In this document: positions 1 to 64,000 of the stretch, one piece after another
How positions within the stretch are numbered: position 1 is the stretch's first letter
How the letters are laid out: the number at the start of each line of letters is the position of its first letter
Made by a program: the position numbers and the translations under genes
Origin: Actinomycetes bacterium
GTDB taxonomy: Bacteria; Actinomycetota; JAICYB01
Length of the DNA: 64,000 bases
NCBI GenBank assembly: GCA_025934435.1
Contig: JAICYB010000003.1
Coordinates: forward strand, 1-64,000
Reading direction: 5' to 3'
The notes under the pieces: model-generated
Database searches by the model: none
Told to the model about the DNA's origin: nothing
Seen by the model: only the letters and a program-made list of their open reading frames with translations

Positions 1-2
1 CG

Positions 3-965
3 CTCTCCGCGGCGCGCCTCGTCCTCGGACGCTTCTGGCCGCTCCTCATCGGTGTCGCGGCCACGGTCCTCGGCACGGGCGGGACGGGTCTCCTCGGCGC
101 GAAGCACGACGCGCGTTCGTCGGCTCTCTTCATCTTCTCCGCGATCGCCGTCGAACTCGCAGCGTTCATCGTGGGGACGACCCACCGCGTGCGGTACGCG
201 ATCGCCTGTGGGATCGGTGTCGGCACGATCGGCCTCGCCGGTGAATGGTGGTGGAACCAGCACGCGTTCCAACCGTGGACGAAGGCCCTCCTTCCGGACG
301 CGCTCATCCTCGGATTGATCACCGCGATCGGCGCGGCCGTCATCGGCACGGCGTTCGCCGCGGCGATCCGGCGCGAGAGCATCGGCATGCGTCCCGCCGT
401 CGTAACCGTCGGCTTCCTGATGGTGCTGTTCTCGCTGGCGTGGGCGCTTCCCCGTCACGGCAGCAACGTGCGAGCGGACATCTCGCTGCACCACATCGGA
501 ACGTCGAAGGTCGTCGTCACGGCGAAGCTCGATCCCGTCGACGCCGCCGATCACGCGCGGTGGTTCCAGACGATGAGCTGGCAGGGCGGCGGCTTCGCCG
601 TCGCGAACATGAAGCAGACGCAGCCGGGCGTGTGGGTCTCCGAGAAGGCGATGCCGATCGGCGGCAAGTGGAAGACGATGCTCCGTCTGCACCGCGGCGC
701 TGAGATGAGCGCGATCCCGGTGTGGATGCCCGCCGACCAGGCGATCGGCGCGCCGGAGATCGCGGCCGTGAACAAGACCGCGCAGTTCAAGCTCGAAACG
801 CGTTACCTGCTCCGTGAGCAGCACGGCGGACCGGCGTGGTTCTCACTCGCGGTCCTGACACTGCTCGCGGTCATCGCGGTGCTGTGGATCGGTTCCTTCA
901 TCCTGGCGGCATCGAAGCTCGAGGCGGCATCCTTGCCGGATGTGGTGGTCGCTCGAGCGGCATGA
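3..965 (+). CDS. membrane protein, 5' end cut off by the window
   Basis: The frame is open from the first bases of the window to TGA at 963-965, so the true start lies upstream and about 320 residues are visible. There are several hydrophobic segments in the first 150 residues and one more near the C-terminus. Between them sits a hydrophilic stretch of about 110 residues. Its closing pattern (a Gly-rich turn, then a Trp-Val-Ser and a Gly-Gly-Lys-Trp step) recalls the YtkA/FixH-like beta domains attached to copper-resistance-type membrane proteins. That resemblance is only suggestive and I do not assign a function. The 3' end overlaps the start of the next gene by 26 bases, so the two are probably co-transcribed. 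Confidence 0.75.
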   Translation, partial: LSAARLVLGRFWPLLIGVAATVLGTGGTGLLGAKHDARSSALFIFSAIAVELAAFIVGTTHRVRYAIACGIGVGTIGLAGEWWWNQHAFQPWTKALLPDALILGLITAIGAAVIGTAFAAAIRRESIGMRPAVVTVGFLMVLFSLAWALPRHGSNVRADISLHHIGTSKVVVTAKLDPVDAADHARWFQTMSWQGGGFAVANMKQTQPGVWVSEKAMPIGGKWKTMLRLHRGAEMSAIPVWMPADQAIGAPEIAAVNKTAQFKLETRYLLREQHGGPAWFSLAVLTLLAVIAVLWIGSFILAASKLEAASLPDVVVARAA

Positions 966-1716
966 CCGGATAGCGATAGCGACGTTCACGCGTCCGCCGC
1001 GCAACTTCATGAGCGTGGCGGCGATGACGGAGCTCGTCGCTCTGCTCGAAAGCGTCGCCGAGGACGAAGCTGTTTCGGTCGTCGTCCTGACCGGGGGTGT
1101 CGACGGCTATTTCGTCGCGCACGCCGACCTCGACGACCTCACGAAGCTCGGGCGGGGCGAGGACGTCGACGGCGATCTGCGAAGCTGGGGACGCGCGCTC
1201 ACGCTGCTCGAGTCGATGCCGCAGCCGACGGTGGCCGCGATCAACGGACAAGCACATGGCGGCGGCTGTGAGATCTCGCTCGCGTGCACGCTCCGGCTGA
1301 TCGCCGAGTCCGGCCACATGGGTCAGCCGGAAGTCGTCGTCGGGATCATCCCCGGCGCCGGCGGGACGCAGCGATTGCCGCGTCTGATTGGCCCGGCGAA
1401 GGGAGCCGAGCTCGTCTTGTCCGGACGCCGTGTGGATGCCGACGAGTGCGTTGCGATCGGACTCGCGAACGCGAAGCTTCCCGACGAGGGGTTCGTCCGG
1501 CATGTGACCGAGTGGCTGCAGCCGATCGCCCGGCAGCCGCGGAGCGCGCTCTTCGCGGCGAAGAAGGCGATCGTCGAAGGACTACGCCTCGACTTCGCGG
1601 ACGGCATGCGGCTCGAAGGCCGGTTGTTCGTCGAGCTGCAAACGGGCAAGGAAGCCCTCGAGTTGCAATCGAAGGCGATCGACGCGTACGCGTCCGGTTC
1701 TTCGTCCGGCCTGTGA
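940..1716 (+). CDS. enoyl-CoA hydratase/isomerase (crotonase family)
   Basis: A 258-residue protein, the usual length for crotonases, which hydrate or isomerise acyl-CoA thioesters in fatty-acid and related breakdown. The oxyanion-hole segment INGQAHGGGCE is present. Both glutamates that act in true hydratases are visible: the one ending GGGCE and the one in GQPEVVVG, followed by the typical PGAGGTQRLPR loop. It overlaps the preceding membrane gene by 26 bases and its stop overlaps the GTG start of the acetyltransferase gene, so it looks like part of an operon running to about 3009. The substrate cannot be read from the sequence. ATG 940 is the first plausible start; the GTG at 943 is an alternative. 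Confidence 0.9.
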   Translation: MWWSLERHDRIAIATFTRPPRNFMSVAAMTELVALLESVAEDEAVSVVVLTGGVDGYFVAHADLDDLTKLGRGEDVDGDLRSWGRALTLLESMPQPTVAAINGQAHGGGCEISLACTLRLIAESGHMGQPEVVVGIIPGAGGTQRLPRLIGPAKGAELVLSGRRVDADECVAIGLANAKLPDEGFVRHVTEWLQPIARQPRSALFAAKKAIVEGLRLDFADGMRLEGRLFVELQTGKEALELQSKAIDAYASGSSSGL

Positions 1717-2204
1717 ACGTCAGGCCGTGCGAAGAAGACGATCTCGACCAGCTGAACGAGATCTACAACTTCTACGTCCGCTCCTCACCGGTCACGTTCG
1801 ACATCGAAGACATCACGATGGATTCGCGACGCGAGTGGTTCACCCACTACGCCGCCACCGGTAGACACCGGCTGCTCGTCGCGGTCGAGGACGACGTTCT
1901 GATCGGGTATGCATCCTCGAGCCCGTTCCGGCCGAAACGGGCGTACGAGACCTCGATCGAGACGAGCATCTATCTCCGCGATGGATGCAGTGGTCGAGGC
2001 GTCGGAACCGGGCTCTATGAGGCGCTCTTCGATGCCGTCGCCGGGGAGGACGTCCACCGCGCGCTCGCGGGCATCACGATGCCGAACGCGGCGTCCGTCG
2101 CGCTGCACACGAAGTTCGGGTTCCGGCAGGTTGCATACTTCACCGAGCAAGGCAGGAAGTTCGACCGTTACTGGGACGTCGCGTGGTTCGAGAAGGAGAT
2201 CTGA
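1713..2204 (+). CDS. GNAT acetyltransferase, phosphinothricin acetyltransferase (Pat/Bar)-like
   Basis: A 163-residue acetyltransferase. The N-terminus (VRPCEEDDLDQLNEIYN type), the segment around ETSIYLRDGCSGRGVGTGLY that binds acetyl-CoA through the R/Q-x-x-G-x-G/A loop, and the closing GFRQVAYF motif are typical of the Pat/Bar branch. These enzymes acetylate small amino-acid-like compounds such as phosphinothricin or methionine derivatives. The chosen start, GTG 1713, overlaps the TGA of the hydratase gene (GTGA), which indicates translational coupling. A longer upstream frame exists but its translation is arginine-rich shadow sequence. The real substrate is unknown; many chromosomal members act on methionine sulfone or related metabolites. 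Confidence 0.85.
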   Translation: MNVRPCEEDDLDQLNEIYNFYVRSSPVTFDIEDITMDSRREWFTHYAATGRHRLLVAVEDDVLIGYASSSPFRPKRAYETSIETSIYLRDGCSGRGVGTGLYEALFDAVAGEDVHRALAGITMPNAASVALHTKFGFRQVAYFTEQGRKFDRYWDVAWFEKEI

Positions 2205-2205
2205 C

Positions 2206-3009
2206 ATGGCGCGGGTATTGATCACGGGTTGCTCGACGGGCATCGGCCGCGCGGCGGCGGTGGAACTGCACAAGCGCGGATTCGAAGTGGTCGCGACGGC
2301 GCGGCGTCCGGAGACGCTCGACGATCTCGACGTCGCGCAGAAGCTGCGCCTCGACGTCGACGACGCCACCTCGGTGGACGAAGCCCTCGCGGCCGCCGGC
2401 GCGATCGACGCTCTCGTGAACAACGCCGGCTTCGGCATCCACACCCCCGTCGAGAAGGCGCCGATCGACGAAGCGAAGCGCATGTTCGAGACGAACGTCT
2501 GGGGCGCCGTCCGGATGATGCAGGCCGTGCTTCCGCAGATGCGCGAGCGGGGGAGCGGAGTGATCGTGAACGTCACGTCGCTCGCGGGTCTCGTCTCCGA
2601 GCCGCTCGGTGGGTTCTACGCGGCATCGAAGCACGCCCTCGAAGCGATCAGTGAAGCGCTGCACTACGAGATCGCGCATTTCGGTGTTCGCGTGGCGATG
2701 GTCGAGCCGGGCGGCTTCTCGACGGCGTTCGACACGAACCGCAAGGAGTTCGCGCTGGACGAAGCTCCCTACGACGAGCTCAACCGTCAATGGAACGAAG
2801 CGCGCAACCGTCTCTTCGGCGGCACGAACGAGGAGCAGCCGGGAGCCGAGATCGTCGCGCAAACCATCGCGGACGCCGTCGAAGGAACGGAGACGAAGCT
2901 CCGTTGGCTCGTCGGTGACGATGCGAACCTCGTGATGAGCGTCCGTACGCAGATGAACGACGAGGACTTCGAAAAGACGATGCGGGACACGCTGAAGCTG
3001 ACCTGGTGA
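2206..3009 (+). CDS. short-chain dehydrogenase/reductase
   Basis: A 267-residue classical SDR. The nucleotide-binding motif TGCSTGIG is at residues 7-14, NNAG at 72-75, and the catalytic triad is visible as Ser125 (NVTS), Tyr138 and Lys142 (YAASK). It is an NAD(P)-dependent oxidoreductase of unknown substrate, of the 17-beta-hydroxysteroid-dehydrogenase-like group that lacks the usual C-terminal glycine-rich ending. ATG 2206 has an AAGGAG ribosome-binding site at about 2193 and lies one base after the preceding stop, so it closes the three-gene run that starts with the enoyl-CoA hydratase. Confidence 0.9.
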   Translation: MARVLITGCSTGIGRAAAVELHKRGFEVVATARRPETLDDLDVAQKLRLDVDDATSVDEALAAAGAIDALVNNAGFGIHTPVEKAPIDEAKRMFETNVWGAVRMMQAVLPQMRERGSGVIVNVTSLAGLVSEPLGGFYAASKHALEAISEALHYEIAHFGVRVAMVEPGGFSTAFDTNRKEFALDEAPYDELNRQWNEARNRLFGGTNEEQPGAEIVAQTIADAVEGTETKLRWLVGDDANLVMSVRTQMNDEDFEKTMRDTLKLTW

Positions 3010-3013
3010 TGGG

Positions 3014-3976
3014 CTACGGGATCAGTAGGACGCGACCGAACGCGCGTCGGCTCTCGATGTAGGCGTGCGCGGCCGCCGCTTCCGAGAGCGGGAACGTCCG
3101 GTCGACGACCGTCTTGAGCTTGCCGGCGGCGACGTCGTCGATCAGCTGCCGGACAAGCTCTCGTCCATTACCGAGCAATAGTTCCGCGCCGAAGAACACG
3201 CCGGTGACGGTGAGGTTCCGCGCCGAGAGGAGCGACGTGTCGACCGGCTGCTTGCCCTGGTCCATGTCGCCGACGGTGACGAGCCGGCCCTTGTACGCGA
3301 GCGCGTCGATGGACGCGAGCAGCGTGCTGCCGACGGAGTCGACGACGAGATCGACGCCTTGTCCGCCGGTGAGCTTGCGTGCCTCGTCCACGAAGTTCGA
3401 CGTCTTGTAGTTGATCCCGTGGTCGAGACCGAGCTCGTGCTGCAACCGCGAGAGCTTGTCGTCGGACGAAGCCGTCGCAAGCACCGTCGCGCCCGCGCGC
3501 TTCGCGAGCTGGATCGCCGCGATCCCCACGCCGCCGGCGCCGCCCTGGATCAGCACGCTCTCGCCATCGCGCAAACGCCCGAACTCGAAGAGGCACACAT
3601 CTGCCGTTCCGAACGGGATCGGGATCGTCGCAGCCTGCTGGAGATCGAGACCGTCGGGGATCACCCACGTCGCTTGCGCGTCGTATGCCGCGCGCGATGC
3701 GTGCGAGCCGAAGGGCGCAACGGCGACGACGCGCTGGCCGACGTTGCGGTCGGTCACGTTCGATCCGACCTCACTGATCGTGCCCGCGCACTGGTAGCCG
3801 ACGACGTGCGGCGAGCCGACGAGTGCGCCGCCCTTGCGGTTGAGGACGTCGCCGCCCTCGATCGACACCGCTTCGACGTCGATCACCACACCGCCGGGCG
3901 CGCACACCGGTTCGGGGACGTCCTCATACCGGAAGACGTCCGGCGCACCTGTTTCGTAGTAGACGGCGGCCTTCAC
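3014..3976 (-). CDS. zinc-independent quinone oxidoreductase (MDR superfamily)
   Basis: A 320-residue medium-chain dehydrogenase of the NADPH:quinone-reductase branch. It has the N-terminal GroES-like half and the nucleotide-binding motif GGAGGVGIAAIQLAKRAGA in the second half, and ends with the usual SRRAFGRVLLIP. The cysteine and histidine ligands of zinc alcohol dehydrogenases are not evident. It probably reduces quinones or enones with NADPH in the cytoplasm. It is convergent with the SDR gene, four bases apart. The start is a GTG at 3976 with TAGACT ending nine bases upstream and no Shine-Dalgarno sequence, so the mRNA may be leaderless. Confidence 0.88.
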   Translation of the reverse strand: MKAAVYYETGAPDVFRYEDVPEPVCAPGGVVIDVEAVSIEGGDVLNRKGGALVGSPHVVGYQCAGTISEVGSNVTDRNVGQRVVAVAPFGSHASRAAYDAQATWVIPDGLDLQQAATIPIPFGTADVCLFEFGRLRDGESVLIQGGAGGVGIAAIQLAKRAGATVLATASSDDKLSRLQHELGLDHGINYKTSNFVDEARKLTGGQGVDLVVDSVGSTLLASIDALAYKGRLVTVGDMDQGKQPVDTSLLSARNLTVTGVFFGAELLLGNGRELVRQLIDDVAAGKLKTVVDRTFPLSEAAAAHAYIESRRAFGRVLLIP

Positions 3977-3985
3977 TGTGATGAG

Positions 3986-3991
3986 AGTCTA
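3986..3991 (-). promoter_or_regulatory. -10 element (TAGACT) of a leaderless transcript
   Basis: TAGACT read on the minus strand ends nine bases before the GTG start of the quinone oxidoreductase. No Shine-Dalgarno sequence lies between them. Confidence 0.5.
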
Positions 3992-4049
3992 GACAGCCCC
4001 CGTCCGGCTAATGTTGGATACCTAAGCCCACGACAAGGAGGCTTCCCCC

Positions 4050-5129
4050 GTGAGACGTTCGTCTGCGAGACAGGCCGCAGCCGCCGGTCTCGATTTCGTT
4101 GCCGTCGTCGTGGCGATCGCGGTCATCGAGCGCTGGAAGCACCTCGACACGCCGGGAGACATCGCCGTCCACGCCTCGCAGAACATCTTCGCGACGGTCG
4201 CACTGCTGTACGGCGTCGCGGCCGTGTTCCTCTTCTTCTTCGTCTCGACGCTCGCCGCGCGCATGCGTCAGCTCGAGGGCGGTTCCGGACGTCTCGCCGC
4301 CGCGGTCAACGGCTCGGGCAGCTTGATCGCGGGGATCCTCGCGATCGGCGCCGGGATCATGTGGGCATCGCACCAGCTCCAATCGCCGGAGAGCGCCGCG
4401 ATGGCGACGAGCTTGCTGGACGGACCGACGTTGTTCTTCCCGGCCGCCGTGCTCGTGGGCGCGTCCGGCATCGTCGGTTTCCGCGCTCGCGGTCTTCCGA
4501 TATTCAGCCGTATCGCGAGCCGCGCGAGCATCCCGCTCGCGCTCGGATTCGTCGCCGCGTCCGGGCTGATCCTGTTCAAGGATTACGCGTGGATCAACGA
4601 CACGGGGAACATCGCCCTTGCCGCATGGGTGCTCGTCTTGTCGATCATCGGTATCGCGCGTTGGGGCGACCTGGACGGACCACCCGTCGTCGTGGCGGCG
4701 CCCGTCGCGGAGGAGGTTCCGGAGATCGTCCGGCCCGCTCCGCCGGAACCACCGCGTGCACGGCGCCGTCCGCCGCGGAAGTTCGCTCCCCGCCGCACCG
4801 ACCTCGCCAAGGAGTACGAGCAGCGGCCGCACGAAGAGGCGGACGAACCCGACGCCGGCGCCGACGCAGACGACGAGGAAGAGGAGTTCGGCTACGGCGG
4901 TCCGCCCCGCATGACCGAACCGGTGGACGTGACGCCGGCCCGTCGCCGTCCGCGCCGTGCGAAACCGCAACCGCGGAAGGCGACCTCGGGACGAAAGGCT
5001 GCGCCGCGCGCGAGTGCTCCGTCCGAAGAAGCGCCCTCGAAGCCGGCACCGCGTCGCAAGCCGAGGCCGCGTCGCAAGCCGAGGCCGTCGGACAGGACGG
5101 AGCTCATCCGGCCCGACGAGGAGAGCTGA
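4050..5129 (+). CDS. membrane protein with long charged C-terminal tail
   Basis: A 359-residue protein of no family I recognise. The first ~210 residues hold about six hydrophobic segments. The remaining ~145 residues are disordered, rich in Pro, Arg, Glu and Lys, with acidic runs around residues 265-285 and Arg-Lys-Pro repeats at the end, and are probably cytoplasmic. The tail could bind nucleic acid or membrane surfaces, but that is a guess from its charge. The GTG start at 4050 follows a strong AAGGAGG at 4035-4041. It is divergent from the quinone reductase. Confidence 0.8.
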   Translation: MRRSSARQAAAAGLDFVAVVVAIAVIERWKHLDTPGDIAVHASQNIFATVALLYGVAAVFLFFFVSTLAARMRQLEGGSGRLAAAVNGSGSLIAGILAIGAGIMWASHQLQSPESAAMATSLLDGPTLFFPAAVLVGASGIVGFRARGLPIFSRIASRASIPLALGFVAASGLILFKDYAWINDTGNIALAAWVLVLSIIGIARWGDLDGPPVVVAAPVAEEVPEIVRPAPPEPPRARRRPPRKFAPRRTDLAKEYEQRPHEEADEPDAGADADDEEEEFGYGGPPRMTEPVDVTPARRRPRRAKPQPRKATSGRKAAPRASAPSEEAPSKPAPRRKPRPRRKPRPSDRTELIRPDEES

Positions 5130-5272
5130 GTCCCTTCAGCGCTTCGCGCCGCGAGACCCCGGGGGACCGGTTCCGCGTCTAGAGCGGTACACGGTGGGCG
5201 CGTCGGCGTCGCACGCCATGCCGGAAACGAAGTCGCCCGATAGGCTGGCCTGCACGCCGAAGGAGGGGCCTC

Positions 5273-5755
5273 ATGGATATGTACGGGGAGACGTCCTGCA
5301 CGATCGCCGCGACACCGGACCGCGTCTACGCGCTCGTGAGTGATATCACGCGGATGGGTGAGTGGAGTCCCGAGTGTGTCAGGTGCGAATGGATGGACGG
5401 TCACGACTCCGCGGTGGTCGGCGCCCAGTTCCACGGACACAACAACAACAAGGGTTTCGAATGGACGACGCCGAATACGGTCGTCACCGCGGATGCCGGC
5501 CGCGAGTTCGCTTGGGTCGTCGGGACGCTCGACTTCGAGGTGTGCCGGTGGCGGTACGTCCTCGAAGGCGAGGGCGACAAGACGAAGATCACGGAGTCGT
5601 TCAGGCTCGGCGATCAGGAGGTGGGGTTCGCGCAGCAAGTTGCCGACGCTACTGAGGAAGAGCGTGAAGCGATGGTCGAAGCGCGCCGCGCGCAGTTGAT
5701 CGACGGCATGCGTCACACGCTCGAGAAGCTGAAGGCGGCGGCGGAAGGGGAGTAG
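5273..5755 (+). CDS. SRPBCC family protein (polyketide cyclase/START-like)
   Basis: A 160-residue protein that opens with the typical helix-grip sequence of SRPBCC proteins: a short strand, then TPDRVYALVSDITRMGEWSPE. These proteins bind a hydrophobic ligand in a deep cavity; the ligand here is unknown. ATG 5273 follows GAAGGAGGGG. The stop is four bases before the TTG start of the YqgE gene, and PlsC follows, so the three genes form an operon (5273-7056). Confidence 0.85.
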   Translation: MDMYGETSCTIAATPDRVYALVSDITRMGEWSPECVRCEWMDGHDSAVVGAQFHGHNNNKGFEWTTPNTVVTADAGREFAWVVGTLDFEVCRWRYVLEGEGDKTKITESFRLGDQEVGFAQQVADATEEEREAMVEARRAQLIDGMRHTLEKLKAAAEGE

Positions 5756-5759
5756 TCGG

Positions 5760-6311
5760 TTGGACACGCTGAAGGGACGATTGCTCGTCGCGACGCCTGC
5801 ACTCGTCGATCCCAACTTCTTCCGCGCGGTCGTGCTCCTCGTCGAACACACCGACCAAGGTGCGGCAGGACTCGTCCTCAATCGTCCGAGTGAGACGGAG
5901 CTCGGTGCGACGCCGCTCGAGGAGTGGGAGCCGGTCGCAGCCGATCCGCCCGTAGTGTTCGTCGGGGGCCCGGTCGAACCGACGGCCGCGTTGTGTCTCG
6001 CGCGCATGTCCGACGAACCACCTACCGGCTTCCAACATGTCGTCGGCGGGCTCGGCGTACTCGATCTCGAGAGCACACCCGACGAATTGCGGACGAACCT
6101 CGATCGCGTGCGCGTCTTCGCGGGTTATGCCGGGTGGGGCGAAGGCCAGCTCGAAACGGAGATCGACGACGGATCGTGGTACGTCCTCGAAGCCGATCCG
6201 GAAGACGCGTTGTCGTCGCAACCGATCGGGCTGTGGCGGTTCGTCCTGAAACGGCAAGGCGGTCAGCTCGCCCTCGTTTCGAACTTCCCGGCCGACCCCA
6301 CGATGAACTGA
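5760..6311 (+). CDS. YqgE/AlgH family protein (UPF0301)
   Basis: A 183-residue member of the UPF0301 family. The N-terminus KGRLLVATPALVDPNFFRAV followed by hydrophobic strands, GAAGLVLNRPSE and the later GYAGWGEGQLE motif are hallmarks. The biochemical role is unsettled; a regulatory link to alginate was proposed in Pseudomonas but does not transfer here. The start is TTG 5760, supported by GGAAGGGGAG just upstream and by the family N-terminus. It sits between the SRPBCC and PlsC genes with 4-base spacing on each side. Confidence 0.9.
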   Translation: MDTLKGRLLVATPALVDPNFFRAVVLLVEHTDQGAAGLVLNRPSETELGATPLEEWEPVAADPPVVFVGGPVEPTAALCLARMSDEPPTGFQHVVGGLGVLDLESTPDELRTNLDRVRVFAGYAGWGEGQLETEIDDGSWYVLEADPEDALSSQPIGLWRFVLKRQGGQLALVSNFPADPTMN

Positions 6312-6315
6312 CCTG

Positions 6316-7056
6316 ATGCCGTCGTCGACCGACCTTCCCGTCCAAGCGCTCCGCATGTACGGGCGCCTGCTCTACCGCGGCGCCCAGATGACGCTCGGAC
6401 CTGTGCTGCGCGGCGTGTACAACGTTCGGGTTCGGGGTGCGGGCAACGTCCCGCGCTACGGTCCCGCGATCATCGCACCGAACCATCTGTCGTTCATCGA
6501 TCCATTCTTCGTCGCACTCACGATGCCGCGGCGGATCGTGTTCATCGGGAAGGCCGAGTACTGGGATTCGTGGACGACGCGCTGGTTCGTCGAGATGGCC
6601 GGCGGCATCCCGGTGCGCCGCGAAGACTCGAAACGGGCCGCGAACTCACTCGAGGAGGGCGTGAGAGTTCTGCAAGAGTCCGGCGACCTGCTCGGCATCT
6701 TTCCGGAGGGAACGCGTTCGCCCGACGGACGTCTCTACAAAGGCAAGACCGGCGCCGCTCGCATGGCGCTGGCCGTCGGTTGTCCGGTGATCCCGACGTC
6801 GCTCGTCGGGACGAGGCACGTGCTTCCGAAGGACGCGAAGATCCCGGGGCTCGGCCCCCGCGTGTCGGTGACGTTCGGGAAGCCGATGAGGGTTCCCGAG
6901 GAGGGCAAGACCGATCCGCACGTCTTGCGCGTCTTCACCGACGACTTGATGCGCCGCATCGCATCGATGTCCGGGCAGGAGTACCGGAACCGCTACGCGT
7001 ACACGAAGCGCACGCCGAACGCGCCGACGCCCGCGCCGTTCAGCTTCAGTCCCTAA
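6316..7056 (+). CDS. plsC: 1-acyl-sn-glycerol-3-phosphate acyltransferase
   Basis: A 246-residue membrane-associated acyltransferase that adds the second acyl chain in phosphatidic acid synthesis. The catalytic HX4D motif is His57-Asp62 (NHLSFID) and the glycerol-phosphate-binding motif FPEGTR is at residues 129-134. The family length fits. Actinobacteria usually have several paralogues, so the exact acceptor is not certain. It is the last gene of a co-directional trio and its 3' end overlaps the convergent glutathione peroxidase gene by four bases. Confidence 0.9.
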   Translation: MPSSTDLPVQALRMYGRLLYRGAQMTLGPVLRGVYNVRVRGAGNVPRYGPAIIAPNHLSFIDPFFVALTMPRRIVFIGKAEYWDSWTTRWFVEMAGGIPVRREDSKRAANSLEEGVRVLQESGDLLGIFPEGTRSPDGRLYKGKTGAARMALAVGCPVIPTSLVGTRHVLPKDAKIPGLGPRVSVTFGKPMRVPEEGKTDPHVLRVFTDDLMRRIASMSGQEYRNRYAYTKRTPNAPTPAPFSFSP

Positions 7057-7541
7057 GCGGGCAGGTTGGACTCGATCGCCGTCGTGACCTCGTCGGCTTC
7101 GGGGTCGATCATCGGGTTGAAGCGGGCGACGACGGACCCGTCCGGCGCGATGACGAACTTCTCGAAGTTCCAGCGGATGTCGCCGGCGTGGCCCTCGGCG
7201 TCCGCATTCTCCGTGAGCTCCTGGTACAGGGGATGGCGACCTTCGCCGTTCACCTCGATCTTGTCGAAGAGCGGGAAGTTCACGTTGAAGTTGAGCGAGC
7301 AGAACTCGACGATCTCTTCGTTCGTTCCGGGCTCTTGGCCGCCGAACTGGTTGCACGGGAAGCCGAGGACCGTGAAGCCGCGGTCCGAGTACTTCTCCTG
7401 CACCCGCTGCAGCGCGGCGTATTGCGGCGTGAGTCCGCACTTCGAGGCCACGTTCACGACGAGCAGCGTCTTGCCGGCGAACTCGCCGAGCGTCGTGTCC
7501 TCACCCTTGATGTTCTTTACAGCGACGTCATGAACGGACAT
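7053..7541 (-). CDS. glutathione peroxidase-type thiol peroxidase
   Basis: A 162-residue peroxidase. The peroxidatic cysteine is Cys35 in VNVASKCGLTPQY, the conserved Gln/Trp partners are in GFPCNQFGGQEPG and IRWNFEKF, and the length matches bacterial cysteine GPx enzymes. The second cysteine in FPCNQ is common in the family. In organisms without glutathione these enzymes usually work with thioredoxin, which is likely here. It reduces hydrogen peroxide or lipid hydroperoxides. Confidence 0.92.
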   Translation of the reverse strand: MSVHDVAVKNIKGEDTTLGEFAGKTLLVVNVASKCGLTPQYAALQRVQEKYSDRGFTVLGFPCNQFGGQEPGTNEEIVEFCSLNFNVNFPLFDKIEVNGEGRHPLYQELTENADAEGHAGDIRWNFEKFVIAPDGSVVARFNPMIDPEADEVTTAIESNLPA

Positions 7542-7581
7542 GCGGACCTCCCCGGAGTGAAAAAGGGCAACGGCGAAGAGT

Positions 7582-8961
7582 TTACGACGACTCTTCGGCG
7601 GCGCGCTGCTCCTCGAGGGCCTGCTGCTCCTGGTACGCGCGCTGCACCGCCATCAGAACCTTGCCGACGTCTTCGTCGAGGTGCTTGCGCGCGCGGTACA
7701 TCACGAGCGCGCCGAGGAAGATCGGGGGCATGCAGACGAGGAACGCCATGCGTAGGTTCGTCAGGTCGGAGAGATAGCCGAGGAGCGGCGGCGCGAGCGC
7801 GGCGCCGGAGAGCGTCGACACGAGTGAGAACGCCGCGAACCCCGCGCCGCGGAGGTTCGCCGGAAGCGCGTCTCCCGTACCGGCACGGATGCCCGGAACG
7901 GCCGCCACGAGCACGAAGATCGCGATGGTCTGGATCACGAGGACGGCGACCGTCGGCAGATGCGCAAGTGAGATCGAGAAGAGAACCGTCCCGATCATGA
8001 CGCAGTACGCCGGTAATGCGATGCGCGCGCCGCTGATCTGGTTCTGGTATCGATCCGCGATCCGTCCGCCGAACCACGTTCCGCCGATGCCCGCGACGAC
8101 GACCATCCCGCCGACGGCCGACGTCGACGACGCGATGCTCATGTGCGCGAAGCGCTGCAGATAGACCGGCAACCAGTAGCCGACGCCGGAGACGGAGAAC
8201 AGCAGTACGCCGACGCCGACGAGGACGTAGCGCAACGTCGGGATCTGCATGACCGTCTTCAGGTCGTCGCGCAGTCCGCGGACGAGATCGCCGATGAACG
8301 TACCGACACCGTGCTCGAAGAGCGGTTGGTGCTCGTGGGCATCGTCCGTCTCGGGTTCGAGCCCGATCGACAGGCGATCGCCGTGGCCGCGCTTCGGTTC
8401 GACGAGGCGCATCACGAGCAGGGCGGTGATGACTCCGGGGCCACCGATGAGCACGAAGGCCCAGCGCCACCCGAGGAGTTGGCCGATGCCGCCACCGAGC
8501 GCGATGCCGACTCCGAAGCCCACGAACAGCAGCTGTTGCTGGATCGAGAACGCCTTGCCGCGCTGCTGGATGGGGTAGTAATCGGTGAGCAGGCTGTTCG
8601 CCGACGGCTCGGTGATGCCCAGGCCGAAGCCGAGCAGTCCGCGGACGCCGAGGAGTTCGACGAAGTTCATGCACGCGCCGGTGAGCGCGGTGATCCCACT
8701 CCACAGCACGATCGTGACGCCGATGATCTTCGTCCGGTTCACGCGATCGGCGACGTAGCCCGCGGGGATCGTCGTCAACGCGTTGACGAGGACGAACGCC
8801 GATGCGAGGAAGCCGACGGCGGCGTCACTCAGATGGAAGTCGTGCTTCAGGAACGGTTGGACGCCCCGCAAGATGCTCTGGTCGGTCGAGTCGACGAAGA
8901 GCACGAGCCCGAGGACCCACATCGGCCAGGTGCTTGCCCGCTTCCCCTCGGCCTGCTGCAT
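7582..8961 (-). CDS. MFS transporter, spinster-like
   Basis: A 459-residue protein with about twelve membrane segments. The MFS loop signature after helix 2 is visible as AGYVADRVNRTKIIG, and the N-terminal DSTDQSILRGVQPFLKHDF matches the spinster/sphingolipid-transporter-like branch. The C-terminus has a soluble Gln/Glu-rich tail. ATG 8961 is preferred over a longer frame whose extra 44 residues look like shadow sequence. TATCGT ends six bases upstream, which suits a leaderless start. It is divergent from the membrane gene at 9002. The substrate is unknown. Confidence 0.85.
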   Translation of the reverse strand: MQQAEGKRASTWPMWVLGLVLFVDSTDQSILRGVQPFLKHDFHLSDAAVGFLASAFVLVNALTTIPAGYVADRVNRTKIIGVTIVLWSGITALTGACMNFVELLGVRGLLGFGLGITEPSANSLLTDYYPIQQRGKAFSIQQQLLFVGFGVGIALGGGIGQLLGWRWAFVLIGGPGVITALLVMRLVEPKRGHGDRLSIGLEPETDDAHEHQPLFEHGVGTFIGDLVRGLRDDLKTVMQIPTLRYVLVGVGVLLFSVSGVGYWLPVYLQRFAHMSIASSTSAVGGMVVVAGIGGTWFGGRIADRYQNQISGARIALPAYCVMIGTVLFSISLAHLPTVAVLVIQTIAIFVLVAAVPGIRAGTGDALPANLRGAGFAAFSLVSTLSGAALAPPLLGYLSDLTNLRMAFLVCMPPIFLGALVMYRARKHLDEDVGKVLMAVQRAYQEQQALEEQRAAEESS

Positions 8962-8967
8962 CGCAAG

Positions 8968-8973
8968 ACGATA
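8968..8973 (-). promoter_or_regulatory. -10 element (TATCGT) of the MFS gene
   Basis: TATCGT on the minus strand ends six bases before ATG 8961. Together with TACAGT at 8988 on the other strand it forms a compact divergent promoter pair within 40 bases. Confidence 0.45.
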
Positions 8974-8987
8974 ACGAAAGCGTCGTG

Positions 8988-8993
8988 TACAGT
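8988..8993 (+). promoter_or_regulatory. -10 element (TACAGT) of the 9002 gene
   Basis: TACAGT ends eight bases before the GTG start at 9002, with no Shine-Dalgarno sequence between. Confidence 0.45.
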
Positions 8994-9001
8994 CTCGCGC
9001 C

Positions 9002-10276
9002 GTGAAGCTTCGCGCTCGGTCGTCCGCGGCCGTGCCCCTCACTTCGTGGTTCGTCCTCGTGGCGGGCTGCTTCCTGTGGGGCTGGTACCTCACCGCCCAC
9101 GGTCATAACTTCCGCCTCGGACTCCCGCCGCTGTACGGGCATTTCCATCCGCGTCTCCCGCTGCTCGGCATCCCCGCGCTCGTCGCCGGCGGAGTGGCGG
9201 TCGCGTACGGACGGCGCATCTCGGATCTCACAGGCCGACTGCTCGTGATATGCACCGCGACGCTCGCGGGCGCGTGGGGGGCCGTCCTCGCGGCGATCGA
9301 CGGCAATCATGGGCTCCGCATCGACAACCGGATGCGCTCCGACTTCCTCAACACGGTCCCGATGGTGCACCGACCCTCGCGCTTCCTCGAACGCTACACG
9401 CGCGATCTCGCGAGCTTCTCGGATCACGTGCACGGACATCCGCCGGGGCTCGTCCTCATCCAGTGGAGCTTGGCGCGCCTCGGCATGGGTGGCCCGTCGT
9501 GGGACACGGCCCTCCGTCTCGTCAGCTTCGCGATCGCGATCGGCGCCGTACTCGTCGGCGTCCGTGAGGTCGCCGGCGACGCCACGGCGCGGAACGCGGC
9601 GCCGTTCCTCGCGTTCGCGCCCTTCGCTGCGCAGAACCTCGCGATCACTGCCGATTGCGTGTTCGCGGCGCTCGAAGCGGTCGCGATCGCATGCATCCTC
9701 ATCGCGACGTCGCGGCGCGGTCTGCGATCGGACGGCCTCGCGCTCGCCGGCGGGTTGTTGTTCGGGTACGCGTTGTATTCGACCTACGGCGCCTTCGTGC
9801 TCGCGCTCATCCCGCTCGTCGTGGCGATCTCGCGGCGCCGCCTGCGTCCGTTGATCGTCGCCGGTCTCGGCGTCGTCGTCGTCGCGTTGCTTTTCCTGCG
9901 GTACGGCTTCTGGTGGTACAGCGGACTTCGCATGACGGTGCAGGTCATCTCGACCGGCGCACGGAAGTACCGCATCGCGAGCTACTTCATCCTCGGGAAC
10001 CTCGGAGCGTTCGCGACGACGCTCGGACCGTCGATGTCTGTGGCGATCGCACGACTTCGCGACCGGCGCACGTGGTTGCTCGTGGGAAGTGCCATCGCTG
10101 CGGTGGTGTTCGCGGACGTCAGCCAGCTCTCACGTGGAGAGGTCGAACGGATCTGGCTGCCGATGGCGATCTGGATATGCGTCGCGGGCAGTTCGGTAGC
10201 GAAAGAGCGGAAGTGGTTCGTCCTGCACGTCTGTTACGCGCTGCTGCTCGCGTTCATCATCCACGCGCGGTGGTGA
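9002..10276 (+). CDS. polytopic membrane protein, GT-C glycosyltransferase-like
   Basis: A 424-residue protein with about ten hydrophobic segments. Between the second and third segments is a hydrophilic loop with DGNHGLRIDNRMRSDFLNT and, further on, DHVHGHPPGLVLI. A large first extracellular loop with acidic and His residues, followed by a proline-rich entry into the next helix, is the layout of GT-C enzymes that use polyprenyl-phosphate sugars. This is a topology argument, not a clear family match. The start is a probably leaderless GTG. It is convergent with the RraA-like gene one base further on. Confidence 0.7.
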   Translation: MKLRARSSAAVPLTSWFVLVAGCFLWGWYLTAHGHNFRLGLPPLYGHFHPRLPLLGIPALVAGGVAVAYGRRISDLTGRLLVICTATLAGAWGAVLAAIDGNHGLRIDNRMRSDFLNTVPMVHRPSRFLERYTRDLASFSDHVHGHPPGLVLIQWSLARLGMGGPSWDTALRLVSFAIAIGAVLVGVREVAGDATARNAAPFLAFAPFAAQNLAITADCVFAALEAVAIACILIATSRRGLRSDGLALAGGLLFGYALYSTYGAFVLALIPLVVAISRRRLRPLIVAGLGVVVVALLFLRYGFWWYSGLRMTVQVISTGARKYRIASYFILGNLGAFATTLGPSMSVAIARLRDRRTWLLVGSAIAAVVFADVSQLSRGEVERIWLPMAIWICVAGSSVAKERKWFVLHVCYALLLAFIIHARW

Positions 10277-10277
10277 A

Positions 10278-10943
10278 TCAGTGCGACGTCCTCTTCGAGA
10301 CGTCGCCGATGAACGCCTGAGGATCGAAGTTCGGCCCCCGGAACATCGCGATCACGTCACGTTCCCGCTGCTCGAGCGTCCGGATCGCGTCGGGGAGTGT
10401 CTCCGCCTGCTCGAGCGGGACGTTGCAGACGCCGTGCTTGTCGCCATGAAGGAGGTCGCCGGGTTCGACGGCGAGACCGCCGACCGTCACCGGCACGCCG
10501 ACGTCCACGACGTGCACGTGAGCGTGGGAGACACCGACGGAACCGGCGAACGCGTGGAAGCCGATCGCCTGCATCTCGTCGAGATCGCGTACGCAACCGT
10601 TCGTGATCACGCCGATCGCGCCGAACGCCTGGAAGATGTTCGAGTTCACCTCGCCCCAGAGCGAGCCGTGGCCGCACGGATCGTCGAGGTCTTGTACGAC
10701 GACGACACGCGGGGACGGAAGTGAGTACACGTGTGCCCAGAGATCGCGATCGTTGCTGTCGCCTGGTGCTGATGCGCGGATCGTTGCCGTCGCGGCGTAC
10801 GCGACCATCGGACCGAGGTCGGGAAACATACATCTGACGCTGGCGTTCATGAATCCTTCATGACGCCCCCGTACATTGAACGTCTCGATACCGTTCGCGA
10901 CCGCCGGCGTCGCGAAGTTGCGCAACTCGTCAACGATTCCCAT
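10278..10943 (-). CDS. RraA family protein (aldolase/regulator-like)
   Basis: A 221-residue protein of the RraA/HMG-aldolase fold. The diagnostic stretch is GAIGVITNGCVRDLDEM, which carries the Arg-Asp pair used by the aldolases, followed by the PGDLLHGDKHGV turn. Members are 4-hydroxy-4-methyl-2-oxoglutarate aldolases, oxaloacetate decarboxylases or, in E. coli, a regulator of RNase E; the present one cannot be placed among these. ATG 10943 is chosen over the GTG at 10949 because TAGTTT ends six bases upstream and the family N-terminus starts there. Confidence 0.82.
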   Translation of the reverse strand: MGIVDELRNFATPAVANGIETFNVRGRHEGFMNASVRCMFPDLGPMVAYAATATIRASAPGDSNDRDLWAHVYSLPSPRVVVVQDLDDPCGHGSLWGEVNSNIFQAFGAIGVITNGCVRDLDEMQAIGFHAFAGSVGVSHAHVHVVDVGVPVTVGGLAVEPGDLLHGDKHGVCNVPLEQAETLPDAIRTLEQRERDVIAMFRGPNFDPQAFIGDVSKRTSH

Positions 10944-10949
10944 GTGCAC

Positions 10950-10955
10950 AAACTA
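10950..10955 (-). promoter_or_regulatory. -10 element (TAGTTT) of the RraA-like gene
   Basis: TAGTTT read on the minus strand ends six bases before ATG 10943. This supports that ATG as a leaderless start. Confidence 0.45.
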
Positions 10956-10956
10956 G

Positions 10957-12210
10957 ATGAATGTATCCGCGCACAGTGGGTACTGGTGTGGCGTGCCCAC
11001 GACGACTGCCAGTCGCGAGCGCCTGCGATCCCTCGACGTCATCCGTGGGATCGCCGTTGCCGGCGTGCTCGCGTTCCACGGACTCGCGACGACGTGGCAC
11101 GCCCATCATCGTCCGGCGTTCTACCTGTGGCCGGCGGGCGCGGGGAAACTCGGCGTGGACGCGTTCTTCGTTCTTTCGGGGTACGTCATCACGAAGAGCT
11201 GGGGGTCCCGTCCGACCGACCTGAAGACGTCGCGCGCGTTCATGTCGCGACGGATCAAGAGGTTGTTCCCCGTGTACTGGGCATCGCTCGTCGTGTACAC
11301 CCTCCTGCGTGCGCGACAGCTGTTCCATTCGTGGCACGGCATCGGGACGCTGTTCCTGCACGTGATCGGGATGCAGTTCGTCCTCCCGAACGCCGCGTAC
11401 CAGATCAACAGCGTGTACTGGACGCTTACGACGCAGATCCACTTCTACCTGCTCTTCCCACTGCTCATCTACGCGATGCGCAGACTGCGCGTTGGTTCGG
11501 CGCTGATCGCGATCGTCTTGTTCAGCGTCGGGTTCCGCGTGCTCTTCCATTCGACGAACCAGTGGCCGGCCGACACGATCTTCGGACGCCTCGATCAGTT
11601 CGCGCTCGGAATGGCGGCAGCCCTCGTCGTCGGCCGGACGAACCGTTTCCTCGAGATCATGCGCACCAAGACGGCACGGACGCTTTCCGTCGCCGGTCTG
11701 GTTGTGCTCGTCTTCCTCTACGGCTCGACCTGGCTCGGACCGTCCCACTCGCAGCAGGTTCTTGCGGAGACGTTCGGTCACCCGCTGTTCGCGTTGCTCC
11801 TGGCCGTTTCGCTCCTCCGCATACGTCCGACCGAGCGCATGTCGAAGACCGCGACGACGCTCGCCGGTCTCGGGACGATCTCCTACAGCGTCTACCTCTG
11901 GCATCTGCCGATCTTCGAATGGGCGGGAAGCGCGGGCTTCATCGGCATCGTCGCGGCGACGATCGCGTCGCTCGTCGTCGGCGGGGTGTCGTACGTGTTG
12001 CTCGAGCGTCCGTCCCTGCGGATGCGCTCAGCCTGGAAGGACGCGCCGCGCACCGACGTACCGATGGGTGGAGAGCGCGACGATGCGCACGACCGATCCG
12101 GTGCTCGGGGATTCGATGATCCGGTTGTCGCCGGCGTAGATCGCCTCGTGAACGATCGCTCCCGACGAGTCCGCGACGAACAGAAGGTCACCCGGACGAA
12201 CGTCGCGTAG
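10957..12210 (+). CDS. acyltransferase 3 family membrane protein
   Basis: A polytopic O-acyltransferase (about ten membrane segments). It has the family signature RLRSLDVIRGIAVAGVLAFHG, with the conserved Arg and the His thought to be catalytic, followed by GVDAFFVLSGYVI. Members acylate sugars of cell-surface polymers or antibiotics. The start may be GTG 10993, since residues before VPTTTASRERLRSLD are not conserved. The family domain ends near 12020, but the frame runs on for about 55 polar residues that lie antisense to the end of the NlpC/P60 gene; see findings. Confidence 0.82.
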   Translation: MNVSAHSGYWCGVPTTTASRERLRSLDVIRGIAVAGVLAFHGLATTWHAHHRPAFYLWPAGAGKLGVDAFFVLSGYVITKSWGSRPTDLKTSRAFMSRRIKRLFPVYWASLVVYTLLRARQLFHSWHGIGTLFLHVIGMQFVLPNAAYQINSVYWTLTTQIHFYLLFPLLIYAMRRLRVGSALIAIVLFSVGFRVLFHSTNQWPADTIFGRLDQFALGMAAALVVGRTNRFLEIMRTKTARTLSVAGLVVLVFLYGSTWLGPSHSQQVLAETFGHPLFALLLAVSLLRIRPTERMSKTATTLAGLGTISYSVYLWHLPIFEWAGSAGFIGIVAATIASLVVGGVSYVLLERPSLRMRSAWKDAPRTDVPMGGERDDAHDRSGARGFDDPVVAGVDRLVNDRSRRVRDEQKVTRTNVA

Positions 12211-12996
12211 CGCGACGGCGCGCCCGTCCTTGATCTGCTGGTCCGTGTCCCGCGCGAGCGAGATCCCGACCGATCGGTACACGAGCTCGGTGAAGCCGGA
12301 GCAGTCGAAGCCGAACCCGGACGTACCGCCCCACATGTACGGGAGCCCGAGGAACTTCTTCGCTTCCGCAAGGACGTCGCTTCCCGCACTGGACGAAACG
12401 TCCTGCGACGCGATCGTCGCCCGCGTGCCGTCGAGCAGTTGGACCGCGACGCCGTCTGCATCGCGCGAGACGACCGGCAGCGTCGTCCCGTAGGAGAGCA
12501 CGAGCGAACCGACCCTCGCCGTCGGCGACGAGATGCGCACCGTGTTGCCCGCGCGCGGAGCCGTCGACGTGAGTTGCACGGTCGGCATCCACCCCGGATA
12601 TCCGCGCGCATCCTTCTGGCTCGGCTGATCTGGGAGGACGACGTGTGACCACGTGCCGGACGAGCCCGTCACGATCACACGCGTTCCGTAGAGCGACTGC
12701 GTCTGGACGCGGCCGACGAGGTCGAGCTTCTGCGCGTTGGTGAGATGGGCGAGCCAACCGCGAGGATCTGCGGGCCGCTGCAGGGCCGATGCGTCGACCG
12801 CGCGCGCCGACGTGGGAAGCGTCCACACGGTTGCGACCGAGACGTCGACGTAGCGCACGTCGGAGTTCGTTCGGGCCGGCGCGGAGGTCGGCGCGACGCT
12901 CGCCGTCGTTGGTGGCGTGGCCGTTGGACTCGGCGGTGGCGCCGGTCGCGCGCACGCGGCCGATACGACCAACGCGAGGAGCACCGCGCGCCTCAC
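12028..12996 (-). CDS. NlpC/P60 peptidoglycan endopeptidase, lipoprotein
   Basis: A 322-residue predicted lipoprotein. The signal is short with a lipobox-like VSAAC (Cys15), then a Pro/Thr/Ser linker to about residue 45. A middle part (50-200) resembles tandem SH3b-like repeats that bind cell wall. The C-terminal NlpC/P60 domain has Cys232 (DCSGFTELVY) and His283 (IVHEAIY) as catalytic residues. These enzymes cut D-Glu-to-diaminoacid bonds in peptidoglycan. The GTG start at 12996 overlaps the upstream transpeptidase stop by four bases. It is the third gene of a cell-wall operon. Confidence 0.88.
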   Translation of the reverse strand: MRRAVLLALVVSAACARPAPPPSPTATPPTTASVAPTSAPARTNSDVRYVDVSVATVWTLPTSARAVDASALQRPADPRGWLAHLTNAQKLDLVGRVQTQSLYGTRVIVTGSSGTWSHVVLPDQPSQKDARGYPGWMPTVQLTSTAPRAGNTVRISSPTARVGSLVLSYGTTLPVVSRDADGVAVQLLDGTRATIASQDVSSSAGSDVLAEAKKFLGLPYMWGGTSGFGFDCSGFTELVYRSVGISLARDTDQQIKDGRAVALRDVRPGDLLFVADSSGAIVHEAIYAGDNRIIESPSTGSVVRIVALSTHRYVGARRVLPG

Positions 12997-13760
12997 AATG
13001 AATCCACGTAGGTGCTCGGACCCATCACGATCACCGGATGTCGCACCGGATCGAGCCACCGCAGGATCTCGACGAGGACGGAGCCGTCGATCGAGACGCA
13101 TCCCGACGTCGGGCGTCCGAGGCTCACGTGCAAGAAGATCGCGCTTCCTTTCCCCGGCGTGCGTGCGGTGTTGTAGGCGATGACGGCGGCGTGTGCGTAC
13201 GGTCCGGGCTGATCGAGCTGCTCGGCGGAGCTCCATCGCCCGTTGCTCGGCGCCGTCTGCCACGTGTTGTACAGCGACGACGCCGGGTCGTCCACCCATA
13301 CATCGTTGGCCGTCGCGCGACGGTAGGACAGATGCGTACCGGGATCGGGCTGTGTTCCGAAGGCCAGTGAGAAGCCGTAGACGCCGGCGGGGGTTCGTCC
13401 ATCACCTTCGTGTTTGTTCTGTGCGAAGCCGTTGTAGCCGACGTGCGCGGTGATGGGTCCGGCGAAGATCTTCCAGGCGCCGTCATCACGTTCGTAAGCT
13501 TCGAGCGTCCCGACCGTTGCGTTCCACGACGGCGTTCGTACGACGATCGCCTGCGTCGAGGAGCCGGCTCCCGGAACGACGATCGCCCGCGCGGATGGGC
13601 GCGGCGCCCGGGTCGGTTCGATCTGCGCCCGTGGGGTGGACGGAGGGGCCGTCGGTGTCGACGTCGCCCGCGGCGTCGGGCTCGTCGTCGTCGCCACCTC
13701 CGCCGTGCCGTGCGAGCACGCCGTGCACACAAGCAGGAGAGCGATCAGGATCCGCTTCAT
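12993..13760 (-). CDS. L,D-transpeptidase (YkuD fold), lipoprotein
   Basis: A 255-residue predicted lipoprotein, with signal MKRILIALLLVCTACSHG and Cys15 as the likely lipidated residue. A Thr/Pro-rich linker follows to about residue 55, then a YkuD-type domain. The catalytic motif is His211...Ser219-Gly220-Cys221, read as FLHVSLGRPTSGCVSI. L,D-transpeptidases make 3-3 cross-links or attach proteins to peptidoglycan; the 'EGDGRTPAGVYGF' segment is typical of the broader ErfK-like secreted group. ATG 13760 overlaps the upstream VanX-like stop (ATGA), and its own stop overlaps the NlpC/P60 start. Confidence 0.88.
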   Translation of the reverse strand: MKRILIALLLVCTACSHGTAEVATTTSPTPRATSTPTAPPSTPRAQIEPTRAPRPSARAIVVPGAGSSTQAIVVRTPSWNATVGTLEAYERDDGAWKIFAGPITAHVGYNGFAQNKHEGDGRTPAGVYGFSLAFGTQPDPGTHLSYRRATANDVWVDDPASSLYNTWQTAPSNGRWSSAEQLDQPGPYAHAAVIAYNTARTPGKGSAIFLHVSLGRPTSGCVSIDGSVLVEILRWLDPVRHPVIVMGPSTYVDSL

Positions 13761-14440
13761 CTGATCGGAACGTCGAGTGCGGTCGCACCCGGGACGGGAT
13801 ATGAAAAGTGCCACCACTCTTCGTCGTACGGTCCGAATCCGGCGGCGACCATGGCGTCACGAAGCATCTTCCGGTCGGCGAGCGCGACACCGGTGGCGTT
13901 CGCGTAATGCGCCGCGCTGCTGAAGGTGTCGAACGGCGTGCCCATGTCGAGCGGCGCCTTGTTCCGCTCGAGGGTGAGGTCGACGGCGGTGCCGAGGTTG
14001 TGCTCGCTGTGCGCGGCGATGTACGGCCCGACGAGATCGTCGCGGTGCACGCGATGCGCCCACGCGACCATCGCGACGCTCGCGCGGACGGGGCGGTACG
14101 CATCGAAGATACGAAGCGACAGACCCTGCTGGACGAGCCCGTCCTCAACCCGGTGCAGCGCAGCCGCCGCCGGCGGGCGGAGCAGCCCGCGGTCGGCCCG
14201 GTCGTAGCCCGGCAGCGGTGCGCCCGTGAAGTTGTCCGCCGTTGCGTAGCGGAGCTCGACGGTGATCCGGGGATCGACGTCGACGAGCCCGGGCGGCGGT
14301 GGGTCCGTCTTTCTTGGGGCGGGCGTTCGAGTCGTTTGGGGCGTGGGCGACGTGAGCACGGGCGGCCGCGCGGCGTGGCCGCAGGCGAACGAAACGACCA
14401 GCGGCATCGTTGAGAGGAGAAGAAGCGCTCGACGGGACAC
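13757..14440 (-). CDS. D-Ala-D-Ala dipeptidase, VanX/DdpX-like
   Basis: A 227-residue exported zinc dipeptidase. The zinc and catalytic residues of the M15D family are all visible: SEHNLGTAVD gives His147 and Asp154, and DEEWWHF gives Glu208 and His211. Arg116 in AYRP matches the conserved arginine. It starts with a signal ending in SFAC (Cys20), so it is probably lipid-anchored, unlike the cytoplasmic VanX of resistance clusters. That points to peptide recycling or wall turnover rather than vancomycin resistance. Start GTG 14440; TACGCT lies eleven bases upstream. It is the first gene of a three-gene cell-wall operon. Confidence 0.87.
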   Translation of the reverse strand: MSRRALLLLSTMPLVVSFACGHAARPPVLTSPTPQTTRTPAPRKTDPPPPGLVDVDPRITVELRYATADNFTGAPLPGYDRADRGLLRPPAAAALHRVEDGLVQQGLSLRIFDAYRPVRASVAMVAWAHRVHRDDLVGPYIAAHSEHNLGTAVDLTLERNKAPLDMGTPFDTFSSAAHYANATGVALADRKMLRDAMVAAGFGPYDEEWWHFSYPVPGATALDVPIR

Positions 14441-14519
14441 GACCCGCCTGCAGCGTAGCCGAGGGGGTGCGCCTGGGTGGCTAGACGGCGTACCGACATT
14501 TCCGGACCATGGGGTTGAC

Positions 14520-16097
14520 GTGACGAACGCAGCGGAGCACCTGGCGCTCCTCGAAGCCGAACGCGAAGCCGATGACGTGATCGTCCGTCGGCTCGCGCAA
14601 CGGCTCGGGCTCACGTTCGTCCGTGATCTCGCCGATTATCCGCTCGATCCCCTGGCGACCGATCTCCTCCCGGAAAACCTGATCCGTCGCACGCGGATCG
14701 TCCCCGTCGGATTCGACGGCGACGCGCTCGTGGTCGCCGTCGCCGATCCGACGAATGTGGTGGCGCTCGACGACGTTCGCCTCATCACCGGTCGCGAGCT
14801 CAAGGTTCTCGTCGCGCGTGCGGCAGAGATCGACGACGTCATCACGCGCTTCGGGTCCGTCGACCATGCGACCCTGCACCTCCTCGACCGAGCGGCCGAA
14901 GAAGTTGCGCCGAGCGCCGAGGAATCGGAGATCGACACGGATCCCGGGCAGGCGCCCATCGTCAAGGCGATCGACCGGATCATCTCGAACGCCGTGCAAC
15001 AGCGCGCTTCGGACATCCACATCGAACCGCAGGAGCGGGACGTCCGGATCCGGTTCCGTATCGACGGCGTGCTGACCGAAGCGATGACGACGCGCCGTGC
15101 GTTGTCGGCGGGCATCACGTCGCGTCTCAAGGTCATGGCCAACCTCGACATCTCCGAGAGGCGACTTCCGCAAGACGGACGGATCAGCGTCAAGGTCAAG
15201 GGTCGTCCGGTCGACCTGCGCATGGCGACGTTGCCGACGGCGTGGGGAGAGAAGATCGTGTTGCGCGTTCTCGACCAGTCCGCGCACGTCCTCGGTCTCG
15301 GCGAGCTCGGCTTCGACGAACGCGATCTCGCGCTCTACCGCCAAGCAACCTCGCGTCCGTACGGGGCGGTGCTGCTTACCGGCCCGACAGGCGCGGGGAA
15401 GTCGTCGACGATGTACGCGACCCTTATCGAGATCAACTCCGACGAGCGCAACATCGTCACGGTCGAGAACCCCGTGGAGATGCGGATCGCCGGGATGACG
15501 CAGATCCAAGTCGACCCGAAGGCCGGACTCACCTTCGCGAACGCACTCAGATCGATCCTTCGGTCCGACCCCGATGTAGTGATGGTCGGCGAGATGCGCG
15601 ATCGTGAAACCGCGACGATCGGTATCGAGGCCGCGCAGACCGGGCACCTCGTGCTGTCGACGTTGCACACGAACGATGCGTCGTCGGCCGTCACGCGCCT
15701 GATCGAGATGGGGGTCGAGCCCTTCCTCGTGGCGTCGTCCGTTCACTGCGTCGTCGCGCAGCGGCTCGCGCGACGGCTCTGCTTGAACTGCCGGGAAGCG
15801 TACAAACCGACCCGCGAAACACTCGCGGAGCTCGGCGTCGAGGCGAAGATCGACGAGCTGTTCCGTCCCGTCGGATGTGGACACTGCGCGAATACCGGTT
15901 ATCACGGACGTGTCGCCTTGCTCGAGATCATGCCGATCTCGGAGGAGATCCGGACGATGACCGTCCTGCGTCACACGGCGACGGCGATAGCCGATCAGGC
16001 GATCGCCGAGGGTATGCGGACGCTTCGGGAGGACGGCCTGCAGAAGGCGATGGCCGGCGTGACGTCCCTCGAAGAGGTACTCCGGGTGACGGCGTAG
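14520..16097 (+). CDS. GspE/PilB-type secretion ATPase
   Basis: A 525-residue hexameric ATPase of type II secretion or type IV pili. The N-terminal GspE-II domain comes first, then Walker A GPTGAGKSST near residues 288-297, the Asp/Walker B region SDPDVVMVGEMRD, and a His box TGHLVLSTLHTNDA. Next comes a four-cysteine zinc site (CLNC, then CGHC). GTG 14520 starts just before the conserved N-terminus. No pilin, PilC or GspD gene is adjacent, so its partners must lie elsewhere. It is divergent from the cell-wall operon. Confidence 0.9.
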   Translation: MTNAAEHLALLEAEREADDVIVRRLAQRLGLTFVRDLADYPLDPLATDLLPENLIRRTRIVPVGFDGDALVVAVADPTNVVALDDVRLITGRELKVLVARAAEIDDVITRFGSVDHATLHLLDRAAEEVAPSAEESEIDTDPGQAPIVKAIDRIISNAVQQRASDIHIEPQERDVRIRFRIDGVLTEAMTTRRALSAGITSRLKVMANLDISERRLPQDGRISVKVKGRPVDLRMATLPTAWGEKIVLRVLDQSAHVLGLGELGFDERDLALYRQATSRPYGAVLLTGPTGAGKSSTMYATLIEINSDERNIVTVENPVEMRIAGMTQIQVDPKAGLTFANALRSILRSDPDVVMVGEMRDRETATIGIEAAQTGHLVLSTLHTNDASSAVTRLIEMGVEPFLVASSVHCVVAQRLARRLCLNCREAYKPTRETLAELGVEAKIDELFRPVGCGHCANTGYHGRVALLEIMPISEEIRTMTVLRHTATAIADQAIAEGMRTLREDGLQKAMAGVTSLEEVLRVTA

Positions 16098-16113
16098 TCG
16101 GCCTCCGTCTTCC

Positions 16114-16119
16114 TAGACT
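16114..16119 (+). promoter_or_regulatory. -10 element (TAGACT) of the receiver gene
   Basis: TAGACT ends five bases before ATG 16125 with no ribosome-binding site between, so a leaderless mRNA is expected even though an ATPase gene lies just upstream. Confidence 0.5.
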
Positions 16120-16124
16120 CGGAT

Positions 16125-16520
16125 ATGCCCGTCCGCGTATTGGTTGTCGATGACGACCCCGACCTTCGATTCATCGTCGGACGGATGCTCGCCAACGAAG
16201 GCATCGAGGCGGACGAGGCCGGGAGCGTCGACGAGCTGTTCACCTACCTCGAATCGAATGACCCACCGGACCTCATCCTGCTCGACCTGACGATGCCCGG
16301 TCCGAGCGGGTGGAAGGTGTTCCCGCGGCTGCAGGCCGAGCCGAAGTTCGCGAAGATCCCCGTCGTGGTCGTGACGGGGCACGACGACGCGGAGTTCAAG
16401 TCGGCGGCGAAGGAGCGCGGCGCGGCGGGATACGTCACGAAGCCGTTCCGCGACTGGGAGCTGACCGACGCGGTGAAGCGACTCATCAAGATCTCGCGGC
16501 GATCGGATCCGTGGGCGTGA
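16125..16520 (+). CDS. single-domain response regulator
   Basis: A 131-residue CheY-like receiver with no output domain. The acidic pair Asp10/Asp11, the phosphorylation site Asp54 (ILLDLTMPG), Thr84 and Lys106 (TKPF) are all present, so it should be phosphorylatable. No histidine kinase is adjacent. It lies 27 bases after the secretion ATPase, so it may act on pilus or secretion output, but that is only proximity. Its stop overlaps the next gene's GTG start. Confidence 0.9.
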   Translation: MPVRVLVVDDDPDLRFIVGRMLANEGIEADEAGSVDELFTYLESNDPPDLILLDLTMPGPSGWKVFPRLQAEPKFAKIPVVVVTGHDDAEFKSAAKERGAAGYVTKPFRDWELTDAVKRLIKISRRSDPWA

Positions 16521-17479
16521 GCATCGAGGAGGTCCTCGAGCCCGAACGTCCGATCTGCGACCCGCACCACCACCTTTGGGACCGTCCCGAGTCGCGGTAC
16601 GTCCTCGACGATCTGCTTGCGGACACGGGGTCCGGACACAACGTGATCTCGACCGTCTTCGTGGAGTGTGCGGCGAGCTATCGGACGAGCGGGCCGGCGG
16701 AGCTTCGTCCGGTCGGGGAAACCGAGTTCGTCGACGCGATCGCGGTCGCCGCCGAGGCGTCGCCGACCAAGGTCGCTGCCGGCATCGTCTCGTTCGCCGA
16801 CCTCAATCTCGGCCCCCACGTCGGTGTCGTCCTCGACGCGCATGCCGAAGCGAGCACGCGATTCCGCGGGATACGTCACGCGGCGGGATGGGACGCGAGC
16901 GACGAAGTGCGTAACTCGCATTCCGATCCGCCGGAAGGGATGCTCGCAACCGCGGCATTCCGGCGCGGATTCGCGGAGCTCGCCGCGCGCGGCCTGTCCT
17001 TCGATGCCTGGCTCTACCACCCGCAGCTTCCGGAGCTGACCGACCTTGCGCGGGCCTTCCCGGAGACGACGATCGTCCTCGACCACTTCGGCGGACCGCT
17101 CGGCATCGGCCCGTACGAAGGAAAGCGCGATGAGATCTACGCGACGTGGAAGACCGCTGTCGCGGAGCTCGCGGCGTGCGGCAACGTCGTCGCGAAGCTC
17201 GGCGGTCTCGTCATGCCGGTGAACGGCTGGGGGTTCCACAAGCGGGACGAACCACCGTCATCGGACGAGCTCGCGGCCGCAACGCGCGACTGGTACTTGC
17301 GCGCGATCGACGTCTTCGGCCCCGACCGCTGCATGTTCGAGAGCAACTTCCCGGTCGACAAGGTGAGCTGTTCGTACCGGACGCTCTGGAATTCGTTCAA
17401 GAAGATCGCATCGGCCTTCGATGAAGCTGAGAAGGACGCGATGTTCCGCCGCACCGCGGAGCGCGTCTACCGGATCTAG
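16517..17479 (+). CDS. amidohydrolase family 2 (TIM-barrel metal hydrolase)
   Basis: A 320-residue protein. The N-terminal metal-binding motif is CDPHHHLWD, a lid region follows, and the C-terminal FESNFPVDK carries the conserved Asp. This is the pattern of amidohydrolase-2 enzymes such as 2-pyrone-4,6-dicarboxylate lactonase or rhamnonolactonase relatives. The reaction is probably lactone or amide hydrolysis of a small carboxylate; the substrate is unknown. GTG 16517 overlaps the receiver stop (GTGA); GTG 16511 is an alternative. Confidence 0.85.
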   Translation: MSIEEVLEPERPICDPHHHLWDRPESRYVLDDLLADTGSGHNVISTVFVECAASYRTSGPAELRPVGETEFVDAIAVAAEASPTKVAAGIVSFADLNLGPHVGVVLDAHAEASTRFRGIRHAAGWDASDEVRNSHSDPPEGMLATAAFRRGFAELAARGLSFDAWLYHPQLPELTDLARAFPETTIVLDHFGGPLGIGPYEGKRDEIYATWKTAVAELAACGNVVAKLGGLVMPVNGWGFHKRDEPPSSDELAAATRDWYLRAIDVFGPDRCMFESNFPVDKVSCSYRTLWNSFKKIASAFDEAEKDAMFRRTAERVYRI

Positions 17480-18480
17480 GGAACGCGCAGCACAAGCGTC
17501 TTGATCGTCGTGCGCTTCCCGGTGGACGTGTCGACAGCGCGCACGATGATCTGAACCCTCTGACCGCGTTTGAGCGTCGTCTTCAGGTCGAAGCCGTGGT
17601 TCGGTCCCGCCCACGGATATTTCCGCGCGACGTTCGGTCGGGCGTCGTCGGCGACGGCGCGCAGCTTGATCGTGAACGGTGCGGGCTTGCGTCCGCTGAT
17701 CGCGACGATCACGCGCGTCGCTGTGGTCGGTGTGTCGCGATCGATGGTCCAACCACGAACCTCGACGCCGTGTCCCGGCAGGGCCTTCGCTTTCGCCGTG
17801 CCGAACGGCGGGTGGTTCGTCCCGCCGCCGGTGCCCGAAGGGTGATGGAGCCACCCGTACGGGACGAACGAGCCGAACGGCGCGACTCTCCAGCTGTGGA
17901 CGTTCAGCGTTCGCCATCCGTCGGACGTGTCGTTCTGGGTGAGCATCTTGATCGATCCGTTGCCGCTCGTATCGACGTTGCTCGCCGCGACGACGCCGGC
18001 GTGACCCGCCGGATCGCTCGTGTTGTCGAACGAGATGACGTCGCCGGGCTTCGGATACTTGCCGCGCGTTCCGTTGTTGATCTTGACGAGGTTCCCGCCG
18101 TCGGCCGTCGAGTAATTGCGGACGACGTTGTTCCCATTCGCGTTGTACGCGCTCACGCCGTAGGCGAGCGACATGAACCGCATCGTGAGTTCGACGCACT
18201 CCCACTCGAACTCGCCCCAACCGGGCTTCGTCCATTGCACGTCGGGAGCGCCGCCCTGCGTCGGGCCGGGTCCGCAGACCGCGACGCCGCGGAATGACGC
18301 GCCGAGCGCATGCGCGCCCGCGCCTTTCCATCCCTGGGAGGCTGCCGCTTTGTTCCAGTGATTCGCGTCGCACGTACCGTTCCACCACGAGGGCGTCGGA
18401 AGTGCGGCGTCCGCGCGCGGCATCGCGACACACGCCGCGGCGACGGCGAGCGCGAGGAACCAGATGCGGCCTTTCCCCAT
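17476..18480 (-). CDS. secreted CHAP-domain amidase/peptidase
   Basis: A 334-residue exported protein with a signal peptide that ends near residue 25 (PRADA-ALPTP). The CHAP domain spans about 75-215, with Cys95 (WECVELTMRF) and His160 (DPAGHAGVV) as the expected catalytic pair. The C-terminal ~110 residues form a beta-rich module around GHGVEVRGWTIDRDTPTT, found on many actinobacterial secreted proteins. CHAP enzymes cut peptidoglycan peptides or amides. The gene is convergent with the amidohydrolase (4-base overlap). Confidence 0.85.
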   Translation of the reverse strand: MGKGRIWFLALAVAAACVAMPRADAALPTPSWWNGTCDANHWNKAAASQGWKGAGAHALGASFRGVAVCGPGPTQGGAPDVQWTKPGWGEFEWECVELTMRFMSLAYGVSAYNANGNNVVRNYSTADGGNLVKINNGTRGKYPKPGDVISFDNTSDPAGHAGVVAASNVDTSGNGSIKMLTQNDTSDGWRTLNVHSWRVAPFGSFVPYGWLHHPSGTGGGTNHPPFGTAKAKALPGHGVEVRGWTIDRDTPTTATRVIVAISGRKPAPFTIKLRAVADDARPNVARKYPWAGPNHGFDLKTTLKRGQRVQIIVRAVDTSTGKRTTIKTLVLRVP

Positions 18481-18520
18481 CGGCCCATTCTCAGGGCCGG
18501 TGGGGCATGACCGGTGGAAC

Positions 18521-20506
18521 TCAGCCGATCCGGACCTGACGCGAGACCGACGGCACGTAGCGGGTGACGCCGCCGACGTTGACGGCCCGCTCGATGAAGA
18601 GCATGTACGGCCCGGGCGGCAGCACCGACGAGCCCGGGACGGCCGCCGTCAGCTCGCCGTCCTCGGTGTGGGTGATCTTCAGCTCGACGTTTCGCTGATC
18701 GGCGTCCGTCAGGTGCGTGATCGCCCCGTTCCGGACGAGGACGACCTTGCCGATGCTCGCGGCGTCCGGGGATTCGATGTGGAGCGATCCGTCCCACGCC
18801 GCCGTCGGAGGTGCGTCGCTGATCGTCGGCTGCGGGATCACGCCGCCCCCGGGAGCCGGGTAGCTCAGGTACGGCGGTGAGTAGATCTGGAAGGACGAGT
18901 CCGACTCCGGCTTCGAGAGCCCGAGGGCCGAGCCGAGATCGCTCTGGAACGCATATCCCGTGGCGATCGGCGCGTGGCCTCCGACCAGGACGCGGCCGTC
19001 GGGAAGCAGGATCGCGGTGTTGTGATAGGTCCGTCCGTGGCCCGATGCGAGCGTCGGGCCGGCGCTGTCCGTTCCGTGGGCCGGGTCGATCAGCTCCGTC
19101 TGCATGACCGGCATCGCGCTCCCCGGCAGATCCACTTCATCCGCGCTCGCGCCGCTCGTCACGAAGACCTCGCCGTCGGGAAGTACGACGGCACTCCCGT
19201 ACCACCGGCGCGCCTGGAGCTTCGGACCGGAGACGCTCGAGAGCGCGTCGCCGTGCGCGGTGTCGACGGTGTTGATCGTCGTGTCGTCCTCGCCGACGTA
19301 CGCGCCCGGCGTCGGGCCGATGACACCGCCGCCGTTGAGCACGCGCGCTTTCGTGTAGCCGTCCTGATACGTGAGCGGAAGCATCACGTCGAAGCCCGAG
19401 CCGCGGAAGCCGAGCGGGACGCCGCCGACCACCGGAAGTCCGGTCAGCGTGTTCGCCTTGACGTTGCTCCACGTCTGCGTCGACGGGTTGTAGACCTTCG
19501 CGAATGCCCATGTCGCTTCGTCGTAGCCCTCACCCGCGGGGTTGAAAGTCTGTCCGGCAGCGTCGTAGAAGATCTTGCCGTCGGGGAGAAGGTGCAGGCG
19601 CGCGAACAGCGGGAGCGACTGCTGCGATCCGTCCGCGAGCGTCGGATCCGTGCCCGCACTTGCACTGTGGTTGACCGTCCACTCGCTCGTCGACGGATCG
19701 AATGTTTCCGTCTGGACGACGTTCCGTCCGTTGTCGAGCATCGCGCGTCCGTCGTTGTAGAGCGGTTTCACCAGTTTCGTCACACCGCTCGCGACGAAGA
19801 TGTGTCCGTTCGGAAGCGTGACGAGCGTCGGGTACCAGCGACCGAAATGCATGTCGCTCGTACCCGGAGCGCTCGTCCACGTGCCGCCGCCCCCGTCGGG
19901 CGTGAAGATGCGAGTCGACTTCAATCCTTGGAGTTCGGAGACGCCGTAGCTCTTACCGGTCGTGGGATCGGTGACGCCTGGTTCGAGGTAGTACTTGGTG
20001 CCACCGGCGCTGAGGATCCGTCCGTCCGGGAGCTGCACGAGCGGCGCGCAGAACAGGTCGGCGTCGTTGCCGGGGCTGTCGACGATCAGCTGCGGCGGAA
20101 GGATCGCGTTGACGGGATCTGTCTCGTGTCCGTCCGTCGGCGCCGCCGTCTCGTTCGTCGGTGTCGTGAACGAACCGCTGTTGCCGTCGAAGGATGCGAC
20201 ACGACTCTGGTCGTCCTGCGCGACGTCACCGATCTCGGCGACGACGCTGAGATCGATGTTGTTCTGTCCTTCGAGTCCGTCCCAGAGCAGGACGTGGCCG
20301 TTGCTGAGGACGGCGACCGCCATCGCCGCCGGCGGGCAGCGGTAGCCGTCGGTCGGACGGTACTTCGCGGTCGAGCATCCCGGCCGCGTGTCCGGCTGGA
20401 CGATAAGGGGCGAGAGCCTTCCCGCACTTCCGGAGCCGGATGCGTCGGGGAGCCCGATGGCTGCGACGAGCACGATCGAGGCGATGACCATGAGGCCGCG
20501 GCGCAT
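18521..20506 (-). CDS. secreted copper-radical oxidase (galactose/glyoxal oxidase-like)
   Basis: A 661-residue exported protein with a signal peptide to about residue 24, a kelch-type seven-bladed propeller and a C-terminal Ig-like DUF1929 domain. The residues that build the copper-radical site of galactose oxidase can be placed: Cys153 and Tyr225 for the cross-linked cofactor, Tyr494-His495 ([14 protein letters not shown]) and His598 ([11 protein letters not shown]). All are present, so an active oxidase that turns an alcohol or aldehyde plus O2 into the oxidised product and H2O2 is likely. In streptomycetes a relative (GlxA) acts on cell-surface glucan at hyphal tips. ATG 20506 follows GAAGGAG. 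Confidence 0.88.
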
Positions 20507-20648
20507 GCAGCAGCTCCTTCAACCCATGACCACTACCCGGACCGCCCCCCTGGGCGGCCCAATCGTACGCCCGCTACGGAACCTGTCAATCGCTCGGGGG
20601 GCGGAGCGGGGACGCTACAGTGGCCGTCCGGGAGGGAGCAGGGAGGTT

Positions 20649-22328
20649 ATGGCCAGCACGACGCTCGTGCCGCTGATCGTCGTCGTCAGTTCGGACGCCG
20701 CGACCCGCACGCTCCTCACCGCCGAACTCGAGAAGCGCTACGCGCCCGACTATCTCGTCGTTTCCTACGACGGGCCGGACGATGCACTCGCGGAAGTGAG
20801 TTCGTTCGTCCGGGACGATCGCGACATCGCCCTCGTCCTCGCCGCGTTCTCGGCGCGCGACCGCGACGCGTTGACGTTCCTCGGACGGATCCGCGGCGCC
20901 GTGCCGACCGCGAAGCGCGCCGTTGCCGTCACGTGGGGCCAGTTCGATCTCGCGCGCGAGATGTTCGCCGCACTCGCTACGGGCGTGATCGAGAGCTTCG
21001 TGGTTCGTCCGGAGATGACGCGCGACGAAGAGTTCCATGTCGCGATCACGGAGATGCTGCGCGATGGGGGAGCCGACCGCGGTGAATTCGAACCCGTGCG
21101 CATCATCGACGAGCCGCGGTCGCAGCGAAGCACGGAGCTGCGAGACACGTTCCGTCGGAACAACATCCCCGTCGGTTTCTACGACGCAGCGTCGGACAGG
21201 GGGCGTCAGTTACTCGACGGCGTCGGACTCTCCGATCCGGCACTGCCCGTCGTGGTGCTCCGCTTCACTCCCGAGACGACCGTCCTCGAGGATCCGTCGC
21301 CCATCGAGCTGGCCGACGCCTTCGGATTGCTCGAGCCGATCGGTGCGGATGAGCATTTCGACGTCACGATCATCGGAGCGGGACCGGCCGGGCTCGCCGC
21401 CGCGGTGTACGCAGCGTCCGAAGGTCTGCACACCCTGGTCGTCGAGGTCGAAGCGGTCGGGGGCCAGGCGGGGACGAGCTCACTCATCCGGAACTTCCCG
21501 GGATTCCCGCGCGGCATCAGTGGCAACCGGCTCGCGTTCCATGCGTTCCAGCAAGCGTGGTCGTTCGGCGCGCGGTTCTCGTTCATGCGTGAGGCGAAGT
21601 CGCTCCGCACAGAGGGCGTCGATCGGATCGTCGAGCTCTCCGATGGCACGATCGCTCGGAGTCACGCGGTGATCATCGCGACGGGAGTCACGTATCGCAC
21701 GCTCGACGCACCTGCTTTGGAAAGGGTTCCCGGCGTCTTCTACGGCGCCGCCGTCTCCGAAGCCCCGAACATGAAAGGAAAACGCGCGTTCGTGGTCGGT
21801 GGCGGGAACAGCGCGGGCCAGGCCGCGATGCACCTATCGAAGTGGGCGAGTGAAGTGACGGTACTCGTTCGCGGCGAATCCCTCGCCGCGAGCATGTCCT
21901 CGTATCTCATCCGCGAGATCGACGCGACGCCCAACATGAGCGTCCGTCATTCCGTCGAGGTCGTCGACGGCGGGGCGGACATGGGAACGCTCGACCACAT
22001 CGTGCTGCGTGACCGCGTCTCCGGAACCACGGAGCGGGTCGACGCCGACGGACTGTTCGTGCTGATCGGATCCGCACCGCACACCGACTGGCTCGGCGAC
22101 GTCGTCGGTCGTGACGAGTGGGGGTTCGTCCTGACGGGTCCGGACGTCTCCGTCGATGTCACCGGACGATCGACCTTACCCCTCGAGACGACGCTCCCCG
22201 GGGTGTTCGCGGTCGGCGATGTGCGACGCGGTTCGGTGAAGCGTGTCGCGTCGGCCGTCGGGGACGGAGCCGTCGCCATCCAGTACGTGCACCAGCGACT
22301 GCGTGAGCTCGGACACGTCGACGCGTGA
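20649..22328 (+). CDS. thioredoxin reductase-like flavoprotein with pseudo-receiver and Trx-fold N-terminus
   Basis: A 559-residue three-part protein. Residues 1-135 resemble a response-regulator receiver, but the phospho-acceptor Asp is missing (the strand reads [11 protein letters not shown]). Residues 145-225 resemble a thioredoxin/glutaredoxin fold. From about 235 it is a thioredoxin-reductase-like FAD/NADPH unit: [13 protein letters not shown], then [10 protein letters not shown], then FAVGDVR near the end. The CxxC redox pair of true thioredoxin reductases is absent (the region reads [14 protein letters not shown]). Similar architectures occur in actinobacteria and cyanobacteria. Start ATG 20649 with GGGAGG upstream. 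Confidence 0.85.
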
Positions 22329-22329
22329 G

Positions 22330-23142
22330 GTGAAGCCGCTCTCACGCGGCATGCGGCAGCTCCTGTACGCGGCCGCGGTACTCGTGTTCCTCGCGGGCGT
22401 ACAGCTCTTCGTCTTCCCGGAACGAACCGCGACGTACTTCGCGTGGACGATCCAGCCCCCGCTTACGGCGGTGTTCCTGGGTGCGTCCTACTGGTCGAGC
22501 GTCGCGTTCGAAGCAGTCGCCGCGCGCCAGCACCGTTGGAGCGACGCGCGGATCGCCGTGCCGACGGTCTTCGTGTTCACCGTGTTGACGCTCGTCGTCA
22601 CGCTCGTGCATATCGACAAGTTCCACCTCGGATCGCAGTTCGCGTTCGAGACGCGTGCCGTGACGTGGGTCTGGGTCGCCATCTACTCCGTCGTTCCCGT
22701 GCTGATGATCGCGCTGATGGTTTCGCAGCGACAGATCGCCGGGGACGACCCACCGCGAGCCGTGGAACATCCACCCTTCTGGCTCGCGGCCCTCGTCGCC
22801 ATCCACGTTCTGTTGCTGGGCGGGCTCGGCGTCTGGCTGCTCGTCACGCCGCTGTCCGCGGCGCGCGTCTGGCCGTGGTCGCTCTCGGCGCTCACGGGTC
22901 GGGCGATCGGTGCGTGGCTCCTTAGTCTCGCCGTCGCCGCCGCCCACGCGCTGTGGGAACGCGATCTTCGGCGGCTCCGTCCGGCGGCGGCGGCGTACAT
23001 CGCGTTCGCCGTCCTGCAAGGTGTTGGGCTTGCGCGGTACGCATCGACGCCGCACTGGGACGTCCGGGCCTACGTCTACGTCGCCTTCCTCGCGAGCGCG
23101 CTCGTCGCGGGCATCGTCGCGCTCCGGCGTGCAGCGGAGTAA
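22330..23142 (+). CDS. polytopic membrane protein
   Basis: A 270-residue protein of unrecognised family with about seven or eight hydrophobic segments and short loops. The pattern FPERTATYFAWTIQPPLTAVFLGASYWSS recurs in uncharacterised actinobacterial membrane proteins. GTG 22330 begins one base after the stop of the flavoprotein gene, so they are co-transcribed; ATG 22351 is an alternative. A small gene and the Ste24-like/cyclase gene follow in the same direction. Confidence 0.75.
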   Translation: MKPLSRGMRQLLYAAAVLVFLAGVQLFVFPERTATYFAWTIQPPLTAVFLGASYWSSVAFEAVAARQHRWSDARIAVPTVFVFTVLTLVVTLVHIDKFHLGSQFAFETRAVTWVWVAIYSVVPVLMIALMVSQRQIAGDDPPRAVEHPPFWLAALVAIHVLLLGGLGVWLLVTPLSAARVWPWSLSALTGRAIGAWLLSLAVAAAHALWERDLRRLRPAAAAYIAFAVLQGVGLARYASTPHWDVRAYVYVAFLASALVAGIVALRRAAE

Positions 23143-23145
23143 GTT
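23140..23145 (+). promoter_or_regulatory. -10 element (TAAGTT) of the small gene
   Basis: TAAGTT overlaps the stop of the preceding membrane gene and ends six bases before GTG 23152. This is the spacing seen at the other leaderless starts in the window. Confidence 0.4.
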
Positions 23146-23151
23146 CGTCCT

Positions 23152-23331
23152 GTGCGAGTACGGCTGCGCGCGCTAGTGACGGCGGCCGTCGTGGGGACGG
23201 CGACGATCTTCGAACCGACGGCGGACGTCACCACGCCCCCGGCCATGGTCAGGCTTGCGCCCGATCAGGAAGGCATCGCCGAACGGCTCCGCAAGGTCGG
23301 TCTTCGCTTCGGTCTGTACGCCGTCCCGTAG
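23152..23331 (+). CDS. small exported or membrane-anchored peptide (59 aa)
   Basis: An open frame of 59 codons from GTG 23152 to TAG 23329-23331. The N-terminus VRVRLRALVTAAVVGTATIF has the shape of a signal or anchor segment, followed by a polar part rich in Arg and Leu. It is flanked by a -10-like element and ends two bases before the next ATG, and its third codon positions are strongly GC, as in the neighbouring genes. I know no family for it. Confidence 0.45.
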   Translation: MRVRLRALVTAAVVGTATIFEPTADVTTPPAMVRLAPDQEGIAERLRKVGLRFGLYAVP

Positions 23332-23333
23332 TT

Positions 23334-24986
23334 ATGCGCCCGAAGGTCGACCCCGCCGATTGGTTCGAACCCGTGGAGATCGAACGCGCGCGGATCCATT
23401 CGCGACGCGTGCAGCGTTACGCGTTGGGGTCGGAGGCGCTCGCCTTCGTGATCCTCCTCGCGTTCATCGTCTTGCGCATCCCCACCCATCTCATCGAGGC
23501 GCTCGGGATATCGAATTGGGCGCTCCAGGTGCTCGCTGTGTCTGCCGTGGTGTCCGTAACGCTGTGGCTTCTTCCGATGCCGCTCGATCTCAAGTTGCGG
23601 GCGCTCAGGGAGCGGGCCGGTCGGAATGCCCGAGCCTCGGGCGCGCGGTCGGCCCTCGAAGATCTGGCGTTCGCCGGCGTCGGGATCCCGATCGTGCTCT
23701 TGATCGTCTGGGCGATCGCACGCGCGACTGTGTACTGGTGGGCCGTCCTCTCGGTGCTGCCGGTGATCGCCTTCATCGTCGCGATGAACGGCGTACGCCA
23801 TCCGCGTCATGAGCCGTTGCCGGAAGAGGCGTTGCGACGGGTGCGACGTCTCATGCGGGAGGCGGGCGTCGCGGAGATCGAGGTGGTCGTCGGGCCGAAC
23901 AGGCTCGATCCCCGTCAGTCTGAGGTGACCGTGCACGGCCTCGGACGGCGCGGCCGGCTCGTCGTGGCGCGAAGCGCGCTCGAGCGTCCGCTCGACGAGT
24001 TCGAGGTACTGATGGCCGGTCCGATCGCATTAGGGAAGGTCCGGTTCCCGATCGTGCGCTCGATCCTCTCCGTCCTCTTCTGCGCGTTGCTGTTCCTTCC
24101 GTGCGCGCTCACGCTTCAGTCAGGACCGGTGCAACGGTGGGCCGGGATGTCCACGCGAACCGATCCTGCCGGGATCCCGGTCTTCATCCTGATCATCGTT
24201 CCGTCCTTCTTCCTGATCCTTCAGCTCATGCATGCTGAGACCCGGAGACGCCGGCGGAAGTCGGATCACGCGGCGCTGGAATTCACCCGCAACCCCGACG
24301 CATTCGAGCGGGTGCTCCGCTCCGACTACGAACGAACGCTCGACGCGCTCGCGCCTTCGCTGTACCAACGGCTCAATTCAGATCTTCCTCCGCCGGCGGA
24401 ACGTCTCGCGATGGCCGATTCTTGGCGGCGTGCGCAGCGCGTCGCGGTGCTCTTCACCGATCTCGAGCAATCGACGTCTCTTGTCGAGCGCCTCGGGGAC
24501 GAGCGCTGGTTCGAGCTGTTGCTCGACCACAACGAGATGATGCGTTCGAACTCCGAGCGCCACGGCGGACGCGAGCTAGCGTCGGCCGGCGATGGATTCA
24601 TGTTCGTGTTCGACGACGTGGGCGAGGCCTTGATCGCCGCCATCGAGATGCAGCGTGCGCTGGCGGCGTACAACACCGAGCACGACGTAACGCTTTCCGT
24701 CCGGATGGGTGTTCACACCGGCGAGGTGATCCGCAAGGAGGATCGCATCGTCGGCCGTGAGGTGCATGTCGCCGCGCGTATCTCGGCGATCGCGGGCGGG
24801 GGCCAGATCCTGGCATCGGGAAACGTCCGGGCTGCGCTCGAGGATTCCCCACGATTCCGGTTCGGGCCGACGCGCGAGGTCGAGCTCAAGGGCCTGACCG
24901 GAACGTTCGACGTGTGCGAAGTCGACTGGGCGGACGCGAGCCCGCGCGAACGCGAACGATCGGCTGCCGCGGCTCCGTCGAATTGA
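23334..24986 (+). CDS. class III adenylate/guanylate cyclase fused to a zinc-ligand-less Ste24 (M48)-like membrane domain
   Basis: A 550-residue protein. Residues 1-365 follow the order of Ste24/M48A proteases: membrane helices, PLPEEALRRVRRLMREAGVAE, HGLGRRGRLVVARSALE, DEFEVLMAGPIALGKV, two helices, then SDHAALEFTRNPDAFERVL and PPPAERLAMADSW. The HExxH position reads GPIALG, and the Glu of the usual E-x-x-x-D motif is replaced, so no zinc site remains. Residues 367-530 are a class III cyclase with metal aspartates Asp376 and Asp420 and the transition-state Arg482. The usual Lys before GDG is Ala and the usual Asn is His478, so catalysis may be altered. The ATG lies two bases after the small gene. 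Confidence 0.87.
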   Translation: MRPKVDPADWFEPVEIERARIHSRRVQRYALGSEALAFVILLAFIVLRIPTHLIEALGISNWALQVLAVSAVVSVTLWLLPMPLDLKLRALRERAGRNARASGARSALEDLAFAGVGIPIVLLIVWAIARATVYWWAVLSVLPVIAFIVAMNGVRHPRHEPLPEEALRRVRRLMREAGVAEIEVVVGPNRLDPRQSEVTVHGLGRRGRLVVARSALERPLDEFEVLMAGPIALGKVRFPIVRSILSVLFCALLFLPCALTLQSGPVQRWAGMSTRTDPAGIPVFILIIVPSFFLILQLMHAETRRRRRKSDHAALEFTRNPDAFERVLRSDYERTLDALAPSLYQRLNSDLPPPAERLAMADSWRRAQRVAVLFTDLEQSTSLVERLGDERWFELLLDHNEMMRSNSERHGGRELASAGDGFMFVFDDVGEALIAAIEMQRALAAYNTEHDVTLSVRMGVHTGEVIRKEDRIVGREVHVAARISAIAGGGQILASGNVRAALEDSPRFRFGPTREVELKGLTGTFDVCEVDWADASPRERERSAAAAPSN

Positions 24987-24994
24987 GGCGCGCG

Positions 24995-25447
24995 CTATCG
25001 GTGGACCCGGCCGAGCGTCTGACGGTAGAGGCGTTGGTATTTCGCGCGCTCCCGGAGCTTCGCGGGCTCGTCGAACGTCACGTCGAAGTGCGCGTTGAAC
25101 CACCCGATCAGACCGACGACTGCGGCGAGTCCGACGGCGTTGTGGAGATGGAACCACTTCGCGGCCGCGCCCCCCGTGATCGCATAGATCGCCGAGAAGG
25201 CTACCCATCGGGGGACGTACTCCCTGATCACATGCGTGAGCGGGGGATAGGGATCGTTGTCGCGCAGGAGTCCGATCGCCTCCATCGTCCCGAAGCCGGC
25301 GCCGGCGGCGATCGCCCACCACTTGAATGCAAGGAAGCGGAGCAGGACGAGCAGACCGATCGCGACGAGGCCCCACAACCAGAGCCACCATCTCGACCAT
25401 GGAACGCGCGCAGGGTTGTACACGATCCGAGCGTGATCCGTGAACAC
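24995..25447 (-). CDS. small polytopic membrane protein
   Basis: A 150-residue protein with three or four hydrophobic segments and a basic, tyrosine-rich C-terminal tail. I recognise no family. The start is a GTG at 25447 without an obvious ribosome-binding site. It is convergent with the cyclase gene, eight bases apart, and coding appears real because the membrane segments are uninterrupted and codon third positions are GC-rich. Confidence 0.65.
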   Translation of the reverse strand: MFTDHARIVYNPARVPWSRWWLWLWGLVAIGLLVLLRFLAFKWWAIAAGAGFGTMEAIGLLRDNDPYPPLTHVIREYVPRWVAFSAIYAITGGAAAKWFHLHNAVGLAAVVGLIGWFNAHFDVTFDEPAKLRERAKYQRLYRQTLGRVHR

Positions 25448-25683
25448 GTGAAGGGCAACGATCTGAGCTGAACCTAGGCTGACACCGGTGAAACGCGCGC
25501 TCGTCCTGCCGTGCTGAACGCGGAACAGGATCAGAAGCGGGGAGCGGGAGGCACGAACGTCGCAGGTTGCGATCGCGCGAACTGCGGATCAAGCGATACG
25601 CCGGACGGATCACCAGCGACGTCATCGAAGGAGCCCTGAACCGGCGTTGACGGGCATGTTGCGTCCCGCTCACGCTGGGCATC

Positions 25684-27012
25684 GTGGACATGCCGGAGAC
25701 GCGCTACGCGAAGACGCCGGACGGTCTGTCGATCGCGTACCAGGTCGTCGGCAGCGGTCCGGTGGATATCGCCTTCTTGCCGTTCTTCGGCGCTGTGGAC
25801 GTGATGTGGGACGACCCGCTCTACGCCCAGGCTCTCGAGCGAATGTCGAAGATCGGCCGCTTGATCTGCTGCGAACGGCGAGGGCTCGGCGTGTCCGACG
25901 CGATCCCGCTCGCCGCACTCCCGACGCCCGAAGCATGGAGCGAAGACATCCGGACGATCCTCGACAACGTCGGATCCGAGTCCGCGGTCGTCGTGTGCAA
26001 CGGTTCGGCGAGTTACATGGGCTTGTTCTTCGCGGCCACACATCCCGAGCGCACGCGCGCCCTCGTCCTCATCGACGCCGCGGCTCACACGTTGCGATCC
26101 GACGACTACCCGATCGGCCTGGAAGAGGTCGAATCGTGGATGGCGATCGCCGAACGCGTCTGGGGGACGGCGGCGACGGCTTACGCTCTCGCACCGAGCC
26201 GTGCGGCAGATCCCGTGTTCGGTGCATGGGCAGCTCGATGGCAGCGCGCGGTGTCCGGTCCCGCGATGGGCATGGCCTTCATGCGGTGGATCTACTCGCT
26301 CGACATGCGGAGCGCGCTGCCGGCGATCCGGATACCGACGCTGGTGTTGCAGCGTGAGGAGGGCATGGCCACGCTGCCTGCAGGATCGGGACGGTTCATC
26401 GCCGAGCACATCGAGGGCGCTCGCTACGTCGAACTTCCGGGATCGGACGTCTCGTTCTTCACCGATCGTTCGGACGGATTGATCGATCACATCGAGGAAT
26501 TCATCACGGGGGTTCGTCCTCGACCGACCGTCGATCGCGCGCTCTCAACGGTGCTCTTCACGGATGTCGTCGGATCGACGGCCAAGGTGACGGAGATCGG
26601 CGATGAACGCTGGCAGCGGTTGCTCGAACAGCACGACATCCTGATCGAGCACCACCTCGACCGCTACCGTGGGCGGAAGGTCGCGCATACCGGCGACGGG
26701 ATCCTCGCCACGTTCGACGGACCCGCGCGCGCCGTGCATTGCGCCCGCGACATCTGCGACGCGGTTCGTGCGCTCGGGATCGAGGTACGCGCCGGATTGC
26801 ATACGGGCGAGGTGGAGCTGCGCGGCGACGCGATAGGAGGGATCGCGGTTCACATCGGCCGGCGCGTGTGCGCGCTTGCCGGGCCCGGCGAAGTGCTCGT
26901 GAGCCGGACGGTCACCGATCTTGTCGCAGGAAGTGATCTGCGATTCACCGACCGTGGGGAACACACGCTGAAAGGTGTCCCGGGGAACTGGAACATCTAC
27001 AGCGTGGCTTGA
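25684..27012 (+). CDS. alpha/beta-hydrolase-like domain fused to a class III cyclase
   Basis: A 442-residue protein of a fusion type known from mycobacteria and other actinobacteria. Residues 1-270 are an alpha/beta-hydrolase fold. The nucleophile elbow, normally G-x-S-x-G before FAATHPERT, reads CNGSASYMG, so the catalytic Ser appears shifted or lost and this half may only bind a ligand. Residues 285-440 are the cyclase: FTDVVGST and HTGDGILATF give the two metal aspartates, and GIAVHIGRRV the later motif. The Lys expected before the second Asp is replaced by Ala. GTG 25684 or ATG 25690 is the start. Confidence 0.87.
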   Translation: MDMPETRYAKTPDGLSIAYQVVGSGPVDIAFLPFFGAVDVMWDDPLYAQALERMSKIGRLICCERRGLGVSDAIPLAALPTPEAWSEDIRTILDNVGSESAVVVCNGSASYMGLFFAATHPERTRALVLIDAAAHTLRSDDYPIGLEEVESWMAIAERVWGTAATAYALAPSRAADPVFGAWAARWQRAVSGPAMGMAFMRWIYSLDMRSALPAIRIPTLVLQREEGMATLPAGSGRFIAEHIEGARYVELPGSDVSFFTDRSDGLIDHIEEFITGVRPRPTVDRALSTVLFTDVVGSTAKVTEIGDERWQRLLEQHDILIEHHLDRYRGRKVAHTGDGILATFDGPARAVHCARDICDAVRALGIEVRAGLHTGEVELRGDAIGGIAVHIGRRVCALAGPGEVLVSRTVTDLVAGSDLRFTDRGEHTLKGVPGNWNIYSVA

Positions 27013-28310
27013 AGCACTTCGGACGCCGCGCGTTGGCCGGACTCGACGGCTCCGTCCATGTAGTTCATCCAACGAACGGCCGTCTCGGCGGACGCCCAAT
27101 GGACGAGGCCGACGGGCTCGCGCATCGCCGCGCCGTAGGCGGTCCATGCTCCCGGCGGAAGGTTGGCGCCGTAACAGCCGCGCGTCCACTCCTCTTCGTC
27201 CCACGGCCCTTCGATGTAGTCGATCGCGTCGCGCGCTTTCGGGCCGAAGTGGTTCGCGAAGTGCTCGAGGACGAGGCGCTTGCGGTCTTCGAGCGGCATG
27301 CGGATGAGCCGCCGTGCTTCGTCCGCTTCGGCGAAACCCATGAGCACGCCGGGTGATCCGTCCGGCGGCGAGTTGTCGAACGTGATGGTCACCGGTCCGT
27401 GCGGATCGACGAGGCGTCCGGACAGGCCTTCGGATCGCCAGAACGGCTCGTCGTAGATCACGTTGATCTTGATGACGGATCCCGCCGCCATCCGTCGCTG
27501 GAGCTGCGCGCGCGTCGCGGGAAGCGCCGGCGTGAACGCGATGCGGTCGATGACCGTGGGCGGGACCGCAACGATGCAACGCCGGGCGCGCACGTCCAGC
27601 CGATCTGAGACGACGTGAACGTCGTCTTTCTGGTCGATCGAACGAACCGGGCTCGACAGGACGACGCACTCGCCGAGTTCTTCGGCCATCAGCTCCGAGA
27701 CGCGTTGCGATCCGCCGACGAAACGATCTTGCTGCGCACCGCCTTCGACGTCGGTGAGCATCGGGAAGAGGCTCCCGGCGGACCGGATGAAGACGAGGAC
27801 GTGGAGAAGCGACAACTCCGCGGACGGAACCGTGAAGATCGCGCCAACCATGAGCTCGGTCATCGCGCGGGCGTCGGCGTCCTTCATGCGGTCGGTCATC
27901 CACGTGTAGAAGGTTTGCGCGTCCCATTCGTGCGCGAGGTCGGCCGTCCACGGCGCTTCGAGCGGCAGCGTGTCGGCCATCGCTTGGAGCTCGCTGAGTT
28001 TCACGAGATCGCCGAGCGCTTCGGCGGAGAGCTCCTCGCCGACATCGCGTCCGGCGGTGTAGGTCGGGAATGTGTCGACACCGAGCTCGGCGGCGAGCGT
28101 CGCGATGTGATCTTGCGTTGGGCCCACCCATTGACCTCCGACCTCGACGACCTTGCCGTCGCCGAGGTGATGGTTGAGGGTGCGTCCGCCCACGCGGTCG
28201 CGCGCCTCGACGACGACGACGTCGATCCCGGCTTTCGTGAGCTCGCGCGCCGCGCTGAGGCCGGCGAGGCCGGCGCCGACGATGACAACCTGCGCGTCGC
28301 GTGTCGACAT
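26997..28310 (-). CDS. FAD-dependent monoamine oxidase family protein
   Basis: A 437-residue flavoprotein. The N-terminal FAD motif GAGLAGLSAAREL is followed by VVEARDRVGGRT. The MAO-type GGQWVGPTQDHI segment and the C-terminal WASAETAVRWMNYMDGAVESG that closes over FAD are present. It probably oxidises an amine (or protoporphyrin/carotenoid-like substrate, which share the fold), but the MAO-A/B-like motifs favour amines. Its end overlaps the cyclase gene by 16 bases tail to tail. ATG 28310 is preceded by TAGCCT at leaderless spacing. Confidence 0.88.
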   Translation of the reverse strand: MSTRDAQVVIVGAGLAGLSAARELTKAGIDVVVVEARDRVGGRTLNHHLGDGKVVEVGGQWVGPTQDHIATLAAELGVDTFPTYTAGRDVGEELSAEALGDLVKLSELQAMADTLPLEAPWTADLAHEWDAQTFYTWMTDRMKDADARAMTELMVGAIFTVPSAELSLLHVLVFIRSAGSLFPMLTDVEGGAQQDRFVGGSQRVSELMAEELGECVVLSSPVRSIDQKDDVHVVSDRLDVRARRCIVAVPPTVIDRIAFTPALPATRAQLQRRMAAGSVIKINVIYDEPFWRSEGLSGRLVDPHGPVTITFDNSPPDGSPGVLMGFAEADEARRLIRMPLEDRKRLVLEHFANHFGPKARDAIDYIEGPWDEEEWTRGCYGANLPPGAWTAYGAAMREPVGLVHWASAETAVRWMNYMDGAVESGQRAASEVLQATL

Positions 28311-28316
28311 GGAGCA

Positions 28317-28322
28317 AGGCTA
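28317..28322 (-). promoter_or_regulatory. -10 element (TAGCCT) of the amine oxidase gene
   Basis: TAGCCT on the minus strand ends six bases before ATG 28310. It is one half of a divergent pair with TAACGT at 28339. Confidence 0.45.
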
Positions 28323-28338
28323 CGTCGTCGGCGCGCGC

Positions 28339-28344
28339 TAACGT
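28339..28344 (+). promoter_or_regulatory. -10 element (TAACGT) of the 28354 gene
   Basis: TAACGT ends nine bases before ATG 28354, with no Shine-Dalgarno sequence. Confidence 0.45.
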
Positions 28345-28353
28345 CGCCGAGCG

Positions 28354-28944
28354 ATGTCTCGTCGTGTCGTCATCTTCATCGTCGGGTTCCTGATCGTGGT
28401 CACGATCGGGTCGTACGCCCTTGGGCGCTCACGGCACGGCTCGACGGTCGCGACCGCACTTTCGCCGGCACCGACGGCCATCGGCCCGACGTCGGCGCCG
28501 AGTTCGGCTACGCCGTCGGCCGAACCTGTTGAGACACCGAAGATCGCATCCTTGGTACTCCCGAACCGTTTGCTGACACCCGGTGCCGTCGCGGAGACGA
28601 GCGTCGACGTCGTCTGTCACCGCTCGACGCGTACGGTGCGTCCGCCGGAGTCGTACACGGAGCCGCTGAAGATCGAGCAGATCCGCGAGTACGGCTACGT
28701 GGATGTCCGGCTCGGCGACTACGAAGAGGATCACCTGATCCCGCTCGAGCTCGGCGGCGATCCGCGCAGTCCGAAGAATCTCTGGCCGGAGCCCCACTAC
28801 ACGCACCCGAACTCGTTCGACAAAGATCGCGTCGAAAACGATTCGCACCGCGCGGTGTGCGACGGGCGTATGTCACTCGCGCACGCGCAGAGCCTGATGG
28901 CGTCGAACTGGGTCGAGCTCGGACGCGAGCTCGGCGACGTCTGA
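28354..28944 (+). CDS. membrane-anchored or secreted protein with HNH-nuclease-like motif
   Basis: A 196-residue protein. A signal or anchor helix spans residues 5-25, a Thr/Ser/Pro linker runs to about 60, and a compact C-terminal domain follows. The segment EEDHLIPLELGGDPRSPKNLWPE has the D-H...P-L-x-x-G-G...N-L spacing of HNH nucleases, and the domain has two Cys about 80 residues apart. Proteins with this motif outside the cytoplasm are common but uncharacterised. A surface nuclease is a reasonable inference, not proven. It is convergent with the propeller gene. Confidence 0.75.
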   Translation: MSRRVVIFIVGFLIVVTIGSYALGRSRHGSTVATALSPAPTAIGPTSAPSSATPSAEPVETPKIASLVLPNRLLTPGAVAETSVDVVCHRSTRTVRPPESYTEPLKIEQIREYGYVDVRLGDYEEDHLIPLELGGDPRSPKNLWPEPHYTHPNSFDKDRVENDSHRAVCDGRMSLAHAQSLMASNWVELGRELGDV

Positions 28945-28947
28945 GGC

Positions 28948-30906
28948 TCAGATGACTCGCGCGTGTACCGGCGGCGGCAGTCCGCTGTGTCCGACGGCGT
29001 TCGACGCGACGACGTAGACGTCATAGGTCCCGGCGCTCAGGCCGTTCGCGACCTGGTACCACGATCGCGGCGACAAGACGATCCACCGGACGAACTTGCC
29101 GCTGCGCAGAATGATCGTGGAGTAGCCCGTGATCGGGGAGCGACCGTCGAACGGCGGCGGTCTCCAGTACGCCCAGAGTGACCCGTTGCCGAGTGCGGAC
29201 GCGTAGACCGCTGCCGGCGGCGACGGACGAGTCGGTGGTCGATCCGCGATCGACGTCGCATGACAAGCGGACAAACCCTGGAGCGGCGTGGCGACGGCGT
29301 CTGCTTCGACGTGTTCGCTTTCCGCGCCGAGCGCTTCGGTGAACCGGAAGGTACCGTCCGCGCCGGTGAGGACGCCGGACGACTGATGCGTGCCGCCGTC
29401 GATCGAGACGTTCACGAGCACGGGAACGTTGGCGATCGGCGAATGATCGACGGCGTGGAGGGTTCCTTCGATCGTCGCGGACGTCGCATTCCCCGCCATC
29501 GGGTCGACCTGGACCGTCAGCGCGCACGGTGCGAGCGGATCCGCGAGAACGGTGAACGTCGCGTCGCCGTCGTAGAAGTTGGCCAACATCTGCTTCGAGA
29601 CGGCGTACAGGCGCGTTGCGTCCGAATTGAATGCGAGGCCGTGCGCTTCGATCTCGGGTCCGACGGAGTCGCGATCGTCGTAATCACGCAACGCAACGGT
29701 TCCGGACGCATCCCAGAGACGGAGCGGCGTTCCGTACGACTCCTTACCTATGGCGACGAAGCGTTCGTCCTGCGTCGACACGATCGCCGTGGGTGACGCG
29801 CCCGTCGGATAGACGGTGAGGATGTTGCCGGCCTCGTCGACGCGGAGCCCGGGGTACCCCTGTGTCGCTCCGGCGAGGAAGAGGGACTTGCCGTCGGGTG
29901 CGAAGTGGAAGTCCTCTGCGTCGCCCTGCGGGTATGTTCTCGGTTCGCCGACGGCCGGCACGTCCCCAGTGAGATTCAGTTCGGAATAGGCGAAGCTCGA
30001 GAACGTGAACATCATCGGATGTCCGGGATCGCCGGGGCGCGGAACGAAGCGGCTCGCCCAGTACCAATCATCCTCGGTGGTCTGTGCCGCGGGGTGCGAC
30101 AGGTCGAGAAGCGAGACTCCGCCGATATCGCCCTCGCCGGTGTACATGTATGCGAGGCGGCCGCCGGCATCGAGTACGTCGAAGACGTGATAGATCGACC
30201 AGTAGCCGTGCGCCGTGAGCGGCAGGCGGCCGACGACGTCCAACGTCGCGACGTCGATGACGGCGACCGCGGCGGCGTAGTAGTCGAGACCGACGAAGAG
30301 CGTCGTCCCGTCGACGCTCAACGCGATCCCCGACGGCGTCGTCACCGGGATCGACCGCACGAAGTGGCCGTCGAGATCGAGCACCTCGATCGTGCTCGCC
30401 AACCCGGTGGAAACGAAGATCAATCCCGCGTCGTCGTCGACGATGAATTGCCGGTAGCCGTCGAGGTGGACGGTCGCGTTGCCGCGCGGCGGCGGAACCG
30501 GGAGCCGAACAGGCGGTGCGGTCGATCCCAGGCCCGTCAGCGAAACCTGCGCGAGCGTCGCGGACGAACCGCTGCCCGCGAGCGCGCGATAGGTGTAGTT
30601 CCCGCGGATCGATGGTTCGTCCGTCGTGGTGAACGCGCCGTCCGCATCGGTCTGCAGCGACGCGACGGTTCGAGTGCCGTCCGGTCCGCTGCGCGTGATC
30701 CGGACGTCGAGTCCGGCGGCGGCCGCACCGCTTTCAAGCGCGCGTCCGCGGATCGTGGCGACGAGTGGGTCGCCCGCCGAGGATGCTGCGACCTCGAGTT
30801 CCAACGGGTAGGCATCCGAGGACGCGGAAGCCGTCGATCTGAGGGTCAAGCCGGTGAACGCGACGCAGCAGATCAAGGCGACGCGTGCGATGCGCTGCCC
30901 CATCAT
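28948..30906 (-). CDS. secreted beta-propeller protein with fibronectin type III-like ending
   Basis: A 652-residue exported protein with a signal peptide ending near residue 28. Residues 30-125 hold a carboxypeptidase-regulatory/Ig-like beta domain. Residues about 150-440 are YVTN/lactonase-like propeller repeats (for example LIFVSTGLASTIEVLDLDG and GIALSVDGTTLFVGLDYY). A second Ig-like domain follows at 450-540. The last ~90 residues have the fibronectin type III pattern (PSPPAAVYASALGNGSLWAYW...ITGYSTII). No catalytic residues are evident; adhesion or polymer binding outside the cell is likely. The start is the first of two ATGs after a TTG at 30909. Confidence 0.78.
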   Translation of the reverse strand: MMGQRIARVALICCVAFTGLTLRSTASASSDAYPLELEVAASSAGDPLVATIRGRALESGAAAAGLDVRITRSGPDGTRTVASLQTDADGAFTTTDEPSIRGNYTYRALAGSGSSATLAQVSLTGLGSTAPPVRLPVPPPRGNATVHLDGYRQFIVDDDAGLIFVSTGLASTIEVLDLDGHFVRSIPVTTPSGIALSVDGTTLFVGLDYYAAAVAVIDVATLDVVGRLPLTAHGYWSIYHVFDVLDAGGRLAYMYTGEGDIGGVSLLDLSHPAAQTTEDDWYWASRFVPRPGDPGHPMMFTFSSFAYSELNLTGDVPAVGEPRTYPQGDAEDFHFAPDGKSLFLAGATQGYPGLRVDEAGNILTVYPTGASPTAIVSTQDERFVAIGKESYGTPLRLWDASGTVALRDYDDRDSVGPEIEAHGLAFNSDATRLYAVSKQMLANFYDGDATFTVLADPLAPCALTVQVDPMAGNATSATIEGTLHAVDHSPIANVPVLVNVSIDGGTHQSSGVLTGADGTFRFTEALGAESEHVEADAVATPLQGLSACHATSIADRPPTRPSPPAAVYASALGNGSLWAYWRPPPFDGRSPITGYSTIILRSGKFVRWIVLSPRSWYQVANGLSAGTYDVYVVASNAVGHSGLPPPVHARVI

Positions 30907-30994
30907 CAAGCGCGAACGTCCCTTGGATCATCGGACTAGTGCCGTCGTGCGTGTATCGGCCCCCGGACGTTCCGATCAAGCCTCGTCATTCAAA

Positions 30995-31000
30995 TAGTGT
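30995..31000 (+). promoter_or_regulatory. -10 element (TAGTGT) of the maltokinase-cap-like gene
   Basis: TAGTGT ends six bases before ATG 31007 with no ribosome-binding site between. Confidence 0.5.
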
Positions 31001-31006
31001 CTGTGG

Positions 31007-31645
31007 ATGGCGATCTTTCACCGCGCGACGATCACTCCGACGAAGCAGGAGGTGATCGCCGAGTGGGCCCCGACGCGTCGGTGGGGTCCGCCGGCCGGAG
31101 TTCCGATGGAGATCATCGGATCGTTCCGCTTCGACGATCCGGAGGGTCGCGTCGGCATGGAGGTCCATCTTGCGAGCGCGGACGGTGTCCTGTACCAAGT
31201 GCCGCTCACGTACCGTGACGAGCCCCTCGCCGGGGCGGACGAAGCACTCATCACGACGATGGAGCACTCGGTGCTCGGGACGCGATGGGTCTATGACGGC
31301 GTCCGCGATCCTCGTTTCGTCCTGATGATGGCGGCTGTGACCATGACGGGCCAGGGTGAAGCGCTCGGAATGGTCGAGCACGAGGACCGGTGGTACATCG
31401 CGCCGACGAACGTCCGCATCCGAGGCGGCGGATGGTCGCTCGAGCGCGCCGCGGTCGACGGATTCGAGCTCGCAGCCGAGGACGACTTCGCCGCCGTGCT
31501 CCGTAGCGACCGCTTCGAGTTGACGATGTTCCGTCGGCCGAGTGCTGGTCCGGTGCCAACGATCGCGCTGACGGCGACGTGGGAGGGGCAGTCCGAGCCT
31601 GTCGTTCTTGCCGAGATCCACGAGCTACAGGGCGGACCGACGTAG
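31007..31645 (+). CDS. stand-alone maltokinase N-terminal cap-like protein
   Basis: A 212-residue protein that matches the N-terminal cap region of actinobacterial maltokinases: the opening MAIFHRATITPTKQE, FRFDDPEGRVGME, YQVPLTYRDEPL and the signature TMEHSVLGTRWVYDGVRDP. No kinase domain follows. In full-length Mak/Pep2 this cap packs against the kinase that phosphorylates maltose for the GlgE pathway. As a free-standing domain its role is unknown. No trehalose synthase or GlgE gene is near. Start ATG 31007, probably leaderless. Confidence 0.78.
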   Translation: MAIFHRATITPTKQEVIAEWAPTRRWGPPAGVPMEIIGSFRFDDPEGRVGMEVHLASADGVLYQVPLTYRDEPLAGADEALITTMEHSVLGTRWVYDGVRDPRFVLMMAAVTMTGQGEALGMVEHEDRWYIAPTNVRIRGGGWSLERAAVDGFELAAEDDFAAVLRSDRFELTMFRRPSAGPVPTIALTATWEGQSEPVVLAEIHELQGGPT

Positions 31646-31740
31646 GCGTTCGGGCTCAGCCGGAGCTCCGTTAGAGGTCGAACGTGGTCGCGGGGCTCGT
31701 CGAGGGTATGAGAGCTGTCGGGACGACAGGAGGAGCAACG

Positions 31741-32097
31741 ATGGAAAAGCTAAAGGCGACGGAGCTTGCGTATCTCAGCGAACGCCGGCTCGCCCGCGTC
31801 GCGACCGTGGGAACAGACGGTGTCCCGCACATCACGCCGGTTGGTATGTGGAAGTACGACGCGGCGACCGGAACGATAGAAGTCAGCGGACACAACTTCG
31901 AAGGCACGAAGAAGTTCCGAGACGTTGAAGCGACGCACCACGCGGCGATCGTTGTCGATGATCTTGCCAGTACGGATCCGTGGCGACCCCGTGGGATAGA
32001 GATCCGTGGCGAGGCGCAAGCCGAAGGCGGTCCGTCTCCGCTGATCCGGATCCACCCGGACCGTGTCGTCGCGTGGGGACTCGTGCAACCGGAATAA
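31741..32097 (+). CDS. PPOX-class flavin/F420-dependent oxidoreductase
   Basis: A 118-residue split-barrel protein of the pyridoxamine-phosphate-oxidase-like superfamily. The opening LAYLSERRLARVATVGTDGVPHITPVGMWKY and the later HHAAIVVDD are the FMN/F420-binding strands of the short F420-type subgroup common in actinobacteria. The substrate is unknown. ATG 31741 follows AGGAGGAGC. It is convergent with the hydrolase gene after it. Confidence 0.82.
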   Translation: MEKLKATELAYLSERRLARVATVGTDGVPHITPVGMWKYDAATGTIEVSGHNFEGTKKFRDVEATHHAAIVVDDLASTDPWRPRGIEIRGEAQAEGGPSPLIRIHPDRVVAWGLVQPE

Positions 32098-32128
32098 GCG
32101 GCAGCGAGCCTCGGATCGAGGGAGCTTG

Positions 32129-33004
32129 TCAGACGAGCGCGACGAGGGCGTCGACGATCTCGCCGAAACGTCCCGACGCGATCGATAGGTGACCCTCGCC
32201 GTCAAGGAGGTTGGCTTCGGCGTGGGGGATCGCGCGCGCGAGCCACCGACCGTGTGCGAACGGAACCATCTTGTCCTCGCTTCCTTGCCAGACCGCGACG
32301 CGCCCGACGTCGGAGAGCGAGAAACCCCAATCGCGCGTGAACGCGAGATCGTCGTCACGCCAACCGTCGATCCCGGCCGCCAGTCCTTCTCGGATCGACC
32401 GTGCGAGGTATTCGGCGAATTCGGGGGTCATGTGCTCCTTGTCGACGTCCGGCAGCAGTCCTCCGAACGCTTCGACGATGTCGGTCGCCTGGACGTTCTT
32501 GAAGGCGGCGCCGAATGCCGAAAGGAAACCGACGAGCGTGTCTTCGCCTTGGAGGGCCGCGCCGAACTCTTCGACGTTCTCCTCCGCCATGCCGGCGAGG
32601 AAATCGAGCCCGTCCACGCCGTACGGCGCGACACCCGCGATCGTTGAAGCCGCTGCGCAACGCTCCTCGAGGAGCGCGGAGCACGCAAGCGCATGCGGTC
32701 CGCCGCCGGACCATCCGATCGTGACGAAGCGATCGGCATCGATCGCGTCGAGGATGGACGAAACGTCGTCGGCGCAATCGGCGACGGTCCTGCCGTGGCG
32801 TGTGGTGGATGACGCGTAGCCGGGACGCGAGTACATGACCATACGCAGGCCACGATCGGTCACCGCCTTCGTGAAGCGTTCGTGATCGAGTCCGCTCGCC
32901 GGCGTGCCGTGGTGGAACACGAGAGGCATCGCGTTGTCGGGGCCGGCGACGGTGGCGGCGAGTGCGCGTCCGTCGCGCGTGCGTACCTCGATCGCCTCCG
33001 GCAT
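32129..33004 (-). CDS. alpha/beta hydrolase
   Basis: A 291-residue alpha/beta-hydrolase. The oxyanion region is HHGTPASG, the nucleophile elbow GWSGGG is near residue 98, the late Asp is in QGSEDKMVPFAHGRWL and the His in GEGHLS. All catalytic residues are therefore present. Substrate unknown; the GWSGGGPHALA type is common among esterases and lactonases. ATG 33004 has TATCTT nine bases upstream on the minus strand. A longer frame upstream is low-complexity shadow of the next gene's Thr/Pro linker. Confidence 0.85.
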   Translation of the reverse strand: MPEAIEVRTRDGRALAATVAGPDNAMPLVFHHGTPASGLDHERFTKAVTDRGLRMVMYSRPGYASSTTRHGRTVADCADDVSSILDAIDADRFVTIGWSGGGPHALACSALLEERCAAASTIAGVAPYGVDGLDFLAGMAEENVEEFGAALQGEDTLVGFLSAFGAAFKNVQATDIVEAFGGLLPDVDKEHMTPEFAEYLARSIREGLAAGIDGWRDDDLAFTRDWGFSLSDVGRVAVWQGSEDKMVPFAHGRWLARAIPHAEANLLDGEGHLSIASGRFGEIVDALVALV

Positions 33005-33013
33005 GTCGCGATG

Positions 33014-33019
33014 AAGATA
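33014..33019 (-). promoter_or_regulatory. -10 element (TATCTT) of the alpha/beta hydrolase gene
   Basis: TATCTT on the minus strand ends nine bases before ATG 33004. Confidence 0.4.
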
Positions 33020-33119
33020 CCTCGGTAGGCCCCTAAGACCCCCAACCTCGCGACCGAAGTTAGGATGAGCGTGCTTCTCCGAGGAGAAGCTGGGGATCAG
33101 GAAATACGGGGGTGGGGTA

Positions 33120-34409
33120 GTGCGGAAATCCGTCGCCATCTTGTCTCTTGCGTGCGCCGTCGCTTTCGTACTGGCCGCGCAGCCCTCCAGTGCGCGGACG
33201 AAGAAGCGCACCACGCCGACCCCGACCGCGACGCCGACGCTCAGGCCGACCGCGAGTCCCACGATGACGCCAACATCGACTCCGACAACGAGCCCGACGC
33301 CAACGCCGACAACCAGCGCGCCGCCGACCGCGTCGGCGACCCCGGTGCCCGATGACGCACTCGTCCGCCGTGTTCGCGCCGAGCTCAAGGTCTTCACCGA
33401 CTGGCTCCAGGCGAATGGTGTGAAGGGATACATCGGCGAGTTCGCGTGGCCGAACAACTACCCGTCCGATCAGGACCGCTACAACGCGCTCGCCGAGCGC
33501 TATCTCGAGGACATGAAAGCCGCGGGTGTCACGGGAGCGGCCTGGGCGACCGGTGAGTGGTGGAGCTCGACGTACAACCTGAGTCAGTACGGCAAGTCCG
33601 GTACGTCCTTTCTGAACACCACGAGACCGCAGGCAAGCATCCTCGAACGGCACACCGACATCGCCGGCATCCAGGTGAACGGCGGCGAGTTCGGCGCCGC
33701 GTACGGGACGACATCGACGTCGACCTTCTCGAACGTCGATCCGGGCGTGTACAACACGGCGTACCACTACGACTCACAGTCGACCTTCGATTACCTCGCG
33801 TCACGCGGGATCAAGCAGGTCGTGATCCCCTTCCGCTGGGAGCGCATCGAGCCGACGATCGGCGGTCCGCTGGACGCGACGGAAGTGCAACGGCTGAAGG
33901 ACGCGATCACGCGCGCGCACAACGCTGGGATGGACGCGATCCCGATGGTCGCCAACTACGGCGCGTACTGGCTCTACGACGGCAGCACCGGTCAGGGCGT
34001 GCGGCAAGCGATCGGGACGTCCGCTCTTTCGATCGCCGATTACGCGTCGCTGTGGCAGAAGTTGAGCGCCGCCCTCAAGGGTCAAGCCGGCATCGCGGCC
34101 TACGGCTTGATGCGGGAGCCGATCGGTCTTCCGGGTGCGACGTATCGGGATCAGGCGATCGTGTGGGAATCGGCATCGCAGGCGGCTGTCGATGCGATCC
34201 GAGGAAACGCCGACACGCATGAGTTGCTGGTGTCCGGCTACCGGTATTCGGCGGCGCAGAACTGGCCCGACCAGCACCCGAAAGCGTGGATCACCGACCC
34301 GCTGAACAACTTCCGGTACGAGGCTCACCACTACTGGTCGAGCACCCATGACGGGAACTACAAGAGCTACGACGAAGAAGTCTCGCTCGCCGCGGCGATG
34401 GGCTACTAA
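33120..34409 (+). CDS. secreted glycoside hydrolase family 5-like enzyme, apparently circularly permuted
   Basis: A 429-residue exported protein: signal peptide to about residue 25, then a Thr/Pro/Ser linker to about 77. The catalytic part begins with what normally closes a GH5 barrel: VFTDWLQANGVKGYIGEFAWP with the nucleophile Glu107, then AAWATGEWW. Only then comes the usual beginning (IQVNGGEFGA, VVIPFRWERIEP, IPMVANYGAYW), the acid/base Glu333 in GLMREP (normally NEP), and the His pair YEAHHYW near 400-405. The protein stops where the normal fold would continue into residue ~80. It probably cuts a beta-glucan-type polymer. GTG 33120 follows a GGGGGTGGGG tract. Confidence 0.8.
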   Translation: MRKSVAILSLACAVAFVLAAQPSSARTKKRTTPTPTATPTLRPTASPTMTPTSTPTTSPTPTPTTSAPPTASATPVPDDALVRRVRAELKVFTDWLQANGVKGYIGEFAWPNNYPSDQDRYNALAERYLEDMKAAGVTGAAWATGEWWSSTYNLSQYGKSGTSFLNTTRPQASILERHTDIAGIQVNGGEFGAAYGTTSTSTFSNVDPGVYNTAYHYDSQSTFDYLASRGIKQVVIPFRWERIEPTIGGPLDATEVQRLKDAITRAHNAGMDAIPMVANYGAYWLYDGSTGQGVRQAIGTSALSIADYASLWQKLSAALKGQAGIAAYGLMREPIGLPGATYRDQAIVWESASQAAVDAIRGNADTHELLVSGYRYSAAQNWPDQHPKAWITDPLNNFRYEAHHYWSSTHDGNYKSYDEEVSLAAAMGY

Positions 34410-34431
34410 CGCGCCGCGATCCGGTGGCTCG

Positions 34432-34516
34432 TGTCGGAGGGGGGACTTGAACCCCCATGTCCTTGTGGGACACTAGGCCCTCAACCTAGCGCGTCTGCCT
34501 ATTCCGCCACTCCGAC
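34432..34516 (-). tRNA. tRNA-Leu (anticodon GAG)
   Basis: Read on the minus strand: acceptor GTCGGAG pairs with CTCCGAC and is followed by A73. The anticodon stem-loop is CTAGG-TTGAGGG-CCTAG, giving GAG. A long variable arm TGTCC/GGACA, typical of class II tRNA-Leu, and T-arm GGGGG-TTCAAGT-CCCCC are present. The CCA end is not encoded. Confidence 0.95.
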
Positions 34517-34561
34517 GTGACAGCCAATATACGGGGTCGCTCGGCGAGTGGCGGTGGCGAC

Positions 34562-35329
34562 TCACCCGAGCCATTTCGACTCGATCTTCGCCAGGGTTCC
34601 GTCCCTTTGGAGCTTCGCGAGCGCAGCGTCCACCTTCGCGTTCAGGCCCCCGTTGTCGTTACTCGTCGCCATCACGTAGCTCTCGCCGGTCCTGATCACG
34701 CCGGCCACGCGAAGTGCTCCGTCCGTCTCTTTCTGTGCGAAGCGCGCGAGCACGAGATCGTCCACCGCGACGTCGACGACACCGCCGCGCAACGCGGCCA
34801 GCACGTCGTCCTCGGCTTGGTACACGCGAACGCCGAGATCGGGCATGTGGTCTTTCGTCCAGGACGCAGCCCTTCCGCCCGCGAGTACGGCAACGCGGCG
34901 TCCGCGAAGGTCTCCGGCTCCCTTGATCGTCGAGGGACCCGACACCAGCAAGCCGAGATCGGCCCCCATGTACGGCGTCGTCTCACACGCCTGCTTCCGC
35001 AGCGTCGGCGAGTCGCGGAATCCGGACGCAACCACATCGAACCGGTGCGCGAGCACGAGCGGGACGAGCACGGACGTCGTCCGGTCGTTTGCCGTGAACG
35101 AAAGCTTCATCGACGCCGCGATCGCCTTGCCGATGTCGATCTCGAGACCGGTCGCGTTGCCTTGCGCGTCCTGGAACGCGAAGGGCGGGTAACTTTCGTC
35201 CACGCCGAACGTGAGCGTGCCCGGCGTCTTCAGTGACGAGGCCCCCGACGAGCAAGCCCCGCCGGACGACCCACCACCGCACGACGTCGCGAGGACGCAA
35301 ACGAGCGCGAACGAAACGAGGATCCGCAA
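34562..35329 (-). CDS. amino-acid-type extracellular solute-binding lipoprotein
   Basis: A 255-residue family 3 binding protein with a signal ending in LATSC (Cys17 lipidated). The typical opening is TLTFGVDESYPPFAFQDAQGNATGLEIDIGKAI and the inter-lobe segment is around LRGRRVAVLAGG. It should deliver a polar amino acid or similar ligand to an ABC importer, but no permease or ATPase is adjacent, so it is an orphan or serves distant partners. It lies head to head with the site-2-protease-like gene, 28 bases apart. Confidence 0.87.
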   Translation of the reverse strand: MRILVSFALVCVLATSCGGGSSGGACSSGASSLKTPGTLTFGVDESYPPFAFQDAQGNATGLEIDIGKAIAASMKLSFTANDRTTSVLVPLVLAHRFDVVASGFRDSPTLRKQACETTPYMGADLGLLVSGPSTIKGAGDLRGRRVAVLAGGRAASWTKDHMPDLGVRVYQAEDDVLAALRGGVVDVAVDDLVLARFAQKETDGALRVAGVIRTGESYVMATSNDNGGLNAKVDAALAKLQRDGTLAKIESKWLG

Positions 35330-35340
35330 GGGCTCGATGG

Positions 35341-35346
35341 TAGGCT
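35341..35346 (+). promoter_or_regulatory. -10 element (TAGGCT) of the 35358 operon
   Basis: TAGGCT ends eleven bases before ATG 35358; no Shine-Dalgarno sequence is visible. It would drive the operon from the M50-like gene to the ProA-like gene. Confidence 0.35.
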
Positions 35347-35357
35347 AAAGCCTCCGT

Positions 35358-36389
35358 ATGCAGCGGAAACGCGGCCTCGAGATCGGTCGCCCGCTCGGGT
35401 CCCGGCTCCTCGTCCATGGATCGTGGTTCCCGGCGGGCGCGCTCCTCGTTGCACATCTCACGATCTCCGCATACGGCGGACACGACCTCTTCGGCTCCGT
35501 CCTCCTGTCGATCGCGACGACGCTCGTGTTCTTCGTGTGCGTCGCGTTCAAGGAGGTCGCGCAGGCTCTCGTCGCGCGACTCGTCCGCGCTCCATTCTCG
35601 GACGTGACCCTCTACGTCTTCGGCGGCATCGCGCGGAGCTCGCGGGAAGCGACCCGTCCGATCCAGGACCTGGTCGTCGCCGCTGCCGGGCCCGCTGCGT
35701 CGGGAGTGCTCGGCTTCATCGCACTGACGACATCGCACGGTCTGCGTGGCATCCCGGGCGACGTGATGTGGACGATCGGCGTCGCCAACATCGCCCTCGC
35801 CGCGACGAACCTGCTGCCCGGCTCGCCGCTCGACGGCGGACGGGCCGTCGCGGCGATCCTCACCGGACGAACCCGCAACCGGCCGGCGGCGGAGATCACG
35901 GCCGCTCGCGCCGGACAGCTCCTCGGGGCACTCGCCGTCATCGCCGGCGCCGTGGTCATCGCGCTCACGCACTCGTCGACGACGGGCGTCGCGATCGGGA
36001 TCTGGCTCGTCGTGGGCGGGATCATCGTTGCCGTCTGCGCGTCACGTGAGCGGCGCGCAGCCGTCGCGCTCAAGCGCATCGGAGGGGCGACGGCGGGGGA
36101 GTGGGCGAAGCCGTTCGCCGGACGTGTCACCCTCGACGGTGCGCTCCCTTCGTCGGGCACGTTCGCGGTTGCCGACTCCGGGCGTCTCGCCGGTGTCGCG
36201 TCCGGACGCAGCGGTGAATCGGTGCGGGCGGCGATGGTCCCGTGGACGAGTGACATCGCCGTTCGAAGCACCGAGCCGGTGACGCGTGCACTGGGCCGAC
36301 TCGCGCGCGGATCGGTCGTCGTGGTGCTCGACGAGAACGGAACCGTGCGCGGCGTGCTCGATCCGTCGATGGTCGAGGAGCGTCTCTAG
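35358..36389 (+). CDS. site-2 protease (M50)-like membrane protein lacking the zinc histidines
   Basis: A 343-residue polytopic protein with the layout of M50 intramembrane proteases that carry a C-terminal CBS-like domain. The normal HExxH in the first core helix reads KEVAQ (Lys65, Glu66, Gln69), followed by the expected ALVARLVRAPFSDVTLYVFGGIA. The second motif NLLPGSPLDGGRAV keeps Asp159. With both histidines replaced it cannot bind zinc in the usual way, so it is probably a non-cleaving relative that binds membrane substrates. The C-terminal ~110 residues look like a degenerate CBS pair. It is the first gene of an operon; the next ATG follows its stop directly. Confidence 0.85.
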   Translation: MQRKRGLEIGRPLGSRLLVHGSWFPAGALLVAHLTISAYGGHDLFGSVLLSIATTLVFFVCVAFKEVAQALVARLVRAPFSDVTLYVFGGIARSSREATRPIQDLVVAAAGPAASGVLGFIALTTSHGLRGIPGDVMWTIGVANIALAATNLLPGSPLDGGRAVAAILTGRTRNRPAAEITAARAGQLLGALAVIAGAVVIALTHSSTTGVAIGIWLVVGGIIVAVCASRERRAAVALKRIGGATAGEWAKPFAGRVTLDGALPSSGTFAVADSGRLAGVASGRSGESVRAAMVPWTSDIAVRSTEPVTRALGRLARGSVVVVLDENGTVRGVLDPSMVEERL

Positions 36390-37499
36390 ATGGCGCGCAT
36401 CGTCCTGCGGAATCCGCGTCGCGAGGTCACGATCGACGCGCCCAAGCGCGTCAAGGTCGTGCTGCGCGAGCTCGATCTCGATCCGGACGCGGTGCTCGTC
36501 ATCCGCGGTGAGGATCTGCTGACGCGCGAGGACGTCATCGGCTCGGACGACGACATCGAGATCCGTCCGGTGATCTCCGGCGGCGCGGTCGGCACACACA
36601 CGAAGTGCCGGCGTTGCGGTGGGAGAGGCGTCATCGAGCTGCGACGTCACAATGCGGCGTTCTGTAAAGAGTGTTTCCTCCACTTCTTCCGCGAGCAGGT
36701 GAAGCGCGCCGTCGAGCACGAGCAGATGCTCGACAGGACGGACCGCGTGCTCGTCGCGGTCTCCGGTGGGAAGGATTCGCTCGCGCTGTGGGACGTCCTC
36801 ATCGAGCTCGGATACGACACGACCGGCTACCACATCGTGCTGTGGACCGACGAGGAGTACGCGCCCGAGTCACTCCGGTACACGCAAGCCTTCGCCGACG
36901 AACGCGGCGTCAAGCTCATCGTGTGCGACATCCGCGAAGAGCTCGGCTTCACGATCCCCGAGCTTCCGAAGACGACGGGACGACCCACCTGCGGCGCCTG
37001 CGGACTCACGAAGCGCCACCAGATCAGCAAGGCCGCATACGACCTCGGCTTCGACGTCGTCGCGATCGGACACAACCTGGATGACGAAGCAGCGGTGCTG
37101 CTCGGCAACGTCCTGCGCTGGGACACCGACTACCTCGCGCGGCAGGCACCGGTACTTCCCGCGACGGACGAAGGTTTCGTGAAGAAGGTGAAGCCGCTCT
37201 TCCGGCTGAGCGAACGCGAAACCGCCGCGTACGCGTTCCTGAAGAAGATCGACTACCAGGTGGAAGAGTGTCCGCTCGTAGCCGGTAACACGCAGCTGAA
37301 ATACAAGGCGGCGCTCGATCTCCTCGAGCGCGACGCACCCGGGACGAAAGCCGCGTTCTACCTGACGTTCCTCGACCGCGCGAAACCGGCGATCGCGAAG
37401 CCGGAGATGCATCCGTGTCCGGCCTGCGGGATGCCGACGCCCGGAGAAACGTGCGCGTTCTGCAAGATGACGCAGGTCCACATCAAGAGGAAGCGATGA
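36390..37499 (+). CDS. ttuA: fused sulfur-carrier (TtuB/ThiS-like) and tRNA-thiolation ATPase (TtuA)
   Basis: A 369-residue protein. Residues 1-65 are a ubiquitin-fold sulfur carrier like ThiS or TtuB and end in ISGG (Gly64-Gly65). Residues 70-369 are TtuA: an N-terminal zinc finger CRRC...CKEC, the PP-loop SGGKDS that binds ATP, the TCGAC and EECPLV cysteines expected to hold an Fe-S cluster, and a second zinc finger CPAC...CAFC. TtuA makes 2-thiouridine at tRNA T-loop position 54 using sulfur handed over by TtuB. Here carrier and enzyme are one chain. The stop overlaps the trmI start (ATGA). Confidence 0.88.
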   Translation: MARIVLRNPRREVTIDAPKRVKVVLRELDLDPDAVLVIRGEDLLTREDVIGSDDDIEIRPVISGGAVGTHTKCRRCGGRGVIELRRHNAAFCKECFLHFFREQVKRAVEHEQMLDRTDRVLVAVSGGKDSLALWDVLIELGYDTTGYHIVLWTDEEYAPESLRYTQAFADERGVKLIVCDIREELGFTIPELPKTTGRPTCGACGLTKRHQISKAAYDLGFDVVAIGHNLDDEAAVLLGNVLRWDTDYLARQAPVLPATDEGFVKKVKPLFRLSERETAAYAFLKKIDYQVEECPLVAGNTQLKYKAALDLLERDAPGTKAAFYLTFLDRAKPAIAKPEMHPCPACGMPTPGETCAFCKMTQVHIKRKR

Positions 37500-38275
37500 C
37501 GTTCGCGTCCGGAGATCTCGTCCTGCTCGTCGACCGCCGCGGACGGCGCTACCTCATCACGGTCGAGGAAGGCGGTGTGTTCCATTCGCACCACGGACCG
37601 CTCGACCACGACGCCGTCATCGGACAACAGGAGTCGGCGCTCGTCGAGACGACGATGGGGCGGAAGTTCCGCGCGTTCCGTCCGACCCTCGCCGAATTCG
37701 TGCTGAAGATGCCGCGCGGTGCGCAGGTCATCTATCCGAAGGATCTCGGCCCGATCCTGATCGAGGGCGACATCTTCCCCGGCGCCCGCGTCCTCGAAGC
37801 CGGAACGGGTTCGGGTTCGCTGACGCTCGCGCTGCTGCGCGCGGTGGGGCCGAAGGGGTCCGTCCACACCTTCGACGTGCGTGAGGACTTCCACCGCAAG
37901 GCGGTGAAGAACATCGAGCGCTACACGAACAACGATCCGAACTACGGCTCGCTCGACGCGCGCCTCGGCGATCTTTATGAGGACACCATCGAGGTCGAAG
38001 TCGACCGTGTCGTCTTCGATCTGACGGAACCGTGGCGCGCGCTGCACAACGTCGAGCGATGCCTGCGCCCGGGCGGCATCCTCCTCAGTTACGTCCCGAC
38101 CGTCCCTCAGGTGCAGAACCTCGTCGGCGCGCTCGAACGTGGTTGGAACATGGTGCGGAGCTTCGAAACGATGCAGCGCGGCTGGACGGTCGAAGGATTG
38201 TCCGTGCGTCCGGACCACCGGATGGTGGCGCACACCGGCTTCCTCGTCGTGGCCAGGCGGGTCATCGATGGATGA
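37496..38275 (+). CDS. trmI: tRNA (adenine-58-N1)-methyltransferase
   Basis: A 259-residue SAM-dependent enzyme of the TrmI family that makes m1A58 in the tRNA T-loop. The N-terminal beta domain with GDLVLLVDRRGRRYLITV, the segment MPRGAQVIYPKDLGPIL, the SAM motif VLEAGTGSGSLTLALLRAVGP and the FDLTEPW catalytic motif are all diagnostic. ATG 37496 overlaps the ttuBA stop. In Mycobacterium the orthologue also lies close upstream of the proteasomal ATPase gene, so the neighbourhood is partly conserved. Confidence 0.93.
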   Translation: MTFASGDLVLLVDRRGRRYLITVEEGGVFHSHHGPLDHDAVIGQQESALVETTMGRKFRAFRPTLAEFVLKMPRGAQVIYPKDLGPILIEGDIFPGARVLEAGTGSGSLTLALLRAVGPKGSVHTFDVREDFHRKAVKNIERYTNNDPNYGSLDARLGDLYEDTIEVEVDRVVFDLTEPWRALHNVERCLRPGGILLSYVPTVPQVQNLVGALERGWNMVRSFETMQRGWTVEGLSVRPDHRMVAHTGFLVVARRVIDG

Positions 38276-39566
38276 CGCGGACATCCAGATAGCGCGCGAC
38301 GCGGTCGAGCGTGCGCACGGGGCGTTCACGGCGATGCTCGACGTCTCGGACGAACAGATCTCCTCGTTCTTCCGAACGTTCGCCGACCTTCTCGCCGACG
38401 ACGGGGTGTGGCTCGCCATCGCCGACGCGAACGCATCCGACGTCGACCGCGCGAAGCAAGCCGGACGAACCACCGGACGCCTCGTCGCGACGGAACCGAT
38501 GCGCGCGTCGATGATCGAGGGGCTCCTCGGGTGGGAGAAGTCGCCCTCCCGTCGCGGGGAAGTGATCGAGCGGCGCGAGCAGGACACGTGGACGATCGAG
38601 CGCCGCCGCGCGCCGCTCGGCGTCGTCGCCTTCGTCTTCGAAGGACGGCCAAACGTGTTCGCCGACGGCGTGGGGGTGCTCCGGGGCGGAAACACCTCGG
38701 TCATGCGGATCGGGAGCGATGCGCTCGGTACGGCCGAGGCGATCGAAGCGAACGCGCTCGCGCCGGCGCTCCACGCGGCGGGTCTGCCGGACGGAGCCGT
38801 GACGCTCGTCCGGTCACCTTCGCACGGCGTCGCGCAAGCGCTGTTCACGATCCCGCTCGTCCGGCTCGCCGTCGCGCGCGGCTCGGGCGAGACGGTGCGT
38901 CTGCTCGGCGCGATCGCCGCCCAACACGGCATCCCGGCCTCGCTGCACGGCACGGGCGGCGCGTGGATGTACCTCGCGGAGGACGCACCACTTGGCACGG
39001 TCAGCAACGCGATGCTGCACTCGTTCGACCGCAAGGTGTGCAACACGCTGAACACCGTCGTGATCAACGCGCGTCAAGCGCACGAGCTTGTGCCCGTCGC
39101 GTTCGGCGCGTTGATCCAAGCCAACGCCAAGGTGCACGTGGCGAACGGATCGCAACATGAGATCGCGTCGCACTTCATGTCTCGCGTCGACGTCATCCCC
39201 GTCGAGGATCTGCGGCGGGAATGGGAGTGGGACACCGCACCGGAGATATCGCTCGTCATCGCAGCCGACGATGACGAAGCCATCGATCTCATCAACACCT
39301 ACAGTCCGCGGTTCGTCGCCTCGATCATCACCGCTGATCCCGAGCGGTTCGAACGCTTCTACGCGCGCGTCGATGCGCCGTACGTGTCGAACGCGTTCAC
39401 CCGGTGGGTCGACGGACAGTGGGCGTGGGATCGTCCGGAGCTCGGTCTTTCGAACTGGGAGCGCGGACGCATCCTCGGACGCTCGGCGATCCTGTCCGGC
39501 GACGACGTCTTCACCGTTCGGGACGTCTTCATCGACAACACGGGTGAAGCGTCGCAATCACGGTAG
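38268..39566 (+). CDS. proA: glutamate-5-semialdehyde dehydrogenase-like (ProA)
   Basis: A 432-residue aldehyde-dehydrogenase-fold protein, slightly longer than typical ProA. The N-terminal substrate motif APLGVVAFVFEGRPNVFADGV and the catalytic cysteine in KVCNTLNTVVI align with gamma-glutamyl phosphate reductase, and GGNTSVMRIG and ATPEISL-like late segments also fit. It would make glutamate semialdehyde for proline synthesis. It is divergent in places, and no proB kinase is adjacent, so the assignment is probable rather than certain. It overlaps trmI by eight bases and ends the operon, overlapping the convergent Rrf2 gene by nine. Confidence 0.82.
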   Translation: MDDADIQIARDAVERAHGAFTAMLDVSDEQISSFFRTFADLLADDGVWLAIADANASDVDRAKQAGRTTGRLVATEPMRASMIEGLLGWEKSPSRRGEVIERREQDTWTIERRRAPLGVVAFVFEGRPNVFADGVGVLRGGNTSVMRIGSDALGTAEAIEANALAPALHAAGLPDGAVTLVRSPSHGVAQALFTIPLVRLAVARGSGETVRLLGAIAAQHGIPASLHGTGGAWMYLAEDAPLGTVSNAMLHSFDRKVCNTLNTVVINARQAHELVPVAFGALIQANAKVHVANGSQHEIASHFMSRVDVIPVEDLRREWEWDTAPEISLVIAADDDEAIDLINTYSPRFVASIITADPERFERFYARVDAPYVSNAFTRWVDGQWAWDRPELGLSNWERGRILGRSAILSGDDVFTVRDVFIDNTGEASQSR

Positions 39567-40025
39567 GCGTTGGCGCTCCGATTCTTCGTACTCGGCCGCA
39601 AGCGTCTTGATGCGCTTCGGGAGACGGCCTGCCGCGAGGTCGGCGACGGTGGTCGTCTCGAGCACCGACCGTAGCGACGTGCGGACGGCTTTCCATACGT
39701 CCACGAGGCCGGCAGCGGGCCCCGGATATTCGATCTCGCGCAGGCTGTCGTCGTGGACGTTTGCGAGCGGTCCTTCGACGGCGCGCATCACGTCCGCGAG
39801 CGTGATCTCATCCGCGTCGCGCGCGAGCGTGTAACCGCCGGCTTGCCCCCGCTGGCTCCGGACGAGCCGGCCTCGCCGGAGCTCACCGAGTATCGCGAGC
39901 AGGAACTTGAGCGGGATGTCCTGTTCGCCGGCGATCGAGTCGGCTTTGACCGGACGGTCGTCGTCCGAGGCGGCGAGCTCGGCCATCGCACGTAGCGCGT
40001 AGTCGATCTTCGTTGAGATGCGCAC
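39558..40025 (-). CDS. Rrf2 family transcription regulator without cluster cysteines
   Basis: A 155-residue winged-helix regulator. The opening VRISTKIDYALRAMAELA, the recognition region GEQDIPLKFLLAILGELRRGRLVRSQRGQAGGYTLAR and the later ITLADVMRAVEGPLA are the Rrf2 pattern. It has no cysteine in the usual cluster-binding loop, so it resembles CymR, the cysteine-metabolism repressor of Bacillus, rather than the Fe-S sensors IscR and NsrR. It lies 14 bases after the sulfonate-type ABC genes in the same direction, so it probably regulates sulfur-source uptake. Start GTG 40025. Confidence 0.85.
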   Translation of the reverse strand: MRISTKIDYALRAMAELAASDDDRPVKADSIAGEQDIPLKFLLAILGELRRGRLVRSQRGQAGGYTLARDADEITLADVMRAVEGPLANVHDDSLREIEYPGPAAGLVDVWKAVRTSLRSVLETTTVADLAAGRLPKRIKTLAAEYEESERQRLP

Positions 40026-40039
40026 GGCCCCATTGTCAC

Positions 40040-40894
40040 TTAGTCGGTGAGCAAACCCCACCTTCTCCGGATGGCGGTTTCCGCGCGAGCGAACAGCAGC
40101 GAATCGACCACGATCCCGATGAGCAGGATCACGATCATGGTTGCGATGAGGCCGGGTGCGTCCGAGTTGTCACGGTCGTTCTGCAACACGACGCCGAGGG
40201 ACGACCCGAGGAGCACGAGGAGCTCGCCCGCCATCAGCGAGCGCCACGCGAACGCCCACCCTTGCTTCAGTCCGCTGACGAAGCCGGGCAGCGCCGCCGG
40301 GATCACCACGTGGCGATACGAGGAGATTCCTTTCGCACCGAGGACGCGGCCGGCGCGCAGGAGGATCGGCGGGATGTTGTCGACGCCCGAGATGAGACCG
40401 TTCGCGATCGCCGGCGCCGCACCGAGGATGACGACGAAGATGATCGCCGTCTCGGACAAACCGAACAGCAGGATCGCGAACGGGAACCATGCGATCGTCG
40501 GCATCGTCTGCAGTCCCGTGAGGAGCGAACCGATCGCGGCCCGGACGACCCTGCTCCGCGCGACGAGGATCCCGAGGCCGCTGCCGATCACGACTGCGAT
40601 GCCGTAACCGATCGCGGCGCGCCACATGGTGTGCGCCATCGCGTGGAGCAGCAGTCCGCTGCCGATGTCTCTGACCAGGCGAGAGAACACGGGAGCCGGA
40701 CCCGGCAGCACGTAGGACGGCTTGACCTTGAGCACCGTCAGCAGCTCCCACGCACCGATGGCGACGACGACCGCCGCGAGCCGCGGCCACGCGCCCGTCC
40801 AGAGGCGACGGGCGGCCGAGGGCGCCGGCTGGACCGGTACGTCGAGCGCGTCGAGACCGGCGATGTCCGCGCTGAAGGCTTCAGTCTGCGGCAT
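40040..40894 (-). CDS. ABC permease, sulfonate/nitrate/taurine type
   Basis: A 284-residue permease with about six membrane segments and the BPD_transp_1 signature near the C-terminal third, GAKGISSYRHVVIPAALPGFVSGLK, where the EAA-type loop contacts the ATPase. It belongs with the SsuC/TauC/NrtB group. It overlaps the ATPase gene by 14 bases and follows it on the minus strand. Confidence 0.9.
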   Translation of the reverse strand: MPQTEAFSADIAGLDALDVPVQPAPSAARRLWTGAWPRLAAVVVAIGAWELLTVLKVKPSYVLPGPAPVFSRLVRDIGSGLLLHAMAHTMWRAAIGYGIAVVIGSGLGILVARSRVVRAAIGSLLTGLQTMPTIAWFPFAILLFGLSETAIIFVVILGAAPAIANGLISGVDNIPPILLRAGRVLGAKGISSYRHVVIPAALPGFVSGLKQGWAFAWRSLMAGELLVLLGSSLGVVLQNDRDNSDAPGLIATMIVILLIGIVVDSLLFARAETAIRRRWGLLTD

Positions 40895-41645
40895 GCGACC
40901 TCACCTCCCGGCGCAAGCGGTCGACGATGTGTCCGGCGAGTGCGGCGACGTCCGGCTGATCGAGGTGACGCGGACGCGGCATCGTCACGTCGAACGTCTC
41001 GACGATGTGTGCGGGGCGCGACGAGAGCACCAGCACCCGGTCCCCGAGCCGCACGGCTTCGCGGACGTTGTGCGTCACGAAGATCGTCGTGAGATTCGTC
41101 TCCTGCCAGATGCGTTCGAGCTCGTCGTGAAGGAGATCTCGCGTGATCGCGTCGAGCGCGCCGAATGGTTCGTCCATCAAGAGAACGCGCGCGTCCTGTG
41201 CGAGCGCGCGGGCGAGCGCGACGCGTTGGCGCATGCCGCCGGAGAGCTCGTGCGGACGCCGGTCCCCGAAGTCCTCGAGATGCACGACGCCGAGCAACCG
41301 GGCCGCTTCGGATGCGCGGTCGCTCTTCGCTACGCCCCGGAGTCGCAGCGCGAGCTCGATGTTCTGGCGAGCGGTCAGCCACGGGAAAAGAGCGGCGTCC
41401 TGGAACAGCAGTGCGGGACGACCCGAGATCTCGATGCTCCCGTTCTGCGGTTGGTCGAGGCCGGCGATGAGGTTCAGCAGTGTGGTCTTGCCGCAGCCGG
41501 ACGCACCCACAAGACACACGAACTCGCCTTCCTTCGCCTCGAGCGACAGACGATCGAGCGCGAAGGTGTGCGATCCCGCGGGTCCGTAGACCTTCGAGAC
41601 CTCCTTGACCGACAGAGCTAAGCGCGTCTCGGTCACGACCGTCAT
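40881..41645 (-). CDS. ABC ATPase, sulfonate/nitrate/taurine type
   Basis: A 254-residue nucleotide-binding subunit. Walker A GASGCGKTTLLNLIAGL, Q-loop FQDAALFPWL, signature LSGGMRQRVALARAL, Walker B VLLMDEPFGALD and the switch His FVTHNVREAV are all present. It energises import with the permease and binding protein on either side. ATG 41645 overlaps the binding-protein stop by four bases; a much longer upstream frame is shadow of that gene. Confidence 0.93.
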   Translation of the reverse strand: MTVVTETRLALSVKEVSKVYGPAGSHTFALDRLSLEAKEGEFVCLVGASGCGKTTLLNLIAGLDQPQNGSIEISGRPALLFQDAALFPWLTARQNIELALRLRGVAKSDRASEAARLLGVVHLEDFGDRRPHELSGGMRQRVALARALAQDARVLLMDEPFGALDAITRDLLHDELERIWQETNLTTIFVTHNVREAVRLGDRVLVLSSRPAHIVETFDVTMPRPRHLDQPDVAALAGHIVDRLRREVRSHAAD

Positions 41646-42694
41646 GCTTGCACCGTCGGCTTTCCCGCCGCCGTGAGCGCGTCGTTCAGCACCGACACCT
41701 CTTCGATACCGCTGATGTTCGACGAGCTGATGAGACCGAGGGCCTTCGCGTTGTCGGCAGACCTCTGGACCGTCGAGATCTCCGGATCCCATGTGAACGT
41801 GAGGTGCTTCCATGCGGAGGCGAGGACGTCCGGCTTCAGGGCCTTGCCTGTGATCTTGGCGATCGCGTTGTTGACCGTCGCTTGTGCGTCGGTCGGGTTC
41901 GCATTCATCGCGTCGATCGCTTCGATGTGAGCCTTCAGGAACTTCTCGACGAGGTCCGAGTGTTCGTCCATGAACGTCTTGCGGACGAGCACTTCCGTCG
42001 TCGCGTACTTTCCGTTCGGCCAGAGTGTTCCTTCGTCGACGAGGACGTGCCCGCCGTCTTCGTACACCAGACGGCTGGCGTACGGCTCGGGAACCCACGC
42101 GCCGTCGATCTTGCCCTGCTTGAAGGTGTCGAGCGTCTGCGAGTTGTCCTGCGGACGGATGGTGACGTCGCCGCCGGTTCCCGTCGTCGTCGTCTTGAGG
42201 CCTTTGCTCTTGAGGAACGTGCGGAGTGCGACGTCCTGCGTGTTGCCGAGTTGCGGCGTCGCGAGCGTTTTTCCCTTGAGTTGCTCGACCGACGTGATCG
42301 AGGACTTCACGACGAGAGCCGCGCCGCCGGACGTAGCACCCGCGATGATGCGGACGGCGTTCGACTTCTGGAAGGCGTTCACCGCGGGGCTCGGTCCGAT
42401 GAATGCGATATCGAGGTCGTTGCTGAAGAGCGCCTGGACCTCTTCGGGTCCGGCGTTGAAGCGCGTGACGGCAAGCGTCACGTTGCCGCCCATGTCTTTC
42501 GCGTAGATGCCCTTCTCGAGCGCGTAGAGCGCGGGAGCGTGCGTCAGGTTCGGGAAGTGGCCGAGCCGGACGGTCACATGCGCGCTCGACGAGCCGGACG
42601 AAACCGGCGATGCCGACGGCGTCTTCGAGTTGGCGCACGCGGCGAGCACGGCGAAGGCGGCAACGGTCGCGAGCAAACGGAAGCGGGGCCTCAT
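41642..42694 (-). CDS. ABC substrate-binding lipoprotein, sulfonate/nitrate/taurine type
   Basis: A 350-residue lipoprotein (lipobox LAAC, Cys20) of the NMT1/SsuA-like group. The opening VTVRLGHFPNLTHAPALYALEKGIY, LDIAFIGPSPAVNAF and GAWVPEPYASRLV are characteristic. It should bind an aliphatic sulfonate, taurine, nitrate or thiamine precursor; the neighbouring CymR-like regulator favours a sulfur compound. ATG 42694 follows AAGGAGA on the minus strand, and upstream residues of the longer frame are not conserved. It is divergent from the acyl-CoA dehydrogenase gene; the 132-bp gap between them must hold both promoters. Confidence 0.9.
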   Translation of the reverse strand: MRPRFRLLATVAAFAVLAACANSKTPSASPVSSGSSSAHVTVRLGHFPNLTHAPALYALEKGIYAKDMGGNVTLAVTRFNAGPEEVQALFSNDLDIAFIGPSPAVNAFQKSNAVRIIAGATSGGAALVVKSSITSVEQLKGKTLATPQLGNTQDVALRTFLKSKGLKTTTTGTGGDVTIRPQDNSQTLDTFKQGKIDGAWVPEPYASRLVYEDGGHVLVDEGTLWPNGKYATTEVLVRKTFMDEHSDLVEKFLKAHIEAIDAMNANPTDAQATVNNAIAKITGKALKPDVLASAWKHLTFTWDPEISTVQRSADNAKALGLISSSNISGIEEVSVLNDALTAAGKPTVQA

Positions 42695-42826
42695 CCCTTT
42701 GTTCTCCTTGTTGGGAATGTAGATAGAAACAGTGGAGATTGTACCGGGCCCCGTCAAGCCATGCGAACTTTCGGCATCCTGTGGGTACAGAAACGGCAAA
42801 CCTCCCGACGCCAGAAGGAGTTCCGG

Positions 42827-44023
42827 ATGGATTTCGCCCTGAGCGAAGAGCAGAAAGAGCTGCAGAAGTGGGCGCACGAGTTCGCCGAGAAGGAGATCCG
42901 TCCCGTCGCGGGGGCCTACGACGAGACCGAGGAGTTCCCGTGGCCGGTCGTCGCCAAGGCCGCCGAGACCGGCCTGTACGGCTTCGATCTCTACGCGAAC
43001 ACCATGCTCGCGGACCCCACCGGACTGAACCTGCCGCTCATCATGGAGGAGATCTGCTGGGGCTGCGCCGGCATCGGCCTCGCCATCTTCGGGACGGGAC
43101 TCCCGCTCTCATCGCTCTCCGCCGCCGGCACGCAGGAACAGCTCCTGCGGTGGGCGCCGCGCATGTTCGGCACGCAGCAGGAACCGAAGGTCGCCGCGTT
43201 CTGCGTCACCGAACCGAACGCCGGGTCCGACGTGTCCTCGCTTCGAACGAAGGCTGAGCGGGTCGACGGGGGCTGGGTCCTCAACGGAACGAAGATCTTC
43301 GCGACGAACGGGGGCATCGCGGACGTCCACATCGTCGTCGCGACGGTCGATCCGACACTCGGCATCCGCGGGCAGGCGAGCTTCATCGTCTCGCGCGAAG
43401 AGAACCAAGGGATCCGTCAGGGGAAGAAAGAGAAGAAGCTCGGGATCCGCGCGTCACACACGGCGGAAGTGATCCTCGAGGACTGCTTCGTCCCGGACGA
43501 ACAACTCGTCGGCGGGCAGGAGAAGCTCGACAGCAAGCTCGAGCGCGCCCGCGGCGGTTCGCACGAGCGCGGATCGGTTGCGCTCCGCACCTTCGAGATC
43601 ACGCGTCCGCTCGTTGGTTGTCAGGCCGTCGGCATCGCGCGCGCGGCACTCGAGTTCGCCGTCCAATACGCGAAGGAACGGCAGACGTTCGGTACGCCGA
43701 TCGTCCAGTACCAGGGCATCGGCTTCCAGCTCGCGGATATGGCTCTCGAGACGGACGCGGCACGTTTGCTCGTCCATCGGGCGGCGTGGATGGCCGCGAA
43801 CGGCCAGCCGTTCACCAAGGCCGAAGGTTCGATGTGCAAGCTGAAGGCGGGCGAGACCGCGGTGCGCGTCACCGAACAGGCGATCCAGGTCCTCGGCGGC
43901 TACGGCTTCATCAAGGACTTCCCGGTCGAGAAGTGGTACCGCGACGCGAAGATCTACACGCTGTTCGAGGGAACGAGCGAGATCCAGCGTCTGGTGATCT
44001 CGCGAGCCCTCGCCGGCGCCTGA
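42827..44023 (+). CDS. acyl-CoA dehydrogenase
   Basis: A 398-residue flavoprotein that oxidises acyl-CoA to 2-enoyl-CoA and passes electrons to ETF. The FAD/substrate motif AFCVTEPNAGSDVSSLRTKAE, the later RQTFGTPIVQYQGIGFQLADMA and QVLGGYGFIKDFPVEKWYRDAK are typical. The catalytic glutamate region LFEGTSEIQRLVISR is present near the C-terminus. ATG 42827 follows AGAAGGAG. Chain-length specificity cannot be read. Confidence 0.93.
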   Translation: MDFALSEEQKELQKWAHEFAEKEIRPVAGAYDETEEFPWPVVAKAAETGLYGFDLYANTMLADPTGLNLPLIMEEICWGCAGIGLAIFGTGLPLSSLSAAGTQEQLLRWAPRMFGTQQEPKVAAFCVTEPNAGSDVSSLRTKAERVDGGWVLNGTKIFATNGGIADVHIVVATVDPTLGIRGQASFIVSREENQGIRQGKKEKKLGIRASHTAEVILEDCFVPDEQLVGGQEKLDSKLERARGGSHERGSVALRTFEITRPLVGCQAVGIARAALEFAVQYAKERQTFGTPIVQYQGIGFQLADMALETDAARLLVHRAAWMAANGQPFTKAEGSMCKLKAGETAVRVTEQAIQVLGGYGFIKDFPVEKWYRDAKIYTLFEGTSEIQRLVISRALAGA

Positions 44024-44026
44024 AAC

Positions 44027-44147
44027 GGCACATCCTGGGGGCGTTCCTGTGTCTCTCAGACCCAGGATGCGTCTCGGCGGGTGTATGGCGCCGTGAAGGA
44101 CGCATCCTGCACGCGTTTGTCGACTGAACGACACCAGGATGCGTCCT
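44027..44147. repeat. tandem ~72-bp hairpin repeats (two units) between convergent genes
   Basis: The element has four copies of one motif in alternating orientation. CATCCTG at 44031-44037 pairs with CAGGATG at 44063-44069, and CATCCTG at 44103-44109 pairs with CAGGATG at 44135-44141, each with a 25-base loop. The second stem is extended: AGGACGCATCCTG (44097-44109) and CAGGATGCGTCCT (44135-44147) are perfect 13-bp complements. The two units are offset by 72 bp and share GCGTT in the loop and CGGG after the stem. The last copy overlaps the stop of the DUF559 gene. It may act as a two-way terminator or be a REP-like repeat. Confidence 0.8.
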
Positions 44148-45069
44148 AACGGGCGTGCTTCCACGACGCCGGACGAAGCCCGAGCACAGCAGCGACCGTG
44201 CACGCGACATAGACGCGCCGCTCGTGTACGTCGTGCCATGTGAATCGCACCGTCGGTACGCCGCCGAGCATCACGGCGTTGTGGCGGTCGTGGTCCCGTT
44301 GCCATGTATCCAGGTTCGTGTGGGGTATCCGGCCGTCTAATTCGATGGCCAACAACGGATCCTCGTAGGCGAGATCGAAGCGGACGGATCTCCCATTCAG
44401 CCTCGCCTTGACCTGTCGACGCGGTTCCGGCAATCCGAACTCGCGTAGCAGGTGGATCATGTCGACCTCGAGCGCGCTCTCCGGTGTGCCGTGCTCCGAT
44501 CGATCGGTGACGATCTTCCGAAGGACGTGGATCGATCGGCGTCGATCGAAGCGATCCTTCCGAACGAACGCATCTAACCGATCGATGCTCGTCGAGCGCC
44601 GGTTGAGCGCGCGGTCCACGGCGAGGGTCAGGTCCCGCTCTGAGATCGTTCCGGCGATATCGACCAACGTGCGTCCGACAGCCGTGACCGCGACGCCACC
44701 GATCCGGCCGAGGTCGCTCGCCTCGAGCTCTGAGCGATGCGTTCGAACACCCAAGATGCGCCGGCCGTTCTTGAGGGGAACCGTGACATGGACGACGTCC
44801 GGTGCATCGTCCAACAGGCCGAGCAGTTTCGCGGCCGTCCCGTACGACGCGACGCCGCCGGACCCAAGGATCGCAGCCAAGACGCGCTGCTCGAACGAAA
44901 CGAGAGCCGACGGCGCGCGCAATACCCCAGGGTGAGAGCGGGCCAAGCGGCCCGTCCTCAATCGGTGCTTGACCGCGTCGACGGTCAGCCCGGCCGCGCG
45001 TGCTTGATCGAGCGTCGCTAGCCCGAGCTGGCGGTTGAGGACCTTTTGGAGTGCTTCGTCCGGCGACAT
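44146..45069 (-). CDS. AbiEi-like winged-helix domain plus DUF559 (PD-(D/E)xK) nuclease-like protein
   Basis: A 307-residue protein. Residues 1-80 resemble the AbiEi antitoxin winged helix (QLGLATLDQARAAGLTVDAVKHRLRTGRLAR...HPGVLR). Residues about 205-300 are a DUF559/Vsr-like nuclease fold; VRFDLAYEDPLLAIELDGR carries the Asp and the Glu-x-Asp expected for metal binding. Such genes are frequent and often multi-copy in actinobacteria and have no proven role. A toxin partner is not adjacent. Its 5' leader contains a hairpin that would hide the ribosome-binding site, and its 3' end abuts a hairpin repeat. Confidence 0.82.
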   Translation of the reverse strand: MSPDEALQKVLNRQLGLATLDQARAAGLTVDAVKHRLRTGRLARSHPGVLRAPSALVSFEQRVLAAILGSGGVASYGTAAKLLGLLDDAPDVVHVTVPLKNGRRILGVRTHRSELEASDLGRIGGVAVTAVGRTLVDIAGTISERDLTLAVDRALNRRSTSIDRLDAFVRKDRFDRRRSIHVLRKIVTDRSEHGTPESALEVDMIHLLREFGLPEPRRQVKARLNGRSVRFDLAYEDPLLAIELDGRIPHTNLDTWQRDHDRHNAVMLGGVPTVRFTWHDVHERRVYVACTVAAVLGLRPASWKHAR

Positions 45070-45073
45070 GGCG

Positions 45074-45092
45074 TTCCCCTTCGCGAGGGGAA
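45074..45092 (-). promoter_or_regulatory. hairpin over the ribosome-binding site of the DUF559 gene
   Basis: On the minus-strand transcript TTCCCCT and AGGGGAA form a 7-bp stem with a 5-base loop, ending four bases before ATG 45069. The AAGGGGA half is the only Shine-Dalgarno-like sequence, so the stem could block translation. Confidence 0.45.
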
Positions 45093-45136
45093 GCGGGTCA
45101 CATCATCGCTGCGAGTGAGGACACCGGAACGCGGAA

Positions 45137-45230
45137 GGCTCACGCCGTCCGGGGAGCTGTTCTGCGATCGCCACCAGGGGGGCGGCTCGCGATCGCAGGA
45201 CGGCGACTCCCTACTCGGTCGACGTGAGCC
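45137..45230. ncRNA. candidate structured RNA in a divergent intergenic region
   Basis: The region has nested perfect inverted repeats. GGCTCACG (45137-45144) pairs with CGTGAGCC (45223-45230), CCGTC (45145-45149) with GACGG (45199-45203), and CTGCGATCGC (45162-45171) with GCGATCGCAG (45189-45198). A small extra hairpin CGAC/GTCG lies at 45204-45221. Together they give a closed stem enclosing a junction. It lies between the divergent DUF559 and cyclic-nucleotide-binding genes. I do not recognise a known riboswitch or RNA family, and either strand could be transcribed. Confidence 0.5.
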
Positions 45231-45345
45231 CATCCGGCCCAGCACACACCGGCAGTCTCGTCGTCGCCTCACCCCGCGTCTATGTCTTCTTGCACAGAAG
45301 ACCCGCATACTTCACGCTACGGTTTGGTCCACGGGAGGTGATGGC

Positions 45346-45783
45346 ATGCCCTTGAAGCGGAAGAGCGGGAACGACCGAAAGGTGCAACTGCTGTCCAAGG
45401 TGTCCCTGTTTCAGGAGTGCAACGCGAAGGAGCTCGCGAAGATCGCGGCCCTTGCGGACGAGATCGAGGTCGACAAGGGAGCCGTCCTGACGAAGGAAGG
45501 CTCACCCGGTCGGGAATGCTTCGTCGTGTCTGAAGGAAAGGCGACGGCGAAGCTCCGCGGGAAGAAGCTCGCGACCTACAAGCCGGGCGACGTGTTCGGC
45601 GAGATGTCGCTGCTCGACAACGAACCTCGTTCGGCAACGATCACCGCCGACACCGACATGGTGCTCTTCGTCGTCGACTCCCGGAGCTTCTGGGGGCTTT
45701 GTGAGGAGGCGCCACCGGTCGCGCGCAAGATCATGAAGTCGATCTCGCAGCGACTCCGTCGGGTCGAGAAGGCGCTGACCTAG
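45346..45783 (+). CDS. stand-alone cyclic nucleotide-binding domain protein
   Basis: A 145-residue protein consisting of one cNMP-binding domain: the strand GAVLTKEGSPGRECFVVSEGKA and the phosphate-binding cassette GDVFGEMSLLDNEPRSATITA with the Glu and Arg that hold the cyclic nucleotide ribose and phosphate. No DNA-binding or kinase part is attached. Binding of cAMP is plausible because two class III cyclases are encoded upstream. ATG 45346 has GGGAGGTG upstream. It is convergent with the Crp-like gene (4-base overlap). Confidence 0.88.
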   Translation: MPLKRKSGNDRKVQLLSKVSLFQECNAKELAKIAALADEIEVDKGAVLTKEGSPGRECFVVSEGKATAKLRGKKLATYKPGDVFGEMSLLDNEPRSATITADTDMVLFVVDSRSFWGLCEEAPPVARKIMKSISQRLRRVEKALT

Positions 45784-46460
45784 AGCGAGCGAGCGCGGAG
45801 GGCGTCCACGTCGAGGACGATGATCGAACGTCGTCCGGTCGTGACCCAGCCTCTGTCGCGGAATTCGCGGAGCGCTTTCGAAACGGCCTCGCGGGACGAA
45901 CCGGTCCAGCCGGCGAGTTCGTCCTGCGTGAGCGACAGCGTGATGCGCACGTTGTCGCCCTCGCTTTCGCCGTAACGGTCCACGAGCTCGAGCAGACGAC
46001 GCGCGACTCGTCCCGGCGTGTCATACGCGCCGAACTCGACGCGTTTGCGATCAGCGTCCCGGAGCTTCCTCGTCATCGTTTGGAGGAGCAGGATCGCGAG
46101 ACGTCCGTGTTCGGCGAGGAAGGCGATGAAGCGTTCGGACGGAACGATCAGCGCTTCGATCGGCTCGAGGGCCGAGACGGTCGCCGACCTCGACTGGCCG
46201 TCGATCGCCGAGAACTCGCCGAGGAGATCACCCGGCCCCCGGACGGCGAGGACGACCTCCTTGCCGTCCGCCGTGTAGCTCGAGATCTTCGCGCGGCCGG
46301 ACAGCAGCAGGATCACGTGATCGGACGCCTCACCCTCGGTCATGAGGAATGCGCCACGGCGGAAGTTGCGTTTCACGCCACGGGAGATGAGGTCGTCCAT
46401 CTCCTTCGGTGCGACGGCCGAGCCGAAGTTGTCCATAAGTAGTTGCCCGACAGAAGTCAC
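45780..46460 (-). CDS. Crp/Fnr family transcription regulator
   Basis: A 226-residue regulator. The cNMP-binding domain has [21 protein letters not shown], with Glu, Arg and Ser where cAMP is held in CRP. A dimerisation helix comes next, then a C-terminal winged helix with the recognition stretch [29 protein letters not shown]. It is most like the actinobacterial Crp/GlxR group, so it probably binds DNA with cAMP. Start GTG 46460 with GGAGGG upstream on the minus strand. Confidence 0.9.
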
Positions 46461-46573
46461 GAGCCCTCCCTGCCCTTGAATCTAACGGGTTCAACCGACG
46501 GAACCTTCGGAGAGTTCCCAGGAGTCTGTCTTGGGCGTTCATATACTGGGCACCAGGCCTCGAGTCGAAAAGG

Positions 46574-48319
46574 GTGATGGCGACGAGCGACGAGGACCCA
46601 AGGGCCGGGCGGTTCGACGACGTCGAGCGGGAGCTGACCGAGCTCCGCGATCAACTTCGCCGCGCGTCCGAGCATCCGTTCCGTCGCGGAGAGACGCGCT
46701 CCATCCGCCTGCTCGAGGAACGCCTGCGAGAGATCCAGGGACGCCTCGTCCAATCGCTGCAACAGAACGAGCGACTCGTCGGGATGCTGCAGGAGACGCG
46801 CCAGCAGGTTTCGCTGCTTCGCGAAGAAGTCGAGAAGCTGACGGCGCCGCCGTCCGGCTTCGGCGTCTTCCTCGGCCTCAATCCGGACGGAACCGTCAAC
46901 GTCTTCACCGGCGGCCGGAAGCTGCGCGTGAACGTGCATCCGCAGATCGACGCGAAGGGCATCGTCCCCGGACAGGAAGTGATGCTCAACGAGGCGTTGA
47001 ACGTCGTCGAGTCGTGCGGATTCGAACAAGCCGGTGAGATCGTGACGATGAAGGAGCTGATCGACGCCGAGCGCGTTTCGATCATCTCCCGCGCGGACGA
47101 AGAACGCATCGCGCTCGTCGGCGACCCGTTGCGCGACGTCACGCTCAAAGCCGGCGACCACCTGCTCTTCGACGCGAAGTCGGGATACGTCCTCGAGAAG
47201 CTTCCGAAGCCGGAAGTCGACGAGCTCATCCTCGAAGAGGTTCCCGACATCTCCTACGAAGATGTCGGCGGTCTCGAGAAGCAGATCGAAGCGGTGCACG
47301 ACGCCGTCGAACTGCCGTACATGCACCCGGACTTGTTCGCGGAGCACAAGCTCCGTCCGCCGAAGGGTGTGTTGCTCTACGGACCGCCGGGCTGTGGCAA
47401 GACGCTTATCGCCAAGGCCGTCGCGAACTCGCTCGCGAAGCGCGTCGCGGAGAAGACGGGTCGCCCGGACGCGAAGAGCTACTTCCTGAACATCAAGGGA
47501 CCGGAGCTCCTCAACAAGTACGTCGGTGAGACCGAGCGGCAGATCCGGTTGATCTTCCAGCGTGCGAAAGAGAAGTCGACGGAGGGCGTGCCCGTGATCG
47601 TCTTCTTCGACGAGATGGACTCACTGTTCCGCACGCGAGGCACGGGCATCTCGTCGGACATGGAAGCGACGATCGTCCCGCAGTTGCTCGCGGAGATCGA
47701 CGGTGTCGAGTCGCTGCGCAATGTGATCGTGATCGGTGCGTCCAACCGTGAAGACCTGATCGACCCGGCGATCCTTCGTCCCGGTCGTCTCGACGTGAAG
47801 ATCCGCATCGACCGTCCGGACGAGGAGGCCGCGCGCCAGATCTTCAAGATCTACCTCGAGCCCGACCTGCCGTTCCACGAAGAGGTCATCGCGGCCGCCG
47901 GCGGCTCGGCGGAGAACGCGTGTGCGACGCTGATCGATCAGGTCGTCGAGAAGATGTACGCGACGGGTGATGAGAACCGGTTCCTCGAAGTCACCTACAT
48001 CTCAGGCGACAAAGAGGTCATGTACTTCAAGGACTTCTCGTCGGGCGCGATGATCGATTCGATCGTGCAGCGCGCGAAGAAGGCGGCGATCAAGCGCTTC
48101 CTCGATCATGAGGAACGGGGGATCAAGTCCGACGATGTGCTCGACGCGATCCACGCCGAGTACAAGGAGAACGAGGACCTCCCGAACACGACGAACCCCG
48201 ACGACTGGGCCCGTATCTCCGGGAAGAAGGGCGAGCGGATCGTGTTCGTCCGCACGCTGATGGGCGAAGGCCGGGAGCACCGTCCCGTCGAGACGATCTC
48301 CCCCGGCCAGTATCTGTAA
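46574..48319 (+). CDS. arc: proteasome-associated AAA ATPase (ARC/Mpa)
   Basis: A 581-residue AAA ATPase that recognises pupylated proteins and unfolds them into the 20S proteasome. The N-terminal coiled coil (about 15-90) binds Pup, and two OB folds follow (about 95-215). The AAA module has Walker A GPPGCGKT, Walker [13 protein letters not shown] and the SRH around [17 protein letters not shown]. The chain ends in GQYL, the penultimate-Tyr signal that opens the 20S gate. GTG 46574 or ATG 46577 is the start. dop and pup follow. Confidence 0.95.
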
Positions 48320-48326
48320 GTCCCCG

Positions 48327-48332
48327 TAGACT
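48327..48332 (+). promoter_or_regulatory. -10 element (TAGACT) of dop
   Basis: TAGACT ends eight bases before ATG 48341 with no ribosome-binding site. dop can therefore be expressed on its own leaderless mRNA besides read-through from the ATPase gene. Confidence 0.45.
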
Positions 48333-48340
48333 GGCCGTCC

Positions 48341-49846
48341 ATGCCGCTGCGGAAGATCTTTGGGACGGAGACGGAGTACGGCGTCACGGTTTCCGGGCCG
48401 GGCGACGTCTCGCCGGTGCTCGTGGCGTCGATGCTCGTCGGTCAATACGGGCAGGCCGAGCTCCGCCGCGTGAAGTGGGACTTCCAGGAAGAGAATCCGC
48501 TCCGCGACGCGCGCGGATTCGAAGCAGCGCGGAACAAGGAAGCGGCCGAAGAGGAAGGCGCGCTCGTCAACCTCGTCCTCACGAACGGCGCCCGCTACTA
48601 CGTCGACCACGCGCATCCCGAGTTCTCGACACCTGAGACGACGAACCCGCGTGACTGCGTCCTGTGGGACAAGTCGGGCGAAGCGATCCTGGATGCGTCC
48701 ATCAAACGTGCGCAGGAGATCCTGCCGCCGGGCGCGCGCGTGCACGTGTACAAGAACAACTCGGACGGCAAGGGCAACTCGTACGGAACGCACGAGAACT
48801 ATCTCGTCGACCGCGCCGTGCCCTTCGCGCGCCTCGCGGCGTCGCTGATCCCGTTCTTCGTGACTCGTCAGATCTACGCCGGCGCAGGGAAGGTTGGGAG
48901 CGAGGAGTCGGGCGTCAACGACGTCGACTTCCAACTCTCGCAACGCGCGGACTTCATGGAGGCCGAGGTCGGGCTCGAGACGACATTGAAGCGTCCGATC
49001 GTCAACACGCGGGACGAACCGCACGCCGATCCCGAACGCTACCGCCGCCTCCACGTCATCTGCGGCGACGCGACGATGTGCGAGGTCACCACGTTCCTGA
49101 AGGTCGGCACGACGGGCTTGCTCCTGATGCTCATCGAGGACGAAGCCCTGGACGTCGACTCGTTCACGCTCGCGCGACCGGTCGAAGCGTTCAAGCTCGT
49201 CTCGAGAGATCCGTCCCTCGAAACGACGATCGAACTCGCCGACGGCCGATCGATGACGGCGTGCGACCTGCAGTGGGAGTACCTCGACGCGGTGAAGACG
49301 TATCTCAAGTCGGGACGGGGCGACGAGGCTTTCGGTGGTTCGTCCTGGCCGGAAGATGTCGTGGCGAAGTGGGAGTCCGTGCTAACGGAACTCGACACGG
49401 ACCCGTCAACGCTTTCGGGACAGCTCGACTGGGTCGCGAAGCGCGAGCTGCTCCAGGCGTACCGGGAGCGGAACGACCTGAGCTGGACGGACCCGAAGAT
49501 GCGGTTGATCGACCTCCAGTACCACGACGTCGATCCGGAGCGCGGGCTGTACTACAAGCTCGTCGCGGGGGAGCGCGTCGAGCGGCTCGTGACCGACGAA
49601 GAGATCAAGCGGGGGATGATCACGCCGCCGAACGACACGCGGGCCTACTTCCGCGGTTCGTGCCTCGCGCGGTACGCGACGTCGCTCGTGGCGGCGTCCT
49701 GGGACGCCCTGATCTTCGATCTCGACGGCCAGACGCTGAAGCGGGTGCCGATGCTCGACCCCTTCAAGGGGACCGAGGCGGGGACGCGGTCACTCCTCGA
49801 GACCTACGCCGAGCCGTCCGGCCTCGTCCAGGCCCTCCAGGGCTAA
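48341..49846 (+). CDS. dop: Pup deamidase/depupylase
   Basis: A 501-residue carboxylate-amine-ligase-like enzyme. It opens with RKIFGTETEYGVT, the ATP/metal-binding strand, and the Dop nucleophile region is ARYYVDHAHPEFSTPE with the conserved Asp. The GSEESGVNDVDFQLSQRADF loop and the late YFRGSCLARY also fit Dop rather than PafA. It converts the C-terminal Gln of Pup to Glu and removes Pup from substrates. The next gene is pup ending in Gln, which needs this activity. Confidence 0.94.
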   Translation: MPLRKIFGTETEYGVTVSGPGDVSPVLVASMLVGQYGQAELRRVKWDFQEENPLRDARGFEAARNKEAAEEEGALVNLVLTNGARYYVDHAHPEFSTPETTNPRDCVLWDKSGEAILDASIKRAQEILPPGARVHVYKNNSDGKGNSYGTHENYLVDRAVPFARLAASLIPFFVTRQIYAGAGKVGSEESGVNDVDFQLSQRADFMEAEVGLETTLKRPIVNTRDEPHADPERYRRLHVICGDATMCEVTTFLKVGTTGLLLMLIEDEALDVDSFTLARPVEAFKLVSRDPSLETTIELADGRSMTACDLQWEYLDAVKTYLKSGRGDEAFGGSSWPEDVVAKWESVLTELDTDPSTLSGQLDWVAKRELLQAYRERNDLSWTDPKMRLIDLQYHDVDPERGLYYKLVAGERVERLVTDEEIKRGMITPPNDTRAYFRGSCLARYATSLVAASWDALIFDLDGQTLKRVPMLDPFKGTEAGTRSLLETYAEPSGLVQALQG

Positions 49847-49896
49847 AGCGAAAGCATCGTCGCTCTGGGCCGATATCCTTTGTAGGAGGAGTCGAT

Positions 49897-50100
49897 ATGC
49901 CACAGTCCGAACGGCAGCAGAAGAAAAAGAAGGACGCAGCCCCTCCGAGCGAGGAGGCGGCGGCGGCCAACCCCGAGGCGCAGCAGAAAGGCCGGCGCCT
50001 GAAGGAGGACATGGACCGCCTGCTGGACGAGATCGACTCCGTGCTGGAAGAGAACGCGGAAGAGTTCATCAAGAACTACGTCCAGAAGGGCGGACAGTAG
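49897..50100 (+). CDS. pup: prokaryotic ubiquitin-like protein Pup
   Basis: A 67-residue, mostly disordered, charged protein. After a Lys-rich start (QQKKKKD) comes a helical part that binds the ATPase coiled coil (LKEDMDRLLDEIDSVLEENAEEF), and the tail FIKNYVQKGGQ ends in Gly-Gly-Gln. Deamidation by Dop to Gly-Gly-Glu makes it ready for attachment to lysines by PafA. ATG 49897 follows a clear TAGGAGGA. The 20S subunit genes and pafA are not found downstream within this window. Confidence 0.95.
   Translation: MPQSERQQKKKKDAAPPSEEAAAANPEAQQKGRRLKEDMDRLLDEIDSVLEENAEEFIKNYVQKGGQ
50056..50100 (+). repeat. 3' end of pup, first copy of a direct repeat
   Basis: The last 45 bases of pup match 54032-54076 at 34 of 45 positions and at 25 of 28 in the core TTCATCA...AGGGC. 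The two copies flank a block of unfamiliar genes. Confidence 0.6.
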
Positions 50101-50107
50101 TTCTAAC

Positions 50108-50149
50108 GGCTCGACCGCGAAGCGCCACCCAGATGAGTTGGGTCGAGCC
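50108..50149 (+). terminator. stem-loop after pup
   Basis: GGCTCGACC (50108-50116) and GGTCGAGCC (50141-50149) form a perfect 9-bp stem with a 24-base loop seven bases after the pup stop. There is no U-run, so it may be a non-canonical terminator. The rest of 50150-50424 shows no convincing gene. Confidence 0.5.
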
Positions 50150-50424
50150 TGATGGGCGTCTGGATTTCCTTGCCGTTCAACTGCTTTGTCCGCAGTTCAA
50201 ATCGTGATGCTTATACGCGCGCACTCGCCGTTGCGGGCCGTCCTGCTCAGGCTGGCAGGCGCTACGATTGTCGCCGTCTACGCGCCGACCACCTCCATAT
50301 CCTCGCGGTCGGCCTATGGCCGTTCATCTCGAACGGGATACATCCGGCGATACTGCAAGCGGTGCGTCGCGACGGCGCCGAGGGCGTGCGAACCTAGCGC
50401 CACTGCTATCAGGATGTCAGTGGG

Positions 50425-51504
50425 ATGAGCGGCGGGGTTATCGGGACATGGATTCTCAGTGACCTAATTGCGGCTGGCGTACTTGCTGCCGTCTTCGCCC
50501 TCGCCGTCTGGCTGCTCCTACGACGCGTTCCCTCATATCGGAAGCAGGTGCTCGGATGCGCGGCCGCCGTGCTCCTTTTCATGCTCGTCGTCGCGTTGGT
50601 TGGCTTCAAGATGCGCGTCACCGACGCGATCGTCTACGCGACGACCTTCACCATGTGCGCGGGCGTCCTGATGACTGCTCTCCTGGCGATCGGGCTGCGA
50701 ACAGACCGCTGGCAGGGCATGGGATTGGGTGGTTTCTTCATCAAGCTCATTTTCGGCGCGCTGATCGCCGTCCTTCTTGCGTTCATACCCGCCCGCCTCG
50801 GGACCGGGAAGCACTTGCGCGGCGGTGGCGGTGCGGAATCCGTCGCGCTGTGGTCGCTGTATGGCTTTGTGGTTGCGACAGCGGCCCTTCCCCTCTTCGG
50901 CCGAGTAAGAACGGTTGTGCAACGGGATCGGATGCCGACTCCGACCCCCGCTGCGCGCAACGCCACGCTCGCTTTCGGTGCGCTCTTCATCGCAAGCGGC
51001 ATCTCCGTAGCTGTTCACGGACTCCTTTGGGGGGCTGTGGTTCGCTTCGCGCTCGGCGGCGCTCTTGTCGCTACGTTCCCGCTCGGTTCCCGCACGGTTC
51101 CGCAGTACCTACGAACGCTCGTAGGTGGGCCTGCCTTCATCATGGTCGGGTGCGCTTGGTTTCTTGAGGTCGGTACGGTCAACACCCACCAGCAGGCATC
51201 GCGCGCGGCGCTCTTCTACCTCGTTGAAGTCTTTTTCGTGGTTATCGGAGCGTGGTTGATTCTTAGCTCTTTGAGGGAGCGCGTTCGAGGTGCGTTACCC
51301 GCCGCGGTGCAGAGCGCCCTTCTGTCAACGCCAGGCGACCCAAAGTACAGACTGGCTGACCTTGAGCTCCGTTCGGGCGAAACCGTGAGCGGCGTCGGAA
51401 TCGTTCGCAACGTGTACGTTGATCGTCGAACGTGCAGCCGCAAGCTTGACGCCCGCGAAGTTGTGGCGGCGGGGAACCTCCGGCACCCGGAGGGAACGAA
51501 TTGA
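50425..51504 (+). CDS. polytopic membrane protein of unknown function
   Basis: A 359-residue protein with about nine hydrophobic segments in the first 290 residues, followed by a soluble tail of about 70 residues (APAAVQSALLSTPGDPKYRLAD...GNLRHPEGTN). No family is recognised. It is the first gene of the block after pup. Its base composition is less GC-biased than neighbouring genes, with more T-ending codons, which hints at a different origin. ATG 50425 lies in AGTGGGATGAG. Confidence 0.7.
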   Translation: MSGGVIGTWILSDLIAAGVLAAVFALAVWLLLRRVPSYRKQVLGCAAAVLLFMLVVALVGFKMRVTDAIVYATTFTMCAGVLMTALLAIGLRTDRWQGMGLGGFFIKLIFGALIAVLLAFIPARLGTGKHLRGGGGAESVALWSLYGFVVATAALPLFGRVRTVVQRDRMPTPTPAARNATLAFGALFIASGISVAVHGLLWGAVVRFALGGALVATFPLGSRTVPQYLRTLVGGPAFIMVGCAWFLEVGTVNTHQQASRAALFYLVEVFFVVIGAWLILSSLRERVRGALPAAVQSALLSTPGDPKYRLADLELRSGETVSGVGIVRNVYVDRRTCSRKLDAREVVAAGNLRHPEGTN

Positions 51505-51517
51505 CGCTGGTGGCGAA

Positions 51518-51703
51518 GTGCTCTTCGTAAGGTTCGCTGCGCCGTTCCTTGCTGTCGCGATCGTCGCGTTCATGGGAGGCATCTTCTCGCTGCGGCGGCT
51601 TCGACGGCCCTTGGTCAAGTGGCCATTGGCGATGGTGGGGTTCGGCGTGGGTGCATACCTTGTGGTCGGAATCGTCGCTGTCTTCCTGAAGCCACCGTTG
51701 TGA
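51518..51703 (+). CDS. small two-helix membrane protein (61 aa)
   Basis: An open frame from GTG 51518 to TGA 51701-51703 that encodes two hydrophobic helices separated by a basic loop (LRRLRRPLVKWPL). It follows the preceding membrane gene by 13 bases. The family is unknown. The start is uncertain because the frame is open further upstream, but the upstream part overlaps that gene and is not hydrophobic. Confidence 0.45.
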   Translation: MLFVRFAAPFLAVAIVAFMGGIFSLRRLRRPLVKWPLAMVGFGVGAYLVVGIVAVFLKPPL

Positions 51704-51890
51704 ACTCCGCGCCGTCGTTCGGCAACCTTCGCATCTCAACCTGTTCTCATCAGCCAAGCGAGCGGGGGGAGCGGGCCACAGTTCGGCCCACGACAGTCCT
51801 GGATAGCAGAGCCACACGACACGATTATTGCCACCAGCCGCGGAAACCGCGGCGCGGTCGAGCGTCGCTCCATCGCCCTACGCTCCAAGC

Positions 51891-53480
51891 GTGAGCAGCC
51901 TGTTCGGGGGATCAAGTCGGCGACGGAAACCGCCTAGTCGCCGTTCGTGGATCGTACAGTTTGTGTACGCTGCGGCCGCTCTGGCTTTCGGCGTCGGGCT
52001 ACCGACGCACTCGGTGATCGTTGGTGTCGCCGCCGGGCCGGGGTTCATGGGCGCACTCGTCGGCTTGGGCCTCTACCGACAGCGACGAAAGGGCGATCAG
52101 CTGACGGCCGTGCCGAGGCGATTTGAGATGACGGGATCGTTGGTTACACGGGCCCTGCCATCGCCATTCGCCGAACGGGTCAGTGGCGCGCGAACCCCGA
52201 TTTCGCAGTCCTACCCCATGCGTGTACGCGCAAGGACGGAGAACGGCAATTTGGTCGCGACGGCGAAGGGAGAGATCGGTCGCGGGCGTCACCTGGAGCT
52301 TCGAATTCCGCTGCTAATGCTGAGGAATGTCATCACGGACGACTCACGCAGCTTCGCCTTCGGTTCGTCGATCTGCGCGGACTTGGAGAAGGGACAGCTC
52401 GTCCTTGACGACAGCCTTCCGCGTGACGCCGCCGACAAGCTGGCGACGGCACTCCGGCGTGACATCGAACACGCGCGTGAGTTCGGCCTCGGTAACAAGC
52501 AGGTCGAGATCAAGGGTCCGCCTCCGCGACAACGAACACGCCCGATCATCGCGGCGATCGCCTACTTGGTCCCCCTCCCTGCATGGATTCCGGCGACCTT
52601 CTTCATCTCGAAGGAGACCCGTATAGCTGGAGCAGCGATGTCGGCTGACCTCTTCGTCGGTATCGTCCTCATGTTGTGGAGGCCACGGTGGACGCCGTCG
52701 GTCATGGCCGCGCTGATGAGCGCGAGCGCCCTCGCGTTCGTCGCTGACGCCGTGCGCGGCGGCGTTTACCTTGCGCTGGTCGGGACGGTGTACTGCTTGG
52801 CGAGTGCGATCGTCATCAAGCGCACGACTCGCGGTGGCGCACATCTCACGCGGTTCGACACATCACGTCCAGAGATCGCTCCCGAAGCCGACCCACCGCC
52901 GAAGCACTTCCCACCACCGCCCGAGGGCCGCAAGCGAATCACGGTCCGTTGCGCTGAGAACGCCGACGAGGAGGGCCAGGTTCGCGACGAACTTCTACAC
53001 CTCCTTTCGCGCTACGACACCTCGCCGTGGACGTTCACGACTGAGGTCGAGATCGATCGCCGCGCGGTACCGCACTCGCACCCAGTTCTCACGCTCAACA
53101 CGTTCAACCGGGGCTACTTCCTGCTCGCGAGCTATCTCCACGAGCAACTCCACTGGTACGCGGAAGAGCACAGCGTCGCCGCGATGCGATGCGTGGATTG
53201 GACGAAGTCCCGCTATCCGGACGCGCCGGTGGGGCTTCCCGAAGGAGCGCACGATGAGTTCTCGACGTACCTCCACCTCGTCGTCAACTGGCTCGAGGTC
53301 GGCGCGCTGCGGGCACTGCTGGGCGCCGAGTACGCGGGTGAACTCGTTGGTCGGATGATCGAAAAGGGTGTGTACCGCTGGGTCTACCGGCAGGTGCTCG
53401 CGGACTTCGACGAGATGACGCGCGAGTACGGTTCGCGTGGACTCCTGCCGCCGGTCGCGCCGACAGTGGACGGCTATTGA
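51891..53480 (+). CDS. membrane protein with C-terminal HExxH metallopeptidase-like domain
   Basis: A 529-residue protein. Two helices span about 20-62 and a soluble domain about 70-235. About four helices follow to ~330, then a Pro-rich linker and a C-terminal soluble domain from ~360. That domain contains SYLHEQLHWY, an HExxH zinc motif at residues 417-421, followed 35 residues later by a GAHDEFSTYLHLVVNW helix that could give a third ligand. The C-terminal domain alone resembles uncharacterised HEQLH proteins from other bacteria. GTG 51891 precedes the first helix. The stop overlaps the next start (TTGA), which indicates coupling. Confidence 0.75.
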   Translation: MSSLFGGSSRRRKPPSRRSWIVQFVYAAAALAFGVGLPTHSVIVGVAAGPGFMGALVGLGLYRQRRKGDQLTAVPRRFEMTGSLVTRALPSPFAERVSGARTPISQSYPMRVRARTENGNLVATAKGEIGRGRHLELRIPLLMLRNVITDDSRSFAFGSSICADLEKGQLVLDDSLPRDAADKLATALRRDIEHAREFGLGNKQVEIKGPPPRQRTRPIIAAIAYLVPLPAWIPATFFISKETRIAGAAMSADLFVGIVLMLWRPRWTPSVMAALMSASALAFVADAVRGGVYLALVGTVYCLASAIVIKRTTRGGAHLTRFDTSRPEIAPEADPPPKHFPPPPEGRKRITVRCAENADEEGQVRDELLHLLSRYDTSPWTFTTEVEIDRRAVPHSHPVLTLNTFNRGYFLLASYLHEQLHWYAEEHSVAAMRCVDWTKSRYPDAPVGLPEGAHDEFSTYLHLVVNWLEVGALRALLGAEYAGELVGRMIEKGVYRWVYRQVLADFDEMTREYGSRGLLPPVAPTVDGY

Positions 53481-53899
53481 CCGGCGCAGCTCGACACGAT
53501 CTCAATCGTGTCGAGGCCGCCCTCGCGGCAGCGATACACGACGTGGAGGCGACGACTCCGTACCGCTGGGCAACACGCGTCGGCGCCTACGACGACTGGG
53601 CGTCGGATGATCCGCGGGCGCGTGTGACACACGATCCGTCCGCGGCTGCCGTCCACATCGAAGGCGACGACTTCGTGGAGAGCTTCCGCGTGTTCCTTGG
53701 CGCCGACGCTGAGATACGCGTGCATGTCGCGTCGACGATCCAAGACACCGTTACGCACGGGTTGCGCGCTGCATGGCCGAAGTGCCCGCGTCACGATCAC
53801 CCGTTGGAGGCGACGGTGCTGCACGGGCAGTCGGTCTGGGTCTGCCCGCGAGATGGCTCATTCGTCGCGGAGATCGGGGCTCTGTCCGGAGCGAGCTGA
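53477..53899 (+). CDS. unknown protein with C-terminal zinc-ribbon-like motif
   Basis: A 140-residue soluble protein. Residues 100-130 contain CPRHDHPLE...WVCPRDG, a two-cysteine, His/Asp-rich motif that recalls a zinc ribbon. I recognise no family. Its TTG start overlaps the stop of the HExxH-protein gene by four bases, so the two are probably made together and may interact. Confidence 0.6.
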   Translation: MTGAARHDLNRVEAALAAAIHDVEATTPYRWATRVGAYDDWASDDPRARVTHDPSAAAVHIEGDDFVESFRVFLGADAEIRVHVASTIQDTVTHGLRAAWPKCPRHDHPLEATVLHGQSVWVCPRDGSFVAEIGALSGAS

Positions 53900-54031
53900 T
53901 TGCGCCTTCGGCAGCGCCGGCCACCGCACCTGGTGGCCGGTTCTTGGCCATGCATGCGCGGCGACCCGCCGGAGTGCATTTGCAGGTGAGAGGTGGCTGC
54001 GAGGTATCCGCGATGGGCGACGTGTCCTGTC

Positions 54032-54076
54032 GCGGTGCGGTTCATCAGGAACTACGTCCAAGAGGGCAGCGAGTAA
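54032..54076 (+). repeat. diverged second copy of the pup 3' end
   Basis: This segment can be read in frame as FIRNYVQEGSE followed by TAA, against FIKNYVQKGGQ at the end of pup. Upstream of it the frame does not resemble Pup. The surrounding 53900-54110 shows no complete gene. Confidence 0.6.
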
Positions 54077-54110
54077 GCTCGAAGCCTGGCAGTGGGGTGA
54101 TTCTTGAGGG

Positions 54111-54704
54111 ATGGGGGTCCCCGTGGGAACCATGAGTAGGCATTGCTCCAATTGCGGTGGCGCAATTCCGACGGTGGCAGCGTTTTGCGGGCTGTGCGGT
54201 ACGAAGTTGCCCGCCGCGCAGGAAACCGCTTCGGCAGAGGCTGCTCGGTCGGCGACGAAGTTCATCCAGCGACGCGCGACGGAACTGACGCCGCCTGCGC
54301 CTCCGCGTTCGCGCGCCAACGGACACGTCCGCGCGCAGCAAATTGTCCTACCTCAGCGCCCCATCGTCGAGAGCCGCACGTATAGCGCCACGATGAGCTA
54401 CGTAGGGAGTGCGCGTCGTGCGACGGCGTGGGCTCGCGGCATCGGGTCGTCGGCAGCGAATGTCGCGTTGGCGATTCTTGCCTGGAGCTTGGCGGTCATC
54501 TTCATTGTGCTGATGTGGTTTGCGGTCCTGCCCGTTTGGTACTTCTTCACCTTGGTGATCTTCGGATGGTTCCTCATCCCGTTCCGTTTGATCATGCGGA
54601 GGCAGAGGCGTCAGCAACACCTGAACGAAGTTCAGCTCGCGACGATGCAGGCGATGATGGTTCAGCAACAAACGCAAGCGTCAAACTATCGCCGCCGCGC
54701 GTGA
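54111..54704 (+). CDS. zinc-ribbon membrane protein
   Basis: A 197-residue protein. An N-terminal zinc ribbon has CSNCGG and CGLCG (four cysteines), a Pro/Arg-rich linker runs to about 105, two adjacent hydrophobic helices follow (about 115-165), and the tail is basic and Gln-rich. ATG 54111 or ATG 54132 could be the start; GAGGGATGGGGG lies upstream. The same plan of zinc ribbon, linker and helix recurs in the genes at 62502 and 63744. Confidence 0.75.
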   Translation: MGVPVGTMSRHCSNCGGAIPTVAAFCGLCGTKLPAAQETASAEAARSATKFIQRRATELTPPAPPRSRANGHVRAQQIVLPQRPIVESRTYSATMSYVGSARRATAWARGIGSSAANVALAILAWSLAVIFIVLMWFAVLPVWYFFTLVIFGWFLIPFRLIMRRQRRQQHLNEVQLATMQAMMVQQQTQASNYRRRA

Positions 54705-54783
54705 CGGAGTCGTCCTCGCGTCCGCCTTTGGTGCGAAAGATCCGGACAAGCGAGATCACCAGGACTGAGTGCAACGCCTCGCC

Positions 54784-55566
54784 TCAGAAGACGTGCGGCC
54801 AGGCGAGGCTGAGGCCCCCGTCCGCGGCGATGTGCGCGCCGGTCACGTAGGACGAAGCATCGGACGCGAGGAAGATCGCGAGTCCGACCATCTCTTCCGG
54901 ATCCGCCCACCGGCCGAGCGGCACGGGTTCGACCGCTGTGGCGCTTGCTTCGTCCGACGCGAGGAGTTTGCGGTTGATGTGCGTCCGGACGAACCCCGGG
55001 CTGAACGCGTTCACGCGCACGCCCGACGGCCCCCATTCCTGCGCGAGTGCTTGCGTCATGTTGACGACCCCCGCCTTCGCCGCGCCGTAGGCGGCTTGCG
55101 TGCCGTTCGGATGGAGCACGGTGACCGACGCATTGTTGAGCACCGAACCGTTCCGCCGCTCCACCATGTGCGCGCCGACGCGCTGACAGAAGCGCGCCGT
55201 TGAGAGGAGATTGAGCTCGACGATCCGGCGGAAACCGTCGTCGCGGAAGTCGATCAGCGGCGCGTTGAAGACCGGACCGCCGGCGTTGTTGACGAGGACA
55301 TCGATGAAACCGAGGCCGTCGATGCACGACGCGACCGCACGGTCGATCTGCGCGTCGTCCGTGACGTCGCACACCGCGGTGACGACGCTGCGACCCTCGC
55401 TGCGGACCCGGTCCGCGACGCGATCAAGATCCTCAGCGGAGCGAGCGACGAGGGCAACGTCCGCGCCGGCTTTCGCGTAGCCGACGGCGATCGCTTCGCC
55501 GATGCCGCGCGACGCGCCGGTGACGAGCGCGCGCTTGCCTTCGAGCGAGAACATCTCGAGCACCAT
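54784..55566 (-). CDS. short-chain dehydrogenase/reductase (FabG/glucose-dehydrogenase-like)
   Basis: A 260-residue classical SDR with GASRGIGEA near residue 17, NNAG near 94, the catalytic NNASVTV...YGAAKAG (Ser, Tyr, Lys) and the ending GAHIAADGGLSL. It is an NAD(P)H-dependent oxidoreductase of unknown substrate. ATG 55566 is preceded by GATAAT at leaderless spacing. It is divergent from the NUDIX gene. Confidence 0.9.
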   Translation of the reverse strand: MVLEMFSLEGKRALVTGASRGIGEAIAVGYAKAGADVALVARSAEDLDRVADRVRSEGRSVVTAVCDVTDDAQIDRAVASCIDGLGFIDVLVNNAGGPVFNAPLIDFRDDGFRRIVELNLLSTARFCQRVGAHMVERRNGSVLNNASVTVLHPNGTQAAYGAAKAGVVNMTQALAQEWGPSGVRVNAFSPGFVRTHINRKLLASDEASATAVEPVPLGRWADPEEMVGLAIFLASDASSYVTGAHIAADGGLSLAWPHVF

Positions 55567-55572
55567 CGCGGC

Positions 55573-55578
55573 ATTATC
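55573..55578 (-). promoter_or_regulatory. -10 element (GATAAT) of the SDR gene
   Basis: GATAAT on the minus strand ends six bases before ATG 55566. Confidence 0.45.
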
Positions 55579-55609
55579 GGCGAAGCCGTCCTCGGAGAGG
55601 AGAACGAGT

Positions 55610-56071
55610 GTGATCTCGGATTACGTCCGGCGACTTCGTGAGCACGTCGGGCACGAGACCTTGCTGCTCCCGTCCGTAGCGCTCCTCCCACGGGACGCCG
55701 ACGGAAGGCTCTTGCTCGTCCGTCAGGCGGACAGCGGTGAGTGGGCGACCGTCGGAGGCACGATCGAGATCGGCGAGTCGCCGGAGGACGCTGCACATCG
55801 TGAAGCGACCGAAGAGATCTGCACCGATGTCACGATCACCGAGCTCATCGGCTGCTTCGGCGGACCCGGGTTCGAGCTCACGTATTCGAACGGCGACCAT
55901 GCCGCGTTCGTTTCGACCGTGTACGGAGCCGTCGTCGAAGGCGACCCGGCGCCGGATATGGAAGAGGTCGTGGAACTCGGCTGGTTCGAGGACGAAGAGC
56001 TCGGCGACCTGACGCTCTCGCGGTTCACGATCACGTTGTTCCGCGCGCTCGGCCTGATCGTCGACGGCTAG
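55610..56071 (+). CDS. NUDIX hydrolase
   Basis: A 153-residue NUDIX protein. The NUDIX box is GTIEIGESPEDAAHREATEE, with Cys where the final Gly is often found. The opening with an RRLREHVGHETLLLPSVALLP segment is common in the group acting on nucleoside diphosphate derivatives. The exact substrate is unknown. The GTG start at 55610 has GGAGAGGAGA upstream. The stop lies against the end of a small gene on the other strand. Confidence 0.88.
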   Translation: MISDYVRRLREHVGHETLLLPSVALLPRDADGRLLLVRQADSGEWATVGGTIEIGESPEDAAHREATEEICTDVTITELIGCFGGPGFELTYSNGDHAAFVSTVYGAVVEGDPAPDMEEVVELGWFEDEELGDLTLSRFTITLFRALGLIVDG

Positions 56072-56172
56072 TGCGAGAGCAGACGGATGATCGCGATCAG
56101 GATGACGGTCGCGACGACCGAGACGACGATCGAGCCGAGACAGCCGAGGCGGTTCGAGAAGAAGACGAACAT
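56068..56172 (-). CDS. small single-helix membrane protein (34 aa)
   Basis: A 34-codon frame from ATG 56172 to TAG 56068-56070. The sequence MFVFFSNRLGCLGS is followed by one hydrophobic helix and a short basic end. A GGAGG lies seven bases upstream on the minus strand. Very similar 'FFSNRLGCLGS' mini-proteins are encoded in many actinobacteria and usually go unannotated; their function is unknown. Confidence 0.7.
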   Translation of the reverse strand: MFVFFSNRLGCLGSIVVSVVATVILIAIIRLLSH

Positions 56173-56219
56173 CGTCCTCCGTTGTGCCCGCAACGCGGCG
56201 GCCTCAACCGCCGGGCGCC

Positions 56220-56366
56220 TCAGTCCTCTTGCTTGATGTCACCGCGGCGTCGAGCGTCGCGCCGGTTCGCGGCCACCCCCGCGACCGCGCAAACGAACAG
56301 CAGGACGATCACGATCCCGAAGAGGGGCCATCCTTGGGTGGGGACGGCTGGGAGTGCGAGCAGCAT
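56220..56366 (-). CDS. small single-helix membrane protein (48 aa)
   Basis: A 48-codon frame with ATG 56366 and a strong GAAGGAG seven bases upstream. One hydrophobic helix (GWPLFGIVIVLLFVCAVAGVAA) is followed by a charged tail (RRDARRRGDIKQED), so it is probably a bitopic protein with the tail in the cytoplasm. No family is known to me. It lies between the 34-residue gene and the NADH dehydrogenase. Confidence 0.6.
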   Translation of the reverse strand: MLLALPAVPTQGWPLFGIVIVLLFVCAVAGVAANRRDARRRGDIKQED

Positions 56367-56458
56367 CTGGGCTCCTTCTCGTTGGCTTGCTTCCATAACC
56401 TTCTCAGAGAACGGCAGGTTCCGGTGCGGGTTCTCCTGACATGGGTACGGAAGGCGAG

Positions 56459-57709
56459 ATGAAGAGACCACGAGTGGTGGTGCTGGGCGCCGGCTTCGCC
56501 GGGCTCGCCGCAGCCAAGCGGCTCGCCAACGAACCCGTCGACGTGCTCATCGTCGATCGCCGGAATTACCACACGTTCTCGCCGCTCCTGTACCAGGTCG
56601 CGACGGCCGGATTGAACCCCGCCGACGTCGCCTATCCCGTCCGCTCGATCTTCCGGAAGGCGCCGAACGTCTCGTTCCGGCAGGGAAGTGTTTCGTCCGT
56701 CGAGAGCGCGGAGCATCTCGTCTGTCTCGATGACGGGACGGCGCTCGCCTACGACTACCTCGTCGTCGCACTCGGCGCGACGACGAACTTCTTCGGCGTG
56801 CCGGGCGCGGCTGAGTTCGCCTTCCCGTTGTACCGGCTCGGCGGTGCGGTGCATCTGCGGAACCAGATCATGTCGCGGTTCGAGGCCGCCGATGCGCATC
56901 CGGACGCCATCGCCGACGGCGCGCTCACCTTCGTCATCGTCGGCGGCGGGCCGACGGGGGTGGAGATGGCGGGTGCGATGGTCGAGATCCTCGAATCCGT
57001 TCTGTTCAAGGACTACCCGCACATCGATCGAAGCGTCCCGCGCATCGTCCTTGTCGAGATGCTGGACGTGCTCCTGTCCGCGTTCAAGGACAGCGCACAG
57101 CGACACGCGTACGAAGCGCTCGTCGACCGCGGTGTAGAGATACGCACGGGAACGCAAGTGAGCGAGATCGCCGCGAACCGTGTGCACTTCTCCTCCGGCG
57201 AAGAGCTTCCCGCGCAGACCGTCGTGTGGGCGGCCGGAGTGACGGCGGCTCCGGTGGCCGAACTCATCGAGGACGCATCACTCGCGCGCGCCGGGCGTGT
57301 GGTCGTCGAGCCCGACCTCTCGCTCCGCGAACACCGGGAAGTGTTCATCGCCGGGGACCTCGCGGCGTCGGATCAACCGCAGCTCGCGCCCGTGGCGATC
57401 CAGGGTGGGTCGCACGCGGGCAAGCAGATCCTGCGCCGGCTGAGCGGAAGGGCAACGAAGCCGTTCCACTACCGCAGCCGCGGGATCATGGCGACGATCG
57501 GACGCCGCGCCGCCGTCGCCGAGCTTCCGCTCGGGATCTCGCTGTCGGGAACGTTCGCGTGGCTCGCGTGGCTCGTCCTGCACTTGTTCTGGCTGATCGG
57601 CTTCCGCAACCGAATCTCGGTTCTGATCAACTGGGGCTACAACTACCTCGCGTGGGAGCGAGGGCCGCGGATGATCGTCGACTTCGACGAGCCGCATCGC
57701 ATGATGTAG
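56459..57709 (+). CDS. ndh: type II NADH dehydrogenase (NDH-2)
   Basis: A 416-residue flavoprotein that oxidises NADH and reduces quinone at the membrane without pumping protons. The FAD motif GAGFAGLAAAKRLA, NYHTFSPLLYQVATAGLNP, the NADH motif VGGGPTGVEMAGA and the second FAD segment EVFIAGDLAA are present. A C-terminal hydrophobic part (LSGTFAWLAWLVLHLFWLIGF) docks on the membrane. ATG 56459 follows GGAAGGCGAG; ATG 56441 is an in-frame alternative. Confidence 0.92.
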   Translation: MKRPRVVVLGAGFAGLAAAKRLANEPVDVLIVDRRNYHTFSPLLYQVATAGLNPADVAYPVRSIFRKAPNVSFRQGSVSSVESAEHLVCLDDGTALAYDYLVVALGATTNFFGVPGAAEFAFPLYRLGGAVHLRNQIMSRFEAADAHPDAIADGALTFVIVGGGPTGVEMAGAMVEILESVLFKDYPHIDRSVPRIVLVEMLDVLLSAFKDSAQRHAYEALVDRGVEIRTGTQVSEIAANRVHFSSGEELPAQTVVWAAGVTAAPVAELIEDASLARAGRVVVEPDLSLREHREVFIAGDLAASDQPQLAPVAIQGGSHAGKQILRRLSGRATKPFHYRSRGIMATIGRRAAVAELPLGISLSGTFAWLAWLVLHLFWLIGFRNRISVLINWGYNYLAWERGPRMIVDFDEPHRMM

Positions 57710-57711
57710 GC

Positions 57712-58458
57712 ATGCCCGTCCGCGAGAACCGCAGTCACTGGAACGAAACGAGCGCGCGCTACCAGGCCGCGCACGATGCGCAACTCACGGCTGCGGGCGA
57801 GGGTTGGGGAGCGTGGTCCGTCCCGGAGTCCGATCTGAACGCGCTCGGTGATCTCACGGGCTTACGCGTGCTCGAGCTCGGTTGCGGCGCGGGGCAGTGG
57901 TCGGCCGTCCTTGCGGACGACGGCGTCGACGTCATCGGCTTGGATCTTTCCGATCAACAGCTCAAGGCGGCTCGCGAACACATGCGATCGCCGTACCCGC
58001 TGGTGCAGGGCGCGGCGGAGTACGTTCCGTTCGCAGACGAGACGTTCGATCTCGTCTTCTGCGATCACGGCGGGCTCTCATGGTCCGAGCCGAACGAGTC
58101 CATCCCGGAGTGTTCGCGCATCTTGAAGGACGGCGGACGACTCGTCTTCAACGTCTCGAGTCCAATCATGTCGATCACCTACGACGAAGTGTCCGACGGC
58201 TGGAGCCCGAAGCTGCAGTCCTCGTACTTCGACGTCGGCTACTGGGAAGAAGGCGACGGATCGCGCAGCTATTCGCTTCCCTACGGCGAGTGGATCCGCG
58301 TCTTCCGGCGCAACGGCTTCGCGATCGAGGATCTGATCGAACCCCGTCCCGCTCCGGACGCAGCCACGACGTACTACGACGTCGAGCCAAGTGACTGGGC
58401 GCATCGGTGGCCGGCTGAAGCGCTCTGGGTCGTCAGTCGAGATCGACGCGCACGCTAA
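57712..58458 (+). CDS. SAM-dependent methyltransferase
   Basis: A 248-residue class I methyltransferase. Motif I is VLELGCGAGQWS, motif II VIGLDLS, and FDLVFCDHG stands in the motif IV position. It is of the Methyltransf_11/25 type acting on a small molecule; the substrate is unknown. ATG 57712 lies two bases after the ndh stop. Its last 26 bases overlap the convergent reductase gene. Confidence 0.85.
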   Translation: MPVRENRSHWNETSARYQAAHDAQLTAAGEGWGAWSVPESDLNALGDLTGLRVLELGCGAGQWSAVLADDGVDVIGLDLSDQQLKAAREHMRSPYPLVQGAAEYVPFADETFDLVFCDHGGLSWSEPNESIPECSRILKDGGRLVFNVSSPIMSITYDEVSDGWSPKLQSSYFDVGYWEEGDGSRSYSLPYGEWIRVFRRNGFAIEDLIEPRPAPDAATTYYDVEPSDWAHRWPAEALWVVSRDRRAR

Positions 58459-58891
58459 GGCGGTTCCCTCCGGCGAGCAGCAGGAAGAATCCGTTCATCG
58501 GGTTGATCCAGAACATCCGCTTCGTTGCGTCGTCGCGATCGAGGATCGTCGCCGTGCCTGCGTACCACCGACCGAGCGTCTTCACGCGGACGCGGGGGTT
58601 GGCCTCGATGTTGCGGATGTAGAAGGTGTCTCGTCCGAAACCGGCGACGAACCAGAAGGTCCGCTCGTGCAGACGAGCGCCGACCGGCGTCATACGAAGA
58701 AGGCCGCTGCGGCGTCCCGTCGTCTCCACGAGGCCGAATCCAGGCACGAAGCCGACGAAGAGCTTGAAGAGCGGCATCGTCATCCGCTGATACGCACGCA
58801 CAACGTCACGCGGCGCGAAGCGTTCGAACAGCGGAACGCCCACGAACCAAAATGCGACCACAGCGAGCGACCACTTGGCGCCGCGCTTCAT
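58433..58891 (-). CDS. nitroreductase-family deazaflavin (F420)-dependent oxidoreductase, Ddn-like
   Basis: A 152-residue protein with an N-terminal membrane helix, then the split-barrel of the Ddn family: FVETTGRRSGLLRMTPVGARLHERTFWFVAGFGRD is the F420-binding strand set, followed by WYIRNIEANPRVRV-type sequence. Ddn-type enzymes reduce quinones or nitroimidazoles with F420H2. ATG 58891 overlaps the GNAT stop (ATGA), so the two are coupled. Confidence 0.85.
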   Translation of the reverse strand: MKRGAKWSLAVVAFWFVGVPLFERFAPRDVVRAYQRMTMPLFKLFVGFVPGFGLVETTGRRSGLLRMTPVGARLHERTFWFVAGFGRDTFYIRNIEANPRVRVKTLGRWYAGTATILDRDDATKRMFWINPMNGFFLLLAGGNRLSVRVDLD

Positions 58892-59310
58892 AGCCGGAAC
58901 TCGAACATCACGACGTCGCCGGTATATTCCGCGCCACCGCCGTGGTTGTACAGCGTCATCGCCGCTTTGTTCGGGCGATCGGTGAGCACCCACGCTTCCG
59001 TGCACCCGAGCGTGCGCGCGTTCTCGAGAGTCGCGTCCAGCAGGGCGCGTCCGATGCCACCGCGGCGACGCGACGGTGCGACGGCGACCTCGTTGATCCA
59101 GAGCTCGGGAGCCTTCTTGTCCGGGTGGATGTAGTGGACGGACGAGACGAACCCGACGACGATCCCGTCGTCGATCGCGACCGCGACGTGATGTCGCGGG
59201 TCGGCGAGGAAGGCGCGAGCGGACGCGTCGTCGATGGGATCGTCGAAGACGCCCGGCTCGACGTTTCGTAAGACAGCCTCGTCCCCGGCGCGGAGCATCC
59301 GGATCTCCAT
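58888..59310 (-). CDS. GNAT acetyltransferase (AAC(3)-I-like group)
   Basis: A 140-residue acetyltransferase. The acetyl-CoA loop is VAVAPSRRRGGIGRALLDATLE, and the opening EPGVFDDPID and the ending around LYNHGGGAEYTGDVVMFEF resemble the aminoglycoside 3-N-acetyltransferase I branch, although chromosomal members often act on other amines. It is divergent from an aminoglycoside-phosphotransferase-like gene 18 bases away, so the two share a promoter region. Confidence 0.82.
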   Translation of the reverse strand: MEIRMLRAGDEAVLRNVEPGVFDDPIDDASARAFLADPRHHVAVAIDDGIVVGFVSSVHYIHPDKKAPELWINEVAVAPSRRRGGIGRALLDATLENARTLGCTEAWVLTDRPNKAAMTLYNHGGGAEYTGDVVMFEFRL

Positions 59311-59315
59311 ACGCG

Positions 59316-59321
59316 AAAGTA
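59316..59321 (-). promoter_or_regulatory. -10 element (TACTTT) of the GNAT gene
   Basis: TACTTT on the minus strand ends five bases before ATG 59310. It lies inside the 18-base gap to the divergent phosphotransferase gene. Confidence 0.4.
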
Positions 59322-59328
59322 TGTCGGC

Positions 59329-60183
59329 ATGGACGGATTCGTCGTTCCCGAACGGCTTCGGGCCTGCGCGACCGAGTGGGGCTTCGCGCCGTGGCTCGAC
59401 GGGCTCGAGCAACGCGTGGACGACGCAGCGGAGCGGTGGATGCTCGACGTCGGCGCTCCGTTCGCCGGCAGCGGAACCGGATGGGTCGCTCCGGCGGTTC
59501 GTCCGGACGGAACGGACGTCGTCCTCAAGATCGCGCACCGCGAGGCGTCGAGCGAATTCGAAGCGGACGGTCTCCGCGCGTGGGAGGGGCGAGGCGCGGT
59601 CCGCGTGTTCGATTCCTATAAGACGGACGACTCCTGCGTCCTGCTGCTCGAGCGGTGCGTCCCGGGGACGATCCTTCGTGAGCTCGTCGACGAACCGGAG
59701 CAGGACGAGATCGTCGCGTCGATCTTCCGCGAGCTCTGGTCGGTTCCCGTGCCGCCGGATCTCCCACCCCTCGCCGACATGGCTGCCATGTGGTCACGCG
59801 AGATGGACGAGCTGGACGACCCCCTCGCGGACGAAGCCCGCTCGATCTTCGCGGAGCTTCCGCGGGACGCGACCGATCACGTCCTGCTCGCGACCGACCT
59901 GCACGCGTTCAACATGCTCCGTGCGGACCGGCGACCGTGGCTCGTCATCGATCCGAAGCCGTTCGTCGGTGATCCGTCCTACGACCCGGTGCAGCACCTT
60001 CTGAACTGTCTCGACCGTGTCGCCGCGGATCCGCTCGGTGTCACCGAACGCGTCGCGGAGCTCTGCGGCGTCGATCTCGCCCGGCTCAGGCTGTGGCTGT
60101 TCGCGCGCTCGGTGTCGGAGTTCGGAGGATCGAGCTTCGACGCGCAGAAGATCCGATCGATCGCCATATCGCTCGCGCCATAA
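59329..60183 (+). CDS. aminoglycoside/hydroxyurea phosphotransferase-like kinase (APH(6)/StrB type)
   Basis: A 284-residue kinase-fold protein. The ATP strand VVLKIAHREA carries the conserved Lys, the catalytic segment is LLATDLHAFNML (HGDLH-like, with Asp), and the metal Asp is in WLVIDPKPFVGDPSYDP. This last motif is characteristic of the streptomycin 6-kinase/StrB family. Resistance to streptomycin-type compounds is possible; metabolic kinases of this family also exist. ATG 59329. Confidence 0.85.
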   Translation: MDGFVVPERLRACATEWGFAPWLDGLEQRVDDAAERWMLDVGAPFAGSGTGWVAPAVRPDGTDVVLKIAHREASSEFEADGLRAWEGRGAVRVFDSYKTDDSCVLLLERCVPGTILRELVDEPEQDEIVASIFRELWSVPVPPDLPPLADMAAMWSREMDELDDPLADEARSIFAELPRDATDHVLLATDLHAFNMLRADRRPWLVIDPKPFVGDPSYDPVQHLLNCLDRVAADPLGVTERVAELCGVDLARLRLWLFARSVSEFGGSSFDAQKIRSIAISLAP

Positions 60184-60213
60184 AGCGCGGGCTCCAGCGA
60201 CCGACCCTTCATC

Positions 60214-60909
60214 GTGCCCGTCTGCCCGTCCTGCCACCTCGGCCTCCCATGGACCTACTCCACATGCCCGGACTGCGGCGGCGACCTGTGGGTCGCGAGC
60301 GAGGGAGACGAGGACGACCACATCGAGGTCGCGGCCGCCATGCAGATCGAGGATGAACCCGAGGTCGCGGTCGAGATCCTCGTGGCGGACGACCCCGACG
60401 AGCCGGACGAAGCCGACGAGCCCGAGATCGCCCCTGTACCGAGAGCGCGGAAGCCCGAACGGAAACGGAAGACGCCATCGTCCCGTCCGAAGACCAAGCG
60501 GACGAAGCCGGTCCGTCCGCCGGAGCCTCCGGCCCGTGAACTCGTCGTCGTGCCGCCGCCTGCCGGAAGCGATCGTGAAGCGGAGATCGACGTCGAGATC
60601 ACGTTCGGCGTCCGGCTCGGTGATCTCGACCAGGTTGCCGGCATCGCGGAGAACTCGATGCGCGTGATCGTGTGTGAGTCGGCGTTCGTCCCCGAGGAGG
60701 CCGAGCCCATCGAGATCGCTTCGATCGGCTCAGCCGTCTTGCGAAAGACACGCGCCGACCTGTACCGGGAGCTCACACTCGAGCTCACGGGCGGCGCCAC
60801 AGTGACGTTCCGGTGGCTGCCGGAGTACAACGACGATCCGACGACCGTCCCTGTACTCCGTGCAGCCCTCGGCGATCGACTGCGTTCCTTCGAGCTGGCG
60901 GCGAGTTAA
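60214..60909 (+). CDS. zinc-ribbon protein with acidic linker
   Basis: A 231-residue soluble protein. The N-terminus is a zinc ribbon (VCPSC...CPDCGG). Then comes a long linker, first acidic (Asp/Glu-rich, about 30-75) and then basic and Pro-rich. The C-terminal ~115 residues form a compact domain with alternating strands that I do not recognise. The start is GTG 60214. It ends four bases before the convergent secreted-protein gene. Confidence 0.7.
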   Translation: MPVCPSCHLGLPWTYSTCPDCGGDLWVASEGDEDDHIEVAAAMQIEDEPEVAVEILVADDPDEPDEADEPEIAPVPRARKPERKRKTPSSRPKTKRTKPVRPPEPPARELVVVPPPAGSDREAEIDVEITFGVRLGDLDQVAGIAENSMRVIVCESAFVPEEAEPIEIASIGSAVLRKTRADLYRELTLELTGGATVTFRWLPEYNDDPTTVPVLRAALGDRLRSFELAAS

Positions 60910-60913
60910 CGAC

Positions 60914-61561
60914 TTACGGGTTGCACGCGCCCGGCGTCGTCGACGGATCGGTGCACAGTGGCCCGAGTCCCGAAGTCGCGTTCGGCCGTGTGACGAAGGC
61001 GAGCGGACCCGCCGTGTGGTCACCGTTGAACTGCGTCGGAGCTCCGACGAAGCCGCACCCCGCAGCTTCCGCGACGGAGTCGAACCAGAAGCCGACGTGG
61101 AACGTGTTCGTCGGCGACAGACCGGTCGCGGCGTCGAACCCGAAGATCTGATCGAGCAGGATCGTCTTGATCTTGACGGTTCCCGTGCCGTCCCGCCCGA
61201 CGTGCATGTCGGACTGGTACCAGGCCAACCCGAAGTTCGTGAACCCCGGCGTCGGCGTGCCGGTTGCCGTCTGAGGACTGTTCTGCACGGTGAACAGATC
61301 GAAGTTGAGGTTCTTCTTGAAGTGCTTGAGTTTCAGCACGAGTGTGTCGTTGAGCTTGCCCCGCGTGACGGTCGCCTGAACGGCCGGAAGGACGTGCGAG
61401 TTCTGCCGCAAGCAGTTGATGTTCGGAAGAGACGCGCTCACGAACAACGGGAACTTGGTCCTGTGCACCTTCGCCGCCGCGGCGCCCGCCACGAGCGGCA
61501 CCGCCGCACCGACGATCACCGCGATCGACAACACCAGCGCGAGACGCTGGGAGCGCTTCAT
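60914..61561 (-). CDS. secreted protein of unknown function
   Basis: A 215-residue exported protein with a signal peptide to about residue 27 (MKRSQRLALVLSIAVIVG...AGAAAA). The mature part is beta-rich (KLNDTLVLKLKHFKKNLNFDLFTVQ, HVGRDGTGTVKIKTILLDQIFGF) and contains several cysteines, including one close to the C-terminus. The fold may bind ligands or surfaces. ATG 61561 has AAAGGAGG upstream on the minus strand. Confidence 0.72.
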   Translation of the reverse strand: MKRSQRLALVLSIAVIVGAAVPLVAGAAAAKVHRTKFPLFVSASLPNINCLRQNSHVLPAVQATVTRGKLNDTLVLKLKHFKKNLNFDLFTVQNSPQTATGTPTPGFTNFGLAWYQSDMHVGRDGTGTVKIKTILLDQIFGFDAATGLSPTNTFHVGFWFDSVAEAAGCGFVGAPTQFNGDHTAGPLAFVTRPNATSGLGPLCTDPSTTPGACNP

Positions 61562-61692
61562 GCCCGCCTCCTTTGATCGACTACCCCCTGGACAGATGAT
61601 GCGCTTCGGACCGGGGCGAGACAAGACAGGGCCTTCGTAACCCTCGATACGCTACGGGCGTCGGTCTTGTCCGCCCGACCCAGGAGGCTCCC

Positions 61693-62466
61693 GTGCTGCT
61701 CGAAGGCAAGAAGGCGCTGATCTTCGGCGTCGCGAACGACATGTCCAACGCCTGGGGCATCGCGCAGGCCTTCCACGACAACGGAGCCGAGGTCGGCTTC
61801 AGTTCGATCGAGCAACTGATCGACAAGCGGGTTCGTCCGCTTGCGCAGCGGCTGGGCTCGACGTTCGTCGAACCGTGCGACGTCCAGGACGACGATCAGA
61901 TCCGCACAGTCTTCGAGAAGTGGGAGGCGGAACACGGAGCGCTCGACATCTTGGTGCACTCCCTCGCGTTCGCCCCGAAAGAGGACATGGAGCGGTCGTT
62001 CGTCGAGACGTCGCGCGAAGGGTTCCACATCGCGATGGACGTCAGCGCCTACTCGCTCGTCGCGCTGGTCCGTGAAGCGCGCCGGGTGCTGACGCGTGGT
62101 TCGTCCGTGATGACGCTCAGCTACTACGGCGCGGAGAAGGTCGTCGGCAATTACCGCGTGATGGGGATCGCGAAGGCCGCGCTCGAGTCCTGCACGCGGT
62201 ACCTCGCGGCGGAGCTCGGCCCCGAAGGGATACGCGTGAACGCGATCAGTCCCGGTCCGGTCCGGACACTGGCCGCGCACGGCGTGTCCGGCTTCAAGAC
62301 CATGTACAAGTCGTTCCCGGAACTTGCGCCGCTCCGCTCGACGATCACCATCGAGGACGTCGGACGATGCGCCCTCTATCTCGCGAGCGATCTGTCCAGC
62401 GCGATCACCGGTGAAACCATCCACCCGGACGGCGGGTTCAACATCCTCGGCGTCGCCCACGAATAG
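61693..62466 (+). CDS. fabI: enoyl-[acyl-carrier-protein] reductase
   Basis: A 257-residue SDR-fold reductase of the last step in fatty-acid elongation. The FabI features are LIFGVANDMSNAWGIAQAF (nucleotide binding, with the FabI-type Ser/Asn), the motif YYGAEKVVGNYRVMGIAKAALE giving Tyr-x6-Lys, and SPGPVRTLAAHGVSGF. The ending HPDGGFNILG matches. It uses NADH or NADPH. GTG 61693 follows CAGGAGG. FabI is the target of triclosan and related inhibitors. Confidence 0.93.
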   Translation: MLLEGKKALIFGVANDMSNAWGIAQAFHDNGAEVGFSSIEQLIDKRVRPLAQRLGSTFVEPCDVQDDDQIRTVFEKWEAEHGALDILVHSLAFAPKEDMERSFVETSREGFHIAMDVSAYSLVALVREARRVLTRGSSVMTLSYYGAEKVVGNYRVMGIAKAALESCTRYLAAELGPEGIRVNAISPGPVRTLAAHGVSGFKTMYKSFPELAPLRSTITIEDVGRCALYLASDLSSAITGETIHPDGGFNILGVAHE

Positions 62467-62489
62467 GACAGCCACCTGCGGTAAGGGTT

Positions 62490-62495
62490 TAACGT
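62490..62495 (+). promoter_or_regulatory. -10 element (TAACGT) of the 62502 gene
   Basis: TAACGT ends six bases before ATG 62502 and no ribosome-binding site is present. Confidence 0.45.
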
Positions 62496-62501
62496 GGGAC
62501 G

Positions 62502-63740
62502 ATGACCGGCTTGGATGAGGTTCGCTGCCCGCGTGGGCACCTCACGTCGGCGAAGTTCCCGTTCTGCACCGAGTGCGGAGCGGAGCTGAACGCCGAAGGC
62601 GAAGACGACAACGTCGTTCGATGCCCGAACGGACACGTCGTCACCGGCGGTCACAAGTTCTGCATCGAATGTGGTGCGCCGGTCGAAGCCCCCGCAACGA
62701 GCGAGCCCGAACCGGCGACGCTCGCGGGACCCGCGGACGACATCGCCGAGGTCGACGAGGTGCGCTGCCCAAAGGGCCACCTGACACCCGCGGAATATCC
62801 CTACTGCATCATCTGCGGTGCGGAGCTCGAGAAGAAGGACGAAGCGATCGCGGCGCCGCCCGCGCGCACTCCAGCCAAGCGCAGCGTTCGCCGACGTCCT
62901 CGAGCGATCCCCGCCGTGACACCGGAGGAAGCGGCAGCGTCACCGGACGAACCACCGGCGCTCGAACCGCCGGGCACTGAAGAGATCACGCCGCCCCCAT
63001 CACCCTCCGCGCGGCGCGCACCTCGTCCGCGCCGCGCGCCGCGTGCTCGGCCGTCGATCACGCAACCGGGTGACGATGGACCCGATGCGGTCGACCAGCC
63101 GCCGGCGATCGTTGCGCCCGTCGCCGGTGAGCCGCAACACGAGGCGCCGATCGTCGCACCGGTCGCGTCCTATGCATCGGACGATGTCGACCCCTCGGAG
63201 GAGCTCTTCGCGCATACACCGGCAGCAGGCCGGGTTTCGGAACGTTCTCTGCGTCGTCCGAGTTTCGACCGTCAGCGTTGGGTCGTCCCGATCGCTGCGG
63301 GCGCCCTCGCGGTTATCGCGGCGATCGTTCTCGTACTGATCTTGCGCGGGGGCAATTCGAATCCGCAGCCGACGCCACTCGCGACCGCAAACGTCACAAC
63401 GACGAACGTTCCGACGACGGCGCCGACCGCGGCCCCGTCCGGCCCGAACGCGAACGTCCCGATGCGAGTTGTCTCATCGTCGGTTCACCCCGGCTCAACA
63501 TCCGGCTCGTACACGGCGAGCGCGTCGGTTCGGAACCCGACGGACTTCGAGGCGCGGAACATCACGGTGACGTTCACCTTGAAGGACGCGGCCGGCGCCG
63601 TCCTCGCGACCGTTGTACGGACGATCCCGACGTTGCCCTCGGGCGGCACCGGGCCGATCACCGTCTCCGGCACCAACCCGGGAGGCAAGCAGCCGGCGAG
63701 CGTCTCGGTCACGGCCGTCGCGGCGCAGATCGCCTCCTGA
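62502..63740 (+). CDS. triple zinc-ribbon membrane protein with FxLYD-like C-terminal domain
   Basis: A 412-residue protein. Three zinc ribbons with CPRGH/CPNGH/CPKGH plus a later Cys-x-x-Cys lie within the first 110 residues. A long Pro/Arg/Ala linker follows to ~260, one hydrophobic helix spans about 265-288, a Thr/Pro stalk runs to ~325, and a C-terminal beta domain (about 325-410) has the pattern of FxLYD domains. The ribbons face the cytoplasm and the beta domain the outside. Function unknown. ATG 62502 is probably leaderless. Confidence 0.78.
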   Translation: MTGLDEVRCPRGHLTSAKFPFCTECGAELNAEGEDDNVVRCPNGHVVTGGHKFCIECGAPVEAPATSEPEPATLAGPADDIAEVDEVRCPKGHLTPAEYPYCIICGAELEKKDEAIAAPPARTPAKRSVRRRPRAIPAVTPEEAAASPDEPPALEPPGTEEITPPPSPSARRAPRPRRAPRARPSITQPGDDGPDAVDQPPAIVAPVAGEPQHEAPIVAPVASYASDDVDPSEELFAHTPAAGRVSERSLRRPSFDRQRWVVPIAAGALAVIAAIVLVLILRGGNSNPQPTPLATANVTTTNVPTTAPTAAPSGPNANVPMRVVSSSVHPGSTSGSYTASASVRNPTDFEARNITVTFTLKDAAGAVLATVVRTIPTLPSGGTGPITVSGTNPGGKQPASVSVTAVAAQIAS

Positions 63741-63743
63741 TCG

Positions 63744-64000
63744 ATGCGCTGCCGGTACTGCGGTGCCGACATCGTGGACGGTGCCGCGTTCTGCGGTAAT
63801 TGCGGCGAGAACCTTCGTTTTCAGGACGAACCAGCTCCCGCCGCAACAAGTCGCATGCCCGTCGTCGGCAGCTACGTGCAGCCCCGGTCGAACGACAACG
63901 TCCAGGACGTCCTCGCGCGCATCGTCGGTGTCTACGCCATCGTCGGCCTCGGCGTCGCCTTCGCCGTCCTCCTTTTCTTGTGGGTGCTCGGCTTCTTCCA
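63744..64000 (+). CDS. zinc-ribbon membrane protein, 3' end cut off by the window
   Basis: The frame starts at ATG 63744 and is open to the window edge, so 85 residues are visible. A zinc ribbon MRCRYCGADIVDGAAFCGNCG opens it (four cysteines), then comes a polar linker and the beginning of a hydrophobic helix (IVGLGVAFAVLLFLWVLGF). It follows the previous zinc-ribbon gene by three bases, so they are co-transcribed. Confidence 0.75.
   Translation, partial: MRCRYCGADIVDGAAFCGNCGENLRFQDEPAPAATSRMPVVGSYVQPRSNDNVQDVLARIVGVYAIVGLGVAFAVLLFLWVLGFF

Follow-up and report, generated by a model that had tools for sequence, protein, structure and literature searches.

A class III nucleotidyl cyclase fused to a Ste24-like membrane domain that has lost its zinc site

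In the 64,000-nt stretch of actinomycete DNA analysed here (the window), we found a gene in which a membrane domain of the M48A/Ste24 protease family, lacking its zinc site, is joined to a class III nucleotidyl cyclase. The gene is a single intact open reading frame without frameshift (positions 23334-24986, + strand, as are all features of this gene given below; ATG start, 550 amino acids), and lies on a contig of 96 kb; the genome amounts to 3.33 Mb in 133 contigs. We read its product as a membrane-bound class III cyclase in which the dead Ste24 fold is the sensory or membrane module that sets cyclase output, a reading to which we assign a probability of about 0.5; the dead half probably governs a second-messenger signal, as a sensor or a scaffold in the membrane. 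Both protein families are known, and what is new here is the kind of N-terminal module attached to the cyclase. No report of a fusion between a Ste24-type pseudoprotease and a cyclase was found in the open-access literature.

The homology of residues 1-366 to M48A/Ste24 is genuine. A profile built from 17 intact homologues, with the query left out, matched the N-terminal half (residues 1-365, positions 23334-24428) along its whole length at 138 bits, as compared with at most 10.2 bits for 200 locally shuffled sequences and -9.9 for the reversed sequence. The underlying alignment combined residues 1-366 with 17 intact homologues of the same phylum, two of these rows being halves of a single gene that a contig break divides in a sister genome. 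An intact Ste24 paralogue of 386 amino acids, with VGHEIGHW and HERQAD preserved, is encoded on another contig of the same genome (G000:C41), and BLASTP aligned it with residues 6-365 (E = 4e-29, 26% identity). The AlphaFold2 model of residues 1-366 was confident (mean pLDDT 88.9, pTM 0.85), and each of its top 12 matches in the PDB was to ZMPSTE24 or Ste24p (lowest E 1.5e-7, TM scores mostly 0.72-0.76). The fold result and the sequence homology are not separate lines of evidence, as the input alignment included intact relatives. The structural comparison proposed in an earlier note on this DNA thus bore out its assignment, and the motifs quoted there, GLGRRGRLVVARSALE (residues 202-217), SDHAALEFTRNPDAFERVL and PPPAERLAMADSW, are all present. 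In the M48 profile search that it also proposed, Pfam Peptidase_M48_N stayed below the cut-off in a single-sequence scan (E = 0.53), yet the 17-homologue profile scored clearly and the match to M48 is certain. Pfam alone, or a single scan of residues 1-366, in which the best match was a weak one to Phage_holin (E = 0.0013, likewise below the cut-off), would miss M48, and the profile test was therefore used instead.

Aligning this half with its intact homologues revealed that the protease site has been lost throughout. The histidine, glutamate and histidine of HExxH, a motif found in all 16 of the intact homologues that cover these columns and missing from the fusion protein, are replaced by G229, P230 and L233 (GPIAL, residues 229-233, positions 24018-24032), and the glutamate that provides the third zinc ligand in ExxAD is replaced by Arg307 (TRRRRRKSD in place of SRxxExxAD, residues 303-311, positions 24240-24266), both as previously noted. 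On the substrate-side strand, EVTVHG stands in place of NAYxxG (residues 197-202, positions 23922-23939), the asparagine having become E197, and the histidine of HPP has become L351 (LPP, residues 351-353, positions 24384-24392). No recognisable WGxSTQ segment remains, and a deletion has removed eight residues around PLFN. Overall, the protein retains 31 of the 72 columns that are conserved in at least 80% of intact homologues. Residues 1-366 contain no second HExxH; seven histidines remain (22, 52, 156, 159, 201, 300 and 312), from which His201, His300 and His312 may conceivably rebuild a metal site, though nothing hints at one. With the zinc ligands, the catalytic glutamate and the conserved asparagine and histidine all gone, the Ste24 half is, as judged from its sequence, a pseudoprotease, a non-peptidase homologue of M48A in which proteolysis is predicted to be absent. 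In ZMPSTE24, whose intramembrane chamber has been described, the HExxH histidines are essential and mutation of Asn265, which we read as the asparagine of NAY, causes disease (PMC6078402).

The earlier note had named two outcomes that would speak against a dead Ste24 domain, a mismatch with M48 and an intact zinc triad elsewhere in this half; both were sought and neither was found, profile and fold matching the family and no triad being recognisable. As compared with Ste24 and ZMPSTE24, the CAAX prenyl proteases of family M48A (PDB 4aw6, 2ypt, 4il3), the fusion protein thus has the same fold and the same order of motifs, with whole-length homology to bacterial members, but lacks the zinc ligands, the catalytic glutamate, a recognisable WGxSTQ and the PLFN stretch, and carries a C-terminal cyclase in addition.

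Six hydrophobic helices lie ahead of or beside the former protease domain and are predicted to span the membrane (residues about 30-48, 62-80, 110-131, 136-154, 238-262 and 280-300; positions 23421-24233). Lysines and arginines number 7, 7, 16 and 14 in the putative inner loops and 0, 0 and 2 in the outer ones, a distribution that places the N-terminus, the soluble part of the Ste24 fold and the cyclase on the predicted cytoplasmic side. A two-residue junction separates the last Ste24 helix (residues 354-365) of the full-length model from the first strand of the cyclase, which begins at residue 368 (helix and junction, positions 24393-24434), in agreement with the earlier statement that the cyclase follows directly.

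The C-terminal half contains the catalytic domain of a class III cyclase, of the Ma1120/Rv1900c type (residues 366-535, positions 24429-24938), as recognised by Pfam (Guanylate_cyc, 8.4e-16), by sequence matches in the PDB (Ma1120, 2.5e-36; Rv1900c, 5.7e-25) and by superposition of the full-length model on Ma1120 (TM 0.93). The earlier description of this gene, a class III cyclase fused to a Ste24-like domain without a zinc site, is thus correct. Comparison with other cyclases showed that both metal-binding aspartates (Asp376, positions 24459-24461; Asp420, positions 24591-24593) and the catalytic arginine of the transition-state pair are kept (R482, paired with His478 at the asparagine position; positions 24765-24779), a histidine being found there in many cyclases of this genome and in Rv1900c (PMC4886424). 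The canonical ATP-selecting Lys/Asp pair is absent. Ala416 occupies the lysine position (positions 24579-24581; K101 in the numbering of PMC4215837) and Arg471 the aspartate position (positions 24744-24746; D157 in that numbering), the latter being unique among 41 cyclases compared, although Asp470 adjoins it and an alignment offset of one residue is possible, such that loss of the aspartate is not certain. The protein therefore shares its cyclase domain, metal aspartates and catalytic arginine with the adenylyl cyclases Ma1120 and Rv1900c (PDB 4wp9, 1ybt), and differs from them in the alanine and arginine at the two substrate-selecting positions. The N-terminal domains differ as well, that of Rv1900c being a soluble alpha/beta-hydrolase rather than a Ste24 fold.

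Such dead enzymes ahead of cyclases recur in this genome. It has approximately 25 class III cyclase matches and nine Rv1900c-like fusions of an alpha/beta-hydrolase to a cyclase (L007, L008, L052, L053, L054, L056, L058, L060 and L061), and alignment showed that seven of the nine have lost the serine and histidine of the Ser-Asp-His triad, including the neighbour of the gene described here (L008, positions 25684-27012, + strand), a parallel case rather than an established partner; only L007 and L056 keep the triad, as does one of five such fusions in sister genera. Like the fusion protein, these proteins place a former enzyme domain before a class III cyclase, but theirs is a soluble serine-hydrolase fold whereas that of the fusion is a membrane metalloprotease fold, so by analogy the dead Ste24 would add a second enzyme fold, unrelated to the first, that serves the same purpose. 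Nothing else supports a receptor-like role of the Ste24 half as strongly as this parallel, yet it remains an analogy. The parallel loss of the triad in seven hydrolase-cyclases also suggests that dead enzymes serving as cyclase receptors may be commoner than thought.

How the Ste24 half could set cyclase output can be sketched from the behaviour of related enzymes. Bacterial class III cyclases work as dimers (PMC4821796), and the fusion protein would likewise dimerise through its cyclase domains, an arrangement that would set two Ste24 folds side by side. The former proteolytic chamber would then bind, but not cleave, either a partner protein or a ligand from the membrane, such as a lipid or hydrophobic peptide, and movement of the last Ste24 helix would shift the packing of the two cyclase domains and hence the output of cyclic nucleotide, a signal that the 12 cNMP-binding domains matched in the genome could read. 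Rv1625c/Cya and other six-helix membrane adenylyl cyclases likewise join a multi-helix membrane domain directly to a class III cyclase whose function requires dimerisation, but the membrane domains are not homologous, that of the fusion being a Ste24-derived former protease with a cytoplasmic domain of its own. Two precedents come from Rv1625c: C18 mono-unsaturated fatty acids inhibit the enzyme by way of its membrane domain (PMC12505454), and a spliced-on six-helix quorum receptor brings it under regulation (PMC4821796).

We infer a sensor role for the Ste24 half from the predicted cytoplasmic C-terminus, the two-residue junction, a frame that stayed open while diverging and the seven dead hydrolase-cyclases; our analysis found no ligand, partner or operon context pointing to a signal. 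Nothing specific supported the earlier proposal that the domain may sense prenylated ligands, and the NAY and WGxSTQ segments that intact relatives conserve have also been lost. We hold more tentatively, and with the odds somewhat against it, the wider view that this is a new type of sensor, in which a dead Ste24 chamber would capture a membrane lipid or peptide uncut and use the last helix to gate the cyclase, the protein being one example of a habit of this lineage to turn enzymes (Ste24, alpha/beta-hydrolases) into dead receptor domains of cyclases. If the chamber does sense, the protein would be a naturally occurring and testable example of a protease turned receptor and would give a direct handle on the control of class III cyclases by their membrane domains.

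The fusion is known from one genome. We detected no orthologue of it in two sister genomes (order and class being represented by three genomes), in 397 genomes of the phylum searched with both the N-terminal domain and the full protein, in 296 genomes of another class (a search without positive control), or in 84,980 species genomes scanned twice, with the single protein and with a two-sequence alignment, by short patterns that reach close relatives only. Orthologues with the same fusion and the same lost ligands, which the earlier note had hoped for, were thus not found. As a control, a profile of the alignment of residues 1-366 with the 17 homologues listed about 100 substantially complete M48A homologues in the 397 genomes; those inspected, namely the best matches and those whose frame could accommodate a fusion, all keep HExxH and have no cyclase domain, leaving the window gene as the only fusion and the only dead member among them. 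Synteny with one sister genome (G002) is confined to a thioredoxin-reductase-like gene and one distant hydrolase-cyclase.

Occurrence in a single genome, along with a fast-evolving N-terminal half, would be expected of a pseudogene, or of a fusion that arose by assembly error or recent accident and has no function. In a tree of M48A proteins the pseudo-Ste24 grouped with its paralogue, the paralogue's relative from a sister genus and one other sequence (support 96/99), on a branch of 2.55 changes per site as compared with a median of 0.46 for end branches, a length at which placement is unsure. The frame has nevertheless stayed open over this divergence, and the GC content at the three codon positions is nearly the same in the Ste24 half (0.70/0.47/0.81) as in the cyclase half (0.71/0.46/0.83) and similar in the neighbouring genes, which argues for retention and against a decaying gene and indicates that the pseudo-Ste24 is retained as a protein under relaxed or altered constraint. 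We therefore rejected both pseudogene and assembly artefact; together with the conserved columns that persist, the length of the contig and the confident fold, these observations make them highly improbable. In the main rival to a sensory module, the dead Ste24 would do no more than anchor the protein in the membrane and scaffold its dimerisation, the cyclase being otherwise regulated or constitutive. Many class III cyclases have membrane domains without a known ligand, the putative substrate-contact residues of Ste24 (NAYxxG, WGxSTQ) have been lost as well, and very fast evolution is what would be expected if the membrane fold alone were needed. However, a large and complete Ste24 fold has been kept, including a cytoplasmic domain (residues 155-235) that goes beyond the needs of an anchor, and regulation by the membrane domain has been described for related cyclases (PMC12505454, PMC4821796), so that we regard a pure anchor as rather unlikely.

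The intact paralogue of the same clade raises a different option, in which the dead Ste24 would pair or compete with it for substrates and the cyclase would report the substrate load. Other families, for example the iRhoms, provide pseudoproteases that bind the substrates of their active counterparts; but the paralogue is encoded on a different contig and is distant in sequence, and the substrate-binding strand of the fusion protein is changed, which together make this proposal improbable. A further alternative concerns the cyclase half and is compatible with any reading of the Ste24 half: with lysine replaced by alanine and aspartate by arginine, the domain may be impaired, and either be active only as a heterodimer with another class III cyclase or signal as a pseudo-cyclase. 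Both substrate-selecting positions are indeed non-canonical, the second uniquely so, and the retained metal aspartates and arginine could supply half of an active site, for which about 24 other cyclases of the genome could serve as partners. Yet Ma1120 stays active with changes at these positions (K101E, D157G/T/C/H), which shift its preference (PMC4215837); Rv1900c itself has asparagine at the lysine position, as seen in the PDB match alignment, and histidine at the asparagine position (PMC4886424); and the possible offset to Asp470 leaves the aspartate change in doubt. The canonical pair is thus not required in every active class III cyclase (PMC4215837, PMC4886424). Impairment is accordingly the less likely case, and enzyme activity of the fusion is plausible from the Ma1120 precedent, with activity and product left uncertain by the change of both selecting residues.

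Several nearby and distant genes deserve mention in their own right. The neighbouring hydrolase-cyclase (positions 25684-27012) has alanine at both substrate-selecting positions of its cyclase, so that two cyclases without canonical selecting residues lie 0.7 kb apart. Positions 20388-22328 encode a thioredoxin-reductase-like flavoprotein whose long N-terminal extension matches nothing in Pfam, and a sister genus has a homologue with 48% identity. Two cNMP-binding-domain genes, possible readers of cyclic nucleotides, occur in opposite orientation at positions 45466-46370, their domains about 0.4 kb apart. Elsewhere in the genome (G000:C116:9800-35000), several class III cyclases are clustered with three cNMP-binding matches, two of which fall within one 704-residue open frame.
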